64,000 bases of DNA, from positions 1 to 64,000 of the forward strand of contig JARGFM010000016.1 in NCBI GenBank assembly GCA_029210725.1. The letters run 5' to 3'. Position 1 is the stretch's first letter. Each line of letters starts with the position of its first letter. A program made the position numbers and the translations under genes. This document shows positions 1 through 64,000 of the stretch, piece after piece. The notes beneath the pieces are model-generated. The model saw only the letters and a program-made list of their open reading frames with translations, searched no databases and was not told the DNA's origin. This DNA comes from Bacteroidales bacterium. GTDB taxonomy: Bacteria > Bacteroidota > Bacteroidia > Bacteroidales > GCA-2748055.

Positions 1-92
1 GCCCACAATGAACGGCCCAAAATCAAAGATGTTGGTGTATACAAATAAATGAGGCCTATCTTTATGTGTCCCTGATAGTTATAGCGTTTTAG

Positions 93-880
93 ACTTTATC
101 TCGTGATAAACTCACGCTAGGTGTAATAGCCCTCATTGCAATAAGTGTCAGCAGCAAAAAATACAGGCTGAACTTCAAAAACAAAATTGTGTTGAAGATA
201 GCGGCGTTTGTAGATGAAAAGCTGGTTTATTCCCCGGAGGATTTTGTTTCGCGGGAAGAGTTTACCCATAGCGCCATTTTCCAGAAATACTGCAACGATT
301 ACAGGGTGAAGATCATTTTAAAGGAAAAATCGGGAAAACAGCCATCGAATTTTCAGAGGTAGTGGGAAGGCACGTAAGCACAAGTGGATCCGGCTCAAAA
401 CAAAAAAAACAATACACTACCATTTTCAAAGGCCTGTTTTTTGTGGCCGATTTCAATAAACATTTTTATGGGCACACCCTTGTTTTGCCCGACACCGCAG
501 AAAAAATGCTGGGTAAACTTGGGCATAGCCTGCAAGCTTTTTCGTCGAGGGGCGAACTGATCAAACTCGAAGACCCCGAATTTGAAAAAGAATTTTGTGT
601 GTATTCAAACGACCAAGTGGAAGCGCGTTACATCTTATCACCATCCTTAATGCAGCGCATCGTGGAGTTCAAACGAAAATGGAACACAAAAGTATATCTC
701 TCGTTTGGCGATTCAAAAGTTTACATCGCCATAAAAATGAATAAAAACCTTTTCGAAACAAGGCTTTTTAAGAGCATTGTTGATTATAACTTTATTGAAG
801 AGAATATCCGTTTCCTGGTACTGCTTACTGGAATTGTTGAGGACCTGAATTTAAATACACGGATATGGACCAAGAAGTAA
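93..880 (+). pseudogene. DUF3137 family protein, frameshifted
   Basis: The two reading frames here together make one DUF3137-type membrane-associated protein of unknown function. The first frame (from about 93 to the TAG at 360-362) reads through a hydrophobic stretch into KYRLNFKNKIVLKI and ends at KSGK. The family continuation (AIEFSEV, FKGLFFVADFNKHF, LEDPEFEKEF, DQVEARYILSP) lies in another frame, 362-880. One missing A in the AAAA run at 335-338 would restore continuity as GKTAIEFSEV. No good start codon or N-terminus is visible upstream; 1-92 holds nothing I recognise. The 3' end overlaps the next gene by 16 bp, so the pair was probably co-transcribed. DUF3137 genes often sit beside lemA, which would lie outside the window. 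The frameshift is seen directly; whether it is biological or a sequencing indel is unknown. Confidence 0.8.
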
Positions 881-1428
881 CACAAGCAGAAAAACGGCCT
901 CGCAAATCAAATGCCACATTTTTTGGGATTATTTTCACACTTGCAGGGGCATTCATATTCTATTTCTTTGGCTGGCCGCCTTTGAAGTATGCCAATGTGT
1001 TTAAAAGCTGGCTTAAAACTGTCGGTACTATTACAAAGTCGGAAGTCGACAGCTGGATGAAAGACGGTAATTCGCAATATGAGGCTGTTATAAATTACTC
1101 CTATCAGGTTGCGGGGAAACAATACAACTCCTCAAAGATTACAGTGGGGGGATCAGGTTCGAGTTCTAGCATGTCCAGAGCAAAAAGCACTGTTCAGCAC
1201 TACCCCCAGGGAAAAACCTTGGATGTTTTTTACGATCCTGGGGTGCCCGATTCAGCGGTGCTTAAACCAGGTGTCGGGGGAGGTGATATCGTCTTAGCCG
1301 GAATACCTCTGATATTTTTTATTATCGGCCTGCTTGTTCTTTTTCAAGTGATTAAACCAACAAGATCATACAGCAATCGGCCAATCCGGGGCGGAAGAAT
1401 TGACATTCGCGATCTTTTGAAAAGATAA
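865..1428 (+). CDS. DUF3592 domain membrane protein
   Basis: A 187-residue protein with a TM segment near residues 18-38, an extracytoplasmic domain, and a second TM segment near 140-162. The middle matches the DUF3592 pattern: a V.G.I..S opening (TVGTITKSEV), then NYSYQVAGKQYNSSKI, an AKSTVQHYPQGKTLDVFYDP core and an AVLKPG close. The function of the family is unknown; the fold is probably a small beta domain exposed outside the membrane. The ATG lies inside the preceding DUF3137 frame (16-bp overlap), which argues for an operon with translational coupling. The C-terminal tail after the second TM is short and basic. The family call is firm; no role can be proposed. Confidence 0.85.
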   Translation: MDQEVTQAEKRPRKSNATFFGIIFTLAGAFIFYFFGWPPLKYANVFKSWLKTVGTITKSEVDSWMKDGNSQYEAVINYSYQVAGKQYNSSKITVGGSGSSSSMSRAKSTVQHYPQGKTLDVFYDPGVPDSAVLKPGVGGGDIVLAGIPLIFFIIGLLVLFQVIKPTRSYSNRPIRGGRIDIRDLLKR

Positions 1429-1565
1429 TGGTCATTGCAAAGAATGTTTGATCCTCAAATCACTCAGCGGTGAGATCTAGATCCTCTGCCAAATCCCACA
1501 AACATGGGATGGTACTGCCCTGATCTATCCTTTATCTTGATTCATAATTTATAAACGGATCTGTC

Positions 1566-2786
1566 ATGAAAACAACAGCCTTAATTCCGGGGATCGTTAT
1601 AGTGGCCCTGCTGATCGTACAACCGGCATATTCTCAGGAGAACCCCCTTCAAAAGATCAGGAAAGAGAGCCACAGGAAGATTAATAAGAACATTGAGAAG
1701 CTGTTTGATGAAAAGGGAAAAGAGGAAACCCCGCCAGCTCAGCCGCAGCCTGTTTTGGAAGAGCAAGCTCAACAACAGCAGCAGGCTCCCGGTCAGGTAC
1801 AGCAGGCCGGGGAAGAGGCGAAGGAGGATAAGCCGGAACTGACCTGGGCCAAGTATGATTTTGTGCCGGGCGACCGGGTCATTTTTGAAGATAACCTGGA
1901 GGGGGAGGAAAACGGAGAGTTCCCATCCCGCTGGGACCTGATAAGGGGAAATGTGGAGGTCGCCCGGTTTGGAGGAGAGAATGTGATTATGTTCAGGGAC
2001 GGGGCACCCGAAATTGTTCCTTACTTTAAAGAGGCCAGGGAGGACTATCTGCCCGAGGTATTTACCGTGGAATTGGATATCTACTGCGATAATTCGGATT
2101 TTTGTGTCTACCTGTATGACAGAAAGAACCAGAAATCGGGAAGTCCTACCGGATATACAGACCTGGCGGTTGATTCTGAAAGGATGGATTTTGGTCAGTC
2201 AAACAGCGCCCATCCAGATGCCAGAACTTTGCCGGAGAGGAGGTGGATGCATGTATCGATAGCTTATACCAATGGAAAGCTGAAGGCCTATATGGATGAG
2301 ACCCGTCTGATAAACATTCCGCGAATTGATTTTGATCCTAAAGGGATAACTCTTCATACCTATCATGCCAGGAATGACAAACTTTTCTACGTGAAGAACA
2401 TACGGATCGCCGGGGGAGGGGTAAAGTATTACGACCGGGTGATGCAGGATGGCAAGATCATTGCAAACGGAATCCGCTTTGATACAGGAAAATCTACCCT
2501 GAAACCGGAATCCATGGGGGTGATCAATGAGATTTATCGCCTGATGGAACAAAACCCGGAGTTGAAATTCAGTGTGGAGGGACATACCGACAATGTGGGT
2601 GATGATGCCAGCAACCTGAACTTATCGGCCGATCGGGCTGAGCGGGTGATGAAAACCCTGATCGATATGGGGATATCCCCAGACCGGCTCAGCTCAAAGG
2701 GTTTGGGCGAGACTATGCCCATGGACGATAATAATTATCCGGAAGGACGGGCAAATAACCGCAGGGTGGAATTTGTGAAAATTTAA
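1566..2786 (+). CDS. OmpA family outer membrane protein
   Basis: A 406-residue exported protein with a signal peptide (residues 1-23, ending AYSQ) and a Gln/Pro/Glu-rich linker (about 58-92). A beta-sandwich region follows at about 100-285, resembling a LamG/DUF1080-like fold (FEDNLEGEENGEFPSRWD, MHVSIAYTNGKLKAYMD). The C-terminal OmpA peptidoglycan-binding domain spans about 298-406. The OmpA motif is complete: FDTGKSTLKPES, then VEGHTDNVGDDASNLNLS, then LSSKGLGETMP and NNRRVEF. The Asp and Arg that contact diaminopimelate in this family are present. It probably tethers the outer membrane to the wall while presenting the sandwich domain. It stands alone, with a hairpin terminator 36 bp after its stop. 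The middle domain is a looser call than the OmpA domain. Confidence 0.9.
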   Translation: MKTTALIPGIVIVALLIVQPAYSQENPLQKIRKESHRKINKNIEKLFDEKGKEETPPAQPQPVLEEQAQQQQQAPGQVQQAGEEAKEDKPELTWAKYDFVPGDRVIFEDNLEGEENGEFPSRWDLIRGNVEVARFGGENVIMFRDGAPEIVPYFKEAREDYLPEVFTVELDIYCDNSDFCVYLYDRKNQKSGSPTGYTDLAVDSERMDFGQSNSAHPDARTLPERRWMHVSIAYTNGKLKAYMDETRLINIPRIDFDPKGITLHTYHARNDKLFYVKNIRIAGGGVKYYDRVMQDGKIIANGIRFDTGKSTLKPESMGVINEIYRLMEQNPELKFSVEGHTDNVGDDASNLNLSADRAERVMKTLIDMGISPDRLSSKGLGETMPMDDNNYPEGRANNRRVEFVKI

Positions 2787-2821
2787 TTTTTTAGGTTTTA
2801 GGTAGATCCGTGCCTGAATGG

Positions 2822-2860
2822 GGATGGTGCCAAGGCCCGGAGGGGCTGCAGGCACCATCC
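2822..2860 (+). terminator. Hairpin terminator after the OmpA gene
   Basis: A perfect 10-bp inverted repeat (GGATGGTGCC at 2822-2831 and GGCACCATCC at 2851-2860) is followed by TTTATTTAAT. It lies between the convergent OmpA gene and the minus-strand propeller gene, whose stop codon begins at 2862. The T-rich tail is on the + side, so it best serves the OmpA transcript. Confidence 0.75.
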
Positions 2861-2861
2861 T

Positions 2862-4106
2862 TTATTTAATCCGGTAAGCCATCAGGGCATCGCCGTGCCG
2901 GATATACAGCACTCCGTTTGCCACCACGGGATGGGCGAAATGCTGTCCGCTTCCCTCTTTCACATTCATCTGACCGGCCTGTTCCAGTTTTTTTTGTTCA
3001 TAGTTGACCAGGTTGATGGTTCCGTTGTTGCCGTAGATGATAAATTTGTGATCTGTGTATATGATACTCCCGGTGGCCACCTTTAAGGTGTCGGCCACTG
3101 CTCCGCTTTCCGGGTCCAGGGCCACCAGCCTGTTCCCTTTTACGGTAGTAAACAACTTTCCGTCCACAACTACCAGTCCCCCGAAATTATTCAGCACCTG
3201 ATTATTGCGCCATACTTCGCTGATCAGCTCCCCGTTTCCGGAAAGTTCCAGTTTTACAGCCCCCTGTCCGGGTACATCGTTGGCCACGTAGTAGATATGG
3301 CCATCTGAATACACCGGTGTATTGCAGTGTTCTCCATCGTATTCATACCCTTCCAGTTTGTAGGAGGCAAGCACACTGCCGTTGCTCCGGTCCACGATAA
3401 ATAGATGGTGACGGGAGGTGGTCATCAGGATCGGACGCTCATTCAGGTCAATGAGTACGGGGGATCCGTATGCAAAGGTGTCGCGGTGCGCCGACTGTGT
3501 CCAGACAATTTTTCCGGTGAACCTGTCCAGAGCTGCCAGATTGGTGCCGGGGCCACCCGGGAAACAGTACACATGATCTTCATCCACCGCCACGGATTCA
3601 GAATAGCCGAAGTATCCCAGTATTCCATCCAGGTATCCGGTAATATTGACCGACCATAATTCCTTCCCCGCAGTGAGCTCGAAGCAGGAAATCTGACCCT
3701 GGCCCGAAGAGCTGTAAACGCGTTTGCCATAAACGGTGGGAGTAGACCTGTCGCCCGGGTAGGTGCTGGAGAAACCCTCGCCCAGAAACTCTTTTCCGTT
3801 GGGCGACTTCCAGAGTAGCCGGCCTTCCAGATCCAGGGCGAACAGGAAGCTGTTACCCTCCTGTTCGCCGTTGACAAATAGCCCTTCCGCTGTTACCGCA
3901 GGAGCAGCAAAACCTCTGCCCAGTCCCTCAAACACCCAGAGAAGTTCGGGAACTTCTTCCGGCCACTGGTCCAGCAGGTCCGTTTCGTGAAATATGCCAT
4001 CGCGATTGGCTCCCCGCCATTGCGCGCTTTTTTCGATACGCTCCTGCATGCAGCCCTGGCCGGCAAGCAGAGCAATTACCGGAATTAGAATAGCTAAGTT
4101 TTTCAT
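2862..4106 (-). CDS. PQQ-like beta-propeller lipoprotein
   Basis: A 414-residue protein with a lipoprotein signal (LLAGQGC, Cys at about residue 19) and a BamB/PQQ-type beta-propeller. Repeated blades are visible: WRGANRDG at the start, FLFALDLEGRLLWKS, QISCFELTAGKELWSV, LAALDRFTGKIVWT, FIVDRSNGSVLASY, LVALDPESGAVAD. A C-terminal blade reads LYIRHGDALMAY. In this Bacteroidota family the opening W-R-G/P-..R-DG motif marks 'PQQ-binding-like repeat' proteins, which are often associated with carbohydrate or redox functions. Nothing here shows that PQQ is bound. The gene is monocistronic on the minus strand. It could be an outer-membrane assembly or scaffold protein; the propeller call is strong, the role is not. 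Confidence 0.85.
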   Translation of the reverse strand: MKNLAILIPVIALLAGQGCMQERIEKSAQWRGANRDGIFHETDLLDQWPEEVPELLWVFEGLGRGFAAPAVTAEGLFVNGEQEGNSFLFALDLEGRLLWKSPNGKEFLGEGFSSTYPGDRSTPTVYGKRVYSSSGQGQISCFELTAGKELWSVNITGYLDGILGYFGYSESVAVDEDHVYCFPGGPGTNLAALDRFTGKIVWTQSAHRDTFAYGSPVLIDLNERPILMTTSRHHLFIVDRSNGSVLASYKLEGYEYDGEHCNTPVYSDGHIYYVANDVPGQGAVKLELSGNGELISEVWRNNQVLNNFGGLVVVDGKLFTTVKGNRLVALDPESGAVADTLKVATGSIIYTDHKFIIYGNNGTINLVNYEQKKLEQAGQMNVKEGSGQHFAHPVVANGVLYIRHGDALMAYRIK

Positions 4107-4199
4107 GGTCCGGTAAAACTACGGAAACTTTCCAATACCATCGTTCAAAATCAGTCAGGGACCTGAAAGTGGGGCAAAGTCTCCGGTGGAACGGCTGAA

Positions 4200-4523
4200 C
4201 TACTCCATGGATCGCTTTCGCTTTTTAAACCACCCCTTCATTTTATCCCTGATTAACAGGACCACCTCTTTTCCAAGAAAGGCCAGCGAAGCATAGAACA
4301 GAACTTCCCCGGCTATAAAGACTCCGAGTATGATTCCGCCTGTCTGAGCTGCCTTTAAACTCAGAGAGCGGCCGATGGCGCCCCCTATCACCGGGGATCC
4401 TAATATAAGCACATAACTGATCACCTGGACCACCAGCATGGCTTTTTTAAAGGGAGTATTGGCCAGGTCACGGATGGTTCTTACCCGGGCGGTCTCCTGG
4501 CTGCTTGTTTCCTGGTCTTTCAT
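4200..4523 (-). CDS. Small two-TM membrane protein (transporter-suffix-like)
   Basis: A protein of about 107 residues if started at the ATG at 4523 (MKDQETSSQE). An upstream in-frame ATG at 4586 would add 21 residues of poor sequence, and I prefer the shorter start because charged cytoplasmic residues then precede the first TM. Two hydrophobic segments are visible (about 28-48 and 58-84), ending in a strongly basic tail (KGWFKKRKRS). The second TM with GEVLFYASLAFLGKE resembles the 'transporter suffix' small-membrane-protein pattern (GE..F...LL.GKE). No function is known. It stands alone between convergent and divergent neighbours. Confidence 0.6.
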   Translation of the reverse strand: MKDQETSSQETARVRTIRDLANTPFKKAMLVVQVISYVLILGSPVIGGAIGRSLSLKAAQTGGIILGVFIAGEVLFYASLAFLGKEVVLLIRDKMKGWFKKRKRSME

Positions 4524-4608
4524 CCTGAGTAAACAACACGGACTTAAAAAGGTTGCCTTCCAAAGAGTTTTAATAAAGCAATGCAACTACTTTTTCTGTT
4601 TCCTGGTC

Positions 4609-4641
4609 TTTGAAATCATAAGAGTCGCCATTTTACGTTTC
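4609..4641 (+). promoter_or_regulatory. Candidate Bacteroidota-type promoter
   Basis: A TTTG at 4609-4612 is followed after 21 bp by TACGTTTC at 4634-4641, which matches the Bacteroidota -7 consensus TAnnTTTG at 7 of 8 positions. The next start codon is the lipoprotein gene ATG at 4667, giving a short leader. Seen by eye only. Confidence 0.4.
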
Positions 4642-4666
4642 CTATAGTAAACCTAAATATACAGCC

Positions 4667-5188
4667 ATGAGAAAAATCTTTATTAAGCCCGTAATTCTAT
4701 TAAGCCTTATAGCCTTTGCGGTTTTTGTCAGCTCCTGTAATAAGAGCCAGGATATCGACGAAGCTGATCTGATTGGTACCTGGGATATCGGGCAGGCTTC
4801 CGTGGATATTAAAGTGGGGCCCATAAGCCTCTTCCAGTTTGTAAAAACCACGCTTCAGTTCAGCGACCAGGAGGCGCAGGACCTGGTGGATGAGCTGGCC
4901 TCCGAATTTGACGAGTTTGGCGGAACCATCACTTTCAATGCCGATTATTCCTACCAGATGCTTCATGGTGATTTTGCGGAGAACGGAACCTGGGAACTGG
5001 ACGAAGAAAAGTTGTACATGACCAAAAACGGTGAAATGCAGGAGGATGACCCCATGACGGTTGAAAGTCTGGATAGCTCATCTGCACTGATCTCCTGGAA
5101 AGAAGACCAGGAGGTTGATATCACGGAGGACGGCTCCAGCGATTTTACAGCCACTCTGGTCATCGAACTTAATCTGTCGAAGCAATAA
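4667..5188 (+). CDS. Lipocalin-like lipoprotein
   Basis: A 173-residue lipoprotein with a signal peptide ending FVSSC (Cys at residue 24). The mature part begins DLIGTWDIGQ, the usual start of 'lipocalin-like' Bacteroidota lipoproteins (L.GTW). It alternates short beta strands: TITFNADYSYQM, GTWELDEEKLYM, ALISWKED, TATLVIELNL. The GTW repeats and the length suit a small calycin-like barrel that might bind a hydrophobic ligand or act as an envelope stress protein. No ligand can be inferred. A candidate promoter sits at 4609-4641. The next 200 bp up to the GH29 stop hold no gene that I can support. Confidence 0.75.
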   Translation: MRKIFIKPVILLSLIAFAVFVSSCNKSQDIDEADLIGTWDIGQASVDIKVGPISLFQFVKTTLQFSDQEAQDLVDELASEFDEFGGTITFNADYSYQMLHGDFAENGTWELDEEKLYMTKNGEMQEDDPMTVESLDSSSALISWKEDQEVDITEDGSSDFTATLVIELNLSKQ

Positions 5189-5388
5189 GCGGCAGTTTAT
5201 ACCTGGTTCAGGACCTTCCTTTGATAAGCCTGGTGTTTTAACTGAAGCGATGAAGGCATTTGCTTCTTATCCTCCAGGATCGTATTCAGCAGGAATGCAG
5301 ACGATGAAATAGAGGGCTTAACTCTTTATCAGAATGGGGAACACAAGGCCAGGAAAGTTGAATAGCCCCCGGAAGCTGCGGTAACAGA

Positions 5389-7218
5389 TTAATCCGGCCC
5401 CAGCCAGAGCCACTGAAAGCCCATTTCTTCTTTCTTCCCCGGTTTGATCTCCAGGGTGATGGTATAGTAACCCGGTTCAGTGAACTCCAGTTGTCCCAGG
5501 CGGTGGGAGTTAAAGCTGTCAATCTGCCAGTTGCTGTTGGGCTCTCCAACGAATCGTCCCGTATTCCTGAAGGTCCCGGACAGCAGCCCCGCTTCCGATT
5601 TCACGGTGATTTCCCCGTTTCCTTCTTCTCCCTGGTAATTGTAGGAGAGGTCGGTCTGTAAAGTAAGCGGATGGTCAATGAAGATTTTCCATTGATAGCT
5701 GCTCTTTTCAGACACCTGGATGTGCACGGGAATGGTGCCTCTTCGTGTGGGTGGCTGCAGCTCTTTACTTCCCTTCAGAAGAGTCGCATTGGATGGAGTG
5801 AGGGAGTAGCCCCCGTAGAGCGATTCTGCCACCAGGCCTTCTTCTGTGGCGGGGTAATGGTCATATTCCAGGACCACTACCGGGACCAGCGGATCCGGCT
5901 GCTCTGGCGGGAGTTCAATCCGGGTGATCACCTCCTTGTTGCTGTAAGGAAGAGTTTGCTGTTCCGGATCGGCCAGCAGCCAGGCATTTACCGGACTCCC
6001 CTGTATGCCGGAAACAGTGAGCCTCTGGTTCAGGGGCCAGTTATACAGGTGCAGGTAGAGCCTGGTGGTCCCGTCCGGATTTTGTTTGCAGGTGATCTTT
6101 CCCCAGTCGTGCTGATCCTTTGCCAGGTCGAAGGCCTGGCTCCCGTAAATCGATTCGCCATTCACCTGAAGCCATTTCCCCATTTCCGCCAGGCGCTTCT
6201 CTATTTCATAGGGGACCTGGCCATTGGCACGGGGACCGATATTCAGCATCAGGTTGCCGTTGAGGCTTGCATTTCCGATCAGAGAATGAAGCAGAGTTGT
6301 GGTCGATTTCCACTGCTGCTCCCGGGCGTGATAGCCCCAGGAATGTGCCACGGTGGCAGGCGACTGCCAGGGGAATTCCTCCTTCTTGCTTCCCGGCTGG
6401 TTGTCTCCCAGGGTTTTGAAATCAATGTCACTGTCCTCCTCGATGGAGAGTCCCAGGCGGGAATTGATCAGGCAATCTGGCTGGAGTTCACGGATGAGGC
6501 TTTTAAGCTGCAGCAGCTGGTCTTTTGTGACACAGGTCTGGGAATGATGGATCCACATGTCGAACCAGATCAGTCCGATTTCTCCGTAGTTGGTCAGAAG
6601 TTCTTGCATCTGCGGGATCACTTTCTCCTGCCAGTAGCGGTCATAATCCTCCGCTGAAATTCCATAAATCTCTTTGGAATGATCCCATCCATCCGGGTGT
6701 TCCCAGTCGACCCAGTGCGAATAATAGAGCCCCATCTTCAATCCGTGCTTGTGGCAGGCAGTGGCCAGTTCCCGGATGATATCCCGTTTTGGATGGGTGA
6801 ATTCTGCCACATCGTAAGCACTTACCTGGCTGTCCCACAGCGCGAAACCATCGTGATGCTTGGCGGTGATGGTGACAAATTTCATTCCGGCCTTTTTTGC
6901 CAGAAGCACCCACTGTTCGGGATCAATGCACTCCCAGTCGAAGCGCTTGAGTAGGGTGGTATATTCCTCCCTGGCTATACGGTTCCGGTAATAGATCCAT
7001 TCGGCATAATCATTGTCGTTTCTGAGTTTTTCTCCCTTCCAGATTCCTTCAGCCCCGCTGTATACTCCCCAGTGGATAAACATTCCATAGCGTGCTTCGG
7101 TGAACCACCGGGTACGTTCATTGCTGTTTCTCTGTCCCGGGCTCTCCATAACGAGCATGCTCAGAAAACTGATCATGGCGATTGTTTTAATGGCGATTTG
7201 TTTATGGTGTGGGTCCAT
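5389..7218 (-). CDS. Alpha-L-fucosidase, GH29
   Basis: A 609-residue exported glycosidase that would remove terminal L-fucose from glycans. The chosen start (ATG at 7218, MDPHHKQ) gives a clean signal peptide ending ESPGQ; a longer frame to 7251 would run into the upstream regulator gene. GH29 hallmarks are present: RWFTEARYGMFIHWG near the N-terminus, FVTITAKHHDGFALWDS, GLYYSHWVDWEHPDGW, and the strand with the nucleophile Asp in GLIWFDMW (about residue 220). A beta-sandwich C-terminal region follows (about 340-609). The acid/base residue is poorly conserved in this family and I cannot assign it. The gene lies 13 bp downstream of an AraC-type regulator on the same strand, so the regulator probably controls it. 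A FucP-like permease 8 kb away fits the use of fucose. Confidence 0.93.
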   Translation of the reverse strand: MDPHHKQIAIKTIAMISFLSMLVMESPGQRNSNERTRWFTEARYGMFIHWGVYSGAEGIWKGEKLRNDNDYAEWIYYRNRIAREEYTTLLKRFDWECIDPEQWVLLAKKAGMKFVTITAKHHDGFALWDSQVSAYDVAEFTHPKRDIIRELATACHKHGLKMGLYYSHWVDWEHPDGWDHSKEIYGISAEDYDRYWQEKVIPQMQELLTNYGEIGLIWFDMWIHHSQTCVTKDQLLQLKSLIRELQPDCLINSRLGLSIEEDSDIDFKTLGDNQPGSKKEEFPWQSPATVAHSWGYHAREQQWKSTTTLLHSLIGNASLNGNLMLNIGPRANGQVPYEIEKRLAEMGKWLQVNGESIYGSQAFDLAKDQHDWGKITCKQNPDGTTRLYLHLYNWPLNQRLTVSGIQGSPVNAWLLADPEQQTLPYSNKEVITRIELPPEQPDPLVPVVVLEYDHYPATEEGLVAESLYGGYSLTPSNATLLKGSKELQPPTRRGTIPVHIQVSEKSSYQWKIFIDHPLTLQTDLSYNYQGEEGNGEITVKSEAGLLSGTFRNTGRFVGEPNSNWQIDSFNSHRLGQLEFTEPGYYTITLEIKPGKKEEMGFQWLWLGPD

Positions 7219-7231
7219 ATTTATAGAATTA

Positions 7232-8398
7232 TTACCTGAGATCTTCAGCATTTTTCTCCCGGAATGCCCCGGGGGTCATTCCGGTTTCAAGACGGAAGGC
7301 ATGAACAAATGAGTTATAGCTATTAAAGCCAGACAGTTCTGAAATGCTCTTGGTGGAGAAGTTGTGGTATTTCTTTTGAGAGAAGAGGCGCACTGCTTCA
7401 GCCACCCGGAAGGAGTTCACGTAAGTTTTGAAGTTTTTGTTAAAATGCTTCTTTATCAACTCTGAGATATAGGTTCGATTGGTATCCAGATGGGCTGCCA
7501 CATCAGTGATTTTCAGATCGGCATTGAGCCAGGGTTGTTCTTCGATAAAATATCGCTCCACCTGAACCCTGAGTTTGCCAAGCCGGCCCGGAGAACTTTC
7601 CACTGTTTCCTGAGCAGATGAGTCCGGGATCAGGTAGAATTCTTTGTTCTCGATGTATCTCTGGTGATTGGTAACTAAGGCGATGGTAAAAAAAATGATG
7701 CTGAGTCCAAAAAATGACACAATAATCTCGATATCCCTTGCGCCGTCGATATAGCTGTTTCCTTTCAGAATCAGGTACAGACCCAGCAGTGAGGCAGCAG
7801 GATAGGTCATATAAAAGAAAGGTATCCAGTTAAAAAGACTGCGGTTAAGGCCGGAGAAGTAGTTATTAACTTGAATTTTGTGCCGGGCAATAAGTTTCAT
7901 GCACAGAAAGCAATACAGAACAATCTGGATCACCACCACAAGTTTTGATAAGTAATTTGTCAGGAAGAAAAGTGATTGCGGATACGATGCATCAAGAAAT
8001 GACACAGATCCCCGGGCATATCCGGTTAAACGGTTTGCCGGAACGATGGTATGCAGAACCAGGGACGTAACAGTAAGTAAAAGTGCAGGAAGGATGTGGG
8101 GCAGGTCGCTTACCATTAACTTCTGCCTGAGGGTGACCGCACGGATGTAAAAGAATACCATGGGAAATACCATGTTGAGGCTAAAAAAGAAGAGGGGCTC
8201 CATGGCCATGTAAAGATCCATGTTCCTGGTGTAGAAGGGAAATATGGAGGAAAAGAGCATGGAAAAGAAGGCCATCAACAGGGCGATATAGAACCCCGGA
8301 TTCCTGCGTGAATGGTTCCTGAAAAAAATTACAAGAGCCCAGAAAAAAGTCGTAAAAATGGGCGTTAGGAGTGCAATTGTCTTTAGGCTGATGCTCAT
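7232..8398 (-). CDS. AraC-family regulator with membrane N-terminus
   Basis: A 388-residue protein. Residues 1-240 are a polytopic membrane domain of about seven hydrophobic segments (e.g. IALLTPIFTTFFWALVIFF, ILPALLLTVTSLVL). Residues 285-388 form the C-terminal AraC DNA-binding domain with two helix-turn-helix units: LKITDVAAHLDTNRTYISEL, then SISELSGFNSYNSFVHAFR and the GMTPGAFRE end. This architecture is common in Bacteroidota and is read as a one-component membrane sensor that binds DNA directly. The signal is unknown. It lies immediately upstream of the GH29 gene and divergent from the BNR/T9SS gene, so the shared region 8399-8511 may be its operator. Fucose or a fucosylated oligosaccharide is the obvious inducer candidate, by inference only. 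Confidence 0.9.
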   Translation of the reverse strand: MSISLKTIALLTPIFTTFFWALVIFFRNHSRRNPGFYIALLMAFFSMLFSSIFPFYTRNMDLYMAMEPLFFFSLNMVFPMVFFYIRAVTLRQKLMVSDLPHILPALLLTVTSLVLHTIVPANRLTGYARGSVSFLDASYPQSLFFLTNYLSKLVVVIQIVLYCFLCMKLIARHKIQVNNYFSGLNRSLFNWIPFFYMTYPAASLLGLYLILKGNSYIDGARDIEIIVSFFGLSIIFFTIALVTNHQRYIENKEFYLIPDSSAQETVESSPGRLGKLRVQVERYFIEEQPWLNADLKITDVAAHLDTNRTYISELIKKHFNKNFKTYVNSFRVAEAVRLFSQKKYHNFSTKSISELSGFNSYNSFVHAFRLETGMTPGAFREKNAEDLR

Positions 8399-8511
8399 TG
8401 CATTAAAACTAATTATTTTTTGTGATTTCTGATATTCAATTGAGAATTCTTATGGGATAGGTCGGGTCACTTTGCGTATTATTGTTAGCTCGAAACCAAA
8501 TCCCGGCAATT

Positions 8512-10074
8512 ATGATAAAGAACTCTACTTTTACAATGCCCAGAGCATTTTTTTCCCCGGCACTCATCTTGTTGTTGTGGATCCTGCTCTCCTTGAACAG
8601 TTATTCACAGACCCATCAGTATTTCTTCTCGGAAGTGGGGCAGACCCGGGAGTATCTCTCGAGTGGTTTTTGCAAAACACAAAACTACTACTGGGACCAG
8701 GGAGTGATGGACCGTGAGGGGAATATCTATTTTGTCTTTGTAGATAATTACAATCTGTATTACCACAGATCTGATGATAATGGGCTTACCTGGACAGAGC
8801 AACAGCTTACAACACCGCAGGATGGAAAGATTTTCACCGCCATGGTGGCCCTTACTCAGGACGATAGCCTGGTGATTACCTATGCGGCTAACCAGGGATT
8901 CTCCAATGGAACGGTTTCCTTTGGCTCAGAGTTTATCTACGACCTTTATGGAGCTGTTCAGAGCAAGGATGCCTGGACCATTACGCCCCTGAAAATGCAT
9001 ACAAATAACAGTGGTCTGCTTCCCTTTGGAACTATTACAACAAAATCGGGCCTGGTCCATGTAATCCTGCATAAATATGGATGGTACAATTATGGAGGAG
9101 AACTGTATGAAGTCATGTATGATCCTGGTGCGAGAACATGGTCAGCCATAGAAACCATCAAGATTTTTAATGATCGCCCCGTGGACAGGGGTACCAACTA
9201 TCTCTGCAAGCTGGCCGAAGGACAAAATGATACCATAATTTGTGTTTATCAACGACATGCTGACACCCAGGGTTTGAACAATATTGAAGTGATTAAGAAG
9301 GGTGCGGGTGGATGGACCGAACCCGAAATAATTCTGGGCAACAGCGACTACTCCACATACAACCGTTTTGATCTGGATTATGACCGTCACGGACATTTCT
9401 ACCTGGGCTACTTTATCCCGTTTGGCCCAGACGGGCCCGAACTCCATATGGCGCACAACTCGACTACCGACTTTACAAAATATGAGATCTTTGCCTCCAC
9501 GGATACCCTCCAGAAGATGAGTATTCATCCTTATCCGGATGCTGAGGCCTATGTATATCTGAATTTTAAGGATTCACTTCCGGAGATTTTAAAGTTAAAT
9601 CAGGAGGGTCTGAACTTTACGAACTACCTTCCGGCTTTCGAAGCAGAGGACTCACTGGATGTGATGCGTTTCCTTTACCAGATAAATATGAAGAATAATT
9701 TTTCCGGCATACCGGGTCTGTTTGCGTTTACCAACCGTTATCAGGGAAGGGATATAAATACGGTGTATTCCTACCCATTGGTTTTCGCAACCATCGATCT
9801 TGCTGCGCCATATGACCCCACAGGAATTGGTCTGGCACCGGAATTCTCTGTTGATATCTACCCCAACCCAGCGGGTGACTATGTAACAATCCGCTTTCCT
9901 GAAGATCATAATCACGGCACCCTGAAGTTATTTGATTTGATGGGGCGCTGCGTATTGCACTATGAAGTGGAGAATAATGCATCAGTGTCTTTGTCAAATC
10001 TGCAAAAGGGGCTCTATCTCTACCAGCTTTCTTTGGAAGGAATAAAGCAACAGGGCAGGCTCATCAGGAAATAA
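8512..10074 (+). CDS. BNR-repeat protein with T9SS sorting domain
   Basis: A 520-residue secreted protein with a signal peptide (hydrophobic LILLLWILLSLNSYSQ, about 14-30). A beta-propeller-like BNR region follows, with an Asp-box SDDNGLTW at about residue 87 and a second strand set (GGWTEPEIIL). The last 70 residues are a type IX secretion sorting domain: VDIYPNPAGDYVTIRF, LFDLMGRCV, LQKGLYLYQL, ending in basic GRLIRK. The ATG at 8512 is preferred over a TTG at 8482, which would add residues before the signal. The protein is probably exported and anchored at the cell surface. The BNR fold suggests glycan binding or sialidase/lyase-like activity, but no catalytic set can be identified. It is divergent from the AraC regulator. 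Confidence 0.85.
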   Translation: MIKNSTFTMPRAFFSPALILLLWILLSLNSYSQTHQYFFSEVGQTREYLSSGFCKTQNYYWDQGVMDREGNIYFVFVDNYNLYYHRSDDNGLTWTEQQLTTPQDGKIFTAMVALTQDDSLVITYAANQGFSNGTVSFGSEFIYDLYGAVQSKDAWTITPLKMHTNNSGLLPFGTITTKSGLVHVILHKYGWYNYGGELYEVMYDPGARTWSAIETIKIFNDRPVDRGTNYLCKLAEGQNDTIICVYQRHADTQGLNNIEVIKKGAGGWTEPEIILGNSDYSTYNRFDLDYDRHGHFYLGYFIPFGPDGPELHMAHNSTTDFTKYEIFASTDTLQKMSIHPYPDAEAYVYLNFKDSLPEILKLNQEGLNFTNYLPAFEAEDSLDVMRFLYQINMKNNFSGIPGLFAFTNRYQGRDINTVYSYPLVFATIDLAAPYDPTGIGLAPEFSVDIYPNPAGDYVTIRFPEDHNHGTLKLFDLMGRCVLHYEVENNASVSLSNLQKGLYLYQLSLEGIKQQGRLIRK

Positions 10075-10164
10075 GAACCCTGATTTTTTCTCAAGGGGAT
10101 TATTCCTATATTTATATACCCGGGGTTCAATCAGGGCTCCGGGCCGGTTATATATATAAAAATC

Positions 10165-12006
10165 ATGAGACAACTCGCATTTCTTTTACTTCTTCTGTGT
10201 GCATTTTCATGTCAAACTGACTCAAAATCAGATATTTCAGTCCTGGGGGAATTGAAACAATGGCATAAAGTGACCCTGCTGGTTCCCGGTCCCCTGACCT
10301 CGGAGCATGCCGCTGAGAACCCCTTTCTCGATAACCGGCTGGATGTTACTTTTTCCCGCGGAACAGAATCATTCATTGTCCCGGGATTCTATGCGGCCGA
10401 TGGCCGGGCGGCTGAGAGCTCGGCCGGGGAAGGGGCTGTCTGGAAGGTGCATTTCAGGCCGGATATGACAGGCTCCTGGAAGTATAAGGTCTCTTTTTTA
10501 AGGGCAAAAAATATAGCGGTGCTGGATGGAGATACGGGCGGTGAGCCGGTGGGGGCGGATGGGGCGGAAGGGACTTTTGAGGTTGGCCCGTCGGATAAGG
10601 TTCTGCCCGATTTTCGTGCCCGCGGCCGGATTATCAACGGGGGGAAGGGTTATTTCAGAATTCAGGGAAGCGATGAGCTCTGGATTAAGAATGGGGCAGA
10701 CAGTCCCGAAAATTTTCTGGCCTATGAGGATTTTGACCAGACCATGAGATTCAGCCTGAAAACGGAAATTCGTGAAGGTGAGGCGGATCCGGAAAAGCAG
10801 ATTCACAGGTATGCAGCTCACCAAAGCGATTGGAAAGCCGGCGATCCCGTCTGGCAGGATGGAAAGGGAAAAGGGATTATCGGAGCGGTGAATTATCTTC
10901 AGTCGGCAGGCGTCAATTCCATTTATATGCTGACCATGAATATCCTGGGAGACGGGAAGGATGTATGGCCTTATACCGATTATAACGAGCGCTACAGGTT
11001 CGACTGCAGCAAGCTGGATCAGTGGGAGCTGGTGTTTGATCATATGGATAGCCTGGGGGTGATGGCTCATTTTGTCCTGCAGGAAACCGAAAACGAAGTT
11101 TTGCTTGATGGAGGGTATACCGATATGCAGCGACGGGTATATCTGCGTGAGCTGATGGCCCGCTTTGGTCACCACCTGGGGGTTATCTGGAACCTTGGCG
11201 AAGAAAATGGTCCGGCCCACTGGTCGCCCATCGGTCAGACCGACCAGCAGAAAAAGGATATGGCCGCTTATATCAGGGCACTCAGTCCCTGGCCGGTCAT
11301 GGTGATGCTGCACACACATTCCAACGATGAGCTCCAGGAGTCCTACCTCTTACCCATGCTGGGTACAGGCTCCATCGATGGACCTTCCATGCAGGTGGCC
11401 GATCCCACCCGCGTGCATGAGCGGATGAAGAGATGGATCGGGGCTTCTGAAGAAGCAGGGGAACGCTGGGTGGTTTGTGTGGACGAGATTGGTCCACACT
11501 GGCAGGGGGTCATGCCCGATGCAGATGATCCGGAGCATGATACCGTGCGGAATCATTGCCTGTGGGGGAGTCTCCTGGCAGGGGGAGCCGGGGTGGAGTG
11601 GTATTTTGGTTACCGTTATGCCCACAATGACCTGGGCCTGGAAGATTTCAGAAGCCGGGAAAACTGGTGGTTCCAGTCCACCCTGGCCACCCGCTTTATG
11701 AACCGCTTTCCGCTGGAAGAGATGAGCAGCCGGGACGAGCTGGTCGATACCCCCGGGGCATACTGCCTGGCCAAGGAGGGAGCGCTCTACCTGGTATATC
11801 TGCCTGCGGGATCGCCACCTGCTAGGCTGTTTCTGAACCAGAGTGTTCCGTTGAAAGTATCCTGGTTTAATCCGCGTAAGGGCGGTGAGTTGCAGCAGGG
11901 AAGTGTCGCCTACATCGGGGAAGCCGGCCTTCAGGCGCTGGGTACGCCACTGTCCGGTCCGGAAAGGGACTGGGTAGTCGTGTTGTCAGGAGCGGATCTC
12001 CCGTAA
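10165..12006 (+). CDS. DUF5060 glycoside hydrolase-like lipoprotein
   Basis: A 613-residue lipoprotein (signal ending CAFSC, Cys at about 17). An N-terminal DUF5060 beta-sandwich (about 28-140) contains PGFYAADGRAA and RPDMTGSWKYKVSF. A TIM-barrel of the apiosidase/DUF4038-like superfamily follows (about 150-500), then a C-terminal putative collagen-binding sandwich (about 530-610). Candidate catalytic glutamates lie at strand ends: NLGEENG (about residue 346) as acid/base and CVDEIGPHW (about 441) as nucleophile. The substrate cannot be read from the sequence; relatives act on plant or algal side chains. It is followed 116 bp later by the GH106-type gene on the same strand, which suggests joint use. 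Confidence 0.8.
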   Translation: MRQLAFLLLLLCAFSCQTDSKSDISVLGELKQWHKVTLLVPGPLTSEHAAENPFLDNRLDVTFSRGTESFIVPGFYAADGRAAESSAGEGAVWKVHFRPDMTGSWKYKVSFLRAKNIAVLDGDTGGEPVGADGAEGTFEVGPSDKVLPDFRARGRIINGGKGYFRIQGSDELWIKNGADSPENFLAYEDFDQTMRFSLKTEIREGEADPEKQIHRYAAHQSDWKAGDPVWQDGKGKGIIGAVNYLQSAGVNSIYMLTMNILGDGKDVWPYTDYNERYRFDCSKLDQWELVFDHMDSLGVMAHFVLQETENEVLLDGGYTDMQRRVYLRELMARFGHHLGVIWNLGEENGPAHWSPIGQTDQQKKDMAAYIRALSPWPVMVMLHTHSNDELQESYLLPMLGTGSIDGPSMQVADPTRVHERMKRWIGASEEAGERWVVCVDEIGPHWQGVMPDADDPEHDTVRNHCLWGSLLAGGAGVEWYFGYRYAHNDLGLEDFRSRENWWFQSTLATRFMNRFPLEEMSSRDELVDTPGAYCLAKEGALYLVYLPAGSPPARLFLNQSVPLKVSWFNPRKGGELQQGSVAYIGEAGLQALGTPLSGPERDWVVVLSGADLP

Positions 12007-12122
12007 ATTTTCCGGGCCGGTTTTCCTGCTTCCCGTTTCAATCTCCCGGATCATGCAGGATCTGGGGAAAAATGTACTTTTAATGGTTATCCAGCAACTG
12101 ATTTAAGATTTGGCTACACGGC

Positions 12123-14882
12123 ATGAAACAGCTTTTTTTATTCCTTTTTCTTGTTCTGGCTGTTCAGAGTGCTTGTGCCCGGAGTGGGGAACGGTCCGGT
12201 GGTTCAGAATACTGGCCACCTGTAATGAAGGAGTCTAAACCGTGGACACGCTGGTGGTGGATGGGCAGTGCGGTGAGAGAAGCTGAACTGGAACGATTGC
12301 TGAACGATTATGCTTCAAAGGGATTCGGGGGTGTTGAAATTACTCCCATTTACGGGGTCAGAGGGGAAGAGAGCAATTATATAGACTTTCTTTCTCCGGA
12401 GTGGATGGAGATGCTCTCCCTGACCATCGGGGCAGCCTCCCGGAATCAAATGGGAGTGGATATGAATACGGGCACCGGCTGGCCCTTTGGCGGGCCCCAT
12501 GTCACTTCAGAACATGCGGCAAAGAGGCTCCGCTTTTATTCCCTGGAGAGGGCTGCTGGTGATTCCATCCAATCCTTCATAAAGGGCTTTGCTTCAAAGC
12601 AAGGAGAGACTCTGCTGGCCCTCTCCGGAATCAGCGAATCCGGAGAACGGCTCAACCTCCTGCAACAACAGGCAAAGCCGGGAGGATTCGATAACGGCGT
12701 GTGGACTCTTTATGCCGCGACTCAGGAGAATACCGGTCAGCTGGTGAAACGGGCAGCTCCGGGAGGCGAGGGACCCGTCTTCAATCATTTTTCCAGGGCG
12801 GCCACGGAACAATATCTGGACCGCTTCGATGCTGCCATGCAGGGAATAAATCCAGGTATTCGATGCTTTTTCAACGATAGTTATGAACTGGGTTATGCGA
12901 GCAGTACAGACGATTTGTTTGAGACTTTTAAACGCAGAAAGGCTTACGATTTATCTCTCTATCTGATGGAGTTGTCGGGCCAGGGGAGTGATGATATTAC
13001 CGGCCGAATAAAAGCTGATTACCGGGATGTACTCGGGAAAATGCTCCTGGAGAATTTTACGGAAACATGGAACTCCCGGGCACACAGCTACGGGATCAGG
13101 ACCAGGAATCAGGCACACGGTTCGCCTGCAAACCTGCTGGATCTCTATTCCCTGGTAGATGTGCCTGAAGTGGAGACTTTTAATGCGACTTTCTTTCCCT
13201 TTCTGGAAAAATATCTGGCAAAAAACGGGACCAAATACACTGAAAGCAATCGTTTATTCAGGAAACTGGCCACTTCCGCGGCGCATATGAAGGGGGGAAG
13301 ACTGGTTTCCTGTGAAACCTTTACCTGGCTGAATGAACATTTCAGGACCCCCCTGTACCAGTGCAAGCCTGAGATTGATCATCTTTTTGCCGAAGGGATC
13401 AACCATCTTATCTTTCATGGTACGGCCTACTCCCCCGAAACGGCTGAATGGCCGGGCTGGCTTTTTTATGCCTCCGTGCACATGGAACCAAACAATCCTC
13501 AATGGGAAGATATTGGTGCTATGAATAGCTATATAACCCGCTGCCAGTCAGTGCTTCAGCAGGGAGAGCACCGCAGCGATCTGTTGGTTTACTGGTCGCC
13601 GGACGAATACAATCACTCGCCGGAGGGGCTGGAGCTGAGACTTTCCCTGCATACTGCCGGGAACTGGATGAGGATGCCGGAAATAGATAGCTTGTACGAC
13701 AAAGGCTATCAGTTTGACTTTATTTCCGACAGGATCATTGCTTCATGTGAGGTCAGGGATGGAAGGATTTTCACCCATGGGAAGGTGCCTTATACGGCCA
13801 TTTTTATACCGAAGCTTCAGAGAATCCGGCTGGAGACCTTCAAAAAACTGCTTCAGATGGCTGAGAAAGGAGCCCCCGTAATCTTCAGCAACATCCCGGA
13901 GCGGGTTACCGGATTCAGAGACTTTCAAATGCAGGAGGCGGAACTTGCCGCTCTGATTGCCTCTCTGAGATTCGACGAGCAGCGGGGAATCCGTATGGCT
14001 TCCCGTGGAGAAGGTTCTGTCTTTCAAGGCGAACTGCAGCAGGTGTTGGCTTTTCTCGGCATTACCAGGGAGACGCTGGCTGACCATGGTATTAAAGCTA
14101 TATCCAGGATTACGGATAAAGGCACGTACTATTTTATTGCCAATCACGAACGGGAAGGGATTGATGCCTGGGTAAGTTTCTGCCGCGGAGGGAGATCTGC
14201 CTTATTCATGGATCCCATGAGCGGTCAGGTAAGCCAGGCTGAATCAACGTTCGATGGGGAAGCAGGACGGGTACACGTGGTGCTGAAACCCGGGGCTTCC
14301 ATGATCATCTTCTTTACCAACGAAGAGGTGGCCGGTGTGGATCCGCATCCTTATTACAGGGAAGAAGACAAAATGGAGCTTCCGGGCCCCTGGTCATTGA
14401 AAACTATCAGGGGTTTTCAGGCATATCCGACGGATACCTTACTTGTAAAACCTGTTTACTGGAGTGATATCTCCGGGGCTGACTTTAAACGCTTTGCAGG
14501 GACCTGCGAGTATTCAACCCGTTTTCACCTGGACAAAATCCCCGGAGATAATTACCTGCTCCGTTTTGAAGGGGTGGAGGCCTCGGCCCGGGTATTTGTG
14601 AACGGGCAGGAGGCAGGTGTGCTCTGGAGCTTCCCCTTTGAGATGAAAGTGGGGCATTTGTTGCAAGAGGGAGAGAATGAACTCCGGGTCCGGGTATCGA
14701 ATCTGGGGGCAAATGCAATCAGGGAACTGGACCGGCGCCGGACTGACTGGAAAAAGTTTCATGACATTAACTTTGTGAACGTGGATTACAAATCCTTCGA
14801 TGCATCCGGCTGGGATATTCTTCCATCCGGCATCGGAGGAATCGTGGAACTGGTCCGGCTGAAACCCGGAAATTGCCTTTAA
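12123..14882 (+). CDS. GH106-type alpha-L-rhamnosidase
   Basis: A 919-residue exported hydrolase (signal peptide ending SACAR). The N-terminal barrel carries the GH106 signature: KPWTRWWWMGSAV, FGGVEITPIYG, then DMNTGTGWPFGGPHVT. Further family features are the NDSYELGY and RNQAHGSPANLLDLYS blocks and a HGTAYSP strand. The C-terminal 150 residues form a jelly-roll binding domain (FEGVEASARVFVNGQEAG, then PSGIGGIVELV). GH106 enzymes release alpha-L-rhamnose from pectins and other plant or algal glycans. The length is slightly short of many family members (about 1000-1100). It lies between a DUF5060 hydrolase and a FucP-like permease, all on the + strand. The family is firm, the linkage specificity unknown. 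Confidence 0.88.
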   Translation: MKQLFLFLFLVLAVQSACARSGERSGGSEYWPPVMKESKPWTRWWWMGSAVREAELERLLNDYASKGFGGVEITPIYGVRGEESNYIDFLSPEWMEMLSLTIGAASRNQMGVDMNTGTGWPFGGPHVTSEHAAKRLRFYSLERAAGDSIQSFIKGFASKQGETLLALSGISESGERLNLLQQQAKPGGFDNGVWTLYAATQENTGQLVKRAAPGGEGPVFNHFSRAATEQYLDRFDAAMQGINPGIRCFFNDSYELGYASSTDDLFETFKRRKAYDLSLYLMELSGQGSDDITGRIKADYRDVLGKMLLENFTETWNSRAHSYGIRTRNQAHGSPANLLDLYSLVDVPEVETFNATFFPFLEKYLAKNGTKYTESNRLFRKLATSAAHMKGGRLVSCETFTWLNEHFRTPLYQCKPEIDHLFAEGINHLIFHGTAYSPETAEWPGWLFYASVHMEPNNPQWEDIGAMNSYITRCQSVLQQGEHRSDLLVYWSPDEYNHSPEGLELRLSLHTAGNWMRMPEIDSLYDKGYQFDFISDRIIASCEVRDGRIFTHGKVPYTAIFIPKLQRIRLETFKKLLQMAEKGAPVIFSNIPERVTGFRDFQMQEAELAALIASLRFDEQRGIRMASRGEGSVFQGELQQVLAFLGITRETLADHGIKAISRITDKGTYYFIANHEREGIDAWVSFCRGGRSALFMDPMSGQVSQAESTFDGEAGRVHVVLKPGASMIIFFTNEEVAGVDPHPYYREEDKMELPGPWSLKTIRGFQAYPTDTLLVKPVYWSDISGADFKRFAGTCEYSTRFHLDKIPGDNYLLRFEGVEASARVFVNGQEAGVLWSFPFEMKVGHLLQEGENELRVRVSNLGANAIRELDRRRTDWKKFHDINFVNVDYKSFDASGWDILPSGIGGIVELVRLKPGNCL

Positions 14883-14915
14883 ATTGCCATTTTTGCTTTT
14901 ATAAACGACAAACAT

Positions 14916-16169
14916 ATGAAACGCTCATTCTACCTCCTTATCCTGATCTTCCTGGTCTTTTTTGCCATCTCCTTTCTGACCAATATCCTGGGATCCATCA
15001 ATCCCAATGTGACGGATAGTTTTGCACTGTCGGGTACGCTGACCGGCATGCTTCCCTTCTCCTTTTTCATTGCCTACGCCATCATGTCTATTCCTTCCGG
15101 CATGTTTGTGCAGCGCTACGGGGAGAAAAGGAGCCTCATCCTGGCCTGGATCCTGGCCTTTTCGGGGGCCCTGATCTTCTCCACCTTCCCGAAGTTTCCA
15201 GTATTCCTGGGGTCGCTTTTTCTGATCGGAAGCGGTATGGCCCTGCTGCAGGTGGCCCTTTATCCGCTGCTGAGAGTGGTTGGAGGCGAGGAGCACTTTG
15301 CCTTTAATTCGGTTATCGCACAGCTGGTATTCGGAGCGGCCTCCTTTGTGAGCCCTTTCGTATACTCTTATCTGGTCACGAACCTGGGGAATCCTGCTTC
15401 TGAAGGAGGATTCTTGCTTGACCTGATTTCAAAACTGACTCCGCTTCAGCTGCCCTGGGTCTCAATCTACCTGGTATTTTCACTGGTCAGTTTTCTGATG
15501 TTGGTGATCATCCTCTCCACCAGGTTTCCTGTTGTTATTCGCAGGGAGGATGAGATCGTTGGCGCCTGGGCCACTCATCTGGAGTTATTCAGAAGCCGGA
15601 AAGTCATTCTCTTTTTCCTGGGGATATTTGCTTACGTGGGAACGGAGCAGGGGATCGCCAACTGGATTTCTGAATTCCTGAGAACCTATCACGGGCTGGC
15701 TCCGGAGCTGGAAGGGGCCAGGACCGTTGGCATGTTCTGGGGCATGATGACCCTTGGCTGCTTCCTTGGACTGGGTCTGCTCAAACTCCTGGATAGCAGG
15801 CTGGTGCTTGGGATTTTTACCTCTGCGGCCCTGGTAATATTAACTTTCACCCTGTTTGGGAGTGTGAAAGTGGCCCTCTTTGGTTTTGCAGCGCTGGGTT
15901 TTTGTCTTTCGGTCATGTACGCCATCATCTTTTCCCTGGCGCTGAACAGCGTCACCAGGTATCATGGCTCTTTTGCCGGAATTCTCTGCACAGCCATAGC
16001 CGGGGGAGCCATCTTTTCTTTGTTGATAGGGCGGTTGAAGGATATGATCGGACTGCAGCCCGGGATGGTAATTCTTTACCTGCCGCTGGTCTATATCCTG
16101 AGCATTGCTTTCTGGGCCAGACCCCTGGTTAGCAATGCCACCATCCGGAAGTCGGGAGAAAAGAGCTGA
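14916..16169 (+). CDS. FucP-like sugar:proton symporter (MFS)
   Basis: A 417-residue inner-membrane protein with twelve predicted TM helices. Features of the FucP/GluP branch of the major facilitator superfamily include the N-terminal NILGSINPN loop, PSGMFVQRYGEKRSL after TM2, and FGAASFVSPFVYSYL in TM5. The C-terminal half opens GTEQGIANWISEFL and has the GRLKDMIGLQPGM turn. Members import L-fucose, rhamnose-like or other monosaccharides with protons. The gene starts 33 bp after the GH106 gene, so they are probably co-transcribed and the permease would take up the sugar released. Which sugar is an inference from the neighbours. Confidence 0.88.
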   Translation: MKRSFYLLILIFLVFFAISFLTNILGSINPNVTDSFALSGTLTGMLPFSFFIAYAIMSIPSGMFVQRYGEKRSLILAWILAFSGALIFSTFPKFPVFLGSLFLIGSGMALLQVALYPLLRVVGGEEHFAFNSVIAQLVFGAASFVSPFVYSYLVTNLGNPASEGGFLLDLISKLTPLQLPWVSIYLVFSLVSFLMLVIILSTRFPVVIRREDEIVGAWATHLELFRSRKVILFFLGIFAYVGTEQGIANWISEFLRTYHGLAPELEGARTVGMFWGMMTLGCFLGLGLLKLLDSRLVLGIFTSAALVILTFTLFGSVKVALFGFAALGFCLSVMYAIIFSLALNSVTRYHGSFAGILCTAIAGGAIFSLLIGRLKDMIGLQPGMVILYLPLVYILSIAFWARPLVSNATIRKSGEKS

Positions 16170-16203
16170 GTGTCCGGCTGATCCGTGACCAGTGGCCGCA
16201 CAG

Positions 16204-16968
16204 CTACTCAATAGCCTTCAACCTGGTAAAGAAGAGTTCCGGCTCGAGGATCTCTTCCGCAGATGGAGGCCGGTTGTGCAGAAGTATCTTAATACCTGGC
16301 TTTAAACCGGTCTCGTCCAGGAATTCGGTCAGATAGTAGGCAGAATACTTGTAAAACACATGATATTCATTTTCAGGCTTGTTCAGGTCCGGGATTTTTT
16401 TTGGGATATAGGGTCGCTTTCTGGAGATGGTCTGTTTCATTTTCCGGGTGACATATTCACAGATTCCCTCTTCAATGAATCTTGGTCCCGGATCCTCCCG
16501 GTGGCTGTAGATCCTGAAAAAGGACTGGTAGGCCCGGTCCACATATATTTGATCCTGCCGCAGCATTTCAATACTGATCTGGTAAATATAGTGATGCATC
16601 AGCTCATGAAACACCGCTGCTTTTACGAACAGGTTGCTGCTCAGAATTGTATCACGGTTGCTTCCAGGAAGCGCGTCCAGTTCATAGGCAATAAATATCT
16701 CCGCATTATTTATAAAAATCTCATTGGGATAGTAGTTGCCAAGTTCCAGCGGGTTCTGATCATTGTTCTCAGAAAGATTCTCCGTATAAAGGTTGGCGTT
16801 GTAAAGGGTGTCGCCAATGAAGGCCTGGAACTCCCGGATCAGGGCCTCTGCATTTTCTTCCACATAAAGATCGATCCCTTTGCTGGTAGGCCGCCCGTTA
16901 TTTAACGGGTATTCTGGCTTTCCCTGAAGTGGAAGCAGCAAGGTGAGTATAATAAGCAAGCCGGACAT
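16204..16968 (-). CDS. Exported gluzincin-like metallopeptidase
   Basis: A 254-residue protein of no family that I can name, with a short N-terminal signal (MSGLLIILTLLLPLQG). It contains HELMHHYIYQ, a clear HExxH zinc motif (about residue 121), and a downstream FIEEGICEYV (about 160-172) that could supply the third Glu ligand as in peptidase-MA/gluzincin proteins. The C-terminal part holds a YKYSAYYLTEFLDETG helix typical of that fold. It is probably a periplasmic or lipid-exposed zinc peptidase or a catalytic-fold relative. It converges on the permease gene. Function beyond zinc binding is unsupported. Confidence 0.7.
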   Translation of the reverse strand: MSGLLIILTLLLPLQGKPEYPLNNGRPTSKGIDLYVEENAEALIREFQAFIGDTLYNANLYTENLSENNDQNPLELGNYYPNEIFINNAEIFIAYELDALPGSNRDTILSSNLFVKAAVFHELMHHYIYQISIEMLRQDQIYVDRAYQSFFRIYSHREDPGPRFIEEGICEYVTRKMKQTISRKRPYIPKKIPDLNKPENEYHVFYKYSAYYLTEFLDETGLKPGIKILLHNRPPSAEEILEPELFFTRLKAIE

Positions 16969-17103
16969 CTTCCATAAATTTAAACTACCTGCTATTAATT
17001 ATCAAACTTGGAAATCATGGGAACAAATTGTATTATTGTCTCAAATGATTACAATAGAAAGTGTTAAAAATTTATAACTAAATTCAAGCAATTGATAACT
17101 ATT

Positions 17104-18285
17104 ATGACAAACAAGAAACCACAACTGTTCATTGTACTGGGATTCATAGCCTCCCTGACCCTTCCTGCTGTTGGCCAGCAAGCCCTGTTTGGGGGCACCG
17201 ATATTGTCTCGCCGGAAATTCATGAGGATCATTCGGTAAGCTTCAGGGTGCTGGCCCCGGCTGCCGGGGAAGTAAAACTGGTGGGCGACTGGATGCCTGC
17301 TGAGGGCTGGGTTCCCGGGTCGGTCGACATGAAAAAGGATGAGAACGGGCTCTGGAGCTATACCACAGAGTCCATGGAACCGGAACTCTATGGATATGCT
17401 TATATGATTGACGGGGTCCGGACCAACGATCCGAACAATGTTTTTGTAAGCCGTGATATTGCCACAAATACCAATATTCTGCTTATCGGGGGTGGACAGG
17501 CCGGTCTTTACCGGGTCAATGATGTTCCTCACGGATCGCTTACCCGGCGCTGGTATAATTCCCCGGGACTTGACATGACCCGACGTATCACCATCTATAC
17601 CCCTCCCGCTTATGAAACAAGCCAGGAGTCTTATCCGGTGCTGTATCTGTTGCATGGTGCAGGAGGAGATGAGGAAGCCTGGATTGAACTGGGCCGGGCC
17701 ACACAGATTCTGGATAATCTGATCGCGCAGGGTAAGGTGGAACCCATGATCGTTGTCATGCCCAATGGCAATGTATCCCAGCAGGCTGCTCCCGGTGAAG
17801 GAATCCGCGGCTATTACAAGCCTCAGTTTATGGAAGAGGGGACCATGAACGGCAGCTACGAAGCTTCCTTTATGGATATTATTAATTTTGTGGAGGGCAA
17901 CTACCGGGTCAAAGCAGACATGGCACACAGGGCCATAGCCGGTTTATCCATGGGCGGTTTCCATTCCCTGCATATCTCCCGTTACTATCCCAATACCTTT
18001 GACTATGTCGGACTTTTTTCTGCTGCCATACTGCCCGGACAGGATATATGCTCAGAGGTGTATCAGGATATTGAAGGAACGCTGAAGGCCCAGATGGAAA
18101 ATGGCTACAAATTGTACTGGATCGGGATCGGTAAAACGGATTTCCTGTACGGGAATGTGACCGAGTACAGGGAGAAGCTGGATGCTCTGGGAATGCCCTA
18201 TACCTACCGGGAAAGTGAAGGGGGGCATATCTGGAAGAACTGGAGGGTCTATCTTTCTGAGTTTGCTCCGCTTTTGTTTAAATAG
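17104..18285 (+). CDS. CE1-type carbohydrate esterase with E-set domain
   Basis: A 393-residue exported esterase (signal ending PAVGQQ). Residues 35-120 form an Ig-like E-set/CBM48-type domain (VSFRVLAPAAGEVKLVGDW, MIDGVRTNDPNN). Residues 140-393 are an alpha/beta-hydrolase of the esterase-D/feruloyl-esterase group: PVLYLLHGAGGDEEAW, nucleophile Ser in GLSMGG (about 282), and His in SEGGHIWKNW (about 375). Such enzymes remove acetyl, feruloyl or similar groups from polysaccharides. The ATG at 17104 is used because the four codons before it (from a TTG) add nothing to the signal. Its stop codon overlaps the ribosome-binding site of the next esterase. The exact acyl group is unknown. Confidence 0.85.
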   Translation: MTNKKPQLFIVLGFIASLTLPAVGQQALFGGTDIVSPEIHEDHSVSFRVLAPAAGEVKLVGDWMPAEGWVPGSVDMKKDENGLWSYTTESMEPELYGYAYMIDGVRTNDPNNVFVSRDIATNTNILLIGGGQAGLYRVNDVPHGSLTRRWYNSPGLDMTRRITIYTPPAYETSQESYPVLYLLHGAGGDEEAWIELGRATQILDNLIAQGKVEPMIVVMPNGNVSQQAAPGEGIRGYYKPQFMEEGTMNGSYEASFMDIINFVEGNYRVKADMAHRAIAGLSMGGFHSLHISRYYPNTFDYVGLFSAAILPGQDICSEVYQDIEGTLKAQMENGYKLYWIGIGKTDFLYGNVTEYREKLDALGMPYTYRESEGGHIWKNWRVYLSEFAPLLFK

Positions 18286-18289
18286 GAGG
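18284..18289 (+). promoter_or_regulatory. Strong Shine-Dalgarno overlapping upstream stop
   Basis: AGGAGG overlaps the TAG stop of the CE1 esterase and lies about 9 bp before the ATGATG of the next gene. Such a strong site is rare in this window; it fixes the downstream start at 18299 and implies translational coupling of the two esterases. Confidence 0.7.
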
Positions 18290-18298
18290 CACAGAAAG

Positions 18299-19867
18299 AT
18301 GATGCACTTAAGGAACAATATGATTTGTCTGGTACTGGTCCTGCTACTGGGATCCTGTACCGGCAGACCTGCCGGAGTAGGCGAGCTGGTACATCTGCAG
18401 GAGGGGCAGATTAAAGGGGTAAGGGACTCCGGATCGGGAGTGATTTCTTATAAGGGAATTCCCTTTGCGGCTCCGCCTTTGGGCGAGCTGAGATGGAAAG
18501 CCCCTCAGAGAGTGGAAGCCTGGGAGGGAGTGCTGGAGTGTACTGATTTTGGTCCAAGTCCGGTACAGGGGCCCCCGGTGCCCTTTATGTTCTGGTCAGA
18601 GGAGTTCCTGATTCCCCCTGAACCGATCAGCGAAGACTGCCTCTATCTGAATGTATGGACCCGGGCGGAAAATGCCGGGGAGAAGCTTCCGGTTATCGTA
18701 TATATCTACGGCGGAGGCTTTCGCTCCGGTGGGAGCGGATGTGCCATTTATGACGGAACTTCCATGGCATCCAGGGGAGTGGTTTTTGTAAGCATCAACT
18801 ACCGGGTGGGACTATTTGGCTTTCTGGCCCACCCAGGCCTATCCGCCGAAACGGAATATGGCAGTTCGGGCAATTATGGCATCCTGGATATGATTGCCGC
18901 CCTGAAGTGGGTAAACAGGAATATTGAACGCTTTGGAGGAGATCCGGGAAATGTAACCATTGCCGGCCAATCGGCGGGTGCATTCGGAGTCAGTTACCTG
19001 ACGGTTTCTCCTCTGGCCAAAGGACTTTTCCACAGGGCCATCGCCGAGAGCGGGGCTTCCTTTGTTTCCAGTCCGCTCCGGCCGCAAATGAATCTTCAGG
19101 ATGCCGAAAAGCTGGGAGTTGAATTTGCTGAAAGTCTGGGGGCGAATTCCGTAGCTGATCTGAGAGCACTTCCTTCCGATTCTGTTCTGTCGGCACAGGG
19201 GGGGCTTCAATCGCCATATGTGGATGGATATGTAATACCGGAGGCAGTAATGGATGTCTATGCCGGAGGAAAACAGAATGATGTGCCAGTGATCATCGGG
19301 TGGAACAGGGACGACAGAATGTTATCACGGCCGCAGACGGCTGCTGTTTTCCGGGAACAGATCCGGGAAAGATTTGGTGCATCGGCAGATGATTTCTTAG
19401 CCGTTTATCCCAGTGATACCGAGGAAGAGGCTGCCCGGTCCCAGTTTGATATGAGCCGTGACCAGACCTTCGCGATCCAGGTCTATACCTGGGCCGGAAT
19501 GCAGGCCCGGACCGGAAACTCTGAAGCCTGGGTGTACAATTTTAACAGGGCCCTGCCTGCTTACACTCCTGAAACAGCTTTCGGTGCATTCCATTCGGGT
19601 GAGATTGTCTATGCCTATGATAACCTGCATACACTGGACCGTCCCTGGGAGGCTGTTGATCATAAAATTGCCGGTCAGATGTCGGCATACTGGGTAAATT
19701 TTGCAAAGACCGGAAATCCGAACGGACCCGGTCTGCCCGCATGGGATCCCTACGATGCGGTGAAGGAGCAGCTCCTGGTACTGGATCGTATTACCGGGCA
19801 ACAAACTCTGCCCGACCGTGCAAAACTGGGTTTCTGGAAAGCCTGGTATGCCCGGGAAGCGGGGTAA
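18299..19867 (+). CDS. Carboxylesterase type B lipoprotein
   Basis: A 522-residue esterase with a lipoprotein signal (VLLLGSC). The type-B carboxylesterase fold is clear: ISYKGIPFAAPPLGELRWKAP, EDCLYLNVWT, YIYGGGFRSGGSG oxyanion hole, nucleophile in IAGQSAGAFG (about residue 225), and catalytic His in AFHSGEIVYAY (about 432). The frame is open upstream to 18182 inside the previous gene, but AGGAGG before ATGATG selects 18299. Family members hydrolyse a range of esters, and next to a CE1 esterase it may help strip acyl decorations from glycans. The acidic triad member was not assigned with certainty. Confidence 0.87.
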   Translation: MMHLRNNMICLVLVLLLGSCTGRPAGVGELVHLQEGQIKGVRDSGSGVISYKGIPFAAPPLGELRWKAPQRVEAWEGVLECTDFGPSPVQGPPVPFMFWSEEFLIPPEPISEDCLYLNVWTRAENAGEKLPVIVYIYGGGFRSGGSGCAIYDGTSMASRGVVFVSINYRVGLFGFLAHPGLSAETEYGSSGNYGILDMIAALKWVNRNIERFGGDPGNVTIAGQSAGAFGVSYLTVSPLAKGLFHRAIAESGASFVSSPLRPQMNLQDAEKLGVEFAESLGANSVADLRALPSDSVLSAQGGLQSPYVDGYVIPEAVMDVYAGGKQNDVPVIIGWNRDDRMLSRPQTAAVFREQIRERFGASADDFLAVYPSDTEEEAARSQFDMSRDQTFAIQVYTWAGMQARTGNSEAWVYNFNRALPAYTPETAFGAFHSGEIVYAYDNLHTLDRPWEAVDHKIAGQMSAYWVNFAKTGNPNGPGLPAWDPYDAVKEQLLVLDRITGQQTLPDRAKLGFWKAWYAREAG

Positions 19868-19875
19868 GATTTACC

Positions 19876-20577
19876 TTACTTCTTAAAACTGTAAAGATAA
19901 GGAGCCTTGTGAGCTTCCCCGGAATACCTCTTTTCATGTCTGTCCAGGATCTCCAGACTCAGCATTTTGCGCTGAAAGGAGGTTCGCCTGAGTTTCTTCT
20001 CCAGGATCGCTTCATGCACCTCCTGCAGTTCCTTCATGGTAAATTTTTCAGGAAGCAGGTTCACTCCGATCAGTTTACGGTCCAGGTTATTCCGTAGGGT
20101 TTGCAGGGCCATGGACACGATCTCATTATGATCCAGCATCAGGGGGGGGAGCCTGTGAATGTGATACCAATCGATGGAATCGGATAGAGAATCGGGTTTT
20201 GGATCCACGTTCTTGTAGTTTATCAGGGCATAATAGGCGATGGAGAAATACCGGTCGAGCATCCAGTGCGTGGGCCCGGGATGCAATCCCCGGGCTTCCA
20301 GGATATCCCTCATGGTACCCGGATCGTGCCGCCGGAGGCTGCCAAAGGTATGAAACTGTTCCAGGTAGATGTTGCTGAGCCCGGTTCGTTCCCCGACTCC
20401 CCGCTCCACTGCGGCGGAGAGATCCTCATCGCGCCGTACAAATCCGCCTGGCAATGCATAGTGGCCGGTATGGTGGTATTTCATCACCAGGATCTTTAAC
20501 TCCTTCCCGGAGAATCCGAAGATAACGGAGTCGTAGGCAATATGCGATAAGTACTCCTTTTCGGAAGGTAGTCTCAT
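19876..20577 (-). CDS. NrtR/AraR-like Nudix transcriptional regulator
   Basis: A 233-residue protein with an N-terminal Nudix domain (about 1-150) and a C-terminal winged helix (about 160-225; LPEKFTMKELQEVHEAIL, RRTSFQRKML). The Nudix box reads GGFVRRDEDLSAAVERGVGE: compared with GX5EX7REUXEEXGU, the catalytic RE and EE glutamates are partly replaced (RG, ER), so hydrolysis is unlikely. In NrtR-type regulators the Nudix fold binds an effector, and in Bacteroidota the AraR branch controls sugar catabolism. The sugar context here favours a pentose or deoxysugar regulator over NAD control. It lies 22 bp downstream of the M28 peptidase and converges on the esterase gene. Confidence 0.85.
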   Translation of the reverse strand: MRLPSEKEYLSHIAYDSVIFGFSGKELKILVMKYHHTGHYALPGGFVRRDEDLSAAVERGVGERTGLSNIYLEQFHTFGSLRRHDPGTMRDILEARGLHPGPTHWMLDRYFSIAYYALINYKNVDPKPDSLSDSIDWYHIHRLPPLMLDHNEIVSMALQTLRNNLDRKLIGVNLLPEKFTMKELQEVHEAILEKKLRRTSFQRKMLSLEILDRHEKRYSGEAHKAPYLYSFKK

Positions 20578-20599
20578 ACGGGTAATGCTTTCATCTTTG

Positions 20600-22222
20600 T
20601 TATTGGGTTTCGCCGGGTCCCCAATCCGTATTGGCCAGGTCCCAGATGTTTAGGTAGCCCAGCTTGATTATCCGGATCATCTTATCCCAGTTAACCAGCT
20701 TGATATGGTCGTCAGGCTCGTGGTACTCGGGAGGAAAGCCTGCCATAAAGTACATGATGGGTATTTCCTTCTGAGAGAAGGAGGAATGGTCGCTGCCACC
20801 CCGAGGACGTTCGGAGGCTCTGAACTCCACATCCAGATTCAGCTGGTATTCCTCCAGGTTCTTTTCTGTCAGATCTTTCAATACCTGGTAGGCCTTGGTG
20901 TAGGTCATGTGGTAGTTGAGGTTCAGGATCATCCTGGCATCGTTATAGGGATGATCGGCAAAGTACCTGGATCCGAGCAGTCCTTTCTCTTCACCGGTCC
21001 ATGCACAGAATACGATGGTTTTTTCGGGTTTTACGCCCGTGGCCATGCATGCTTTGGCGATGCTCATCACGCCCACCGTGCCGGAGGCGTTGTCGTCGGC
21101 TCCGTTCCAGATCCAGCCGTCATGGATGCCCAGATGATCGTAATGTGCTCCGATCACAATGATCCCGGTCGTATCTTTTCCCGGAAGAACACCCACTACA
21201 TTTCTGGCCCGGATTATTCTGGAATCCACGGTAGTCTTTATCAGGAGTTTTTTCCCGGCAAGTACTGCGGACTCGGGTTTCAGGGAGTTTTTCACCTTTT
21301 CCTGGAAGGCGTCCGGATCCACCCCGGAACCTTTGATTAGTTCACTCAACAGTCTCCCGGAAACCGTAATAAGAATGGCACTGCTGCTTCGTTCATTTCC
21401 GGGGAGGCTGATGCGTGTCTCATAATAGGAGGCCCTTGGTTTCACCCCTTCAAAGTTCCCCGAATTCACCCGGAAGGGTAAGTTCGCGGCCCAGGATCCG
21501 GGGATATCGCTTCCCGGGTCCACCTCAATAACGGCAGCCGCTCCCAGCTCGGAAGCACGTTCATTTTTCGCACGCATCAGGGCATATATGCCCCGGCCCC
21601 AGTTAGTCGAGAAGGTATCATATGCTTTTGAGCTTTTGTCTCTGTGACCCGGGTAACCCGATAACCTCAGGATGATTTTATCTTTTACATCTACATCCTT
21701 AAAATCATCATAATTGTTTTTTTTATCGGTGAGGCCATAGCCCACAAAGACGATGGACGATTCCAGCTCGGCAGAGACTCCGGAGGCCTGTACGGAAAAG
21801 TCAGTTTTATAAGTAAAGTTAAGGGTACGCGTACCTCCTGCAGTGGTTTCGGTCAGGGACAATTCATTCTTATCACTGGCCCTTGTTTCCACCAGGTTCA
21901 TATTCTGGAAGAAGGTTCTGTATGATAAGGGGCGCTGTCCTTCCATTCGCTCAGCCCGGGTTGGCCTTTCGGTTTCCATATCTCCTCCGGGTTGCAGCCC
22001 GTAAACCTGAAAGAGACTGGCAATGTAATCGGCCGCCATATAAGCTCCTGCCTGTCCGACAGCTCTTCCCTCGGTCCAGTCGGAGGCCAGAAACTCCAGC
22101 TGGCCATTCACTGCCTGGCGGGTAATGGCATCGAGCCCTTTCTGTTTGGTATTCTGCGCGTAAACAGGATGGAGAAGTGTGGCTGTGCTAAGTATCAGGA
22201 AAAGATGTGTTTTTCTGTACAT
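20600..22222 (-). CDS. M28 family metallopeptidase with PA domain
   Basis: A 540-residue exported peptidase. The start at 22222 (MYRKTHLF) gives a signal ending VYAQ; the frame is open to 22318 but those residues are not signal-like. A PA-type insertion (SIVFVGYGLTDKKNNYDDF, KDKIILRLSGYPG) precedes the M28 catalytic domain. Zinc ligands visible: His/Asp in GAHYDHLG, Asp in NGADDNASG, Glu pair in TGEEKGLLG and the final His in GGSDHSSF. The usual fourth ligand motif N-L-D-M is N-L-N-Y here, so one metal-site Asp appears replaced by Asn. It may be an aminopeptidase with altered metal use, or inactive. It is probably co-transcribed with the downstream Nudix regulator. Confidence 0.87.
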   Translation of the reverse strand: MYRKTHLFLILSTATLLHPVYAQNTKQKGLDAITRQAVNGQLEFLASDWTEGRAVGQAGAYMAADYIASLFQVYGLQPGGDMETERPTRAERMEGQRPLSYRTFFQNMNLVETRASDKNELSLTETTAGGTRTLNFTYKTDFSVQASGVSAELESSIVFVGYGLTDKKNNYDDFKDVDVKDKIILRLSGYPGHRDKSSKAYDTFSTNWGRGIYALMRAKNERASELGAAAVIEVDPGSDIPGSWAANLPFRVNSGNFEGVKPRASYYETRISLPGNERSSSAILITVSGRLLSELIKGSGVDPDAFQEKVKNSLKPESAVLAGKKLLIKTTVDSRIIRARNVVGVLPGKDTTGIIVIGAHYDHLGIHDGWIWNGADDNASGTVGVMSIAKACMATGVKPEKTIVFCAWTGEEKGLLGSRYFADHPYNDARMILNLNYHMTYTKAYQVLKDLTEKNLEEYQLNLDVEFRASERPRGGSDHSSFSQKEIPIMYFMAGFPPEYHEPDDHIKLVNWDKMIRIIKLGYLNIWDLANTDWGPGETQ

Positions 22223-22661
22223 AAGATCTGTCTTGTGGGATTGAAAGCTTGCAGAGAGTGAAATTAATTGAAAAATGCTTTTATGCACGACCTGAGAGTT
22301 GCCCCAGTGTGAATTCATACTTATTTAGAATAAGTCTTAAGTAATAAATGTATCGATTCAATCTCCGGTTGTTTTCCATTTATAAGCACTACTAAAACAA
22401 GGGGTTTTGCAACATGCTGCCGAATAAATACACACGTGGTGAAATATACAACACATCTCGTAAAATGCAGCAAGAGAGATCATTCACACCCTCTTCTTTC
22501 AGACAGTGTTGAATAATGCCACAGTCCTGCAGGAGTCCGGGTCTTCCATATATTCGCTTAACAAATTGATAAACAGGTATTAAGACTGTTATGGCATGTT
22601 GTTTGGTGCAGGTATTTGAGCCGCAAGGCACCGTTCAATTCAAATTTAAAACTGACAGGCA
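22223..22661. other. Long intergenic region, no supported gene
   Basis: 439 bp between the divergent M28 peptidase and the binding-protein gene. It is AT-richer than its surroundings and probably holds two divergent promoters. A 79-codon minus-strand frame (22392-22631) is Cys-rich and resembles nothing I know; I do not call it. No riboswitch, tRNA or strong hairpin was recognised. Confidence 0.5.
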
Positions 22662-24334
22662 ATGAAAGCTGCAAAAACAAAGAGAATCCTGATGATGATG
22701 TTTTTTTTCGCCATCACATCGGTCCTGGTAGCACAGGAGGAAATAGCAACAACCGGCAATAGTGAACTACAGGTGGTGTGTAGCCCCCAACTTGAAAGTC
22801 TTGCCAAACAGCTGACGAATGATTATATGAAGGAAAACCAGGAGATCCGGATAGAAGTCAGGGCGATTCCCGGAACTGAAGTCCGGGGAGCGCTGAAGGA
22901 GGAAGTATTGCGCTGGTAAACAAAGAATATATGAACGGAAAGGATGAGGAGCAGAGTTTTGCTCTGGTGGTAGGACGCGAGGCTATCATTCCGATCATGA
23001 ATGCCCGGCACCCGCAAAGGGATCTGATTATGAAGCAGGGCATTTCTCCTGAACAGTTCAGAAATATCTATACCGGCCAGGGAACAATGACCTGGGGGGA
23101 GGTACTGGGTAGTACAGATGCCAGTGAGGTACATGTATTTGTGCCCGGTGAAACCACTTCCGCAGCTTACCTCGCTGAATTTTTAGGCAGCGGGTCCGGC
23201 GCATGGAACGGTACAGCGATCATCGAGCCTCATGAGATGCTGAACCGGATCGGAAACGATCCCCAGGCCATTGGATTCTGCAGTCTGGCATCTTTGATGC
23301 AATCGGGGAATGGAGAAGTGGACAGCCGTATCGGACTGGTACCGGTGGATGCTGACGGAGATGGAAGTATAGGAGCCTTTGAGGATATTTACCGCTCCGG
23401 GTCCATGTTGTCCCATGCGATTTTTGTGGGGCGCTTTCCCCGGAGCCTTTACAGCCGTATTTATGCCCTGACGGAAAAACAACCGGGTTCTGCCGCGGAG
23501 ATGAATTTTTTGGAATGGCTGGTTAACGGGGGACAGGAGACCCTGGCTATGGCCGGTATTCTGGAGCTTGGTTTCGGGGAACGCAATTCCCGGATGGAAC
23601 AATTGTCGGGTCATGAGCCCTTAATTGTCAATGTGCCGTCACAATCCTCACCAGCCTTGGTATACCTGGCAGTAGCCGGATTTCTTATCCTGCTGGGGAC
23701 GCTGGTATTTCTGTTGACCGGGATCAGGGGAAGAAAAGGCCTGGCTCCGGAAGAGGGAACTTTTCAGGAATCCGGGTCCAAAGCTTTTCCCGGCGGACTC
23801 TTTTTCCACCGGTCGCATACCTGGGCTTTCATGGAGAAAAGTGGCAGGGTAAGGATTGGAGTCGACGGATTTCTGCCGAAGGTAACCGGACCGGTAACCC
23901 GGGTGGTCATGAAGCAGCCGGGGGAACAAATCAGATGCGGGGAGCACTTTATTACCCTGATCCAGAACGGGAAGCGACTGGAGATCGAAGCCCCTGTATC
24001 TGGCATAATCACCGAGCAGAATGAGGAGCTGCTTCATGATGCATCTCTGCTGAACAGCCATACCTATTCCGAAGGCTGGATCTTGATGGTGGAGCCGCAG
24101 AACTGGATCTCTGAAATGAAGTCCTATTTCATGGGCCCGTCCTATTCCGACTGGCTGCAAAAAGAAGGGGTCAGACTCAAAGATTTCTTTGCCTCAGTCC
24201 TGAAGCCGGAGAAAAATATGGAACCCGGGCTGGTCATGCAGGATGGCGGGGAGATCAAAGAAGGAGTGCTGGAATCCTTCGGCCCTCGAGTTTGGGAGGA
24301 GTTTCAGGAAGGCTTCATTAATCCCAAAAAATAA
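22662..24334 (+). pseudogene. PstS-like binding domain/GcvH-like fusion, frameshifted
   Basis: Two frames form one membrane protein of about 557 residues. The first (22662-22919) has a signal peptide and the start of a PstS-like solute-binding domain (LQVVCSPQLESLAKQL). The second continues it from GSIALVNKEYMNGK through FVPGETTSAAYLAEFLG and GFCSLASLM, then a TM helix (LAVAGFLILLGTLVFLL). It ends in a GcvH/lipoyl-like domain (HTWAFMEKSGRVRIGVDGF, GKRLEIEAPVSG, LLNSHTYSEGWILMVEP). Continuity breaks at about 22899-22902, where one base is missing. The Lys in NGKRLEIEAPVSG is one residue away from the usual lipoyl position, so lipoylation is doubtful. With the next two genes it would make an envelope redox/signalling unit. 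A strong hairpin follows at 24345. Confidence 0.75.
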
Positions 24335-24344
24335 GCAATCACTC

Positions 24345-24371
24345 AAGGCCCGGACCTGCTGTCCGGGCCTT
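24345..24371 (+). terminator. Hairpin terminator
   Basis: A perfect 11-bp stem (AAGGCCCGGAC at 24345-24355 and GTCCGGGCCTT at 24361-24371) with a 5-nt loop, 10 bp after the GcvH-like stop. There is no long T-run, so it may attenuate rather than end transcription into the ferredoxin gene at 24403. Confidence 0.7.
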
Positions 24372-24402
24372 AATCAATATTCATCCTACTAATCTTATAA
24401 AT

Positions 24403-25548
24403 ATGGCTATTAACAGACGTAATTTTTTCAGGGCTTTAGGGATCACCGGGGTGGCACTTGGAACAGGCAAAGAGCTGAATGCCGTTCCTGAGAAAGGAGC
24501 TGAAACAGAGTTTTATGGAATTCTTTACGACTCGACCCGTTGTGTGGGATGTCAGAGTTGTGAACTGGCCTGCGTCATGGCTCAAGGTCTTCCTGAACCC
24601 GATCCGGAGGATTATCCCATGCCCGGGACCATACGGAAGACCAATGAAAACAGGCGTACAGTAATCAATGCCTACGAACATGCGGAGCTGGGAGAGATTT
24701 ATGTAAAGAGCCAGTGTATGCACTGCAATACCCCGGCCTGTGCTTCGGCCTGTCTTACTCAGGCCATGCACAAGACCGTGGAAGGGCCTGTGATCTGGCG
24801 CGACCGAAAGTGTATGGGCTGCCGCTATTGCATGGTATCCTGCCCCTTTGATGTTCCAAAATTTGAATATTTCAGTTCCAACCCGGATATCGTGAAATGC
24901 GATATGTGCTTCGACCGCCTGCAGGAAGGCCAGTTGCCGGCATGTGTAAGCGATTGTCCGGCTGAGGCACTTACCTCCGGTACCCGCAGGGAACTGATTG
25001 CTGAAGCACGCCGCCGGATCCATGAGAATCCCGACCTCTATTACGATGGCATCTACGGCGAAGATGAGGCAGGAGGAACGGGATACCTGTACCTGTCGCC
25101 GGTTCACCTGCATAAACTGCTGGAGGAGACCTACCGTTTAATGACCCATTCCATCAAAATAGCCGATATCAGTTTTCTGAGGGATTTCAAAGCAGGAAAC
25201 GACCGCGTGCTCTGTAGTCCGAACCAGATAAAGCAGGCCTGTGTGGCCCTGTTGGTAAATGCTTCAGAGGCCATCCAGTACCGGGGTGAAATTATCATTC
25301 GTACCACAAATCCGGATAAGCAGCATATCACCATCAGTGTGATAGATAATGGTACGGGAATTTCCAAAGAAGATATGCCACATATCTTTGAACCTTTCTT
25401 CTCCACCAAGAGAGATACCAGCGGGATAGGGCTGGGGCTCTCTATCGTGCATGGTATCGTGGAGAACCACAAGGGGCAGATCGAGGTGAAAACTGAGCCC
25501 GGCCAGGGAACAACTATTGAAATTACGCTTTCTCTTACGGAAGTCTAA
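24403..25548 (+). CDS. Chimeric Tat ferredoxin-histidine kinase ORF
   Basis: A 381-residue ORF made of two unrelated pieces. Residues 1-235 are a Tat-exported four-cluster [4Fe-4S] protein of the HybA/DmsB type: NRRNFFRALG signal, then Cys groups CVGCQSCELAC, CMHCNTPACASAC, CMGCRYCMVSC and CDMCFDRLQ...CVSDC, reaching GTGYLYLSPV. Residues 236-381 are the C-terminal half of a sensor kinase: LLEETYRLM, N-box VALLVNASEAI, DNGTGISKEDMPHIFEPFF, GIGLGLSIVHG. The kinase's phospho-accepting His is absent, and the ferredoxin part would be exported while an ATPase domain must stay in the cytoplasm. The join at about 25100-25115 therefore looks like an in-frame deletion that removed the 3' end of one gene, anything between (typically an NrfD-type membrane partner), and the 5' half of a kinase gene. 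An assembly join cannot be excluded. Confidence 0.85.
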   Translation: MAINRRNFFRALGITGVALGTGKELNAVPEKGAETEFYGILYDSTRCVGCQSCELACVMAQGLPEPDPEDYPMPGTIRKTNENRRTVINAYEHAELGEIYVKSQCMHCNTPACASACLTQAMHKTVEGPVIWRDRKCMGCRYCMVSCPFDVPKFEYFSSNPDIVKCDMCFDRLQEGQLPACVSDCPAEALTSGTRRELIAEARRRIHENPDLYYDGIYGEDEAGGTGYLYLSPVHLHKLLEETYRLMTHSIKIADISFLRDFKAGNDRVLCSPNQIKQACVALLVNASEAIQYRGEIIIRTTNPDKQHITISVIDNGTGISKEDMPHIFEPFFSTKRDTSGIGLGLSIVHGIVENHKGQIEVKTEPGQGTTIEITLSLTEV

Positions 25549-25559
25549 AAGATAAAATC

Positions 25560-26897
25560 ATGTCAAACCTAGTATCCATTCTGATAGTCGACGATGAAGA
25601 ATCTGTGAGGGATTCCCTTTATAACTGGTTTATTGATGATGGTTACCATGTCGAATGTGCCGAAAATGCCAAGAAGGCACTATCGCTTCTGAATGAAAAG
25701 GAGTTTGATATTGTGCTTGGTGATATTAAAATGCCGGGGATGGATGGTATGGAAATGCACCGCCGGATCCGGGCTCTTCCACATGTTCCCATTGTGATCA
25801 TTATGACGGCTTTTGCAGCTGTTGATACGGCCGTTCAGGCATTGAAGGAGGGGGCCTTTGATTATGTGACCAAACCTTTTGACCCGGACGATCTTTCTCA
25901 TCTGATCCGCAACGCAGCCACTCAGGTGGCGCTCAGGGCTGAGAATGAAAACCTGAAGGAGCGTGTGACCACCCTGGTGGATGTGGAGGATATTGTAGGG
26001 GAAAGTGAAGTACTGAAGAAAGTGTTGAAGGAGGTGGAAAAGGTGGCGCCGGCCGATTCATCGGTGATCATATTCGGCGAAAGCAATACAGGAAAGGAGC
26101 TGGTAGCCAGGGCCATTCATTCGAATTCCCCCAGGAAGTATTTTCCGTTGATCAGTGTGCACTGTGGAGCTCTTTCTGAAAGCCTTCTGGAAAGTGAACT
26201 TTTCGGACATGAGAAAGGAGCCTTTACAGGGGCGGCCTTCAACCGCAAAGGGCGCTTTGAAATGGCCGACGGAGGAACCATCTTCCTGGATGAAATCGGG
26301 ACCATCTCCTCCAAGATGCAGGTGGAATTGTTGCGGGTCCTTGAATCCAAGACTTTTGTCCGGGTAGGTGGAAATAAGGAGATCGCCTCCGACTTCAGGG
26401 TGATCTGTGCCACCAACCGGGACCTCAAGGAAATGGTTAATAAGGGAACCTTTCGTGAAGATTTGTACTACCGGCTCAATGTGGTGAATATCAAAATTCC
26501 GCCCCTGCGTGACCGGCCCGGAGATATCCCCGGACTGGTGAACCATTTTATCAAGAAGTACTGTACCTCCATGAGCAGGGATATGATCTCCATCGATCCG
26601 GCGGCCCTGAAACACCTCGAATCCTTCGAGTATCCCGGGAATGTCCGTTAACTGGAGAACATGATCGAACGTTCTATTGTTGTGGGAGATGGTAATGTGA
26701 TCAAGCTCAGGGATCTGCCCATGGGCAGGGAGGTGATCAGCTCCTCCATTGAGAGCCTGGAGGACCTGGAGAAGAAGCATATTGCCAAGATCCTGGAGAA
26801 ATACAGCTGGAATATTTCCCGTACGGCCAAAGCCCTGAGCGTGGACCGGGCAACCCTGTATAACAAGATTAAAAAATACAATCTTAATCAGGACTGA
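25560..26897 (+). pseudogene. NtrC-type sigma-54 response regulator, internal stop
   Basis: One continuous frame of about 446 codons, broken by TAA at 26649-26651. Domains in order: receiver (ILIVDDEES, phospho-accepting Asp in VLGDIKMPGMDG); AAA+ sigma-54 activator with Walker A GESNTGKE (consensus GESGTGKE), GAFTGA loop, Walker B GGTIFLDEIG and RDLKEMV; then a Fis-type helix-turn-helix (WNISRTAKALSVDRATLYNKI). The stop falls exactly where the conserved GNVREL motif needs its Glu (GNVR-stop-LEN), consistent with GAA to TAA. The truncated product keeps the ATPase but loses DNA binding. It lies 12 bp after the kinase piece, as expected for its cognate regulator. The domain calls are certain; whether the stop is real is not. 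Confidence 0.85.
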
Positions 26898-26902
26898 TCC
26901 GA

Positions 26903-27454
26903 TTGGAGACCGGGAGCATTATACTGGTGTCGTGCGGACTTTTCGAGAAAAAACTGACCGGAAAGGTCGCTGCGGATGTTTCACGGGAGTTTCATTATCC
27001 CGTGGGACTGAAAGATTGCAGTCTCGATATCAGCCACTTCTATAATCCGGGACGCCGTCAGTATGATGCCAACAAATTGCTAAAGATGATCACCCAGCGG
27101 GCTCCAGCCAATGCGGTGAAGGTCATTGGCATGGTGCGGGTGGATCTCTACATCCCCATCCTTACTTATATTTTCGGCCAGGCAAGCCTGGGAGGGTATA
27201 CCGGTCTTGCTTCGCTTTATCGCCTGCGTAATGAACACTACGGACTGGAACCGGACTATGATTTATTGATTGACCGATTCAGTAAGGTGATCATTCATGA
27301 GCTGGGGCACAGCTTTGGCCTGATCCATTGCAGCAATCCGGTCTGTGTAATGCGTTCCAGTACTTACGTGGAGGACCTGGATCAGAAGAATAAACATTTC
27401 TGTTATCGTTGCAGAGCAGAGGTGAACAGGATTGAGGGAATATTGAACTACTGA
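26903..27454 (+). CDS. Archaemetzincin family zinc metallopeptidase
   Basis: A 183-residue cytosolic protein with the full archaemetzincin signature: HELGHSFGLIHCSNPVCVM (about residues 133-151), then SSTYVEDLDQKNKHFCYRC. Three His bind the catalytic zinc, and the four Cys (HC..., C-V-M, CYRC) make the second, structural zinc site typical of the family. The N-terminal segment GMVRVDLYIPILTYIFGQA is the usual core strand and helix. No ATG is available; TTG at 26903, 6 bp after the preceding stop, is the likely start. The family has aminopeptidase-like activity in a few members; the cellular role in bacteria is not settled. It may share a transcript with ppc 23 bp downstream. Confidence 0.85.
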   Translation: METGSIILVSCGLFEKKLTGKVAADVSREFHYPVGLKDCSLDISHFYNPGRRQYDANKLLKMITQRAPANAVKVIGMVRVDLYIPILTYIFGQASLGGYTGLASLYRLRNEHYGLEPDYDLLIDRFSKVIIHELGHSFGLIHCSNPVCVMRSSTYVEDLDQKNKHFCYRCRAEVNRIEGILNY

Positions 27455-27477
27455 TCCGGGTACTTGTTATAGAAGAT

Positions 27478-30243
27478 ATGAGATCCCGATATACGGAAAT
27501 TAAGGAGCTGTTGGGTAAACCATACCGCGATCTGGAATTCTTGCTTCAATGTCTGGCCGGGGTTCTGGAGGAGAACGGAGAAGCAGATCTGGCCAGGCAG
27601 ATTCCCTGGCTCTCAGGCAGGGCTCCGGATTTTTCAAGCCCCCATAAACATAAGGTTCTCCGCCTTTATTCCATTGCCTTTCAGTTGCTTAATCTCTGTG
27701 AGGTAAACGGGGCCGTTCAGAGCAGGCGGCGTAAACATGATGAGTTGGGACTCGATAGCGTGAACGGATTATGGGGCAGTGTATTCTCCGAGCTGAAAAA
27801 ACTCGGGGTAAAAGAGACGGTCCTTCTGGATATTTTCGCTGAAGTTGAAGTAGAACCAGTGCTTACGGCTCACCCTACTGAGGCCAAACGACCCGTTGTT
27901 CTCGCGCTTTACCGTCAGCTTTATCTGTTGATGGTAAAAAGGGAGAATTCCATGTACAATAAATATGAACAGGAGGAGGTGAAACACGATATCCGGAGAA
28001 TCCTCCATAAGCTCTGGTTTATCGGGGAGATTTTTATCGAAAAACCTGCCCTGGAGTCCGAATTGGAGAATGTTCTGCACTATTTCTACAAGGTTTTTCC
28101 AGAAGTGCTTCCCATGCTTGACTACAGGCTGCAACAGGCCTGGAAAGAGGCAGGATACGATCCCGCCTCGGTGCAGGACAGCAGACACTTTCCTGCCATA
28201 AGCTTTGGTAACTGGGTGGGCGGGGACAGGGATGGGCACCCGCTGGTTACCGCGGAAGTTACAAGCCAGGCACTGAAAGCCTTCAGGGTTCATGCCATGA
28301 AACTGGTACTGGCCCGTCTGGATGAACTCTCCCACAGGGTGAGTATCTATTGCGAACCCGCTTGTCTGAGCCCTGAATTCAGCCGGAGACTGAATGAACT
28401 TGAAAAGGAATTGTCGCCCGGCTCTCTTATCCCCCATCCCGAGCCATTCAGGCATTATGTCCGCTTGTTAAAGCTTAAGCTTCCTGTGACTGAACAGCCG
28501 GGAGGGGGTGTCGACCTGGCCGACAGGCCCTTTTCCTACCACCATTCGGATGAGCTGGTCCGGGACCTGAACTTACTGAAATCTGCCCTGCTTAGTTTTG
28601 GGGCCGGTTTCCTGGCTCAGGATGATGTTCAGCAGGTCGTCCGGCACCTGGAGATTTTCGGATTTCACCTGGCACGTCTGGACATCAGGCAAAACAGCCA
28701 CTACTATGAAGAGGCCCTGACAGATATTATCAGAAGCGGTATTCCGGAGCAGTATAAAGAGCTGTCGGGAAAGAAGGGATGGCTTGTATCGTTCATTTTT
28801 TCCGAGCTGGAACAGAACCGGCCCTTTAATGCGCGAACGGAGTTCCTTCCTTCCGATCAGGCCAGGGAGGCCGTGGAGGTTTTTCACTCCCTCCGCAGGC
28901 ATATCCGGAGTTATTCCGAAAGGGCACTGGGCTCACTGATAGTGAGCATGACCCGCAGCGTGACAGATTTATTCACGGTGTTCCTGCTGGCCAGAGAGGC
29001 CGGTTTCTCCCGCTTGACTCCGGGGGGACTGGTTTGTCCTGTTCCGGTGGTACCCCTCTTTGAGACCATTACGGACCTGGAAGCGGCACCCGGAATCCTG
29101 GACCAGTTTCTTTCACACAAGATGACCAGAAACAGCCTGGAATATGTCAGGGAAAAACGTAAATGGAACCTTCCGGTGCAGGAAGTGATGATCGGATACA
29201 GCGACAGTAACAAGGACGGGGGAATCCTGGCCAGCACCTGGCACCTTTACGATGCCCAGGTGAAACTGGAGGCAGTCGGAAGGAAACACGGGGTTAAGAT
29301 CCGTTTTTTCCATGGCAAGGGAGGAACAATCAGCCGGGGAGCCGGTCCTACCCACTGGTTTCTGAAATCGCTGCCGCCCGGCACCCTGAACGGACAGCTG
29401 AGGATTACCGAGCAGGGAGAGACCATTGAACGTAAGTATGCCAATAAAGTAAATGCGGCATATAACCTGGAGTTGCTGTTGGCAGGTACGGCCTATCAGA
29501 CCATTCTCAATCACCTGAAACAGGCGGAGAATGCTCCTGACCGAAGCACCCTCTTTTCCTATATGGCAAAGGAGAGCTACAAAGCCTTTAAGCAACTGAC
29601 TTTGCATCCCTCCTTTATCAGTTTTTATGAACAGGCTACTCCCATTGATGTGATCGAATCAAGCAAGATCGGATCGCGTCCGTCCCGCCGCAGGGGAAAA
29701 CGAAGCCTGGAGGATCTGCGTGCCATTCCCTGGGTTTTCAGCTGGACCCAGTCCAGGATGAACGTCTCCAGCTGGTATGGGGTGGGATCCACCCTGCTGA
29801 AGATGAAAACGGAGGAGCAGGAGAAATACGCCCTCCTGAAGGAGCTTGTAAAAACGGATGATTTTGTCAGGTATGTACTCACCAATGTGGACACCAGCCT
29901 GGCTGCCACCGATGAGGACATCATGAGCATGTATGCCCAACTGGTTGAAAAGGAACAGGTCAGGGCTGATATCCTGGGTATGCTGCTGAAGGAACTGGCC
30001 CTGACCCGGGAAATGATGCTTGATCTTCTGCATACCCCCATCTCCGAGCGCAGGGTCAATCATCACCTTTCCACCCGCTTAAGAGCCGAAGCGCTGCTCC
30101 CGCTTCACCAGGAACAGGTAAACTTGCTGAGACTCTGGAGACAGGCGCAGAAGGAAGGGGAGAAGGGCCGGGCCGATCAATTGCTGCAGGACCTTCTTTT
30201 GAGTGTGAATGCTATTGCCAGTGCCATGGGGACTACCGGATGA
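27478..30243 (+). CDS. ppc: Phosphoenolpyruvate carboxylase
   Basis: A 921-residue cytosolic enzyme that adds bicarbonate to PEP to make oxaloacetate, refilling the TCA cycle and supporting fumarate-based fermentation. All catalytic motifs are intact: VLTAHPTEAKR with the active-site His (about residue 132), GNWVGGDRDGHPLVT, MIGYSDSNKDGG, FFHGKGGTISRGAGPTH, TEQGETIERKYAN and GSRPSRRRGKRSLEDLRAIPW. The length is normal for bacterial PPC. The C-terminus ends AIASAMGTTG in place of the common QNTG, as in many Bacteroidota. It converges on the TonB receptor gene with only 8 bp between stops and no obvious hairpin. Confidence 0.95.
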   Translation: MRSRYTEIKELLGKPYRDLEFLLQCLAGVLEENGEADLARQIPWLSGRAPDFSSPHKHKVLRLYSIAFQLLNLCEVNGAVQSRRRKHDELGLDSVNGLWGSVFSELKKLGVKETVLLDIFAEVEVEPVLTAHPTEAKRPVVLALYRQLYLLMVKRENSMYNKYEQEEVKHDIRRILHKLWFIGEIFIEKPALESELENVLHYFYKVFPEVLPMLDYRLQQAWKEAGYDPASVQDSRHFPAISFGNWVGGDRDGHPLVTAEVTSQALKAFRVHAMKLVLARLDELSHRVSIYCEPACLSPEFSRRLNELEKELSPGSLIPHPEPFRHYVRLLKLKLPVTEQPGGGVDLADRPFSYHHSDELVRDLNLLKSALLSFGAGFLAQDDVQQVVRHLEIFGFHLARLDIRQNSHYYEEALTDIIRSGIPEQYKELSGKKGWLVSFIFSELEQNRPFNARTEFLPSDQAREAVEVFHSLRRHIRSYSERALGSLIVSMTRSVTDLFTVFLLAREAGFSRLTPGGLVCPVPVVPLFETITDLEAAPGILDQFLSHKMTRNSLEYVREKRKWNLPVQEVMIGYSDSNKDGGILASTWHLYDAQVKLEAVGRKHGVKIRFFHGKGGTISRGAGPTHWFLKSLPPGTLNGQLRITEQGETIERKYANKVNAAYNLELLLAGTAYQTILNHLKQAENAPDRSTLFSYMAKESYKAFKQLTLHPSFISFYEQATPIDVIESSKIGSRPSRRRGKRSLEDLRAIPWVFSWTQSRMNVSSWYGVGSTLLKMKTEEQEKYALLKELVKTDDFVRYVLTNVDTSLAATDEDIMSMYAQLVEKEQVRADILGMLLKELALTREMMLDLLHTPISERRVNHHLSTRLRAEALLPLHQEQVNLLRLWRQAQKEGEKGRADQLLQDLLLSVNAIASAMGTTG

Positions 30244-30251
30244 GGCTGCCA

Positions 30252-32741
30252 TTACCAATTCTGTCTGCCCGGACGATTTCCGCGATGCTGCTTTCGCCTT
30301 TCAGAACGTGTCGACTTGCCCCGGCCTGGTACGCTGCCCTGCTTCGAATTGACTGAAGGTATTCCGTCCCGGCTTTGCAGCTTGCCAAAACGGATGCCTA
30401 TAAATACTGTCTGGGGGCTTATGGGTCCATATAAATAAGCAGGGTCCCGGTTGATTCCCTTGTCAAAATCATCCTGGTAGGAATTAAACACATTCTTGAT
30501 GCCTCCTGAAAATTCGACGGAGGCCCCGTTCAGTTCTGCAGTGTATGCGAGTTTCAGTCCCAGGTCGAAGAAGGGATCAGAAGTACGCAGTTCTCCTTCC
30601 GGGTTTTCTGTTCCGAAATAGGGAACCAGCATTTTACCGGTGTAAGTTCCTGTACCAGACAGGCAAATACGTCTGGCAAAGTCCCAATCCAGGGCCAGGA
30701 ATCCATAGGAGTCGGGTGACCGGAAAAAGTGGGTCTCTTCGAATTCCTGAGCTTTTTCAAATTCACGGTTCTGCAGGGTGAAACCTGAGCTTAGGTCAAA
30801 ATCTCCCGACGGCCTGAGTTTGAACTCCATGTTGATGCCGTTTACCCAGGCGCGGCCTTCGGCGTTTACCCGGGTGTAAATGACCGTGCCACCTTCATCG
30901 GGTGACCCGTATTCATTGGCAAAGGCATCCTCCAGTCGGGTATAAAAGGCTTCCACCAGCAGTCCCGTACTGGTGCGGCCAAATTGTCTGTTGTAATCCA
31001 GGGAGGCCATTATGGAATGACTTGTTTCCTGCCTCAGGTCCAGGGCATTCTCATGAACGACCTGGCGGGATCCGGAGGTCTCTATATGAAGATCCTCGTC
31101 GAAAATCTGGGGGGCCCGGTAACCCTGTGAATAGCTCAGCCTGCCCTGAAGAGACTCCAGTAACCTGTACATCAGGCTGATCCGTGGACTGAACACAGTG
31201 CCCTTGCTTGATCCCTTATCTTCGTTTACCAGGTCTTTGATCGCGTAGTGATCAAAGCGGGCCCCCAGAGCAGCTTTGAATTTGTTCAGTTTCAGATCGT
31301 ACTGGACGAACACCCCGGTGGTAAGGGAGGACTGATCGGCAATGACGGTATTTTGCGTATGGGGGATGGACTCCTTGTTATCCCCTGAGATAACAGCCCT
31401 GTCCCAATCGGGATAGCCCAGCTTTTTGTCCAACAGGAATCCGCTTGTGTTTTCAATGCCACTGACCAGGCTTGAATTTCCGACAACTGCCTTGTACTGC
31501 ACACCCAGATTATAGGTCTTATCCCTGGAGTTTCCATAACCGTTCAGGGATTGCTCCGCTCCGTAGTATGAATCCCTGTCCAGGAATTGCCCGGAGGTAT
31601 AAAAGGAGAGCAGGTCATAGTCGCGCAGATAACGTTCATAGGTGATTCCCGCCACCTTCATTCGGTGTTCCACGGCTTCGGCGATGTCCCGTTCGTGCTC
31701 CGGGTAGTCCTGCATATTACCTCCGTCGCGCTCTTCATTTATGGCGAAGAAATCCAGGGTCAGTTTGTCACGGTTTCCGAAGCGGTGGAAAGCCCGGGCC
31801 CCGAAGGTCAGATTTTCGAGAGGAGCCAGTTCGGAGAAACTATCCTTGTTGGCATCGAATATCTCCCGCTTCCGGGAAAACCCATAGAGAGATAAGCCTG
31901 ATTTACGATCGTCTGATACCACGGAAGTGTTGAAAGTGATGGAATAGTCTGCCGAATTACCCCCTGAACCTTCCACACCCACTCCCGTTTGCGCGTAGGA
32001 AGCTCCTGCCTGGTAACTGTTGTGTACCGGGTCCCTGAGAATGATTTTGATGGTTCCTGCAATGGCATTGCTGCCAAAGAGGGCCGAACCTCCTCCACGG
32101 ACCACCTCTATTTTTTTCACCATGTTCGAAGGGATCAGTTCCAGCCCGTAGACCCCTGCCAGTCCGCTGAAGATGGGACGGCTGTTGATAAGGATTTGGG
32201 AGTAGGCCCCTTCCATACCGTTCATCCTTACCTGGGAGAATCCACAGTTCTGGCAGTTGTTCTCCAGACGAAGTCCGGGTGAAAAGTTAAACCCCTCGCC
32301 CAGGGTCTGGCTCTGTGTGCTGCGGAAGATCTGTGATCCGATGGTATTCACGATGACCGGGGCTTCGGTTCGCTTCTGTTCGCTGCGGTCGGCTGAGACC
32401 ACCACCTCTTCCAGATTCATAATATCTTCTTCCAGTTCGAACTTCAGTTCGGCAGTCGTTTGTTTTTTTAGATGGACCGGCATTTCCCGGGGCTTATAAC
32501 CAATGACACTGACCGCGATGGTCTGTTCGCCAACAGGAAGATTGAAAAGATGGAAGTGACTGGTTTCATCCGTTACGGTCCCGATGGTGGTACCCTTCAC
32601 TGCCACATTGGCAAAGGGTATATGGCGACCCTGACTTACTACATGACCAAGCAGGTTTGCGTCACCTGGCTTTTTTTGTGCCTGCATGAATTGAAAGAGG
32701 CTTAACAGAAACAGAATGGAGATGATATGTGCTTTAAACAT
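30252..32741 (-). CDS. TonB-dependent outer membrane receptor
   Basis: An 829-residue receptor: signal peptide (QFMQAQ), CarboxypepD_reg-like domain (about 28-115; GHVVSQGRHIPFANVAV, GYKPREM), plug domain (about 125-230) and a 22-strand barrel. The plug holds the pair NNCQNCGFSQVRMNGMEG and SQILINSRPIFSG, then VVRGGGSALFGSNAIAGTI, a hallmark of one Bacteroidota receptor group of the BtuB/Cir type rather than SusC. The barrel seems to end at VFIGIRFGKL; about 40 further residues form a basic, Ser/Arg-rich tail unusual for this class, where the last strand is normally C-terminal. The upstream His-rich protein on the same strand suggests a metal or metal-complex substrate. The substrate is inferred only. 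Confidence 0.9.
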   Translation of the reverse strand: MFKAHIISILFLLSLFQFMQAQKKPGDANLLGHVVSQGRHIPFANVAVKGTTIGTVTDETSHFHLFNLPVGEQTIAVSVIGYKPREMPVHLKKQTTAELKFELEEDIMNLEEVVVSADRSEQKRTEAPVIVNTIGSQIFRSTQSQTLGEGFNFSPGLRLENNCQNCGFSQVRMNGMEGAYSQILINSRPIFSGLAGVYGLELIPSNMVKKIEVVRGGGSALFGSNAIAGTIKIILRDPVHNSYQAGASYAQTGVGVEGSGGNSADYSITFNTSVVSDDRKSGLSLYGFSRKREIFDANKDSFSELAPLENLTFGARAFHRFGNRDKLTLDFFAINEERDGGNMQDYPEHERDIAEAVEHRMKVAGITYERYLRDYDLLSFYTSGQFLDRDSYYGAEQSLNGYGNSRDKTYNLGVQYKAVVGNSSLVSGIENTSGFLLDKKLGYPDWDRAVISGDNKESIPHTQNTVIADQSSLTTGVFVQYDLKLNKFKAALGARFDHYAIKDLVNEDKGSSKGTVFSPRISLMYRLLESLQGRLSYSQGYRAPQIFDEDLHIETSGSRQVVHENALDLRQETSHSIMASLDYNRQFGRTSTGLLVEAFYTRLEDAFANEYGSPDEGGTVIYTRVNAEGRAWVNGINMEFKLRPSGDFDLSSGFTLQNREFEKAQEFEETHFFRSPDSYGFLALDWDFARRICLSGTGTYTGKMLVPYFGTENPEGELRTSDPFFDLGLKLAYTAELNGASVEFSGGIKNVFNSYQDDFDKGINRDPAYLYGPISPQTVFIGIRFGKLQSRDGIPSVNSKQGSVPGRGKSTRSERRKQHRGNRPGRQNW

Positions 32742-32966
32742 TGTTTTTTGTGTGTAATTGTAATGAGGATCTGCGTGCCAGCCGGCACACTATACTTCCT
32801 TAACATGGGCCTTAGGCCCTGATACAGGAATGAAAACGAATTACACACTTGCCGGAGGGGCTCTTCCCGGAGAAACCGGAACCAGAGAGGGCAGCAGGCT
32901 GTTTAAGGCCCGGAAACGGAAGGCAATGGATCGGGGACAGGCTTTCAGCACAAATATGGCACATGC

Positions 32967-33182
32967 CTAGATGGTGATAATATCAAGCTGGTCCAGCAGA
33001 AATAATTCCAGGCTGGAATGCTGGTGATCTTTTGCTTTATGATCATCCGCAGTTTTTGAAAAAGGGTGTGCGTGACTGACCAGAGAACCGTTTGGCATCA
33101 AATGGATATGGATGTAAAGCGCCCTGTTCACTATTACAAAGCTCATGATCAAGACCATGAGACTGGCTGTCAACTGCTTCAT
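32967..33182 (-). CDS. Small His-rich exported protein
   Basis: A 71-residue protein starting at the ATG at 33182 (MKQLTASL), with an N-terminal signal/TM helix (LMVLIMSFVIVNRALY). The His-rich body IHIHLMPNGSLVSHAHPF, then DDHKAKDHQHSS, is followed by a C-terminal ELFLLDQLDIITI. I recognise the pattern as a recurrent small Bacteroidota protein that accompanies TonB receptors (L.IH.H....G...HAHPF). Nine His in about 45 residues imply metal binding. It lies 225 bp upstream of the TonB receptor on the same strand. A longer frame reaches 33242, but its extra residues disrupt the signal. No formal family name is offered. Confidence 0.65.
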   Translation of the reverse strand: MKQLTASLMVLIMSFVIVNRALYIHIHLMPNGSLVSHAHPFSKTADDHKAKDHQHSSLELFLLDQLDIITI

Positions 33183-33321
33183 AACCAAAACGGTTCTCCC
33201 TTTCATCGTATGCAAAATAACAGAAGTTTGAGCGTTTACCATATACCTGAAACATGGTATTTTTCCGCCCTGAACAATCTAACTTATTCTAACCATGAAG
33301 GAGCTTTGCTTCTCCGGAATC

Positions 33322-34518
33322 TTATTGAGGAATAGTTTCATTGCCCCAGGGCTTGCTCTCCTCTCCCATATTCTTTCGCCACTCGTGCCGCCACCGGTGG
33401 ATATCTATCATATTGATCACCGGCATGAGTTTGCGTGCCTCCTTGTCCGGTATGGGTTTCAGCTTCACCGGTGCATCCTGGTACCAGTAAGCTACGGATG
33501 CCATTTCCAGGGTAAGCACATTGTTGTGTCCGTGTTCAATACTAAAAAGCAGGGACCTGTCAAAGTAAATGGGATCTTCAATATGAAAACGGAAGCAGTG
33601 GGTCCGGCCCATCCACATCAGCTGATCAGGGACGCGGGCATAGCCAAAGTAGGGATGCTTGTAGAGTTCATTGGGGCACCAGGAAGAGTTGAAATAATCC
33701 TCAGTGCCGGTTCCGTGAAGCACGGGTTTCTCCGATCCATCAATATAGAACATGTCGTCCCCTTCTCCATACCAGACCGGGGTAGGGCAGTTGACAAAAT
33801 AGTTTACTCCCACGTAGTGTCCCTTGCCTCTTGTCTCCAGGATCTTGTAATTCCCCTTCCCCAGAGGATTTTCCCCGGTTTCTGCCGGAAGGATGCCCCA
33901 TTCATTCTCCCCTTCGGGAGCGGCTTTTGTCACTTCCTGATTATACCAGGCGTGAAAATAGGCCAGGTTTTCGGCGGGCTTCTCCTGCTCGATATAGTCC
34001 AGGTAAAAGTAGAAGGCCCCGATCTTAATATCTGCCTGGTTCTCTATTTCGATCCGGGCTCCTCTGGCAAAGGGCATTTTAAAGTAGGAAACCAGGGCAT
34101 TTCCTTTGACAGGCGAGGCAGCCAGTGGAAGAGAGGCCCATGGGTAGGTCTCATCCCAGCCCTGCCCGAAAAAGGGTCCGATGGGCGATTCCACCGAGGG
34201 GTATTCCTTTCCGTCCCAGTAGATCCTGAGGATGATATCCGAACGGTTCAGCCCGGGGGCCTCCGGACTGATGGTGATCCAGATATGGTTGATGCATCCT
34301 GCTCCTTTTATATCAGCAATCACCCTCTTTTCACCGGGTTCGATGTTCTCAAAGCGATCGTTGTTTCCTCCCGAGCGATCGAAGCTGCTGACTCTTTTAC
34401 TTTTTACGCCCTGCTTGATGGTGGTGATGTTTTCCAGGGCGGATTGTGCCCCGATACTACTGATGGTGAAGGGCAGAAGTAAAAGCAGCGCCAGGAGAAA
34501 GGTGTTTTTCAGTTTCAT
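33322..34518 (-). CDS. DUF2961/GH172 family glycosidase
   Basis: A 398-residue exported protein (signal ending SSIGAQ) covering the full DUF2961 domain, now GH172. Visible family features: SSFDRSGGNNDRF, GAGCINHIWITI, LRIYWDGKEYPSVESPIGPF, EGDDMFYIDGS, and GTGTEDYFNSSWC near the active site. Characterised GH172 enzymes act on fructo- or arabino-furanosyl linkages and assemble as trimers or hexamers through this jelly-roll; the substrate here is unknown. The start ATG overlaps the upstream gene's stop in ATGA, so translation is coupled to the PqiA-like protein. Confidence 0.88.
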   Translation of the reverse strand: MKLKNTFLLALLLLLPFTISSIGAQSALENITTIKQGVKSKRVSSFDRSGGNNDRFENIEPGEKRVIADIKGAGCINHIWITISPEAPGLNRSDIILRIYWDGKEYPSVESPIGPFFGQGWDETYPWASLPLAASPVKGNALVSYFKMPFARGARIEIENQADIKIGAFYFYLDYIEQEKPAENLAYFHAWYNQEVTKAAPEGENEWGILPAETGENPLGKGNYKILETRGKGHYVGVNYFVNCPTPVWYGEGDDMFYIDGSEKPVLHGTGTEDYFNSSWCPNELYKHPYFGYARVPDQLMWMGRTHCFRFHIEDPIYFDRSLLFSIEHGHNNVLTLEMASVAYWYQDAPVKLKPIPDKEARKLMPVINMIDIHRWRHEWRKNMGEESKPWGNETIPQ

Positions 34519-35783
34519 GATTTTCGTGTTATTGTTTCAGAAAGTACCAGGCTGGAGACACAGAAGAGCAGGAAGAGATAGAACCCTCCCAGCAATTGGG
34601 TTCCGTTGGTGGTAAAGATTTCAACCGGTTCGGAAAGCTCTGTAAGCTGGTCGAGCTGACTACCGATAATCCCGTTGAATCCGATATAGGCCATAAAAAT
34701 GGCTACCACCATTACATCGGCCATGGACCATTTCCCTGATTTGATGACGAAGAATTGAATTAGTATGTTCTCCCTCAGCTTGTTAATTCGGTACGAGTAG
34801 AGCAGGGAACTGATCAGTTTTAAGGAGGGAAAAATGATACTGAAGGTGAATACCAGCACACCCACAAAGATCATGGGCAAGGTTCCCTCTTCGATCAGGA
34901 TACGGACCACATCGGTAATACTTTTACTCTGGAAAAAGATGATGTTGTTCAGGAAGGTGATCTTTTCTCCCATCAGCTGTAACATCAGATGATCTATCCT
35001 GGCTTCCAGGTCGATCATGGGAGTGGTGATCCCTCCCAGCAGCAGGCAGAAGGAGGCGGCGATCAGCAGGGTGGCCTGCACCTGGTTGAGTTTTCGTTTT
35101 GTGAGCAGATTGACCATAAAGGCAAGGGTAACCAGGAGCAAAATCAGGATCACACGCAGCTTGATGTCCCTGTTTTTTAATTGGATTTCTTCCTGTATGA
35201 TTACCTTGCATAGATCCTTGTCGATACAGTCGTAGCGTTCCATTATAACCTGTAGCGGGGCCATTTCATCCAGATTATAGGTAGAGGAGGCAAATTCATT
35301 TAGTTTGTCGGAGAGGAACTGCTGGATGAAGGCCTTGTTTTCCGGCCTATTCAGTTCGTTTACGATCTGGCTGGCATAGGAAGGAACACTGTCGCGCAGG
35401 GGATCCAGGTTAATGGTAAATCCGGAAAACCAGCTTTTTATGCCTGAGAGCCTGCCCGATGTTCTGGTCTTCATCATCTGCTCCACATCATCAATCAGCT
35501 GATAGAGGATGTTTTCGAGGTTCTGAAGCACCTTATCCCGGCTTTCGGGGGTGAGCTGGAATTCAAGTATTTTAATACTCAGAATGGTAGATAGCTGACT
35601 GCTCCATTCATCCACATTCAGAAGCCCGTACCGGATATGGTTGATCTCCGCCAGGTCGGTTTTTAACTGTTGATTCTGCCTGGCCAGGGATATATACTCG
35701 ATGTTCAGCACCATGGCAGCAACAAGGGCTACGGTGCTGATCGCGATTTTCAGATGGGCCCTTCCGGGTCTATGCTCAGTCAT
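34515..35783 (-). CDS. PqiA-like membrane protein
   Basis: A 422-residue inner-membrane protein (start MTEHRPGR at 35783; a further in-frame ATG at 35807 is less likely). One N-terminal TM (about 13-33) and a long periplasmic, helical stretch (40-205) are followed by a C-terminal membrane domain with four or five TM helices. That domain carries the PqiA-type signature: FPSLKLISSLLYSYR, then SGKWSMADVMVVAIFMAYIGF. PqiA proteins are thought to help move lipids between the membranes together with PqiB/MCE proteins; no MCE gene is visible here. The extra periplasmic region is atypical. It is coupled (ATGA) to the GH172 gene. Confidence 0.75.
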   Translation of the reverse strand: MTEHRPGRAHLKIAISTVALVAAMVLNIEYISLARQNQQLKTDLAEINHIRYGLLNVDEWSSQLSTILSIKILEFQLTPESRDKVLQNLENILYQLIDDVEQMMKTRTSGRLSGIKSWFSGFTINLDPLRDSVPSYASQIVNELNRPENKAFIQQFLSDKLNEFASSTYNLDEMAPLQVIMERYDCIDKDLCKVIIQEEIQLKNRDIKLRVILILLLVTLAFMVNLLTKRKLNQVQATLLIAASFCLLLGGITTPMIDLEARIDHLMLQLMGEKITFLNNIIFFQSKSITDVVRILIEEGTLPMIFVGVLVFTFSIIFPSLKLISSLLYSYRINKLRENILIQFFVIKSGKWSMADVMVVAIFMAYIGFNGIIGSQLDQLTELSEPVEIFTTNGTQLLGGFYLFLLFCVSSLVLSETITRKS

Positions 35784-35832
35784 CGGATTTTCCCATTGAA
35801 GCAGCATAAGTTACTAAAAAGATTTTATCTCT

Positions 35833-35840
35833 TATATTTG
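35833..35840 (+). promoter_or_regulatory. Candidate -7 promoter element
   Basis: TATATTTG is a perfect match to the Bacteroidota -7 element TAnnTTTG and lies 32 bp upstream of the M28 peptidase ATG at 35873. No convincing TTTG is present at the -33 spacing. Confidence 0.35.
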
Positions 35841-35872
35841 ATGCTTCTTATAATTCCTAAAACCCCGTACAA

Positions 35873-37474
35873 ATGACATTTCATACTTTTTTCCTGCTCC
35901 TGTCAGGCTTTGCTTTAAGCCTGAACCTGCATGCACAAAGGGATCCTGTGATGGAGAAGATCGTGGAGATTGGTCAGAGCGATAACCGGACCATGGAGCA
36001 CCTGGATATCCTCTGTAACCGCTTTGGAGGAAGGCTTGTCGGTTCGGATGCTTATGAGAATGCGGCCATGTGGGCAGCCAGTAAGTTTGAAGAGTGGGGC
36101 CTGGAGGTGGTGATGGATGAGATAGGTGAGCTGCCGGTGGGTTTTAACCGCGGTCCCTGGTTTGGAAGGCTTATCGGGGAAAAAGGAATGAACCTGCACT
36201 TTGCAACGCCCTCCTATACCTCGGGAACCAGGGGGGTGCAGCGCGGTCATGTGCTTATTGAGCCCCGGACAGAGGCTGAGTTCAACAGGAAAAAGGGAGC
36301 TCTGAAAGGGGCCTGGGTGCTGGTAGGAGGTGAGAACCAGGGCTGGCCCATAGATATTTCGGCGGAGGCCGATACACTTCGCGACTCCATCAAACTGGTC
36401 AATGCAGAAACTGAAAAGATAAACAGCCAGATCAGGAGGGAGAACAGGAACAATCGCGGAACGGATAAACCACAAAAAGAGTTGTTGCCCCTGATGGATG
36501 AGCCGGCACTCTTTTACAGGGAGATGGTGGAGGCGGGAATCCTTGGGATTATACAGTCATCCAAAACTCCGATCCGGGCACTCTATGACCGGAAGAACCT
36601 GCATGATATGACTTTTGAAACACTGCCCGCCGTTCCCGACATCAAACTGGATGAGCACCAGTACCGGGAGATCTACCAGATGACAGAGGAGCGACGCTAC
36701 TTCCAGCTGGAGTTCGATATCCGGAACCATTTTAAAATGGGCCCGGTAAAGTACCATAATGTGATCGGAGTCATTCCCGGAAGCGAATTTCCGGACGAGT
36801 ATGTGATTGTGGGTGGGCACCTGGATGCTTTCGATGTGGCCACAGGGGGTGTGGACGACGGGTCGGGTGTAACTCCTTCCATGGAAGCTGCCCGCTTGAT
36901 CATGGAGGCCGGGGGAAAACCCAGGCGGACCATCCTGGTGATTCTCTGGGCCGGGGAGGAGTTCGGATTGTATGGATCCACCAGCTGGGTGGAGCGCTTC
37001 GAGTCGGACCTGGGGAAGGTCTCCAATATGGTGAACCGCGACGGAGGGCCTACTGTGCCCGTGAGCCTGACTGTAGCTGCGTCACAGATGGACGATTTCA
37101 AAGAGATCGCTGAGGTGATCAACACCATCAACCCCGACTTTCCCCTGGAGTTAAAGGAGCGTACACCCGCTCCCAGGCCTGAAAAGCCCTGGGGAACTGA
37201 CAGCGGGCCCTTTGCGGTCAAAGGGGTTCCAACCATCGGTTTTGATTGCGCTGATCCCAAGGGATATAACTTTGATTACGGAGAGATCTGGCACACGGAG
37301 CGGGACCTTTATAACAAGAGCATCCCCGAATACCAGGAGCAGGCTGCCACGGCCACGGCCGTACTGGTATATGGTCTGGCCATGCTGGACCATAAACTCT
37401 CCAGGGAGGGCTATTACGTGAAAAAGGCGGAAGAGCCTGTAAAACAGGCAAAAAAAGCCAGGAAACGAGAATAA
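35873..37474 (+). CDS. M28 family metallopeptidase
   Basis: A 533-residue exported peptidase (signal ending NLHAQ). The catalytic M28 domain lies in the C-terminal half: zinc-site motifs GGHLDAFD, GGVDDGSG, WAGEEFGLYG, NRDGG and the final His in EIWHTERD are all present, unlike in the other M28 gene of this window. The N-terminal half carries a PA-like region (VQRGHVLIEP, LKGAWVLVGGENQG). It is probably an aminopeptidase or carboxypeptidase of the periplasm. The C-terminus is very basic (KKAEEPVKQAKKARKRE). A -7-like promoter element lies upstream and a small hairpin downstream. Confidence 0.88.
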   Translation: MTFHTFFLLLSGFALSLNLHAQRDPVMEKIVEIGQSDNRTMEHLDILCNRFGGRLVGSDAYENAAMWAASKFEEWGLEVVMDEIGELPVGFNRGPWFGRLIGEKGMNLHFATPSYTSGTRGVQRGHVLIEPRTEAEFNRKKGALKGAWVLVGGENQGWPIDISAEADTLRDSIKLVNAETEKINSQIRRENRNNRGTDKPQKELLPLMDEPALFYREMVEAGILGIIQSSKTPIRALYDRKNLHDMTFETLPAVPDIKLDEHQYREIYQMTEERRYFQLEFDIRNHFKMGPVKYHNVIGVIPGSEFPDEYVIVGGHLDAFDVATGGVDDGSGVTPSMEAARLIMEAGGKPRRTILVILWAGEEFGLYGSTSWVERFESDLGKVSNMVNRDGGPTVPVSLTVAASQMDDFKEIAEVINTINPDFPLELKERTPAPRPEKPWGTDSGPFAVKGVPTIGFDCADPKGYNFDYGEIWHTERDLYNKSIPEYQEQAATATAVLVYGLAMLDHKLSREGYYVKKAEEPVKQAKKARKRE

Positions 37475-37482
37475 CCGGCTCC

Positions 37483-37505
37483 ATACTGCCGCTACGTGGC
37501 AGTAT
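37483..37505 (+). terminator. Weak hairpin terminator
   Basis: An 8-bp perfect stem (ATACTGCC at 37483-37490, GGCAGTAT at 37498-37505) with a 7-nt loop, 8 bp after the M28 stop. No T-run follows directly. Confidence 0.4.
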
Positions 37506-37597
37506 CCCGTGTACCAAGTTCAATTCTCTCTGTTTTTGAAGGCTGCTTCAGTTTTTACCGTTCAGATTCGTTTGAAAATGGAAGGTTTTTTTATTCT

Positions 37598-38110
37598 TTA
37601 GTGTAGTGGTCCGATCAGCTCAATAAAGGTACCATCCGGATCCCGGACCAGCACAAAATGGTCCTGTTCATTGAGTTGGACGGGTGTCTCTCCCAAAAGC
37701 TTCACTTGATTCTTTTTAATTCTTTGCAGGAAGGGTTCCAGGCTGTTCACGTTGATGGTGACATACTGCACGCCGGTATCATCATGGATGTAGCCGGGGA
37801 TGGGGTGGGAGCCCTCTCTTTTAAAACTCATCAGCTTCCACTGGTTGGCACCGGGACTATCCTGCAATTTCAAGACATCCACATGAAAGGCAATCCCATC
37901 GGTGAGTCCGGAGATCTTGCCAAAGTTTTCGTCCACATCAAATTCACTCACCCTGGTCATTCCGATTACGTTCAGATAGAAATCCAGGGATTTTTCGATG
38001 TCTTTGCAGACCACACCTACACCGATGAGGCCACTTGAAAATTCATTTTGTGCCATAGTTATGGAGCTTGTCATGATGGCAATTAACAGGAGGATAAATC
38101 GTTTTTTCAT
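37598..38110 (-). CDS. Exported VOC/glyoxalase-fold protein
   Basis: A 170-residue protein with a signal peptide (TSSITMAQ) and one VOC (glyoxalase/bleomycin-resistance) domain: IGVGVVCKDIEKSLDFYLNV at the start, VQYVTINVNSLEPFL in the second half and HFVLVRDPDGTFIELIGP at the end. The two betaalphabetabetabeta modules are complete, and metal-ligand Glu/His positions are partly visible (ELIGP). A periplasmic VOC protein is somewhat unusual; substrate unknown. It lies 28 bp downstream of the Dabb-domain gene and probably shares its transcript. Confidence 0.82.
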   Translation of the reverse strand: MKKRFILLLIAIMTSSITMAQNEFSSGLIGVGVVCKDIEKSLDFYLNVIGMTRVSEFDVDENFGKISGLTDGIAFHVDVLKLQDSPGANQWKLMSFKREGSHPIPGYIHDDTGVQYVTINVNSLEPFLQRIKKNQVKLLGETPVQLNEQDHFVLVRDPDGTFIELIGPLH

Positions 38111-38138
38111 GAAGTAAAGATTTAAAATGGTAAGAGCG

Positions 38139-38576
38139 TTAAGTTCGGTTTACACTATCATATACCAGCACCTTTTTCCAAAGGGAGGATGCATTCTCAA
38201 TGAACTTCAGATGGGCGGGATGCTCCTGGTATTGGTCGTGCTCCTTTTTGGAGTCAAAGGTGACCAGCAGATTTATGGAATAGCTGTTGTCGATCACATC
38301 ACGATCTGTATTTGCCGGCGGGCCCACATGGACCTTTTTTATCTCATCCACCTGTTTAATGAAGAGAGTCAGCTCTTTCAGGAATTTCTCTTTTACTTCG
38401 GGGGTATCGTCTGTCAGCCAGAAGAATACCATATGGAAAAAGCCTCCTTCCAGCTCTTTCTGATCCCCCTTCGGGGCTTCTGAGGGGTTCAGCTGGCCTG
38501 CCCGGGCAGCAGACCCCATTGCCAGCATAGCGGTGATACCACTTAATTTTCTGATAAAAGTTCTTCGTGCTTTCAT
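38139..38576 (-). CDS. Tat-exported Dabb-domain protein
   Basis: A 145-residue protein with a twin-arginine-like N-terminus (RRTFIRKLSG, cleavage near AARAGQ) and a stress-responsive alpha/beta-barrel (Dabb) domain: FFHMVFFWLTDD at the start, LTLFIKQVDEIKKVHVGPP and SINLLVTFDSKKEHDQYQEHP. Dabb proteins are small dimeric ferredoxin-like folds, some with aldolase or cyclase activity. An exported form next to an exported VOC protein suggests periplasmic small-molecule chemistry, without further evidence. Confidence 0.83.
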   Translation of the reverse strand: MKARRTFIRKLSGITAMLAMGSAARAGQLNPSEAPKGDQKELEGGFFHMVFFWLTDDTPEVKEKFLKELTLFIKQVDEIKKVHVGPPANTDRDVIDNSYSINLLVTFDSKKEHDQYQEHPAHLKFIENASSLWKKVLVYDSVNRT

Positions 38577-38674
38577 ATCGGATTAGTTATTGTCAGGTTT
38601 ATCAGATCAAGTTAAGCATAAAAGGGGTAATCACAAATCTGACTGAAGGAGAGGAAACTTGTGGGAATGACTAG

Positions 38675-38806
38675 GGCGGCAGTCTGGTTTTTGTATCTTG
38701 TCAGGATAAAAATCCGGTATACGTCCTGGATTTGTAGCCCTGGCAGGAGCTTCAGCAGATCGAAACAGGGAAAGGGGCCGATGCCATGGTCTGTATGATC
38801 TTGTAA
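38675..38806 (+). pseudogene. Relic of a YVTN-type beta-propeller gene
   Basis: In the otherwise empty region before the dehydrogenase, one frame reads GGSLVFVSCQDKNPVYVLDL, a TAG at 38735, then PWQELQQIETGKGADAMV up to a TAA at 38804. This is close to one blade of a YVTN propeller (V.VLDL..W.E...I.TG.GAD). No start codon or second blade is visible, so it looks like the last fragment of a deleted gene. A chance match remains possible. Confidence 0.4.
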
Positions 38807-38832
38807 GAGTTGGAATAAGCATAGATTAAGTC

Positions 38833-39864
38833 ATGAAAGCACTGGTATTAGAAGCGTATAATAAACTGGTATATAAAGATTTTCCGGATCCTGTCATCGC
38901 TGATGACGAGGTTCTGGTCAAGGTAGAAGCCGCCGGAATCTGCGGATCGGATGTCCACGGGATGGACGGGAGCACGGGACGCAGGATCCCTCCTCTGGTG
39001 ATGGGACATGAGGCTGCCGGGGTGATTGCCGGTGTGGGGAAAGCAGTGAAGGATTGGAAACCTGGTGAACGGGTGACCTTTGACTCCACCATTTACAGTC
39101 TCGACGACTGGTATACCCGCAAGGGGATGTACAATCTGAGTGATGGGCGGATGGTGCTGGGGGTAAGCCCGGAGGAGTACCGGCGGCACGGTGCCTTTGC
39201 CGAGTTTGTAAATGTACCCCGGCACATTCTCTACAGGATTCCTGAAGGTGTGTCTTTTACCCAGGCCTCCATGGTGGAACCGGTCGCGGTGGCTGCCCAT
39301 GCTGTGGGGCTGAGTCCGCTGGAGTGGAACGATACCGCTGTGGTGGTTGGATGCGGAATGATAGGTCTTTTTGTGATCCAGGTTCTGAGGGCCAGGGGAT
39401 GCGGCAGGATTATTGCGATTGATCTGGAGGAGGAGAAGCTTGTTCTGGCAAAGAAGCTCGGTGCCGATCTGGGTTTGAATCCAAACATAGACGATATCCG
39501 GCAGGAAGTAGAAAAATTCACCGAGGGACGGGGTGCTGATGTGGCATTCGAGGTGGTGGGAATCACCGAAACGGTAAAAATGGCTATTGAATCTGTTAGA
39601 AGAGGAGCCACGGTAAGCCTGGTAGGGAACCTTTCAAAAACAGCTGAGATCCCGCTGCAGGCAGTGGTAACGCAGCAGATCAGGCTGCAGGGAAGCTGTG
39701 CCATCTGCGGGGAGTATCCGGCAGTGCTGGAAATGATTGCCCGTGGCGAGGTGAAGGTGGAAGCCATCCTGAGTGCAGAGGCTCCTTTGTCGGAGGGGGC
39801 ATCCTGGTTCCGGCGCCTCTATAATAAGGAGCCCGGACTGATTAAAGTTGTTCTGAAACCCTGA
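38833..39864 (+). CDS. MDR-family sugar/polyol dehydrogenase lacking structural zinc
   Basis: A 343-residue medium-chain dehydrogenase/reductase. The catalytic zinc ligands are present (GICGSDVHG, MGHEAAG, MVEPVAVAAHAV), as are a Rossmann NAD(P) site (VVGCGMIGLFVIQV) and an acidic residue at the end of the second strand (IAIDLEEEK), favouring NAD. The structural zinc lobe, normally with four Cys (C..C..C...C), reads STIYSLDDWYTRKGMYNLSD with no Cys, although the flanking MVLGVSPEEYRRHGAFAEFV is normal. The enzyme probably oxidises a sugar or polyol. It is followed 4 bp later by a Gfo/Idh/MocA dehydrogenase, so the two probably act in one sugar-oxidation route. Confidence 0.88.
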   Translation: MKALVLEAYNKLVYKDFPDPVIADDEVLVKVEAAGICGSDVHGMDGSTGRRIPPLVMGHEAAGVIAGVGKAVKDWKPGERVTFDSTIYSLDDWYTRKGMYNLSDGRMVLGVSPEEYRRHGAFAEFVNVPRHILYRIPEGVSFTQASMVEPVAVAAHAVGLSPLEWNDTAVVVGCGMIGLFVIQVLRARGCGRIIAIDLEEEKLVLAKKLGADLGLNPNIDDIRQEVEKFTEGRGADVAFEVVGITETVKMAIESVRRGATVSLVGNLSKTAEIPLQAVVTQQIRLQGSCAICGEYPAVLEMIARGEVKVEAILSAEAPLSEGASWFRRLYNKEPGLIKVVLKP

Positions 39865-39868
39865 AACT

Positions 39869-40990
39869 ATGAAAAAGCGGTTAAAAACAGCCCTGGCAGG
39901 GCTGGGCAAGGTAACAGAGATGCATGCCAGGGCCCTGGTAAACCTGAAGGAGTCGGAATTCACTGCTGTTTGCAGCAGGAGCAAGGAAAAGGCCCTTGCT
40001 TTTTCAGCCAGGTACGGGGTCAAAGCCTATACCGATGTGTCCGAAATGGTCGCAAAGGAGCAGATTGATGTGGTCATCATCTGCACCCCGCATCCCAATC
40101 ATCGTGAACCCACCCTTGCAGCCATGGAAGCCGGGGCTCATGTATTGATCGAAAAGCCCCTGGCCTCTTCCCTGGAAGACTGTGATGCCATGATCGAAGC
40201 ATCGAAAGCCTGCGGAAAACAAATCGGGGTGGTCTGTCAGCGCCGGTGGTACCCTCCGGCCATGCGGGTCAGGAAAGCCATCGATGCCGGGAAGATCGGG
40301 AAACCGGTATTTGGCACTGTTAATATGCTGGGCTGGCGGGATGAGTCCTATTATAAGAGCGATCCCTGGCGGGGTACCTGGAAAGGGGAAGGGGGCGGTG
40401 TTTTAGTGAACCAGGCTCCCCACCAGCTGGATATGCTTCAGTGGTTTATGGGAGAGATTGAGGAGTGTTACGGACTTTGGTCCAATCTGAACCATCCTTA
40501 TATCGAGGTGGATGATACGGCCAGTGCCATCTTAAAATTCAGGAACGGAGCCGTAGCGAATATCATTGTATCCAACTCTCAAAAACCCGGCATTTTCGGG
40601 AAGGTCCATGTACATGGGGAAAATGGAGCTTCTGTGGGGGTACAAACCGATGGGGGAGCCATGTTTGTGGCAGGAGTCTCTTCCATTCTGGAGCCGCCGG
40701 TGAATGATCTCTGGACCGTTCCGGGAGAGGAGAAGATGCTTCAAAAGTGGGTCAGGGAGGACTCGCACTTTTTTAACAGCCTGCCGAATCAGATGGACTA
40801 TTTTCATGAACGGAATATCGAAGATTTCCTTCGGGCAGTGCTGGAGGACAGGAAGCCCCTGATCACGGGTGAAGAGGGCCGGGTTACCGTTGAAATTTTT
40901 ACCGCCATCTATCGTTCCACGCGTGACGGCCGCCCTGTGAAGTGGCCTCTGAAGCCCGAACAACTTGATGATTTTGACGGCCGGGACTGA
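39869..40990 (+). CDS. Gfo/Idh/MocA family oxidoreductase
   Basis: A 373-residue cytosolic dehydrogenase with an N-terminal Rossmann fold (ALAGLGKVTEMHARAL) and the EKP motif (VLIEKPLASSLEDCD, about residue 95). The C-terminal alpha/beta domain includes GGGVLVNQAPHQLDML, whose His/Asp face the substrate in this family. Members oxidise sugars, inositols or amino sugars using NAD(P). There is no signal peptide, unlike the GH109-type relative at 52083. It is coupled to the MDR dehydrogenase and converges on the broken kinase gene. Confidence 0.9.
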   Translation: MKKRLKTALAGLGKVTEMHARALVNLKESEFTAVCSRSKEKALAFSARYGVKAYTDVSEMVAKEQIDVVIICTPHPNHREPTLAAMEAGAHVLIEKPLASSLEDCDAMIEASKACGKQIGVVCQRRWYPPAMRVRKAIDAGKIGKPVFGTVNMLGWRDESYYKSDPWRGTWKGEGGGVLVNQAPHQLDMLQWFMGEIEECYGLWSNLNHPYIEVDDTASAILKFRNGAVANIIVSNSQKPGIFGKVHVHGENGASVGVQTDGGAMFVAGVSSILEPPVNDLWTVPGEEKMLQKWVREDSHFFNSLPNQMDYFHERNIEDFLRAVLEDRKPLITGEEGRVTVEIFTAIYRSTRDGRPVKWPLKPEQLDDFDGRD

Positions 40991-41013
40991 CCTTCCCCGG
41001 TTCCGGAAATCTG

Positions 41014-44000
41014 CTATTTAATAAGCAGGCTCAGTTTATCCAAAAGTTCATCAACGATAATGGGCTTGGTGATGTAATCATTGCAGCCTGCCTCCAGAGC
41101 CTTCTCCCGGTCCCCGGTCAGGGCATAGGCTGTTTGCGCAATAATGGGCACATAGGGATTGAATTCCCTGATCAGGCTGGTCGCCTCAAGGCCATTTATA
41201 TCAGGCATCTTGATATCCATCAAAACCAGGTCAATATCCGGATGATCCCTGCAGGCTTTCACGGCCTCCCTTCCTGTGGTGACATGTAACAACTCCCTGG
41301 TCAGATCTTTGGTAAGGACCGAAAGGTGCAAAAAAGAGGAAATGTCATCTTCGGCGATCAGTATTTTCAGGCGGCCGGGCAACTCCACTCTCTGGCTCAC
41401 AGCTTTGACTTCCATTCTGACTGGCTCCTTCAATTCCGAGCGAATATACGGAAGGGTAAAATAAAAGGTCGAACCGCGGCCGATGACTGATTCAAGCCAT
41501 ATTTTTCCACCCAGCATTTCCACCAGACTTTTTGCGATGGAAAGTCCCAGTCCGGATCCCTCGTAAGCATTCCGGTCCTCAATATCGGCCTGTTCGAAAC
41601 GATTGAATACAGCTATTTGCGCTCTTTCGGGATTCCAATGCCGGTATCTTTAATATAGAACTGCAGCAACTTGTCAGCTTCTGCATGGTCCAGAGTATAG
41701 CCAAATTCCACGAAGCCTTCCCGGGTATATTTAATGGCATTTTTGATGAGATTTGTCAGAATGGAATGAAGTTTCTGTTCGTCGGTCCGGAGGATCAAAG
41801 CCCGGTCCGGAATGCCTTTTTTACAGCTAAGCTGAAGTCCTTTCTGGCTTGACTCCGGGAGGAAGAATTGATAGAGGGTATCCAGCAACTCATGAATGTT
41901 GGCATTGTCAATTTCTATTTTTACCTGTCCGGTCTCCAGTTTTGAAATATCTATCAGATCATTCACCGTGGCCAGCAGGCGTTCACCACTTTTATTAATA
42001 ATATCGATATATTCCTGCATGCTTTCCTCTGAAAGAGAGGGCTTGGAAAGCAGGTTTGTAAAGCCGAGGATTCCGTTCATGGGGGTTCTGATCTCATGGC
42101 TCATATTGGCCAGGAAGGCCGATTTCAGCCGGTCACTCTCCTCCGCTTTGTCCCGGGCAAGCCTCAGCTCCCTGTCTTTCGAGATCAGATACAGTTCTGC
42201 CTGTTTGCGGTCAGTGATATCCATGGCGGTAAAAGTGACCCCTTTCTGCAGATCTTCCGCGTCCATGGGAGTGGAGCTTATCAGGATATCCCTGATGCTT
42301 CCGTCTTTGCATTTCCAGCGGGTTTCAATGCTTCCCGTACCCCGTTCAGCGATCTCCCCGTATTTTACGGAACCCACATAGTCGTAGTCACTATCTGACA
42401 GATAAAGCATCCTGGCCGATTGGTTCAGGAGTTCCTCTTCGGTGTAACCGCTCAGCTCGCAGACTTTTTCATTTACCGCCGTAAAATGCCGGTTGACCAC
42501 CACCCCAATCCCAACGGGAGCAGCACGGAAAATACTCTTGAGGTATTGTTCCCGCTGATGAATCAGGAATTCCGCCTCCTTCAGGCTGGTCACATCCTGG
42601 ATCACTCCGGTTACTATATTTTCTTCCGGGTTATACTCAGCTATGGAGTGCACATCAATAATATGACCGGTTTTCTTATTTTCTAACTTAAACTCAATAT
42701 CGTATTTCTCCTTTCCCCTTATAAGATCCGACATCGCCTGGTTGAGCATTTCCCTGTATTCAGGCAACGGGATCTCCCGGATCACTTCAAAGCTTGTGAT
42801 TTGACCGGGCAACCCATATATCTTGAAGGCCTCCTTTGAGCCAGTGACCTCATGGTTATGGAGGTTGAGGATCCAGCTGCCCAGTTTGGCGATGCTCTGT
42901 GCCTTCTTCAGGCCGGCTTCGCTTTCCCGGATTTTGGCTTCTGCTTCTTTTCTTGATGTAATATCTATTAGAGAGGCGATACTCTGCTCGGTACCGGGTA
43001 TAAGGTCCACCAACAGGCTGATGTATTTGAGCCTGTTCTGGCGGTCCACCAGCCTGAATTCATATTCATTCGGGGCTTTGTCCGGCTCTCTTATGCGAAT
43101 TTCATGCCAGCGTTTCATTTTTTCAATGTCATCCGGTAACACAAAATCAGACCATTTCATCCTGTTCTCTATCTCCCTGACCGTATATCCGACCAGCCTG
43201 GAGAATTTCGAATTGGCCAGAGAAATCAGGTTCTCTTTTTCAACGATAACAGTGGCTGTTCCTGTTTTTTCGAAGACAGTCCGGTAACTCTCCTCACTCT
43301 CTTTCACCTTTTCCTGCAGCGAGATCTGCTTGGTTACATCTCTGATAGCAGAGATCCGGGCCTTCTTATCCTTGAACATAACTTCCCTGGATTCGATCTC
43401 TGCGATGAAGTGGCTCCCATCTTTTTTCCTGGCGGTTACATGGTAGGGTTTTGCTCTTTTTTTCAGCATATTGGCCAATATTTTAGCTTTGTCGCTGGCC
43501 CCGGGGACATAGTCCAGTAAATTCTTACCGATGGCTTCATCGCGGGAATAAGCGTTCATTTCCAGAAAGGATTCGTTGGTCTCCAGAACAATGCCCCTGT
43601 TGTGCACCACAATGCCTTCAAAAGAGGATTCTGCAAAGAACTTGAATTTCTCTTCGCTTTCCCTCAACTCCCGCTGAATCCTCCTCTCCTGAGTAACATC
43701 CCTGACAAAGCCGACATAAGTCCTGGATTCTTTCCGGATGTGGGAAAATATAAGCAGGGTTTTCCCTTTGTATTCTATTTCAAACTGTTGGACCGCTTCG
43801 CCGGAGGTCATTTTTTTCAGTGCGGCGAGAACGGTTTTAAGGGAATCCAGGGCGACAAACTTGCGCGCAAGTGAAAAGCCGCTGCTGCCAAGGATCTCCT
43901 CCGGGCTTAATTCAGCGATGGAGCAGAAGGCTGGGTTCACCTCCAGCACCTTGAGTTTTTTGTCGGTGATAATTATGCCGTCCAGAGTACCTTCCATCAG

Positions 44001-44309
44001 GTCTCTCAGGTGGCAGAGCTTCTTTTGAATAGTGAGGATATAGCAGGATATGCCTTCGTTTTCGTATGGATTTACGGTGATATCGACCTCGAATGGGTGA
44101 TCCTGGCGGGCTTTAAAAAGCACCCCTTCATGTTCCCCGGGTTTCAATGCTGAAAGCGGAATTACACTTGTTGCATCAACTCCGGAAAGTTCTCCGGTAG
44201 GGATGTTTAATATTTCAGCGGCAAAACGGTTTCCTTAGAGGATCTTATGCTTGTCCTTTTGAACAAGCAGCGCGGGAACAGGAATGTATTTGAGCGGAGA
44301 TGGATTCAT
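41014..44309 (-). pseudogene. Multi-PAS hybrid histidine kinase, broken twice
   Basis: A minus-strand gene of about 1,098 codons in three readable pieces. The ATG at 44309 (MNPSPLKY) opens a PAS-like N-terminus that meets an in-frame TAA at 44235-44237 (KHKIL-stop-GNRFAAEIL). The frame then runs through five or six PAS domains (e.g. GTLDGIIITDKK, YSRDEAIGKNLLDYVPG), the H-box FLANMSHEIRTPMNGILGF, N-box NLIKNAIKY and DTGIGIPKER. There a missing A at 41616-41618 ends it at 41613. The correct continuation (VFNRFEQADIEDRNAYEGSG, KSLVEMLGG) lies in another frame, followed by a C-terminal receiver (VLMDIKMPDINGLEA) ending at 41014. No cognate regulator adjoins it. The lesions are seen directly; whether they are real is open. 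Confidence 0.85.
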
Positions 44310-44330
44310 TTATAAACATAATAGTTTTCA

Positions 44331-44372
44331 AATGAAATAAACTGCTTTTAAACTTCTGCGATTTATTTCATT
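44331..44372. repeat. 11-bp inverted repeat in divergent promoter region
   Basis: AATGAAATAAA (44331-44341) and TTTATTTCATT (44362-44372) are perfect inverted copies 20 bp apart. They lie between the divergent hybrid kinase (start 44309) and the GH95 gene (start 44502). They could be an operator for a dimeric regulator or a weak stem-loop. Confidence 0.5.
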
Positions 44373-44374
44373 GT

Positions 44375-44397
44375 CAGCTTTTTCTGATAAAAAGTTG
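44375..44397. repeat. Short A/T inverted repeat
   Basis: CTTTTT (44378-44383) and AAAAAG (44389-44394) flank a 5-nt loop, and CA/TG extends the pairing across one mismatch. It adjoins the 44331-44372 inverted repeat and may act as a small hairpin for transcripts leaving either divergent gene. Confidence 0.35.
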
Positions 44398-44501
44398 TAC
44401 GAAGGCTTCATTCAAGGGATGGATGAGTGAGAATTCCATATGGAAATTAGCCAAAAGAGCCTTATATTGTCACCACACTCCTTCCCAAATCTGAATCGGC
44501 C

Positions 44502-46835
44502 ATGGATAGATCTTTTCTAAAACGAATGCTATTGACCGGATTTTTAATGCCGGTGTTTTTTTCCTCCTGTTCGACAGAAGAGCCTGTACCTGCCGGACCA
44601 GAGGTTCTTTTATGGTATAATGAACCTGCAGCCGAATGGACCGAGGCACTTCCCATCGGGAACGGAAGGCTGGGGGCCATGGTTTTCGGGCGGACCGATG
44701 TGGAGCGTATTCAGTTGAATGAGGAGTCGCTCTGGTGCAGAAAGGCTTCTTACGAGGACAGCGACGGAACTGAGGCCATTCCTGCAGTCAGGGAGCTCCT
44801 GTTTGAGGGAAAGTACCGGGAAGCACAGGATCTGGCTGTAAAGGAACTTTTGCAGGAGCGGCTTCCCGATGGGAGCAATGCTTACCAGACCATGGGGGAT
44901 CTGACCCTTACCTATGGAGATACTTCGGCCGTGTCGAATTACAAAAGAACCCTGCGTCTCGACAGTGCCCTGGTTAAAGTGGATTATACACGGGGTGGGT
45001 TTGATTACCAGCGTCGCGTATTTTCTTCGGCATTTGACAATGTGATTGTTTTCAGGGAGAAGGCTGTAAATGGAGGAAAAATTGATTGTACCATCACATT
45101 GTCCAGACCGGGCGAAGGGGAGGTGATTATGTACAAGGACGATATGATCATCATGAAACAGCATGTGGAGAATGGACAGGGTGTTCTGTTTGAAACCCGC
45201 TTAAAAGTGATCATGAAGGATGGTCATCTCCACTCAGACGGATTCGGACTGGAGGTGCACGGAACCAGCGATTTGGAAATCCGGATATTTGCTGCCACGG
45301 ATTACAGGGGTGAGGCGACCTGGGAAGAGTGCGAGAGGTGTATGAACCATTCCATGAAATGCAACTACAACCGGGTCCTGAGAGAGCATGTAAGCGAATA
45401 CCAGGGATTGTTTAACCGGGTCTCGCTGGACCTGGGTGCATCACCCTTCCGCGACCGGCCAACCAATGAGCGGCTGGTACTGGTTTCGGAAGGGAAGGAT
45501 GATCCGGGACTGGCGGCGCTCTATTTCAATTATGGCCGTTACCTGCTGATCAGCAGTTCCCGTCCGGGGAATCTGCCGGCCAACCTTCAGGGGCTCTGGA
45601 ACGAGCACCTGCAGCCTCCCTGGAATTCAGACTACCATATCAATATCAACCTGCAAATGAACTACTGGCCTGCCGAGATCACCAATCTGCCGGAGTGCCA
45701 CCGGCCCTTCCTGGAGTTTATCGGAGAACTCAGGGAGAGTGGCAGGGAGACAGCCAGTAAAACGTATAATTGCAGAGGTTTCGTAGCCCATCATACCACC
45801 GATGTGTGGCACCAGACCGAGCTTTTTGGATCGCCCAACTGGGGCATGTGGCCCATGGGAGCCGCCTGGTCGAGCACCCATATCTGGGAGCATTTCCTGT
45901 TTACCGGCGACACCACCTATCTGGAAGAATATGGCTATGAAGTCATGCGGGAAGCGGCCCTCTTTATATCCGATTTCCTGGTGGAGCACCCCGGAACCGG
46001 AAAGTTGGTCACCGGTCCCTCCATTTCGCCTGAGAACCGGTTTACCACACCGGCCGGAGATACAGCCGCCATCAACATGGGTCCGGCCATGGACCTCCAG
46101 ATTGTCTGGCACCTCTTTAACTCTGTTATAGAAGCCGGCAAAGTGCTCCACAGGGATGAGGAATTCAGAATGCTCCTGAGCTCGCAACTGGAGCAGCTGG
46201 CACCCGTGGAGATTGGTCAGGACGGAAGGATTCTGGAGTGGTCCGGGGAGGGGCTTAGCGAGCTTGAGCCGGGACACAGACATATATCACATCTGTATGG
46301 GCTCTATCCATCGCCTCAGTATAACTGGGCCGAAACCCCGGATTATATGAAGGCTGCGGAGAAGGTGCTTGATTATCGACTGGATCACGGAGGGGGCCAT
46401 ACCGGCTGGAGCAGGGCCTGGATAATCAATTTTTATGCCCGCCTGAAGGATGCAAAACAGGCCCATTATCATATACAGAAACTATTTGAAAAGTCCACAC
46501 TTCCCAATCTGTTTGATAATCATCCTCCCTTTCAGATTGACGGGAATTTCGGGGGGACTGCCGGGATAGCCGAGATGTTGCTTCAGTCCCATGCAGGATA
46601 TGTGGAACTGCTGCCTGCTCTTCCCAAAGCCTGGGAGAACGGAAAAGTAACAGGTTTAATGGCTCGTGGAGGTTTCCAGGTTGATATGGAATGGAAGGAT
46701 GGAGAGCTTATCAAGCTGGGAATCTTATCTAAACTGGGCCAGACCCTGGAGTTACGCCTGGGCTCCGGCGAGGCATCTCTGGCTACCACACCGGGCCAGT
46801 TCATCACCCTGGAGGAGGTTCTTCCGGTACTCTAG
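44502..46835 (+). CDS. Alpha-L-fucosidase/galactosidase, GH95
   Basis: A 777-residue lipoprotein hydrolase (signal ending FFSSC). The N-terminal GH95 sandwich opens with [20 protein letters not shown] and [15 protein letters not shown]. The (alpha/alpha)6 barrel holds the catalytic set: Asn residues in [15 protein letters not shown] (about 381-386), Glu in [10 protein letters not shown] (about 511) and Asp in [11 protein letters not shown] (about 680), matching the acid and Asn/Asp base system of GH95. These inverting enzymes remove alpha-1,2-linked L-fucose or L-galactose. It complements the GH29 enzyme at 5389. It is monocistronic, with a strong hairpin right after the stop. Confidence 0.94.
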
Positions 46836-46836
46836 T

Positions 46837-46868
46837 CCGCTGCCAGGGTTTTATCTGCCTGGCAGCGG
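46837..46868 (+). terminator. Hairpin terminator after GH95
   Basis: A perfect 11-bp stem (CCGCTGCCAGG at 46837-46847, CCTGGCAGCGG at 46858-46868) with a 10-nt loop, starting 2 bp after the GH95 stop and followed by ATCATTGATTTT. Confidence 0.75.
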
Positions 46869-46907
46869 ATCATTGATTTTCATAACTTGCAGCATATAAA
46901 CTCTTTT

Positions 46908-48044
46908 ATGATGAGCAAACAGGTACGTTCAGGACATATCGGGATCCTGACTTCCGGAGGAGATACCCCGGGATTAAATGCAGCGATCCGGGGAATCGGA
47001 AAGAAGGCATCACAAGTGTATTCCATGCAGGTGATCGGATTCAGGGATGGATTCCGGGGACTGATGGAAAACCGTTCTGTTCGAATGGATAATAGTATGC
47101 TTTCGGGAATCCTGACCCTGGGGGGCACCATCCTGGGAACCAGCAGGGATAAGCCACACAAGATGCCCATGGGAGGAAAACTGGTGGATATGACCGATGT
47201 GATTGTGGAGAACTACCACAAGAATCACCTGGATGCTTTGGTTTGTCTGGGAGGTGGAGGTACCCAGAAGAATGCATACAGGCTTTCAAAAAACGGTTGT
47301 AATATTATTCACCTTCCCAAAACAATTGACAACGATATCGTAGGCACCGATGTGACTTTTGGCTTTGATACGGCCCTCGGAATCGCTGTGGATGCCATCG
47401 ACCGCCTGCACAGCACGGCCTCCAGCCATCACCGGATCATCATCGTTGAGATCATGGGCCACCGGGTGGGATGGCTTGCCCTGGGCGCCGGAATGGCCGG
47501 TGGAGCGGATGCCATTCTGATTCCCGAAATTCCCTATACCATTGAAAAGCTTGCCAACAGCATCCTGGAACGGGTGAGCCGGGGTAAGCGATTCAGCATT
47601 GTTGCCGTTGCAGAAGGGGCCATTACCGTGGAAGGATCCAGTAAGATCCGGGCCATGGAGAAAAAGCTGGATGCTGTGGAGGGGGAGGAGCGGGCCAGAT
47701 TAAAGGCCCGTTTGTCAGCCCTGGATAAAGAGTACCGGGGGTCCACCATGCAACTGGCCCAGGAACTGGAAACAATCACCGGTCTGGAAACCCGGGTAAC
47801 CATACTGGGACACCTGCAACGGGGAGGCACTCCTTCGGCGCTGGACCGGATACTGGCCACACGTCTTGGAACGGCTGCCATTGATTATATCCGGGAGGAG
47901 CAGTTCGGGATTATGGTGGGAGTGGACAGAGAGGGTACGAAAGCCGTTCCCCTGGAGGATGTGGCCGGGAAAATCAACTATGTTCCCCCGGATCATTCCT
48001 GGGTGGTCACCGCCAGGAATCTGGCAACCAGTTTTGGAGATTAA
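46908..48044 (+). CDS. 6-phosphofructokinase
   Basis: A 378-residue cytosolic kinase of the PfkA superfamily (start MMSKQ at 46908; a TTG at 46887 is possible). Motifs: [26 protein letters not shown], the donor loop [11 protein letters not shown], catalytic [11 protein letters not shown] and [15 protein letters not shown]. The donor loop has Gly where ATP enzymes have the Asp of GGDGS, while the Lys of PKTIDND is the residue usually seen in pyrophosphate-dependent enzymes. The phosphoryl donor is therefore uncertain (ATP or PPi). An extra Lys/Glu/Arg-rich helix (about 245-280) is present. Its stop codon overlaps the stop of the convergent sulfatase gene. Confidence 0.88.
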
Positions 48045-49531
48045 GGTTCCGGTTTATAGGAAGGGTGCCTGGGGCCCTGGCCGAGGTAGGGGACCTGGTC
48101 AAATTCCTCCCCGCCGCCTGTGGCCCTGGGATCGCCCGTGGCCTTTAGCTGTTCCAAAAGCAATCCGGAAAGTTTCTCCCTGATTTCCAGGTAAGCAGGA
48201 TTATCGGCCACGTTCACCAGCTGTTCCGGATCTTTGCGGCAATCATAGAGCTCCTCGGAAGGCCGCTTGCCAAAGGCCAGGTCATAGAGTTCCTGATGCT
48301 GCTGATCCTTCTCCCGGTATTCCACCATGTAGCTTTTGGTGGGTCCATTGTCGCAATCTCCCAGCCAGCAGTAGGGAATTGCAGCCTCCAGGTAATTGGG
48401 GGTTCCCGAGGGCCAGCGCTCCTCCCTGAAATTCCGGATATAGAGATAGTCGTGGGTACGGATGGCCCGGACCGGATAGCCCCCCAGATCTTCTTCCTGT
48501 CCCGGTACATGACGCTCTTTCCCGTGCAGCACATAGCTCCGGTTCTCCCGGTCCACAAAACCGTCTTCCTCCCCGGCAAGCAAAGCGGCGAAACTCTGTC
48601 CGGTCATCACCGCCGGAATATCAACTCCGGCCAGTTCCAGGAAGGTAGGGCCCAGGTCTGTGGTGCTGATAAAATCATCCAGCACCCGTCCCGGCTTTTT
48701 GATCTTTGATCCCCAGCGAACTGCAAAGGGGATCCGGGCCCCTGAATCATAATTATTGGATTTGCAGCGGGGGAAGGGCATGCCATGATCGCCGGTCATC
48801 ACAATAATGGTATTCTCCAGTTCCCCGTACTCCTCCAGAATCTTCAAAGCGTTGGCCACCAGGGTATCAAAGCGCTGAACTTCGTAGTAATAGTCGGCCA
48901 CATCGCTTCGGACCACTTCATGGTCGGGAAGGCACTCAAACAGGCGGATCTTTTCCAGCTCCATACCGCTCTGAACCCCTGTACCCTGGTCGTAGGGGCG
49001 GTGAGGATCGGATGTTCCCAGGAAAAAGCAGAAGGGCTGGTCCCCGGTGCGTTCAGCCATAAAGGCAGCAAAGCCGCTTTCTGTATAGTCGTGGCCTGCC
49101 GGGTGGCGCTCCCAGTTGCTGATATCCCCGGGCCCCCAGCTTTTCCGGAATCGTCCGGTCTTGTACCCGGCATCCTCCAGCAGCAGGGGATACACCGGAG
49201 TGGAGGGATCCAGGGTGCTCCACAGATTTGCTCCGGGGCCCAGTCTCCAGTGGTATTGTCCTGTAAGGATGGCATTCCTCGACGGGGTGCAGGAAGGAGA
49301 GGAAATATAGGCATGATTAAAGAGCACACCTTCCCGGGCTATCCGGTCGAATACCGGGGTCTGTACCACCGGGTCGCCATAGATACCCGCATGAGGCCAT
49401 CCCCAGTCATCGGCGATTGCAAAGAGTATGTTAGGTTTCTGAGTCTGTTCCTGTTTGCATCCGGCTGCAAGCAGTGCCATTACTACCAGGACCGGCAGTG
49501 CACCTTTTCTGAATAATGGAGCTATTTTCAT
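48041..49531 (-). CDS. S1 family sulfatase
   Basis: A 496-residue lipoprotein sulfatase (signal ending LLAAGC). The formylglycine motif is the Cys type, [12 protein letters not shown] (Cys81), with metal ligands [16 protein letters not shown] near the N-terminus and [12 protein letters not shown]. Substrate-side features include [13 protein letters not shown] and SDPHRPYDQ. The fold and motif layout resemble the heparan-N-sulfatase-like group of S1 enzymes; the true substrate (algal or mucin sulfate ester) is unknown. Activity needs a radical-SAM maturase, which is not in the window. The gene overlaps the convergent PFK by 4 bp at the stops. Confidence 0.92.
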
Positions 49532-49556
49532 AGCCTGAAAATAGTCAATCTTTCGA

Positions 49557-50195
49557 TTACTTCATTCTCTCCAGTTCGGTCTGAACCAGATCTTTTCCCC
49601 AATCGGGCCAGAAAGGATCTTCATTCCGGAAGGTCCCGAACTTATTCATGGCCTCCTGGAAGGCGGGTTTGGCTGCTTCCGGACCGCCACCCAGGAACTC
49701 AGGCATGTTCATGGTCATCATTCCATCCATATACCACGCTCTGGGGTTCCCTGGATTAAGGTTTTTTGATTTTTCGATGGCATCCAGGGCATCCTGGTAA
49801 TAAGCAGGTCCCATTGTTTCAGGATCAGTGCTCATTAAACCTATGTAATACAAGGCATTAAGCACCTGAACTTCGGATTCATCCGGAACCAGTTCCAGGG
49901 CCATATCCAGAGATTTTTTAGCCCGTTCCAGCAGGGCTTCCTTTTTTTTCATATCTGTTTCCACAAAGCTGTTCACCGTAAGAATCCGTCCGGCGTGATA
50001 AGCAGGAAGCCATTGGTCAGGATAGGTGCCCGAGATTTCTTCGAATATGCCGGCAAGTTCCAGTTCATTGGCAGCGTCCAAAGCTGAATGCATCGTTTCA
50101 ACAGCCGGTTTCATGGCTTTTATATACTTCCTGGATTGGGACATCAAAGGGAGTACCAGCAGGAGAAGACCAACAAACAAAAGAGGTTTTTTCAT
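49557..50195 (-). CDS. Exported TPR-like protein
   Basis: A 212-residue protein with a signal peptide (LPLMSQ) and an all-helical body that fits three or four TPR units: YPDQWLPAYHAGRI, AKKSLDMALELVPDESEVQ and AIEKSKNLNPGNPRAWYMDG. A Gly-rich GGGPEAAKPAF turn leads to the last helix. Proteins of this kind are common single-gene entries in Bacteroidota and are thought to be periplasmic scaffolds. It is 25 bp upstream of the sulfatase on the same strand and could be its operon partner. No specific role is supported. Confidence 0.75.
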   Translation of the reverse strand: MKKPLLFVGLLLLVLPLMSQSRKYIKAMKPAVETMHSALDAANELELAGIFEEISGTYPDQWLPAYHAGRILTVNSFVETDMKKKEALLERAKKSLDMALELVPDESEVQVLNALYYIGLMSTDPETMGPAYYQDALDAIEKSKNLNPGNPRAWYMDGMMTMNMPEFLGGGPEAAKPAFQEAMNKFGTFRNEDPFWPDWGKDLVQTELERMK

Positions 50196-50319
50196 GACAT
50201 AGCGGTTTTTAAATGTTCACTGTAAAAATATACGGCAGGGTGCAGTGAAAAAAGAAATTTTCGGCAGCTTATCGTATTTGGTGGATGAATCGGGATAATG
50301 CACCGGTGAATTGTTCCGG

Positions 50320-51939
50320 CTACCTGTCAAGCCATTCTTTGAAACTGGCCATCCGGTCTCTGCTGATAAAGATATCTTCGTCCTCTGCATGCATCAGCCT
50401 CACCTTAAGCTTGCTGGAAGAAAGGGTGGTCAGGTCGGTAATGGCACGGTGCGAGACCAGGAACTTGCGATTGATCCGGTGAAAGAGGCGGGGATCAAGA
50501 ACCTCTTCCAGTCCCCCGAGTGTGTAATCAATTACATAATTCCGCTTATCGGAAGTGTGCAGAAAGGTGCCCTTCTGCAGGCTGAAGAAATACAGGATAT
50601 CTTCGACCTCGATGGATCTGATGTGCTCGCCTGCCCGGACCATAAAGCGCGTTTTACAGGGCCTGCTGATCATCTCACGGATCGAGTGAAGCAGGTCTCC
50701 CCCGATGGAAGGTGCCTTAAGTTCACGGTTAAAGTAGCGCCTGTATTTATCCAGGGCAGCCTGCAGATCCTCCACCCTAACGGGCTTCAGGAGATAATCC
50801 ACGCTGTTCACCTTGAAGGCTTTGATCGCGTATTCCTGGAAGGCCGTGATAAATATGACCGGAACATCGATCTTCACTGCATCGAAAATATCAAAGGAGA
50901 GTCCGTCGGCCAGCTGATCGGTATAGCTGGTATTGGTATAGAGGTTCAGATTGTCCATCTGTACATCGTCCAGGGTACCGGCTTCAAAGTTGTCATAATT
51001 CATTCGCATCGTCATGGAGTTAAAGGAGCCAAACGATTTTAGCAATCCCTTTTCCCCCACCTGTTGTCTGAACATCAGCATCCCGTCTCCAAGGACCGGG
51101 TCTTTGGTCCAGTCCATGTTGGTTTTGAATACTTTGTTGGTGAGAAAGTTGTTGGCATACAGGCCGGTCACAGCCAGCGAGCTCTTCTCCCAGCGTTTGG
51201 CCCAGGAGGCGTTGGCTCCCACGCTCATCAGGGCTGCGCTCGCCTTATCTTCAATCTCCAGTCCGTTAGTGCTCAGGTCCACTATGGATGAGAGGGCGTG
51301 ACCGTACTCGGCCGAGTAGCCCCCAGTGCTGAAGAGGGTTTCAGAGAAGAGCAGGGGCGAGAAGCGCCCCCGGGTGGGTACATGGGGCATGCTTGAGAAA
51401 TAGGGCGACTGGACCACCATCCCGTCCATATAGGTCCTGGTCTCATAGCTTTCTCCTCCGCGTACAAAGAGCATCCCCTCTTCGCCCACCTTCTGCGATC
51501 CGGGCATGGTGGCATAGGCCCCGTAGATATCACCCACCGCGCTGGCTGTGCTGGCTATGTCATAGGAGCTGAGGGTGGCCGACTTTTTCTCATCGCTGAC
51601 ACTGAAAATACCTGCAGTGATGACCACCTCGTTCAATTCGCTGACGGCCTCTTCTAATACGATGTGAAGGGGCGATCCAAGAGTATCCAGGTCCAGTTCC
51701 ACCAATTGTTTTTCGAAGCCGATAAAACTGGCGATAAGTATTTGTCTGCCCGACAGGGTGGTTTTTAGTGTAAAGGATCCGGTGGTATCTGAAGTGCTTC
51801 CATCGTAGCTTCCCTCCAGGTACACATTGGCAAATGAAACCGGACTGCCATTCCGGTCGGTAATGTTTCCGTTGATTTGCTGCTGGGCACTGGCGCTGAT
51901 GGCCAGAAGGATCAGTATCAGGGTATAAATTGGTCTCAT
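50320..51939 (-). CDS. Chimeric TonB receptor-LytTR regulator ORF
   Basis: A 539-residue frame joining two unrelated proteins. Residues 1-340 are the front of a TonB-dependent receptor: signal peptide (SASAQ), CarboxypepD_reg domain (SPVSFANVYLEGSYDG), plug (GEEGMLFVRGGESYETRTY, GYSAEYGHALSSIVDL) and a few barrel strands. Residues 341-539 are the back of a LytTR response regulator: the end of a receiver (QLADGLSFDIF, VPVIFITAFQEYAIKAF, VDYLLKPVR) and a complete LytTR DNA-binding domain (VEDILYFFSLQKGTFLHTSD, FHRINRKFLVSH). The phospho-accepting Asp region is lost. A secreted barrel fragment cannot sensibly carry a DNA-binding domain, so the join (about 50900-50925) looks like an in-frame deletion that removed the rest of the receptor, probably a kinase gene, and the regulator's front. 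A misassembly would look the same. Confidence 0.85.
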   Translation of the reverse strand: MRPIYTLILILLAISASAQQQINGNITDRNGSPVSFANVYLEGSYDGSTSDTTGSFTLKTTLSGRQILIASFIGFEKQLVELDLDTLGSPLHIVLEEAVSELNEVVITAGIFSVSDEKKSATLSSYDIASTASAVGDIYGAYATMPGSQKVGEEGMLFVRGGESYETRTYMDGMVVQSPYFSSMPHVPTRGRFSPLLFSETLFSTGGYSAEYGHALSSIVDLSTNGLEIEDKASAALMSVGANASWAKRWEKSSLAVTGLYANNFLTNKVFKTNMDWTKDPVLGDGMLMFRQQVGEKGLLKSFGSFNSMTMRMNYDNFEAGTLDDVQMDNLNLYTNTSYTDQLADGLSFDIFDAVKIDVPVIFITAFQEYAIKAFKVNSVDYLLKPVRVEDLQAALDKYRRYFNRELKAPSIGGDLLHSIREMISRPCKTRFMVRAGEHIRSIEVEDILYFFSLQKGTFLHTSDKRNYVIDYTLGGLEEVLDPRLFHRINRKFLVSHRAITDLTTLSSSKLKVRLMHAEDEDIFISRDRMASFKEWLDR

Positions 51940-52082
51940 GCGTCCATAATTTTTGATTATGTAAAATTATGAGCTGCATGAGGCGGAAAAAAAAGTATAT
52001 CTCCGAGTCAGCAGAAACTGGGGATAAGTGGTCCTATGTCCGGATAAACGGGAACTTTGGGATTAAAATCTTTTCCCGGGGT

Positions 52083-53480
52083 TCAGTGATAGCGTAGCTC
52101 GCTGACTTTGTTCCACGCGCCCCTGGTGAAGTCGGGGATTTTCACTGGCATTCCCTGGTTGGCGATGGACCTCTCGGACAATTCGATGATAGACGACCAT
52201 TCAGCGGCATCGTAAACGTCCTGATCCAGCGGCAATCCGTTTCTGAGGCAGTGGATCAGCCGGTAGTCCATGGTGAAATCCATGCCGCCGTGTCCGCCCA
52301 CTCGTCTGGCCAGTTCTCCCACCTCTTTGGTAATGGGATGCTCGTACCCGGCAAGCAATTCTTCCATCTGCTCCTGATCCAAAAAGCTGTGTGCTTCGGG
52401 ATCCAGGGCAATTCCCTGCACGGGCCATTTCTGAACAAAGCCCCTGGTGCCGCTGAGCAGGTGGATCCTGCTGTATGGGCGCGGACTGGTCACATCGTGC
52501 TGGATCATGATGCTTTTACCTTTTGCCGTTTTTATGAGGGTGGTATTCATATCGCCCCTTTGGTAATTTCTCTTTGCGTATCCCGAATCTTCCCCGAATT
52601 TTGTTTTGGCAAATTCGGTCATGCCAAACTGGTCGCTGGCTACCGAGACCAGGTATTCCATTTTATCTCCCCGGTGAATATTCAGAATATGACAGATCGG
52701 ACCGAAGCCATGGGTGGGGTAGAGGTTGGCGTTCCGCTTCTCATTATGACGAAGCCGCCACATATCCCAGTAACCATCCTCCTCGTTGAACATGGAGGAT
52801 CTCAGATCGTGAATATAGGCTCCCTCGGCATGCACTATTTCGCCCAGCAGGCCCTGCCTGACCATGTTCAGGGTGGCCAGCTCGAAGAAATCGTAGTTGC
52901 AGTTCTCCAGCTGCATGCAGTGACGCCTGGTCTTTTCCGCGGTGTTTACCAGCTGCCAGCACTCTTCGATGGAAATGGCTGCCGGAACCTCGGTGGCCAC
53001 ATGTTTCCCCTGTTCCATGGCGTATACCGCGATGGGGGTATGCAGGTCCCAGTGCGTGCATACATACACCAGGTCCACATCTTCCCTTTCACAGACTTTC
53101 TTCCAGTCCTCTGTACCGGAATAGGTATCAGCGTCCGGGAATCCCTTCTCTTGCAGGATATCCTGTGCCCGGTTTAGGTTTTCCGGTTCCAGATCACAAA
53201 GTGCCACAATCTTCACGCCCTCCAGGAAGGTGAAACGGCGAACCGCCCCGGTGCCCCGGGAGCCCACTCCAATAAAAGCCACCCGGACCGTATCCATGGG
53301 GTCGCAGCGCAGTTCAATCACATCCGATTGTCCCTCCGGCCGGGGAGGTTCCGGAAATAGTTCCCGGGCTTTAAATGAAATTTCATCCTTCGGTGTATGG
53401 GTCCTGGTACATGCTCCCAGGCCAATGATCAGGGTCAGAGCCGGCAGCAGAAACAGAGTCGTTTTCAGGCTTTTTTTCAT
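52083..53480 (-). CDS. GH109-type Gfo/Idh/MocA lipoprotein
   Basis: A 465-residue lipoprotein (signal ending GLGAC) with the Gfo/Idh/MocA fold: Rossmann site VAFIGVGSRGTGAVRRF, ATEVPAAISIEECW in place of the EKP motif, MQLENCNYDFFELATLN, and GGHGGMDFTMDYRL near the C-terminus. The GGHGGMDF block and the ATEVPAA variant match GH109, NAD-dependent glycosidases typified by alpha-N-acetylgalactosaminidases, which keep NAD bound and work by oxidation and elimination. The lipid anchor separates it from the cytosolic relative at 39869. Substrate assignment is by family only. Confidence 0.85.
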   Translation of the reverse strand: MKKSLKTTLFLLPALTLIIGLGACTRTHTPKDEISFKARELFPEPPRPEGQSDVIELRCDPMDTVRVAFIGVGSRGTGAVRRFTFLEGVKIVALCDLEPENLNRAQDILQEKGFPDADTYSGTEDWKKVCEREDVDLVYVCTHWDLHTPIAVYAMEQGKHVATEVPAAISIEECWQLVNTAEKTRRHCMQLENCNYDFFELATLNMVRQGLLGEIVHAEGAYIHDLRSSMFNEEDGYWDMWRLRHNEKRNANLYPTHGFGPICHILNIHRGDKMEYLVSVASDQFGMTEFAKTKFGEDSGYAKRNYQRGDMNTTLIKTAKGKSIMIQHDVTSPRPYSRIHLLSGTRGFVQKWPVQGIALDPEAHSFLDQEQMEELLAGYEHPITKEVGELARRVGGHGGMDFTMDYRLIHCLRNGLPLDQDVYDAAEWSSIIELSERSIANQGMPVKIPDFTRGAWNKVSELRYH

Positions 53481-53540
53481 ATCCGTGAGCTTTTAGGTGA
53501 GTGGAAAAGTATTTGTCCAGCATGCAATTTAGCATGAAAA

Positions 53541-55355
53541 ATGCATAACTTTAGAGCTGTGCTGTCTGTTTTTATACAAATATGGCTGCTTCTGTTTCCC
53601 TGGCTGTCCATGGAAGGGGCAAGGGATCCGGGGAATGAAATATATATCCGGATCAACCAGGTGGGATACCTGGCCGGGGAGCATAAATCGGCCATCCTGT
53701 TTTCCGCTGGCCCTGTGCGGGAGAATTTTTCCCTGATTCAGGCGAAAACCGGCAGGGAAGTACTTATTTTGAAACCTGAAAGAAGTCTGACAGAAACCTG
53801 GGGGGCATTTGATTACTATTACACCTGCGATTTCAGCCGGGTGACGGAACCCGGGGTCTACCTGCTGGAAGGGAAACGCTCGGGAACCCGCAGCCCGGTT
53901 TTCCGGATCTCCGATCACAGCTATGATCATTTGCAGGAGGATCTGCTGGCATTTATGCGCCAGCAGCGCTGCGGATACAATCCCACCCTGGATATGGTCT
54001 GTCACCAGCACGACGGCCGGTCCTTCTATGGTCCCATGCCCGACTCCAGCTATCTGGATGTGAGCGGGGGATGGCATGATGCAGGAGATATGCTCAAGTA
54101 TCTGATTACAGGATCTTATGCCACGGCCCATATGCTGCTGAGTTACGACTTGTATCCCGACAAGTTTGAGGACCGCTTTAATGCCCTGGGGCAGCCCGGG
54201 GGCAACGGGATCCCCGACCTGCTGGATGAAGCCAGATGGGGATTGGACTGGATTTTCAAGCTGCACCCGGCTCCGGACCAGCTGGTGCACCAGCTGGCCG
54301 ATGACCGGGATCACGTGGGATGGAAGATGCCCGATAAGGACCGCTCCGATTACGGATGGGGACCTGATAGTTACCGTGCTGCATATTTTGCTACCGGAGA
54401 ACCGCAGGGACTGAATCGATATCAGAGTGAGGCCACGGGGGTTTCCAATCTGGCGGGTCGCTGCGCTGCAGCGATGGCCCTGGCAGCAAGAATCTGGGAG
54501 GAAGACCTGGAGGATCCCGTTTTTGCACAAAGATGCCTGGAGGCTGCAAAATCACTTTATAGCCTTGGAAGGAAGAAGGAGGGATTTCAGCAGGGGAACT
54601 CCTATGGGGCGCCTTACCGCTATGGAGAGCAAAGCTGGGCGGATGATATGGAATGGGGTGCTGCCGAGCTCTACAAGACCACCGGAGAAGGAGAATACCT
54701 GGAAGATGCACGAAAGTATGCCCGGATGGCAGGGACAGTTTCATGGATGCCCCTGGACACAGCGGAGCATTACCGCTATTACCCCTTTATCAATATGGGA
54801 CATTTTGCCCTTTTTTATCTGGTGGAAGACTCCTTCAGGGATACTCTTTCCGGATACTACCGGCAGGGGATTGAAAGCTGCCTCCGCAGAGGATCGAAAA
54901 ATCCATACGGGATCGGGATTCCCTTTATATGGTGTTCCAACAACCTGCTTACCAGTCTGATCACTCAAGTGATCCTGTATGAACGAATGACCGGTGATAA
55001 GCGATATGATTCTTTTCTGCTGGAACAGCGCGACTGGCTCTTCGGAAGAAATCCCTGGGGTACCTCCATGTTTACCGGGATTCCGGCGGACGGGGAGTAT
55101 CCCCTGGATATACATACCAGCATTTGGGCCTTAAGGGGTCTGGAAGTACCCGGGGGACTGGTCGACGGACCGGTGTACGGAAGCATATTCCGCTCTTTAA
55201 TCGGGCTGCAGCTGAATGATCCGGATGAATTCGCTGTGTTGCAGAACCCTTATGTGGTTTATCACGATGATATGGGCGACTACTCGACCAATGAACCCAC
55301 CATGGATGGCACCGCCGGTTCCATTCTGATGATGGCCCATTTTGCGGGTCAGTAG
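53541..55355 (+). CDS. GH9 family endoglucanase-like enzyme
   Basis: A 604-residue exported enzyme. A short hydrophobic leader (VLSVFIQIWLLLFPWLS) is followed by a CelD-type Ig-like domain (about 30-115; IRINQVGYLAGEHKSAILF). The GH9 (alpha/alpha)6 barrel (about 130-600) carries the Asp pair in GGWHDAGD (about 180 and 183) and the acid Glu in YSTNEPTMDGTAG (about 585), plus the RNPWGTSMFTG block. GH9 enzymes cut beta-1,4-glucans or related polymers by inversion. No carbohydrate-binding module or T9SS tail is present. It diverges from the GH109 gene with only 60 bp between starts. Confidence 0.93.
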   Translation: MHNFRAVLSVFIQIWLLLFPWLSMEGARDPGNEIYIRINQVGYLAGEHKSAILFSAGPVRENFSLIQAKTGREVLILKPERSLTETWGAFDYYYTCDFSRVTEPGVYLLEGKRSGTRSPVFRISDHSYDHLQEDLLAFMRQQRCGYNPTLDMVCHQHDGRSFYGPMPDSSYLDVSGGWHDAGDMLKYLITGSYATAHMLLSYDLYPDKFEDRFNALGQPGGNGIPDLLDEARWGLDWIFKLHPAPDQLVHQLADDRDHVGWKMPDKDRSDYGWGPDSYRAAYFATGEPQGLNRYQSEATGVSNLAGRCAAAMALAARIWEEDLEDPVFAQRCLEAAKSLYSLGRKKEGFQQGNSYGAPYRYGEQSWADDMEWGAAELYKTTGEGEYLEDARKYARMAGTVSWMPLDTAEHYRYYPFINMGHFALFYLVEDSFRDTLSGYYRQGIESCLRRGSKNPYGIGIPFIWCSNNLLTSLITQVILYERMTGDKRYDSFLLEQRDWLFGRNPWGTSMFTGIPADGEYPLDIHTSIWALRGLEVPGGLVDGPVYGSIFRSLIGLQLNDPDEFAVLQNPYVVYHDDMGDYSTNEPTMDGTAGSILMMAHFAGQ

Positions 55356-55376
55356 CAATTCCCGGGAGATCGGGTG

Positions 55377-55727
55377 TTAGCTGCCTTTTTTTTGCAAGAG
55401 GACCTCGGTGGGCTCCAGGGTGACCAGGCAACCCTTGGGCATCTTCTTCAGCTCCTCTTCAATTTCGGCATAGAAGGCTTTCAGTTTAATGGTCTCATCG
55501 ACCAGTTCGATGACCACCGGCAGTTTTTCGGTAAGCTCCCAGAAGCGGGAAGAGTGAATCTTGCTGCTGGCACCATAGCCCATGATTCCGCGAAAAACCG
55601 TGGCTCCGTTGATCCCTTTTTCTTTTGCTTTCTCAACCAGGTACTGATAGAGTAATTTGGATCCGATCTTATCCGTGGTACTGGCTTTGATCTTCAGCCT
55701 GCTGTATCTGGAATCTTTTTTTGCCAT
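55377..55727 (-). CDS. DUF190 protein (CrcB partner)
   Basis: A 116-residue cytosolic protein that matches DUF190: RLKIKASTTDKIGSKLLYQYL, INGATVFRGIMGYGASSKIH and VVIELVDETIKLKAFYAEIEEELK. The fold is a ferredoxin-like, PII-related small domain that sits beside crcB in many genomes and is assumed to tune fluoride export. It lies 3 bp downstream of crcB, and the two are almost certainly co-translated. The exact biochemical role is not established. Confidence 0.88.
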   Translation of the reverse strand: MAKKDSRYSRLKIKASTTDKIGSKLLYQYLVEKAKEKGINGATVFRGIMGYGASSKIHSSRFWELTEKLPVVIELVDETIKLKAFYAEIEEELKKMPKGCLVTLEPTEVLLQKKGS

Positions 55728-55730
55728 GTT

Positions 55731-56111
55731 TTATCCCATTAACTTGGTGGAAATATATCCCAGGTATACGGCAGCGAATCCCAGGAAGATGCTTAATCCC
55801 GTGTAGAGCAGCATGGGAAGGATCTGACCGTTTTTCAACAGGACCAGATTCTCTCCCGTGAAGGAGGAAAAGGTCGTGAAGCCTCCGCAAAGGCCAACCA
55901 TCAGGAACATCCTCCACTCGACGGTCAGGATGGGACTTTTCTCGGAGATGCCGATCAGGAACCCGATCAGGAAACTCCCCGCTACATTTACGGTAAGTGT
56001 CCCAAGGGGAATAGAAAGCCAATCGATGCGGGTGTTTAGACGGGAAACCAGGTAGCGTGCCACGCTTCCGATAAATCCTCCGGTCCCGATCAGTAAGAGC
56101 TGCTTCAACAT
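55731..56111 (-). CDS. crcB: Fluoride channel CrcB/Fluc
   Basis: A 126-residue inner-membrane protein with four TM helices. It exports fluoride as a dual-topology dimer. Signatures: GGFIGSVARYLVSR, GTLTVNVAGSFLIGFL with the pore Asn, and GLCGGFTTFSSFTGE with the TFSSF box that lines the pore. The length is normal. No fluoride riboswitch is possible in the 15 bp that separate it from the upstream S9 peptidase, so it is probably expressed from a longer S9-crcB-DUF190 transcript. Confidence 0.94.
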   Translation of the reverse strand: MLKQLLLIGTGGFIGSVARYLVSRLNTRIDWLSIPLGTLTVNVAGSFLIGFLIGISEKSPILTVEWRMFLMVGLCGGFTTFSSFTGENLVLLKNGQILPMLLYTGLSIFLGFAAVYLGYISTKLMG

Positions 56112-56126
56112 GGTCTGTTTACGGTT

Positions 56127-58229
56127 TTATTCATAAGCAGGATCTTTCAGCCACCGGTCCAGCCAGCCCTTGAACTCCCTCTGCCAGAGGATGCCGTTCT
56201 GTGGGCTCAGTACCCAGTGGGTTTCAGAAGGGAAGAACAGGAATTTGCTCGGAATCCCCAGCATTTGGGCCGAGTTGAATGCGGCCATGCCCTGGGTATA
56301 AGGGATCCGGTAATCATGCTCTCCATGGATGACCAGGATGGGGGTATCCCAGTTTGCCACAAATTGGTGGGGCGATCCGGCATAGGATTTTTTAGCCACC
56401 GGCTTATCCTTCTCCCAGGGGGCGCCACCCTTCTCCCAGCTGTCAAAGAACATTTCATCGGTGGTCATGTACTCCATTTCCGAGTTGAATACCCCGCAGT
56501 GGGCGATGAATGCCTTGAATCTTTTCTGATGGTTGCCAGCCAGCCAGAAAACCGAGAATCCGCCGAAACTGGCTCCGATAGCGCCCAGTCTCTCTTCATC
56601 CACATAGCTTTCCCTGCTGACTACATCCATGGCCACCAGGAGGTCCTGCATGGCCTGACCGCTGTTATCCTTGCTGATCTGGTCGGTCCATTCCTGCCCG
56701 TGGGTGAGCACTCCCCTGCGGTTAGGGGCCACAACGATATAGCCGTTGGAGGCCATCTGGCTGAAATTCCAGCGGTAGCTCCAGAACTGGCTCAGCGGTG
56801 ACTGGGGGCCACCCTCGCAGTATAGCAGGGTGGGGTATTTTTTATTCTTGTCGAAATGGGGCGGGTAGATCACCCAGGTAAGCATTTCCAGGTTGTCGGT
56901 GGTGGTGATCCAGCGCTTTTCCACGGTGGGCATGGTCAGCTGATCCAGCAGATGCTTGTTCTCAAAGCTTAGCTCCCTGGCTTCACCGCTGGTGGGATGA
57001 ACGCTGTAGATTTCCTGGGGTCTGGTCATATCCACCCTGGTGGCGATCAGTTGCTCCCCTGCCACCGCCACGGAATAGTAGTCGTGGTCGCCCGAGGTGA
57101 TGGGAGCGATTTCCATGCTGGGCACATGCATTCTGAACAGCTGGAAGGTCGACTGTACGCCTGCTACAAACAGCAGTGTTTCCCCGTCATCTTCCCAGAC
57201 GGGACCTGAGGGACTGTGGTCAAAGTTTTTAGTCAGGTAGCGTTTTTGTCCGCTCTCCAGGTCCATCTCAAACAGGCGGTCCTTGTCTGCTTCAAATCCG
57301 GCCCGCTCCATGCTGAGCCAGTAGATTTTTTTCCCATCCGGAGAGAAAAAGGGCGCCTTGTCGTATCCGGGCATTCCCAGGGTCAGGTTCCTGGTATTCC
57401 AGCTTTCCAGCTCGTAAAGGTAGATCTCCGAGTTGGTGCTGAAGCTGTATTCCCTGCCGCTTAACTTTTTGCAGGTATAGGCAATGCTCTTCCCGTCCGG
57501 GCTCCAGGCAATTTCCTCCATGCCCCCAAAGGGCATCAGCGGAGAATCGAAGGGTTCTCCCGGCATGATATCCTTCTCCGCACTGATCTTCTCCCCATCG
57601 AAGTCTGCAACGAAAATATGACTGTAGGAACCATCTTCCCATACATCCCAGTGGCGGTACATCAGGTCGTTTATGATCCGGCCGTCTGCCTTTGGCAGAT
57701 CCGGATAAGTATCCTTGGTGGTGGGATCAATCTTCACGTCTTTGGTAAGCAATACCCGGGTTCCATCGGGCGAAAAAATAAGGCTGTTAAATCCGCCTTC
57801 CACTTCCGATATCTGCTTTTTCCCGCTTCCGTCCCCATTCATTATCCAGGCCTGAACCTCTCCCGAAGCGCCGGATAAATAGACGATCCGGCTGCCGTCG
57901 GGGTGCCAGACGGCATTAAATTCATTCTGAGGTGTTTCGCTTAACTGTACCTTCCCCGATCCATCCCTGTTCATCACAAACAGCTCCCGGTTGCTTCGAT
58001 TCTGCTCCATGCTGTAATAACTGACCCCGTACAGGATCTTCTCTCCATCGGGAGATACCTGCACATCGCTCAGCCGGCCGAAGGACCAGAGCACTTCGGG
58101 GCTCATAATATCAGAGCTGAGGCTTAGCTGGTTTTTAGTAATCAGGGGAGATTCGGTTTCCTGTGTTACCTGGACCTGGCAGGCGCCAAGTAAGCCGAGA
58201 ACAGATAGAATAAGAACAGATCTTTTCAT
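56127..58229 (-). CDS. S9 family peptidase lipoprotein
   Basis: A 700-residue lipoprotein (signal ending LLGAC). The N-terminal beta-propeller (about 40-420) has WD-like/PD40 blades (VSPDGEKILYG, HPDGSRIVYLSG, FSPDGTRVLLT). The C-terminal alpha/beta-hydrolase has nucleophile Ser in GASFGGFSVFW (about residue 554), Asp in VIHGEHDYRIP and His in SETHWVL. It is of the dipeptidyl- or oligopeptidyl-peptidase type and would process oligopeptides in the periplasm. It is the first gene of a possible operon with crcB and DUF190, a combination without an evident shared function. Confidence 0.92.
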   Translation of the reverse strand: MKRSVLILSVLGLLGACQVQVTQETESPLITKNQLSLSSDIMSPEVLWSFGRLSDVQVSPDGEKILYGVSYYSMEQNRSNRELFVMNRDGSGKVQLSETPQNEFNAVWHPDGSRIVYLSGASGEVQAWIMNGDGSGKKQISEVEGGFNSLIFSPDGTRVLLTKDVKIDPTTKDTYPDLPKADGRIINDLMYRHWDVWEDGSYSHIFVADFDGEKISAEKDIMPGEPFDSPLMPFGGMEEIAWSPDGKSIAYTCKKLSGREYSFSTNSEIYLYELESWNTRNLTLGMPGYDKAPFFSPDGKKIYWLSMERAGFEADKDRLFEMDLESGQKRYLTKNFDHSPSGPVWEDDGETLLFVAGVQSTFQLFRMHVPSMEIAPITSGDHDYYSVAVAGEQLIATRVDMTRPQEIYSVHPTSGEARELSFENKHLLDQLTMPTVEKRWITTTDNLEMLTWVIYPPHFDKNKKYPTLLYCEGGPQSPLSQFWSYRWNFSQMASNGYIVVAPNRRGVLTHGQEWTDQISKDNSGQAMQDLLVAMDVVSRESYVDEERLGAIGASFGGFSVFWLAGNHQKRFKAFIAHCGVFNSEMEYMTTDEMFFDSWEKGGAPWEKDKPVAKKSYAGSPHQFVANWDTPILVIHGEHDYRIPYTQGMAAFNSAQMLGIPSKFLFFPSETHWVLSPQNGILWQREFKGWLDRWLKDPAYE

Positions 58230-58301
58230 GATTTTTTAGAGTTTATCGACGGATAAATGTAGGAAGAATTGAGCGGAGTATACGGCATTGATAGCAGCAA
58301 A

Positions 58302-59384
58302 TCAACGGGATCTGATCATGTCCTTGAACAGGTCGGCCTTTGCCGGTTCACTAATCAAACGTTCCCACGACCAGATAATCACTCCTGAGGAGGGTGGTTG
58401 CAGCGCTGCTTCCACCGTCTCCCGGAATTCCTCCAGGTCAAATCTGGTTTCCAGGTAGGCCTGACCCACCTGAATGCTGGGCAGTACCGTTCCACCCGTT
58501 TGCATAAATACCTCCTCCACCATGTGATGAACCCAGGACGGCGGCTGCCTGAGCATATGGGCATAGGTCATGGGGGAGAGGAAATCGGCAAATTCTGAGA
58601 GGGCGGAAATGTCCTGTCCGGCCACTCTTTTAATCGCCTCATTGAAATCATCCTTTGCCCACGGAACCAGGTGGATATTAACCAGGATGCCGGGTTTTTC
58701 CTCCCTGGCCGCCCGGACAATCTCTGCGGCCATGCTGGTGATCAACCGGCAGCGCCAACCGGTCCATTCTTCTTCATGATTGTCCAGGATCCAGTCTGCT
58801 TTTGCAGGGAGGTCGCTTAATTCTTCCGGAATGTGAATTCCGGTTTCGGTCTGGAAGTCTGTCAGGCAGACAGAATCAAAGCAGGAAAGGGGGAATGATT
58901 CCGGATCCCGGCCAGGATAGACTTTTTCCCAGTATACAAAGTGTCGGATAAAATCGATACTGATCCCGTCTGGCTGATATGCACGGACGATCTGCCGGGC
59001 ATGCTCCACCACCTCCCGGCGGTAATCCTTCCTGGAGGGACAGACAAACTCCACCCACTCATCGGCGGCCGGTTCTCCATAGCGGGTGATGGCTGAAATA
59101 TCCGGTGTTCTGGCAATGGCCTCCGGATTATGAAATACCGGAAATATAAGGAAGGTGGAAATCTGATGCTCCCTGGCCGCGTCCATAAACGCTCTGTCCG
59201 AGATAAGCTTTTCGCTGCAGAATCCGGTATTGATGCCCATATCTTTCCATTGCCGGAACAGTTCCTCACAGGGACCTTCGTGTTCATAGATCTTAACGCC
59301 GATAAGGGCAGGGTCGGCTTTGTGGGAACAGCCTGGTGCCAGAAACCGGAGAACAAACAGGAAGGCAAGGAGATATTTTATCAT
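58302..59384 (-). CDS. Putative TIM-barrel glycosidase lipoprotein
   Basis: A 360-residue lipoprotein (signal ending FLAPGC). The sequence alternates strands and helices as in a TIM barrel: ALIGVKIYEHEG, QISTFLIFPVFHN, YQPDGISIDFIRHFVYW, GILVNIHLVPW, ADFLSPMTYAHML and SSGVIIWSWERL. The GISIDF and SPMTYAHML strands recall hydrolase-like (GHL/DUF4015-type) proteins, where an Asp on the fourth strand is catalytic. I cannot assign a GH family or substrate. It diverges from the SDR gene (45 bp between starts). Confidence 0.65.
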   Translation of the reverse strand: MIKYLLAFLFVLRFLAPGCSHKADPALIGVKIYEHEGPCEELFRQWKDMGINTGFCSEKLISDRAFMDAAREHQISTFLIFPVFHNPEAIARTPDISAITRYGEPAADEWVEFVCPSRKDYRREVVEHARQIVRAYQPDGISIDFIRHFVYWEKVYPGRDPESFPLSCFDSVCLTDFQTETGIHIPEELSDLPAKADWILDNHEEEWTGWRCRLITSMAAEIVRAAREEKPGILVNIHLVPWAKDDFNEAIKRVAGQDISALSEFADFLSPMTYAHMLRQPPSWVHHMVEEVFMQTGGTVLPSIQVGQAYLETRFDLEEFRETVEAALQPPSSGVIIWSWERLISEPAKADLFKDMIRSR

Positions 59385-59429
59385 TGTCGCTATATTGCAG
59401 TCTTTAAATATAGTGCTTAACTTTTATAT

Positions 59430-60233
59430 ATGATGATCCGGAAACAGGCTTTAATCACGGGAGCTGCATCGGGACTCGGGCTGGAGTTCTGCAGACTGCT
59501 GGCAGCAGAGTCATATGCCCTGGTCATGGTGGATAAGGATGGCGGGCGACTTGAGCATGCAGCTCAATCCATTCGGGAGAGTCATGGTGCGGAAACCAGG
59601 GCCGTCGTATTGGACCTGGGCGAATACCGGGCTGCTGAGCGGCTCTTCGGGATGGTGGATCAGCTGGAATTTGATGTTTTGATCAATAGTGCCGGATTCG
59701 GGCTTTTTGGTTTTTTTGCGGAGACCGACTGGTCGGTGGAGGAGAGCATGCTGCAATTGCATATCCTGAATCTGACCCACCTGACCAAACTGATCGTTCA
59801 GAAAATGATCGCCAGGGGTTCGGGCAGGATTATGAATATCTCTTCCCTGGCAGCCTTCCAGCCGGGCCCGTTGATGAATATTTATTATGCTTCCAAGTCC
59901 TATATCCATTTTTTTTCCGAGGCGCTGGCCAACGAAGTGAAAGGTACCGGGGTTAGCGTGACGGTTCTTTTGCCCGGACTGTTTAACACAAATTTTGCCA
60001 GCACGGCCGCCAGGGTTTCCGGTTCACCGGAGAAAAAAGAGAAAATCGTAACCACCACCGTTGACCAGGTGGCCCGTGCAGCACTGAGAGGGATGATGAA
60101 AGGAAGGATCCGGGTAATTCCCGGGTTTTCAAATAAACTCCTGGCCCTGGCTCCCCGGATTCTGCCTCGGAACCTGATGCTGGTGGCGCTTCGGAAGATC
60201 CAGGAGGGCATCAGGAAAAAGGAGGCTGTATAG
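59430..60233 (+). CDS. Short-chain dehydrogenase/reductase
   Basis: A 267-residue SDR with cofactor motif LITGAASGLGLEF, NSAGFGLFG, catalytic Ser in MNISSLAAF and the YxxxK pair in YYASKSYIHFF. After Lys the chain reads ALANEVKGTGVSVTVLLPG, as in the KRD/DltE-like group that uses lipids, ketones or steroids as substrates. A basic amphipathic C-terminus (RILPRNLMLVALRKIQEG) may associate with membranes. The gene stands alone; substrate unknown. Confidence 0.88.
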   Translation: MMIRKQALITGAASGLGLEFCRLLAAESYALVMVDKDGGRLEHAAQSIRESHGAETRAVVLDLGEYRAAERLFGMVDQLEFDVLINSAGFGLFGFFAETDWSVEESMLQLHILNLTHLTKLIVQKMIARGSGRIMNISSLAAFQPGPLMNIYYASKSYIHFFSEALANEVKGTGVSVTVLLPGLFNTNFASTAARVSGSPEKKEKIVTTTVDQVARAALRGMMKGRIRVIPGFSNKLLALAPRILPRNLMLVALRKIQEGIRKKEAV

Positions 60234-60326
60234 CTTTCCTGTTTCGGTTTAGCCGGCCTGAGCATCCAACCCCGGGCGCAGACAGCACAATTAACTTTTT
60301 TAACATCTTTATGGTATGGCCCGGAT

Positions 60327-60358
60327 ATTGATATTTGGCTCCGGTTCAGCTATCTTTG
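60327..60358 (+). promoter_or_regulatory. Candidate Bacteroidota-type promoter
   Basis: TATCTTTG at 60351-60358 matches the -7 element TAnnTTTG perfectly, with ATTG (3 of 4 for TTTG) 20 bp upstream at 60327-60330. The next gene starts at 60410. Confidence 0.4.
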
Positions 60359-60409
60359 AAACCAGGGTGTTCCTGAAGCTTATATTATAAATCCATAAAA
60401 TGACAGATC

Positions 60410-61177
60410 ATGAACAGAAACTATTTATTAAGAGGATGGGTGCTTTTCTTCCTTTTCGCCATACTTGTTACTGGATGTAACAAAGATGAGGAGGAACTGC
60501 CTCCCGATTTTGCAGAGCTCTCCTTTGATGACCAGGCGGTCCTTGACCGCTTGCCGGATGGCTTGCTGAATTCGACGGATCCAAAGGCACAGGAGTGTGT
60601 GGAGATGATCGAAGAGGCCCTGGACATGTCGGCTTTTCAGTCCAATCTGCTGGTGCCCGACAATGCTCAGCGTTCGTCAAAGAAGGCATCCGGGGAAACC
60701 TGGTACTGGACCTTCTCCTATATGGGAGGGACCTGGACCTTTTACTGGACCTTTGATGAAGACAATTCGATGCGCTACTGGACCATGGAGATCCAGTTTG
60801 GAGATGGGCCGAGGTACGACTATATCACCGCCTGGGAGAACAAAGACGGAACCGGCGGTGAGGTGGTGTACAGTTTCAACTGGGTACAGATCTATGACCA
60901 GGAGCAAAGCGATTATGTGGACCTTCACTGGACCTATAGCTGGAATCTGGATTCCATGGGTAATTACTACTTCACCTGGAGCTATGATTCGGATGGCATC
61001 GAATATGACTACTACATGAATTACAGTATTGTGATTAATGCGGATGGTTCGGGTGAGCTCGATTACTACTTTCTGGATGAGCTCTATTACCATATGGAAT
61101 GGGATGCAGCAGGAAATGGTTCCTGGCATTATTATTTCGGGGGACTCGACGAGACGGGGTCCTGGACCGCGGGATAG
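60410..61177 (+). CDS. Trp/Tyr-rich lipoprotein of unknown function
   Basis: A 255-residue lipoprotein (signal ending LVTGC at about residue 23). After an acidic, helical segment (30-85) the chain becomes strikingly aromatic: WYWTFSYMGGTWTFYWTF, WTYSWNLDSMGNYYFTWSY and WHYYFGGLDETGSW. Strand-turn repeats of about 20 residues are visible, each with W-x-F/Y-x-W or Y-x-F patterns. This fits an antiparallel beta structure with exposed aromatic rows, such as a glycan-binding or lipid-touching sheet. I do not recognise a family. A candidate promoter precedes it, and an 8-TM protein follows 51 bp later. Confidence 0.7.
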   Translation: MNRNYLLRGWVLFFLFAILVTGCNKDEEELPPDFAELSFDDQAVLDRLPDGLLNSTDPKAQECVEMIEEALDMSAFQSNLLVPDNAQRSSKKASGETWYWTFSYMGGTWTFYWTFDEDNSMRYWTMEIQFGDGPRYDYITAWENKDGTGGEVVYSFNWVQIYDQEQSDYVDLHWTYSWNLDSMGNYYFTWSYDSDGIEYDYYMNYSIVINADGSGELDYYFLDELYYHMEWDAAGNGSWHYYFGGLDETGSWTAG

Positions 61178-61228
61178 GATTCAGGGGCAGCTGCTGAGAA
61201 TCTTGGGGATTTTTACTAATTTAATTTC

Positions 61229-62041
61229 ATGAAAAATATAAAGATCCTCAGGATTCTCACGATCCTGCTTGCCATTTCTTTGTCTGTGGTTTCCATTGCC
61301 GGTGGCTTTTTTCCAGGGACTTATGCCCGCGACAACCCCTCTCTGGGGGCCCAGGGGGCCGGGCAGGACCTGGTGGACCTGTTCCTGGGTGTCCCGCTTC
61401 TCCTGATCTCCTTTTATTACACTGCCAGGGGGAGCCGGGCTGCTGCTCTGATTTACGGGGGTACCCTGTTTTATATCATGTACTCCTTTGTAATCTATTG
61501 TTTTGGTTTTCATTTCAATCGCTTCTTCCTCCTTTATTGCCTGACACTCTCCCTGTCCCTCTATGCCTTTATCCTGTTTTTTTCTGAGCTGAGACAACAA
61601 AAGGTGGAGAGGTGGTTTGAAGGAGCGCCGGTCCGGCTTGTATCGATCTACCTGATTGTTGTGGCACTCATTTTTTATGTGTTATGGCTGAAATCCATCA
61701 TCCCTGCCATTATCCAAAACCAGGTTCCGGGGGATGTGTCGGATTATGGCCTGCTGGTGAATCCGGTGCATGTGATCGACCTCGTATTTGCCCTGCCGGG
61801 CTTGATTATCGGGGCGGTGCTGATCAGAATTGAACGCGGATCAGGTTATATCATTGCCTCCATCGCCCTGGTATTTATGGTGCTGCTGACCCTGGCCCTG
61901 GCAGCCATGGTCCTGTTGCTGATGGTCCGGGGAATCCAGGAGGACTTCACCATTTCCCTTGTCTTTGGGGTCTTAACGCTCACCAGTATTAGTTTCTTAC
62001 TGCTCTTGTTCAGAAGCTTGAAAGCAAAGGGAACTGTCTAA
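61229..62041 (+). CDS. Eight-TM membrane protein of unknown function
   Basis: A 270-residue inner-membrane protein with about eight hydrophobic helices (e.g. ILRILTILLAISLSVVSIAGG, LVDLFLGVPLLLISFYYTA, YIIASIALVFMVLLTLALA). The connecting loops are short, and one conserved-looking loop GTYARDNPSLGAQGAGQDLV follows TM1. I do not recognise a family. It starts 51 bp after the aromatic lipoprotein and ends 10 bp before a GH2 gene, so an operon of lipoprotein, membrane protein and GH2 is plausible. Confidence 0.75.
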   Translation: MKNIKILRILTILLAISLSVVSIAGGFFPGTYARDNPSLGAQGAGQDLVDLFLGVPLLLISFYYTARGSRAAALIYGGTLFYIMYSFVIYCFGFHFNRFFLLYCLTLSLSLYAFILFFSELRQQKVERWFEGAPVRLVSIYLIVVALIFYVLWLKSIIPAIIQNQVPGDVSDYGLLVNPVHVIDLVFALPGLIIGAVLIRIERGSGYIIASIALVFMVLLTLALAAMVLLLMVRGIQEDFTISLVFGVLTLTSISFLLLLFRSLKAKGTV

Positions 62042-62051
62042 TTCCGTTCAT

Positions 62052-64000
62052 ATGCGCAAATTCATCTGGATTCTAACTGGCCTGGTTTTATCAGGGGGAC
62101 TCTCCGCCCAGGGAAATCTGGACCTGGAGTGGTGGGTGGAATATAAAAAGGATAGCGATTCAGGTGAACTGCTCAGAGTTGCGGCCGCTGTTCCCGGAGC
62201 TGTTCAGCTGGATATTGCCAGTGCAGAGGGTTACGGTCCCTATTATTATGCAGATAACTGGAGAGATTACCTGTGGATGGAGGACCATGAATTTACTTAT
62301 GTGACCCGTTTTTTCAAGCCCAGGATGGATCCCGGTGAGAGGCTGGTGTTTCGTTCCCTGGGGATTGATTATGAATTTGAAATCATTCTGAACGGAGAGG
62401 TACTGCTTCACCAGGAAGGGATGTTTACGCCGGTCCGGCTCGACCTTACATCGCGGCTCCAGGTAAATAATAGTCTGAAAATCAAAATATTCCCCGTTCC
62501 CAAGAAGCATCCGGAACCTGCCGACCGCAGTCAGGCCGCGGCTTCGGTAAAACCGGCTGTCAGTTATGGATGGGACTGGCACCCCCGTCTGATACCCAGT
62601 GGAATCTGGGAGGATACCTGGCTGGAGATTCTTCCGGGATCGCATGTAGAGGATATTTCGGTGCGTTACAGTCTGAATGAGGAGCTGGACAAGGCTTTTA
62701 TCCGGGTAGACGCAAGGGGCCGTAATCTTGGAGAATGCAAAATCGCCTGGAATCTATTCGGCTCAGACGGAATCAAGGTGAATATGGGCTATCTGAACAC
62801 CTACCAGGATCAGGGGGTGCTTTACAGTGAACTGGCCAATCCGGTACTGTGGTGGCCACACGACCACGGAGATCCCCACCTCTACTCCTACACCCTGGTA
62901 CTTACTGACCCGTCCGGAAAACTGCTGGAGACCCATAGCGGTCATATAGGATTCAGGAGGGTGAAACTACTCATGAACGAAGGTGCATGGAACGAACCGG
63001 TGGGCTTCCCGAAAACCAGAAGCGTGGCTCCCATACAGCTTGAGATCAACGGGAGAAAGATTTTCTGCAAAGGAAGCAACTGGGTGAATCCGGAGATATT
63101 TCCCGGGACCATCCGGCCTTCCAGGTACGCGGAGCTGATCGACCTGGCCCTGGAGGCTAATTTCAACATGCTCAGGGTATGGGGTGGTGGCATTGTGAAT
63201 AAGGAGGTTTTCTATGATCTGTGCGATAAGAAAGGGATCCTGGTATGGCAGGAGTTTCCGCTGGCCTGTAACAATTACGAGGATAATCCGGAATACCTGG
63301 AAGTGCTGGAGCAGGAGTCGGAATCGATCATCAGGCGCATTCGGGAGCATCCCTCCCTGGCCATCTGGTCGGGTGGAAATGAGCTCTTTAATGCCTGGAG
63401 CGGGATGAGCGATCAATCCCTGGCTATCAGGATGCTGAACAGCCAGTGCCTGCAGCTGGACCCCAATACGCCCTTTATCAGTACTTCGCCGCTGATGGGG
63501 ATGGGACATGGACACTATGTGTTTCGCGACCCGGTGACGGGCGAGGAGGTATATTCCATCATGCAGAGGGCCCGCCACACGGCCTATACCGAGTTTGGAG
63601 TCCCGGGACCCTCCCCGGTGGCCATCCTGGAAACCATTATCCCGCCTGAGGATCTGTGGCCCCCGGCTCCCGGAACTGCCTGGGAGAGCCACCATGCTTA
63701 CAATGCCTGGGTAGGAGATACCTGGCTGATGAAAGACATGATTGAAGGATATTTTGGCAAAGCTAAAAGCCTGGATTTACTTGTGGAGAAGGGACAGTTG
63801 TTGCAAAGTGAAGGATATAAGGCGATCTATGAAGAAGCCCGCAGACAGAAGCCCTATTGTTCCATGGTACTCAACTGGTGCTTTAATGAGCCATGGCCTG
63901 CGGCGGCCAATAACAGCCTGATCAGCTGGCCCAACTGGCCCAAGCCTGCTTTCTCGGCAGTGAGGAATGCCTGCCGCCCGGTTCTGGCCAGTGCCAGAAA
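62052..64000 (+). CDS. GH2 beta-mannosidase-like enzyme (3' end outside window)
   Basis: The frame is open from ATG 62052 to the window end (at least 649 codons). A signal peptide (MRKFIWILTGLVLSGGLSAQ) is followed by a GH2 sugar-binding sandwich (WWVEYKKDSDSGELLRVAA, YVTRFFKPRMDPGERLVF), a GYGWDWHPRL-type block (SYGWDWHPRLIPSGIWEDTW), an Ig-like domain and the TIM barrel. Barrel motifs include GSNWVNPEIF, LRVWGGGIVNKEVF and WQEFPLACNN. Acid/base Glu is in WSGGNELFN (about residue 444) and nucleophile Glu in YTEFGVPGPS (about 514). The layout is that of beta-mannosidase-type GH2 enzymes. The C-terminal domain is cut off. Confidence 0.9.
   Translation, partial: MRKFIWILTGLVLSGGLSAQGNLDLEWWVEYKKDSDSGELLRVAAAVPGAVQLDIASAEGYGPYYYADNWRDYLWMEDHEFTYVTRFFKPRMDPGERLVFRSLGIDYEFEIILNGEVLLHQEGMFTPVRLDLTSRLQVNNSLKIKIFPVPKKHPEPADRSQAAASVKPAVSYGWDWHPRLIPSGIWEDTWLEILPGSHVEDISVRYSLNEELDKAFIRVDARGRNLGECKIAWNLFGSDGIKVNMGYLNTYQDQGVLYSELANPVLWWPHDHGDPHLYSYTLVLTDPSGKLLETHSGHIGFRRVKLLMNEGAWNEPVGFPKTRSVAPIQLEINGRKIFCKGSNWVNPEIFPGTIRPSRYAELIDLALEANFNMLRVWGGGIVNKEVFYDLCDKKGILVWQEFPLACNNYEDNPEYLEVLEQESESIIRRIREHPSLAIWSGGNELFNAWSGMSDQSLAIRMLNSQCLQLDPNTPFISTSPLMGMGHGHYVFRDPVTGEEVYSIMQRARHTAYTEFGVPGPSPVAILETIIPPEDLWPPAPGTAWESHHAYNAWVGDTWLMKDMIEGYFGKAKSLDLLVEKGQLLQSEGYKAIYEEARRQKPYCSMVLNWCFNEPWPAAANNSLISWPNWPKPAFSAVRNACRPVLASAR

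Follow-up and report, generated by a model that had tools for sequence, protein, structure and literature searches.

An uninterrupted open frame of 381 amino acids, contained in the ORF list of the window (the whole stretch of 64,000 nucleotides analysed here) at 24403-25548 on the forward strand, joins a Tat-exported ferredoxin to part of a histidine kinase. With a probability of about 0.88, this chimera is the scar left where approximately 3.4 kb were deleted in frame, probably recently, from a six-gene operon of Bacteroidales, of which the window retains a decaying remnant. The frame thus belongs to an ordinary decaying gene cluster and does not define a new type of protein.

The N-terminal part of the chimera (residues 1 to ~233) is a HmcB/HybA-like ferredoxin containing 16 cysteines, which form four 4Fe-4S sets, and a Tat-type N-terminus (INRRNFFRALGITGVAL) with the twin-arginine sequence RRNFFRALG; the C-terminal part is the HATPase_c half of a histidine kinase. 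Profile searches located Fer4 domains at residues ~46-194 and HATPase_c at residues 273-379, and detected no HisKA domain in the chimera, which is present in the kinase of the nearest full-length relative, L112 (locus G005:C223). The initial annotation had therefore described the frame accurately by listing a Tat signal, sixteen cysteines, the N, G1 and G2 boxes of a kinase and a missing phospho-accepting histidine. All cluster cysteines and all ATP-binding boxes are retained, and the frame is present as a single copy in its own genome. The best NCBIfam match for residues 4-239 is HmcB (NF045715), with HybA also near, and residues 231-379 match AtoS-type kinases best, but the scores stay below the curated cutoffs (265 versus 420 bits for HmcB and 208.6 versus 263 bits for HybA), which places the chimera outside the HmcB family as defined there.

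HmcB/HybA-type periplasmic four-cluster ferredoxins are partners of membrane quinone-reactive subunits. The chimera shares with them the Tat signal, the 16 cysteines and a similar Fe-S region, and its intact relatives are followed by nrfD. In the window, in contrast, the C-terminus is swapped for kinase sequence and the adjoining NrfD of a ferredoxin/NrfD module, found in the relatives, is missing from both the window and the genome. With AtoS/ZraS-type histidine kinases the chimera has the HATPase_c domain with N, G1, F and G2 boxes in common, and the intact relatives add HAMP and HisKA domains and an adjoining sigma-54 regulator to this likeness. Different from AtoS/ZraS, the window keeps the HATPase_c half only, and the periplasmic sensor region of the intact relatives contains a single CxxCH and a single CX4CH motif.

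Each half of the chimera corresponds to a real gene from a single conserved operon, which puts this likeness far beyond chance. Among 61 genomes searched, residues 1-239 match separate ferredoxin frames of ~290-340 amino acids, while residues ~232-381 match the ends of separate kinase frames of ~560 amino acids. Where the contig was long enough for the distance to be read, both frames are located on the same contig with the kinase several kb downstream (G004, G005, G014, G015, G018, G019, G024 and G026). The gene order PBP-GcvH, ferredoxin, NrfD, GcvH-like protein, kinase and sigma-54 regulator is kept in 69 loci, a count that covers loci from genome contigs and from relatives and includes a few records twice, under both kinds of locus identifier. 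The remaining loci are incomplete at a contig end, or their two GcvH-like matches were assigned in a different order. Across the loci compared, only the window contains ferredoxin and kinase but no NrfD. In none of 71-74 loci is the frame for the ferredoxin, NrfD, the kinase or the second GcvH-like protein interrupted other than by a contig end. In the low-coverage draft genome with locus L121 (G002:C258), nrfD (2540-3290) is split into two adjoining frames, perhaps by a sequencing error or as a further case of decay.

Compared with L112, the window lacks 3,417 bp, corresponding to 1,139 codons and hence to a multiple of three. The alignment runs to window position 25103 (L112 position 8714) and resumes at window position 25099 (L112 position 12127), which is within the range of 25080-25130 initially proposed for the junction. 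Missing are the last ~55 residues of the ferredoxin, NrfD, the second GcvH-like gene and the first ~402 residues of the kinase, including its sensor, HAMP and HisKA regions. The retained ferredoxin part is 87-88% identical to the closest intact relatives, and the retained kinase part is 81% identical to residues 402-552 of the L112 kinase. The junction reads TCGCCGGTTCACC in the window. Because the ferredoxins of relatives contain CCnGT(T/C)CC at this site (CCGGTTCC in L114) and the kinases of L112 and L114 contain GAACCGGTTCACC, a stretch of CCGGT to CCGGTTC was probably common to the two ancestral ends of the deletion. The reading preferred in the initial annotation, namely that two genes of a single operon were joined by a deletion, is thus supported by the loci that keep the complete order, by the missing segment and by the short microhomology at the junction. 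The coordinates of the features are listed in Table 1.

Table 1. Operon remnant in the window and the corresponding intact operon of L112 (G005:C223).
Feature	Source	Coordinates	Strand	Evidence or remark
Possible weak sigma-54-like -24/-12 element (TGGCAT-N5-TTG) upstream of operon	Window	22592-22607	+	Conserved in window, L112 and L122
5' part of frameshifted PBP-GcvH gene (signal peptide, start of phosphate-binding-protein-like domain)	Window	22662-22919	+	85 aa frame
PBP-GcvH frameshift zone	Window	22907-22920	+	Frame 0 ...RGALKEEVLRW* versus other frame GGSIALVNKEYMNGKDEEQSFALVVGREAI
Remainder of PBP-GcvH gene (rest of PBP_like_2, GCV_H)	Window	22931-24334	+	Pfam GCV_H 4.8e-16, PBP_like_2 2.1e-4
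Ferredoxin part of chimera, without its own C-terminus (~55 residues)	Window	24403-25101	+	NCBIfam HmcB 7.4e-79, below 420-bit cutoff
Deletion junction, ~5-7 bp probable microhomology CCGGT(TC)	Window	25099-25105	+	Junction alignment versus L112
3' part of histidine kinase gene (N, G1, F and G2 boxes of HATPase_c)	Window	25102-25548	+	HATPase_c 8.7e-26
Sigma-54 response regulator, cut by TAA at 26649-26651	Window	25560-26651	+	NVR*LENMIER versus NVRELENMIER (L113, L115)
Cut-off remainder of regulator (lid, HTH DNA-binding part)	Window	26652-26898	+	Readable in frame to ...NQD*
PBP-GcvH	L112	6270-7943
Ferredoxin	L112	8014-8886
NrfD	L112	~8903-10108
GcvH-like	L112	10136-10846
Kinase	L112	10918-12576
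Regulator	L112	from 12588

Two further lesions are absent from the initial annotation: the PBP-GcvH gene carries a frameshift and the regulator gene a nonsense codon. The first PBP-GcvH frame aligns with the N-terminus of the 557 amino acid long L112 protein and then leaves the frame, ending at position 22919. The rest of the protein continues in the other frame from GGSIALVNKEY..., which matches KGTIALVNKD...VVGRDAI of L112; the start at 22931 is the first ATG past the frameshift. Upstream of the operon, a stricter sigma-54 pattern was not matched. The regulator shares receiver and AAA+ domains with AtoC/NtrC-type sigma-54 response regulators, but its nonsense codon, which replaces a Glu codon of the relatives, removes the HTH DNA-binding domain, and the frame beyond it is readable to the normal end. 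In addition, the conserved glycine of its Walker A motif is replaced by asparagine (G176N), a change that is private to the window among 74 sequences. Disrupted regulator frames also occur in 4 of the 66 other loci that lie clear of contig ends, so that any one lesion by itself can reflect noise or a faulty assembly. PBP frames score short in 10 of 71 loci as well, in some of which the other GcvH-like gene may have been taken as best match, and the deletion is therefore the strongest of the three lesions. With neither the membrane partner NrfD, nor a sensor, a phospho-accepting histidine or a DNA-binding output, the pathway in the window would be unable to work, and the loss of these parts together with two further broken genes argues for a decaying remnant.

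The best surviving alternative, albeit an improbable one, is an assembly or sequencing artefact, in which 3.4 kb of an operon that is intact in the strain were skipped during assembly and nearby bases were mis-called. It is in line with this that the window originates from a 70-contig draft assembly and that broken regulator frames also occur in some related draft genomes. However, the ~5-7 bp shared by the deletion ends are far below usual assembly k-mers or overlaps, and none of the other contigs of the genome, which is 98.6% complete, contains the missing genes. An NrfD query produced no match in this genome, whereas with the same query the copies of relatives outside the genome from which the query was taken were recovered at values down to 4.8e-233. 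Searching the own genome with the kinase N-terminus returned only weak matches to other kinases, and a GcvH-like protein query returned only the PBP-GcvH gene and one weak match. A second, intact operon copy in the same strain, which had been named as a sign of assembly error, was also not found in the own assembly. Both flanks keep the expected synteny, with PBP-GcvH upstream and the regulator followed by archaemetzincin downstream, and the other genes of the window, 92.5% of which is tiled by open frames, show no obvious breaks. This includes the neighbouring same-strand pairs 38833-39864/39869-40990 and 37598-38110/38139-38576, which are distinct genes with complete domains and not split genes. 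Misassembly, an alternative already raised in the initial annotation, is hence unlikely, because so short an overlap would not mislead an assembler and the lost genes were not found elsewhere in the genome.

A true functional fusion, either as the single-protein redox sensor considered earlier or as a ferredoxin with an acquired ATP-binding domain, has very little in its favor. No stop interrupts the frame at the junction, and the catalytic and cluster motifs are intact, but the fusion occurs in no other genome examined. The Tat signal would export the HATPase half, which contains no HisKA; NrfD as the partner is gone, and the regulator is left without a DNA-binding domain. A conserved ferredoxin-kinase fusion family was likewise rejected, since the search for the same junction in related genomes revealed no fused frame in 60 relatives, 17 other genomes of the genus and 80 loci from genome contigs. 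It is equally hard to believe that the chimera is expressed and kept, for example as a ferredoxin that is exported via Tat and has an altered C-terminus, a new electron-transfer partner and a passive kinase half.

As to the favored deletion, the ancestral operon would have encoded PBP-GcvH, a Tat-exported four-cluster ferredoxin, NrfD, a GcvH-like membrane protein, a haem-motif sensor kinase and an NtrC-type regulator. The loss of ~3.4 kb would have brought kinase codon ~403 directly behind ferredoxin codon ~233. A short, CCGGTTC-like direct repeat most likely served as the site of recombination or slippage, and the shared reading frame across the junction would represent a one-in-three accident. 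If made at all, the chimera would probably be a non-functional or unstable exported protein with its ATPase domain on the wrong side of the membrane.

In the simplest reading of the sequence, the decay is probably recent, because the cysteine ligands and the ATP-binding motifs are still intact. The ferredoxin branch lengths derived from pairwise dN are clock-like (0.040 for the window, 0.036 for L112 and 0.041 for L121). On the window branch, the PBP-GcvH gene and the part from the kinase evolve mildly faster, with synonymous sites near saturation; in the dN/dS comparison for this branch, the synonymous divergence from even the closest relative is ~1 or saturated. Private changes at otherwise invariant sites amount to none in the ferredoxin, one in the kinase part and two in the regulator, which is not clearly above other taxa. 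Relaxed selection is not demonstrable for the chimera, because its ferredoxin is clock-like and has no private changes at such sites.

The protein families involved indicate that the intact operon most likely couples quinone-linked electron transfer by NrfD and the ferredoxin to a sensor kinase and a sigma-54 activator. The conserved CxxCH and CX4CH motifs, present in the periplasmic sensor region of 73 of the 74 intact kinases, suggest that this region may bind haem c covalently. The operon further encodes two GcvH-like proteins, one of which is fused to a phosphate-binding-protein-like domain, and both GcvH-like domains contain a conserved xGKxL motif near the usual place of the lipoyl lysine of GcvH. 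Lipoylation is doubtful, because the motif is seemingly one residue off when counted back from the conserved P-[VLI]-S-G. In six of 18 genomes of the genus (G001, G006, G008, G010, G013 and G017), of which two are 97% complete, neither the ferredoxin nor the kinase of the operon found a strong match, suggesting that the operon was lost repeatedly within the genus.

No description of either the chimera or the intact operon was found in the literature searched. A convincing in-frame domain fusion can come from one deletion in a decaying operon, which calls for caution in automated searches for fusion proteins. More interesting than the chimera is the intact parent operon with its conserved haem-c-like kinase motifs, which in Bacteroidales combines a conserved NrfD/ferredoxin module with two GcvH-like proteins, a haem-motif kinase and a sigma-54 regulator.
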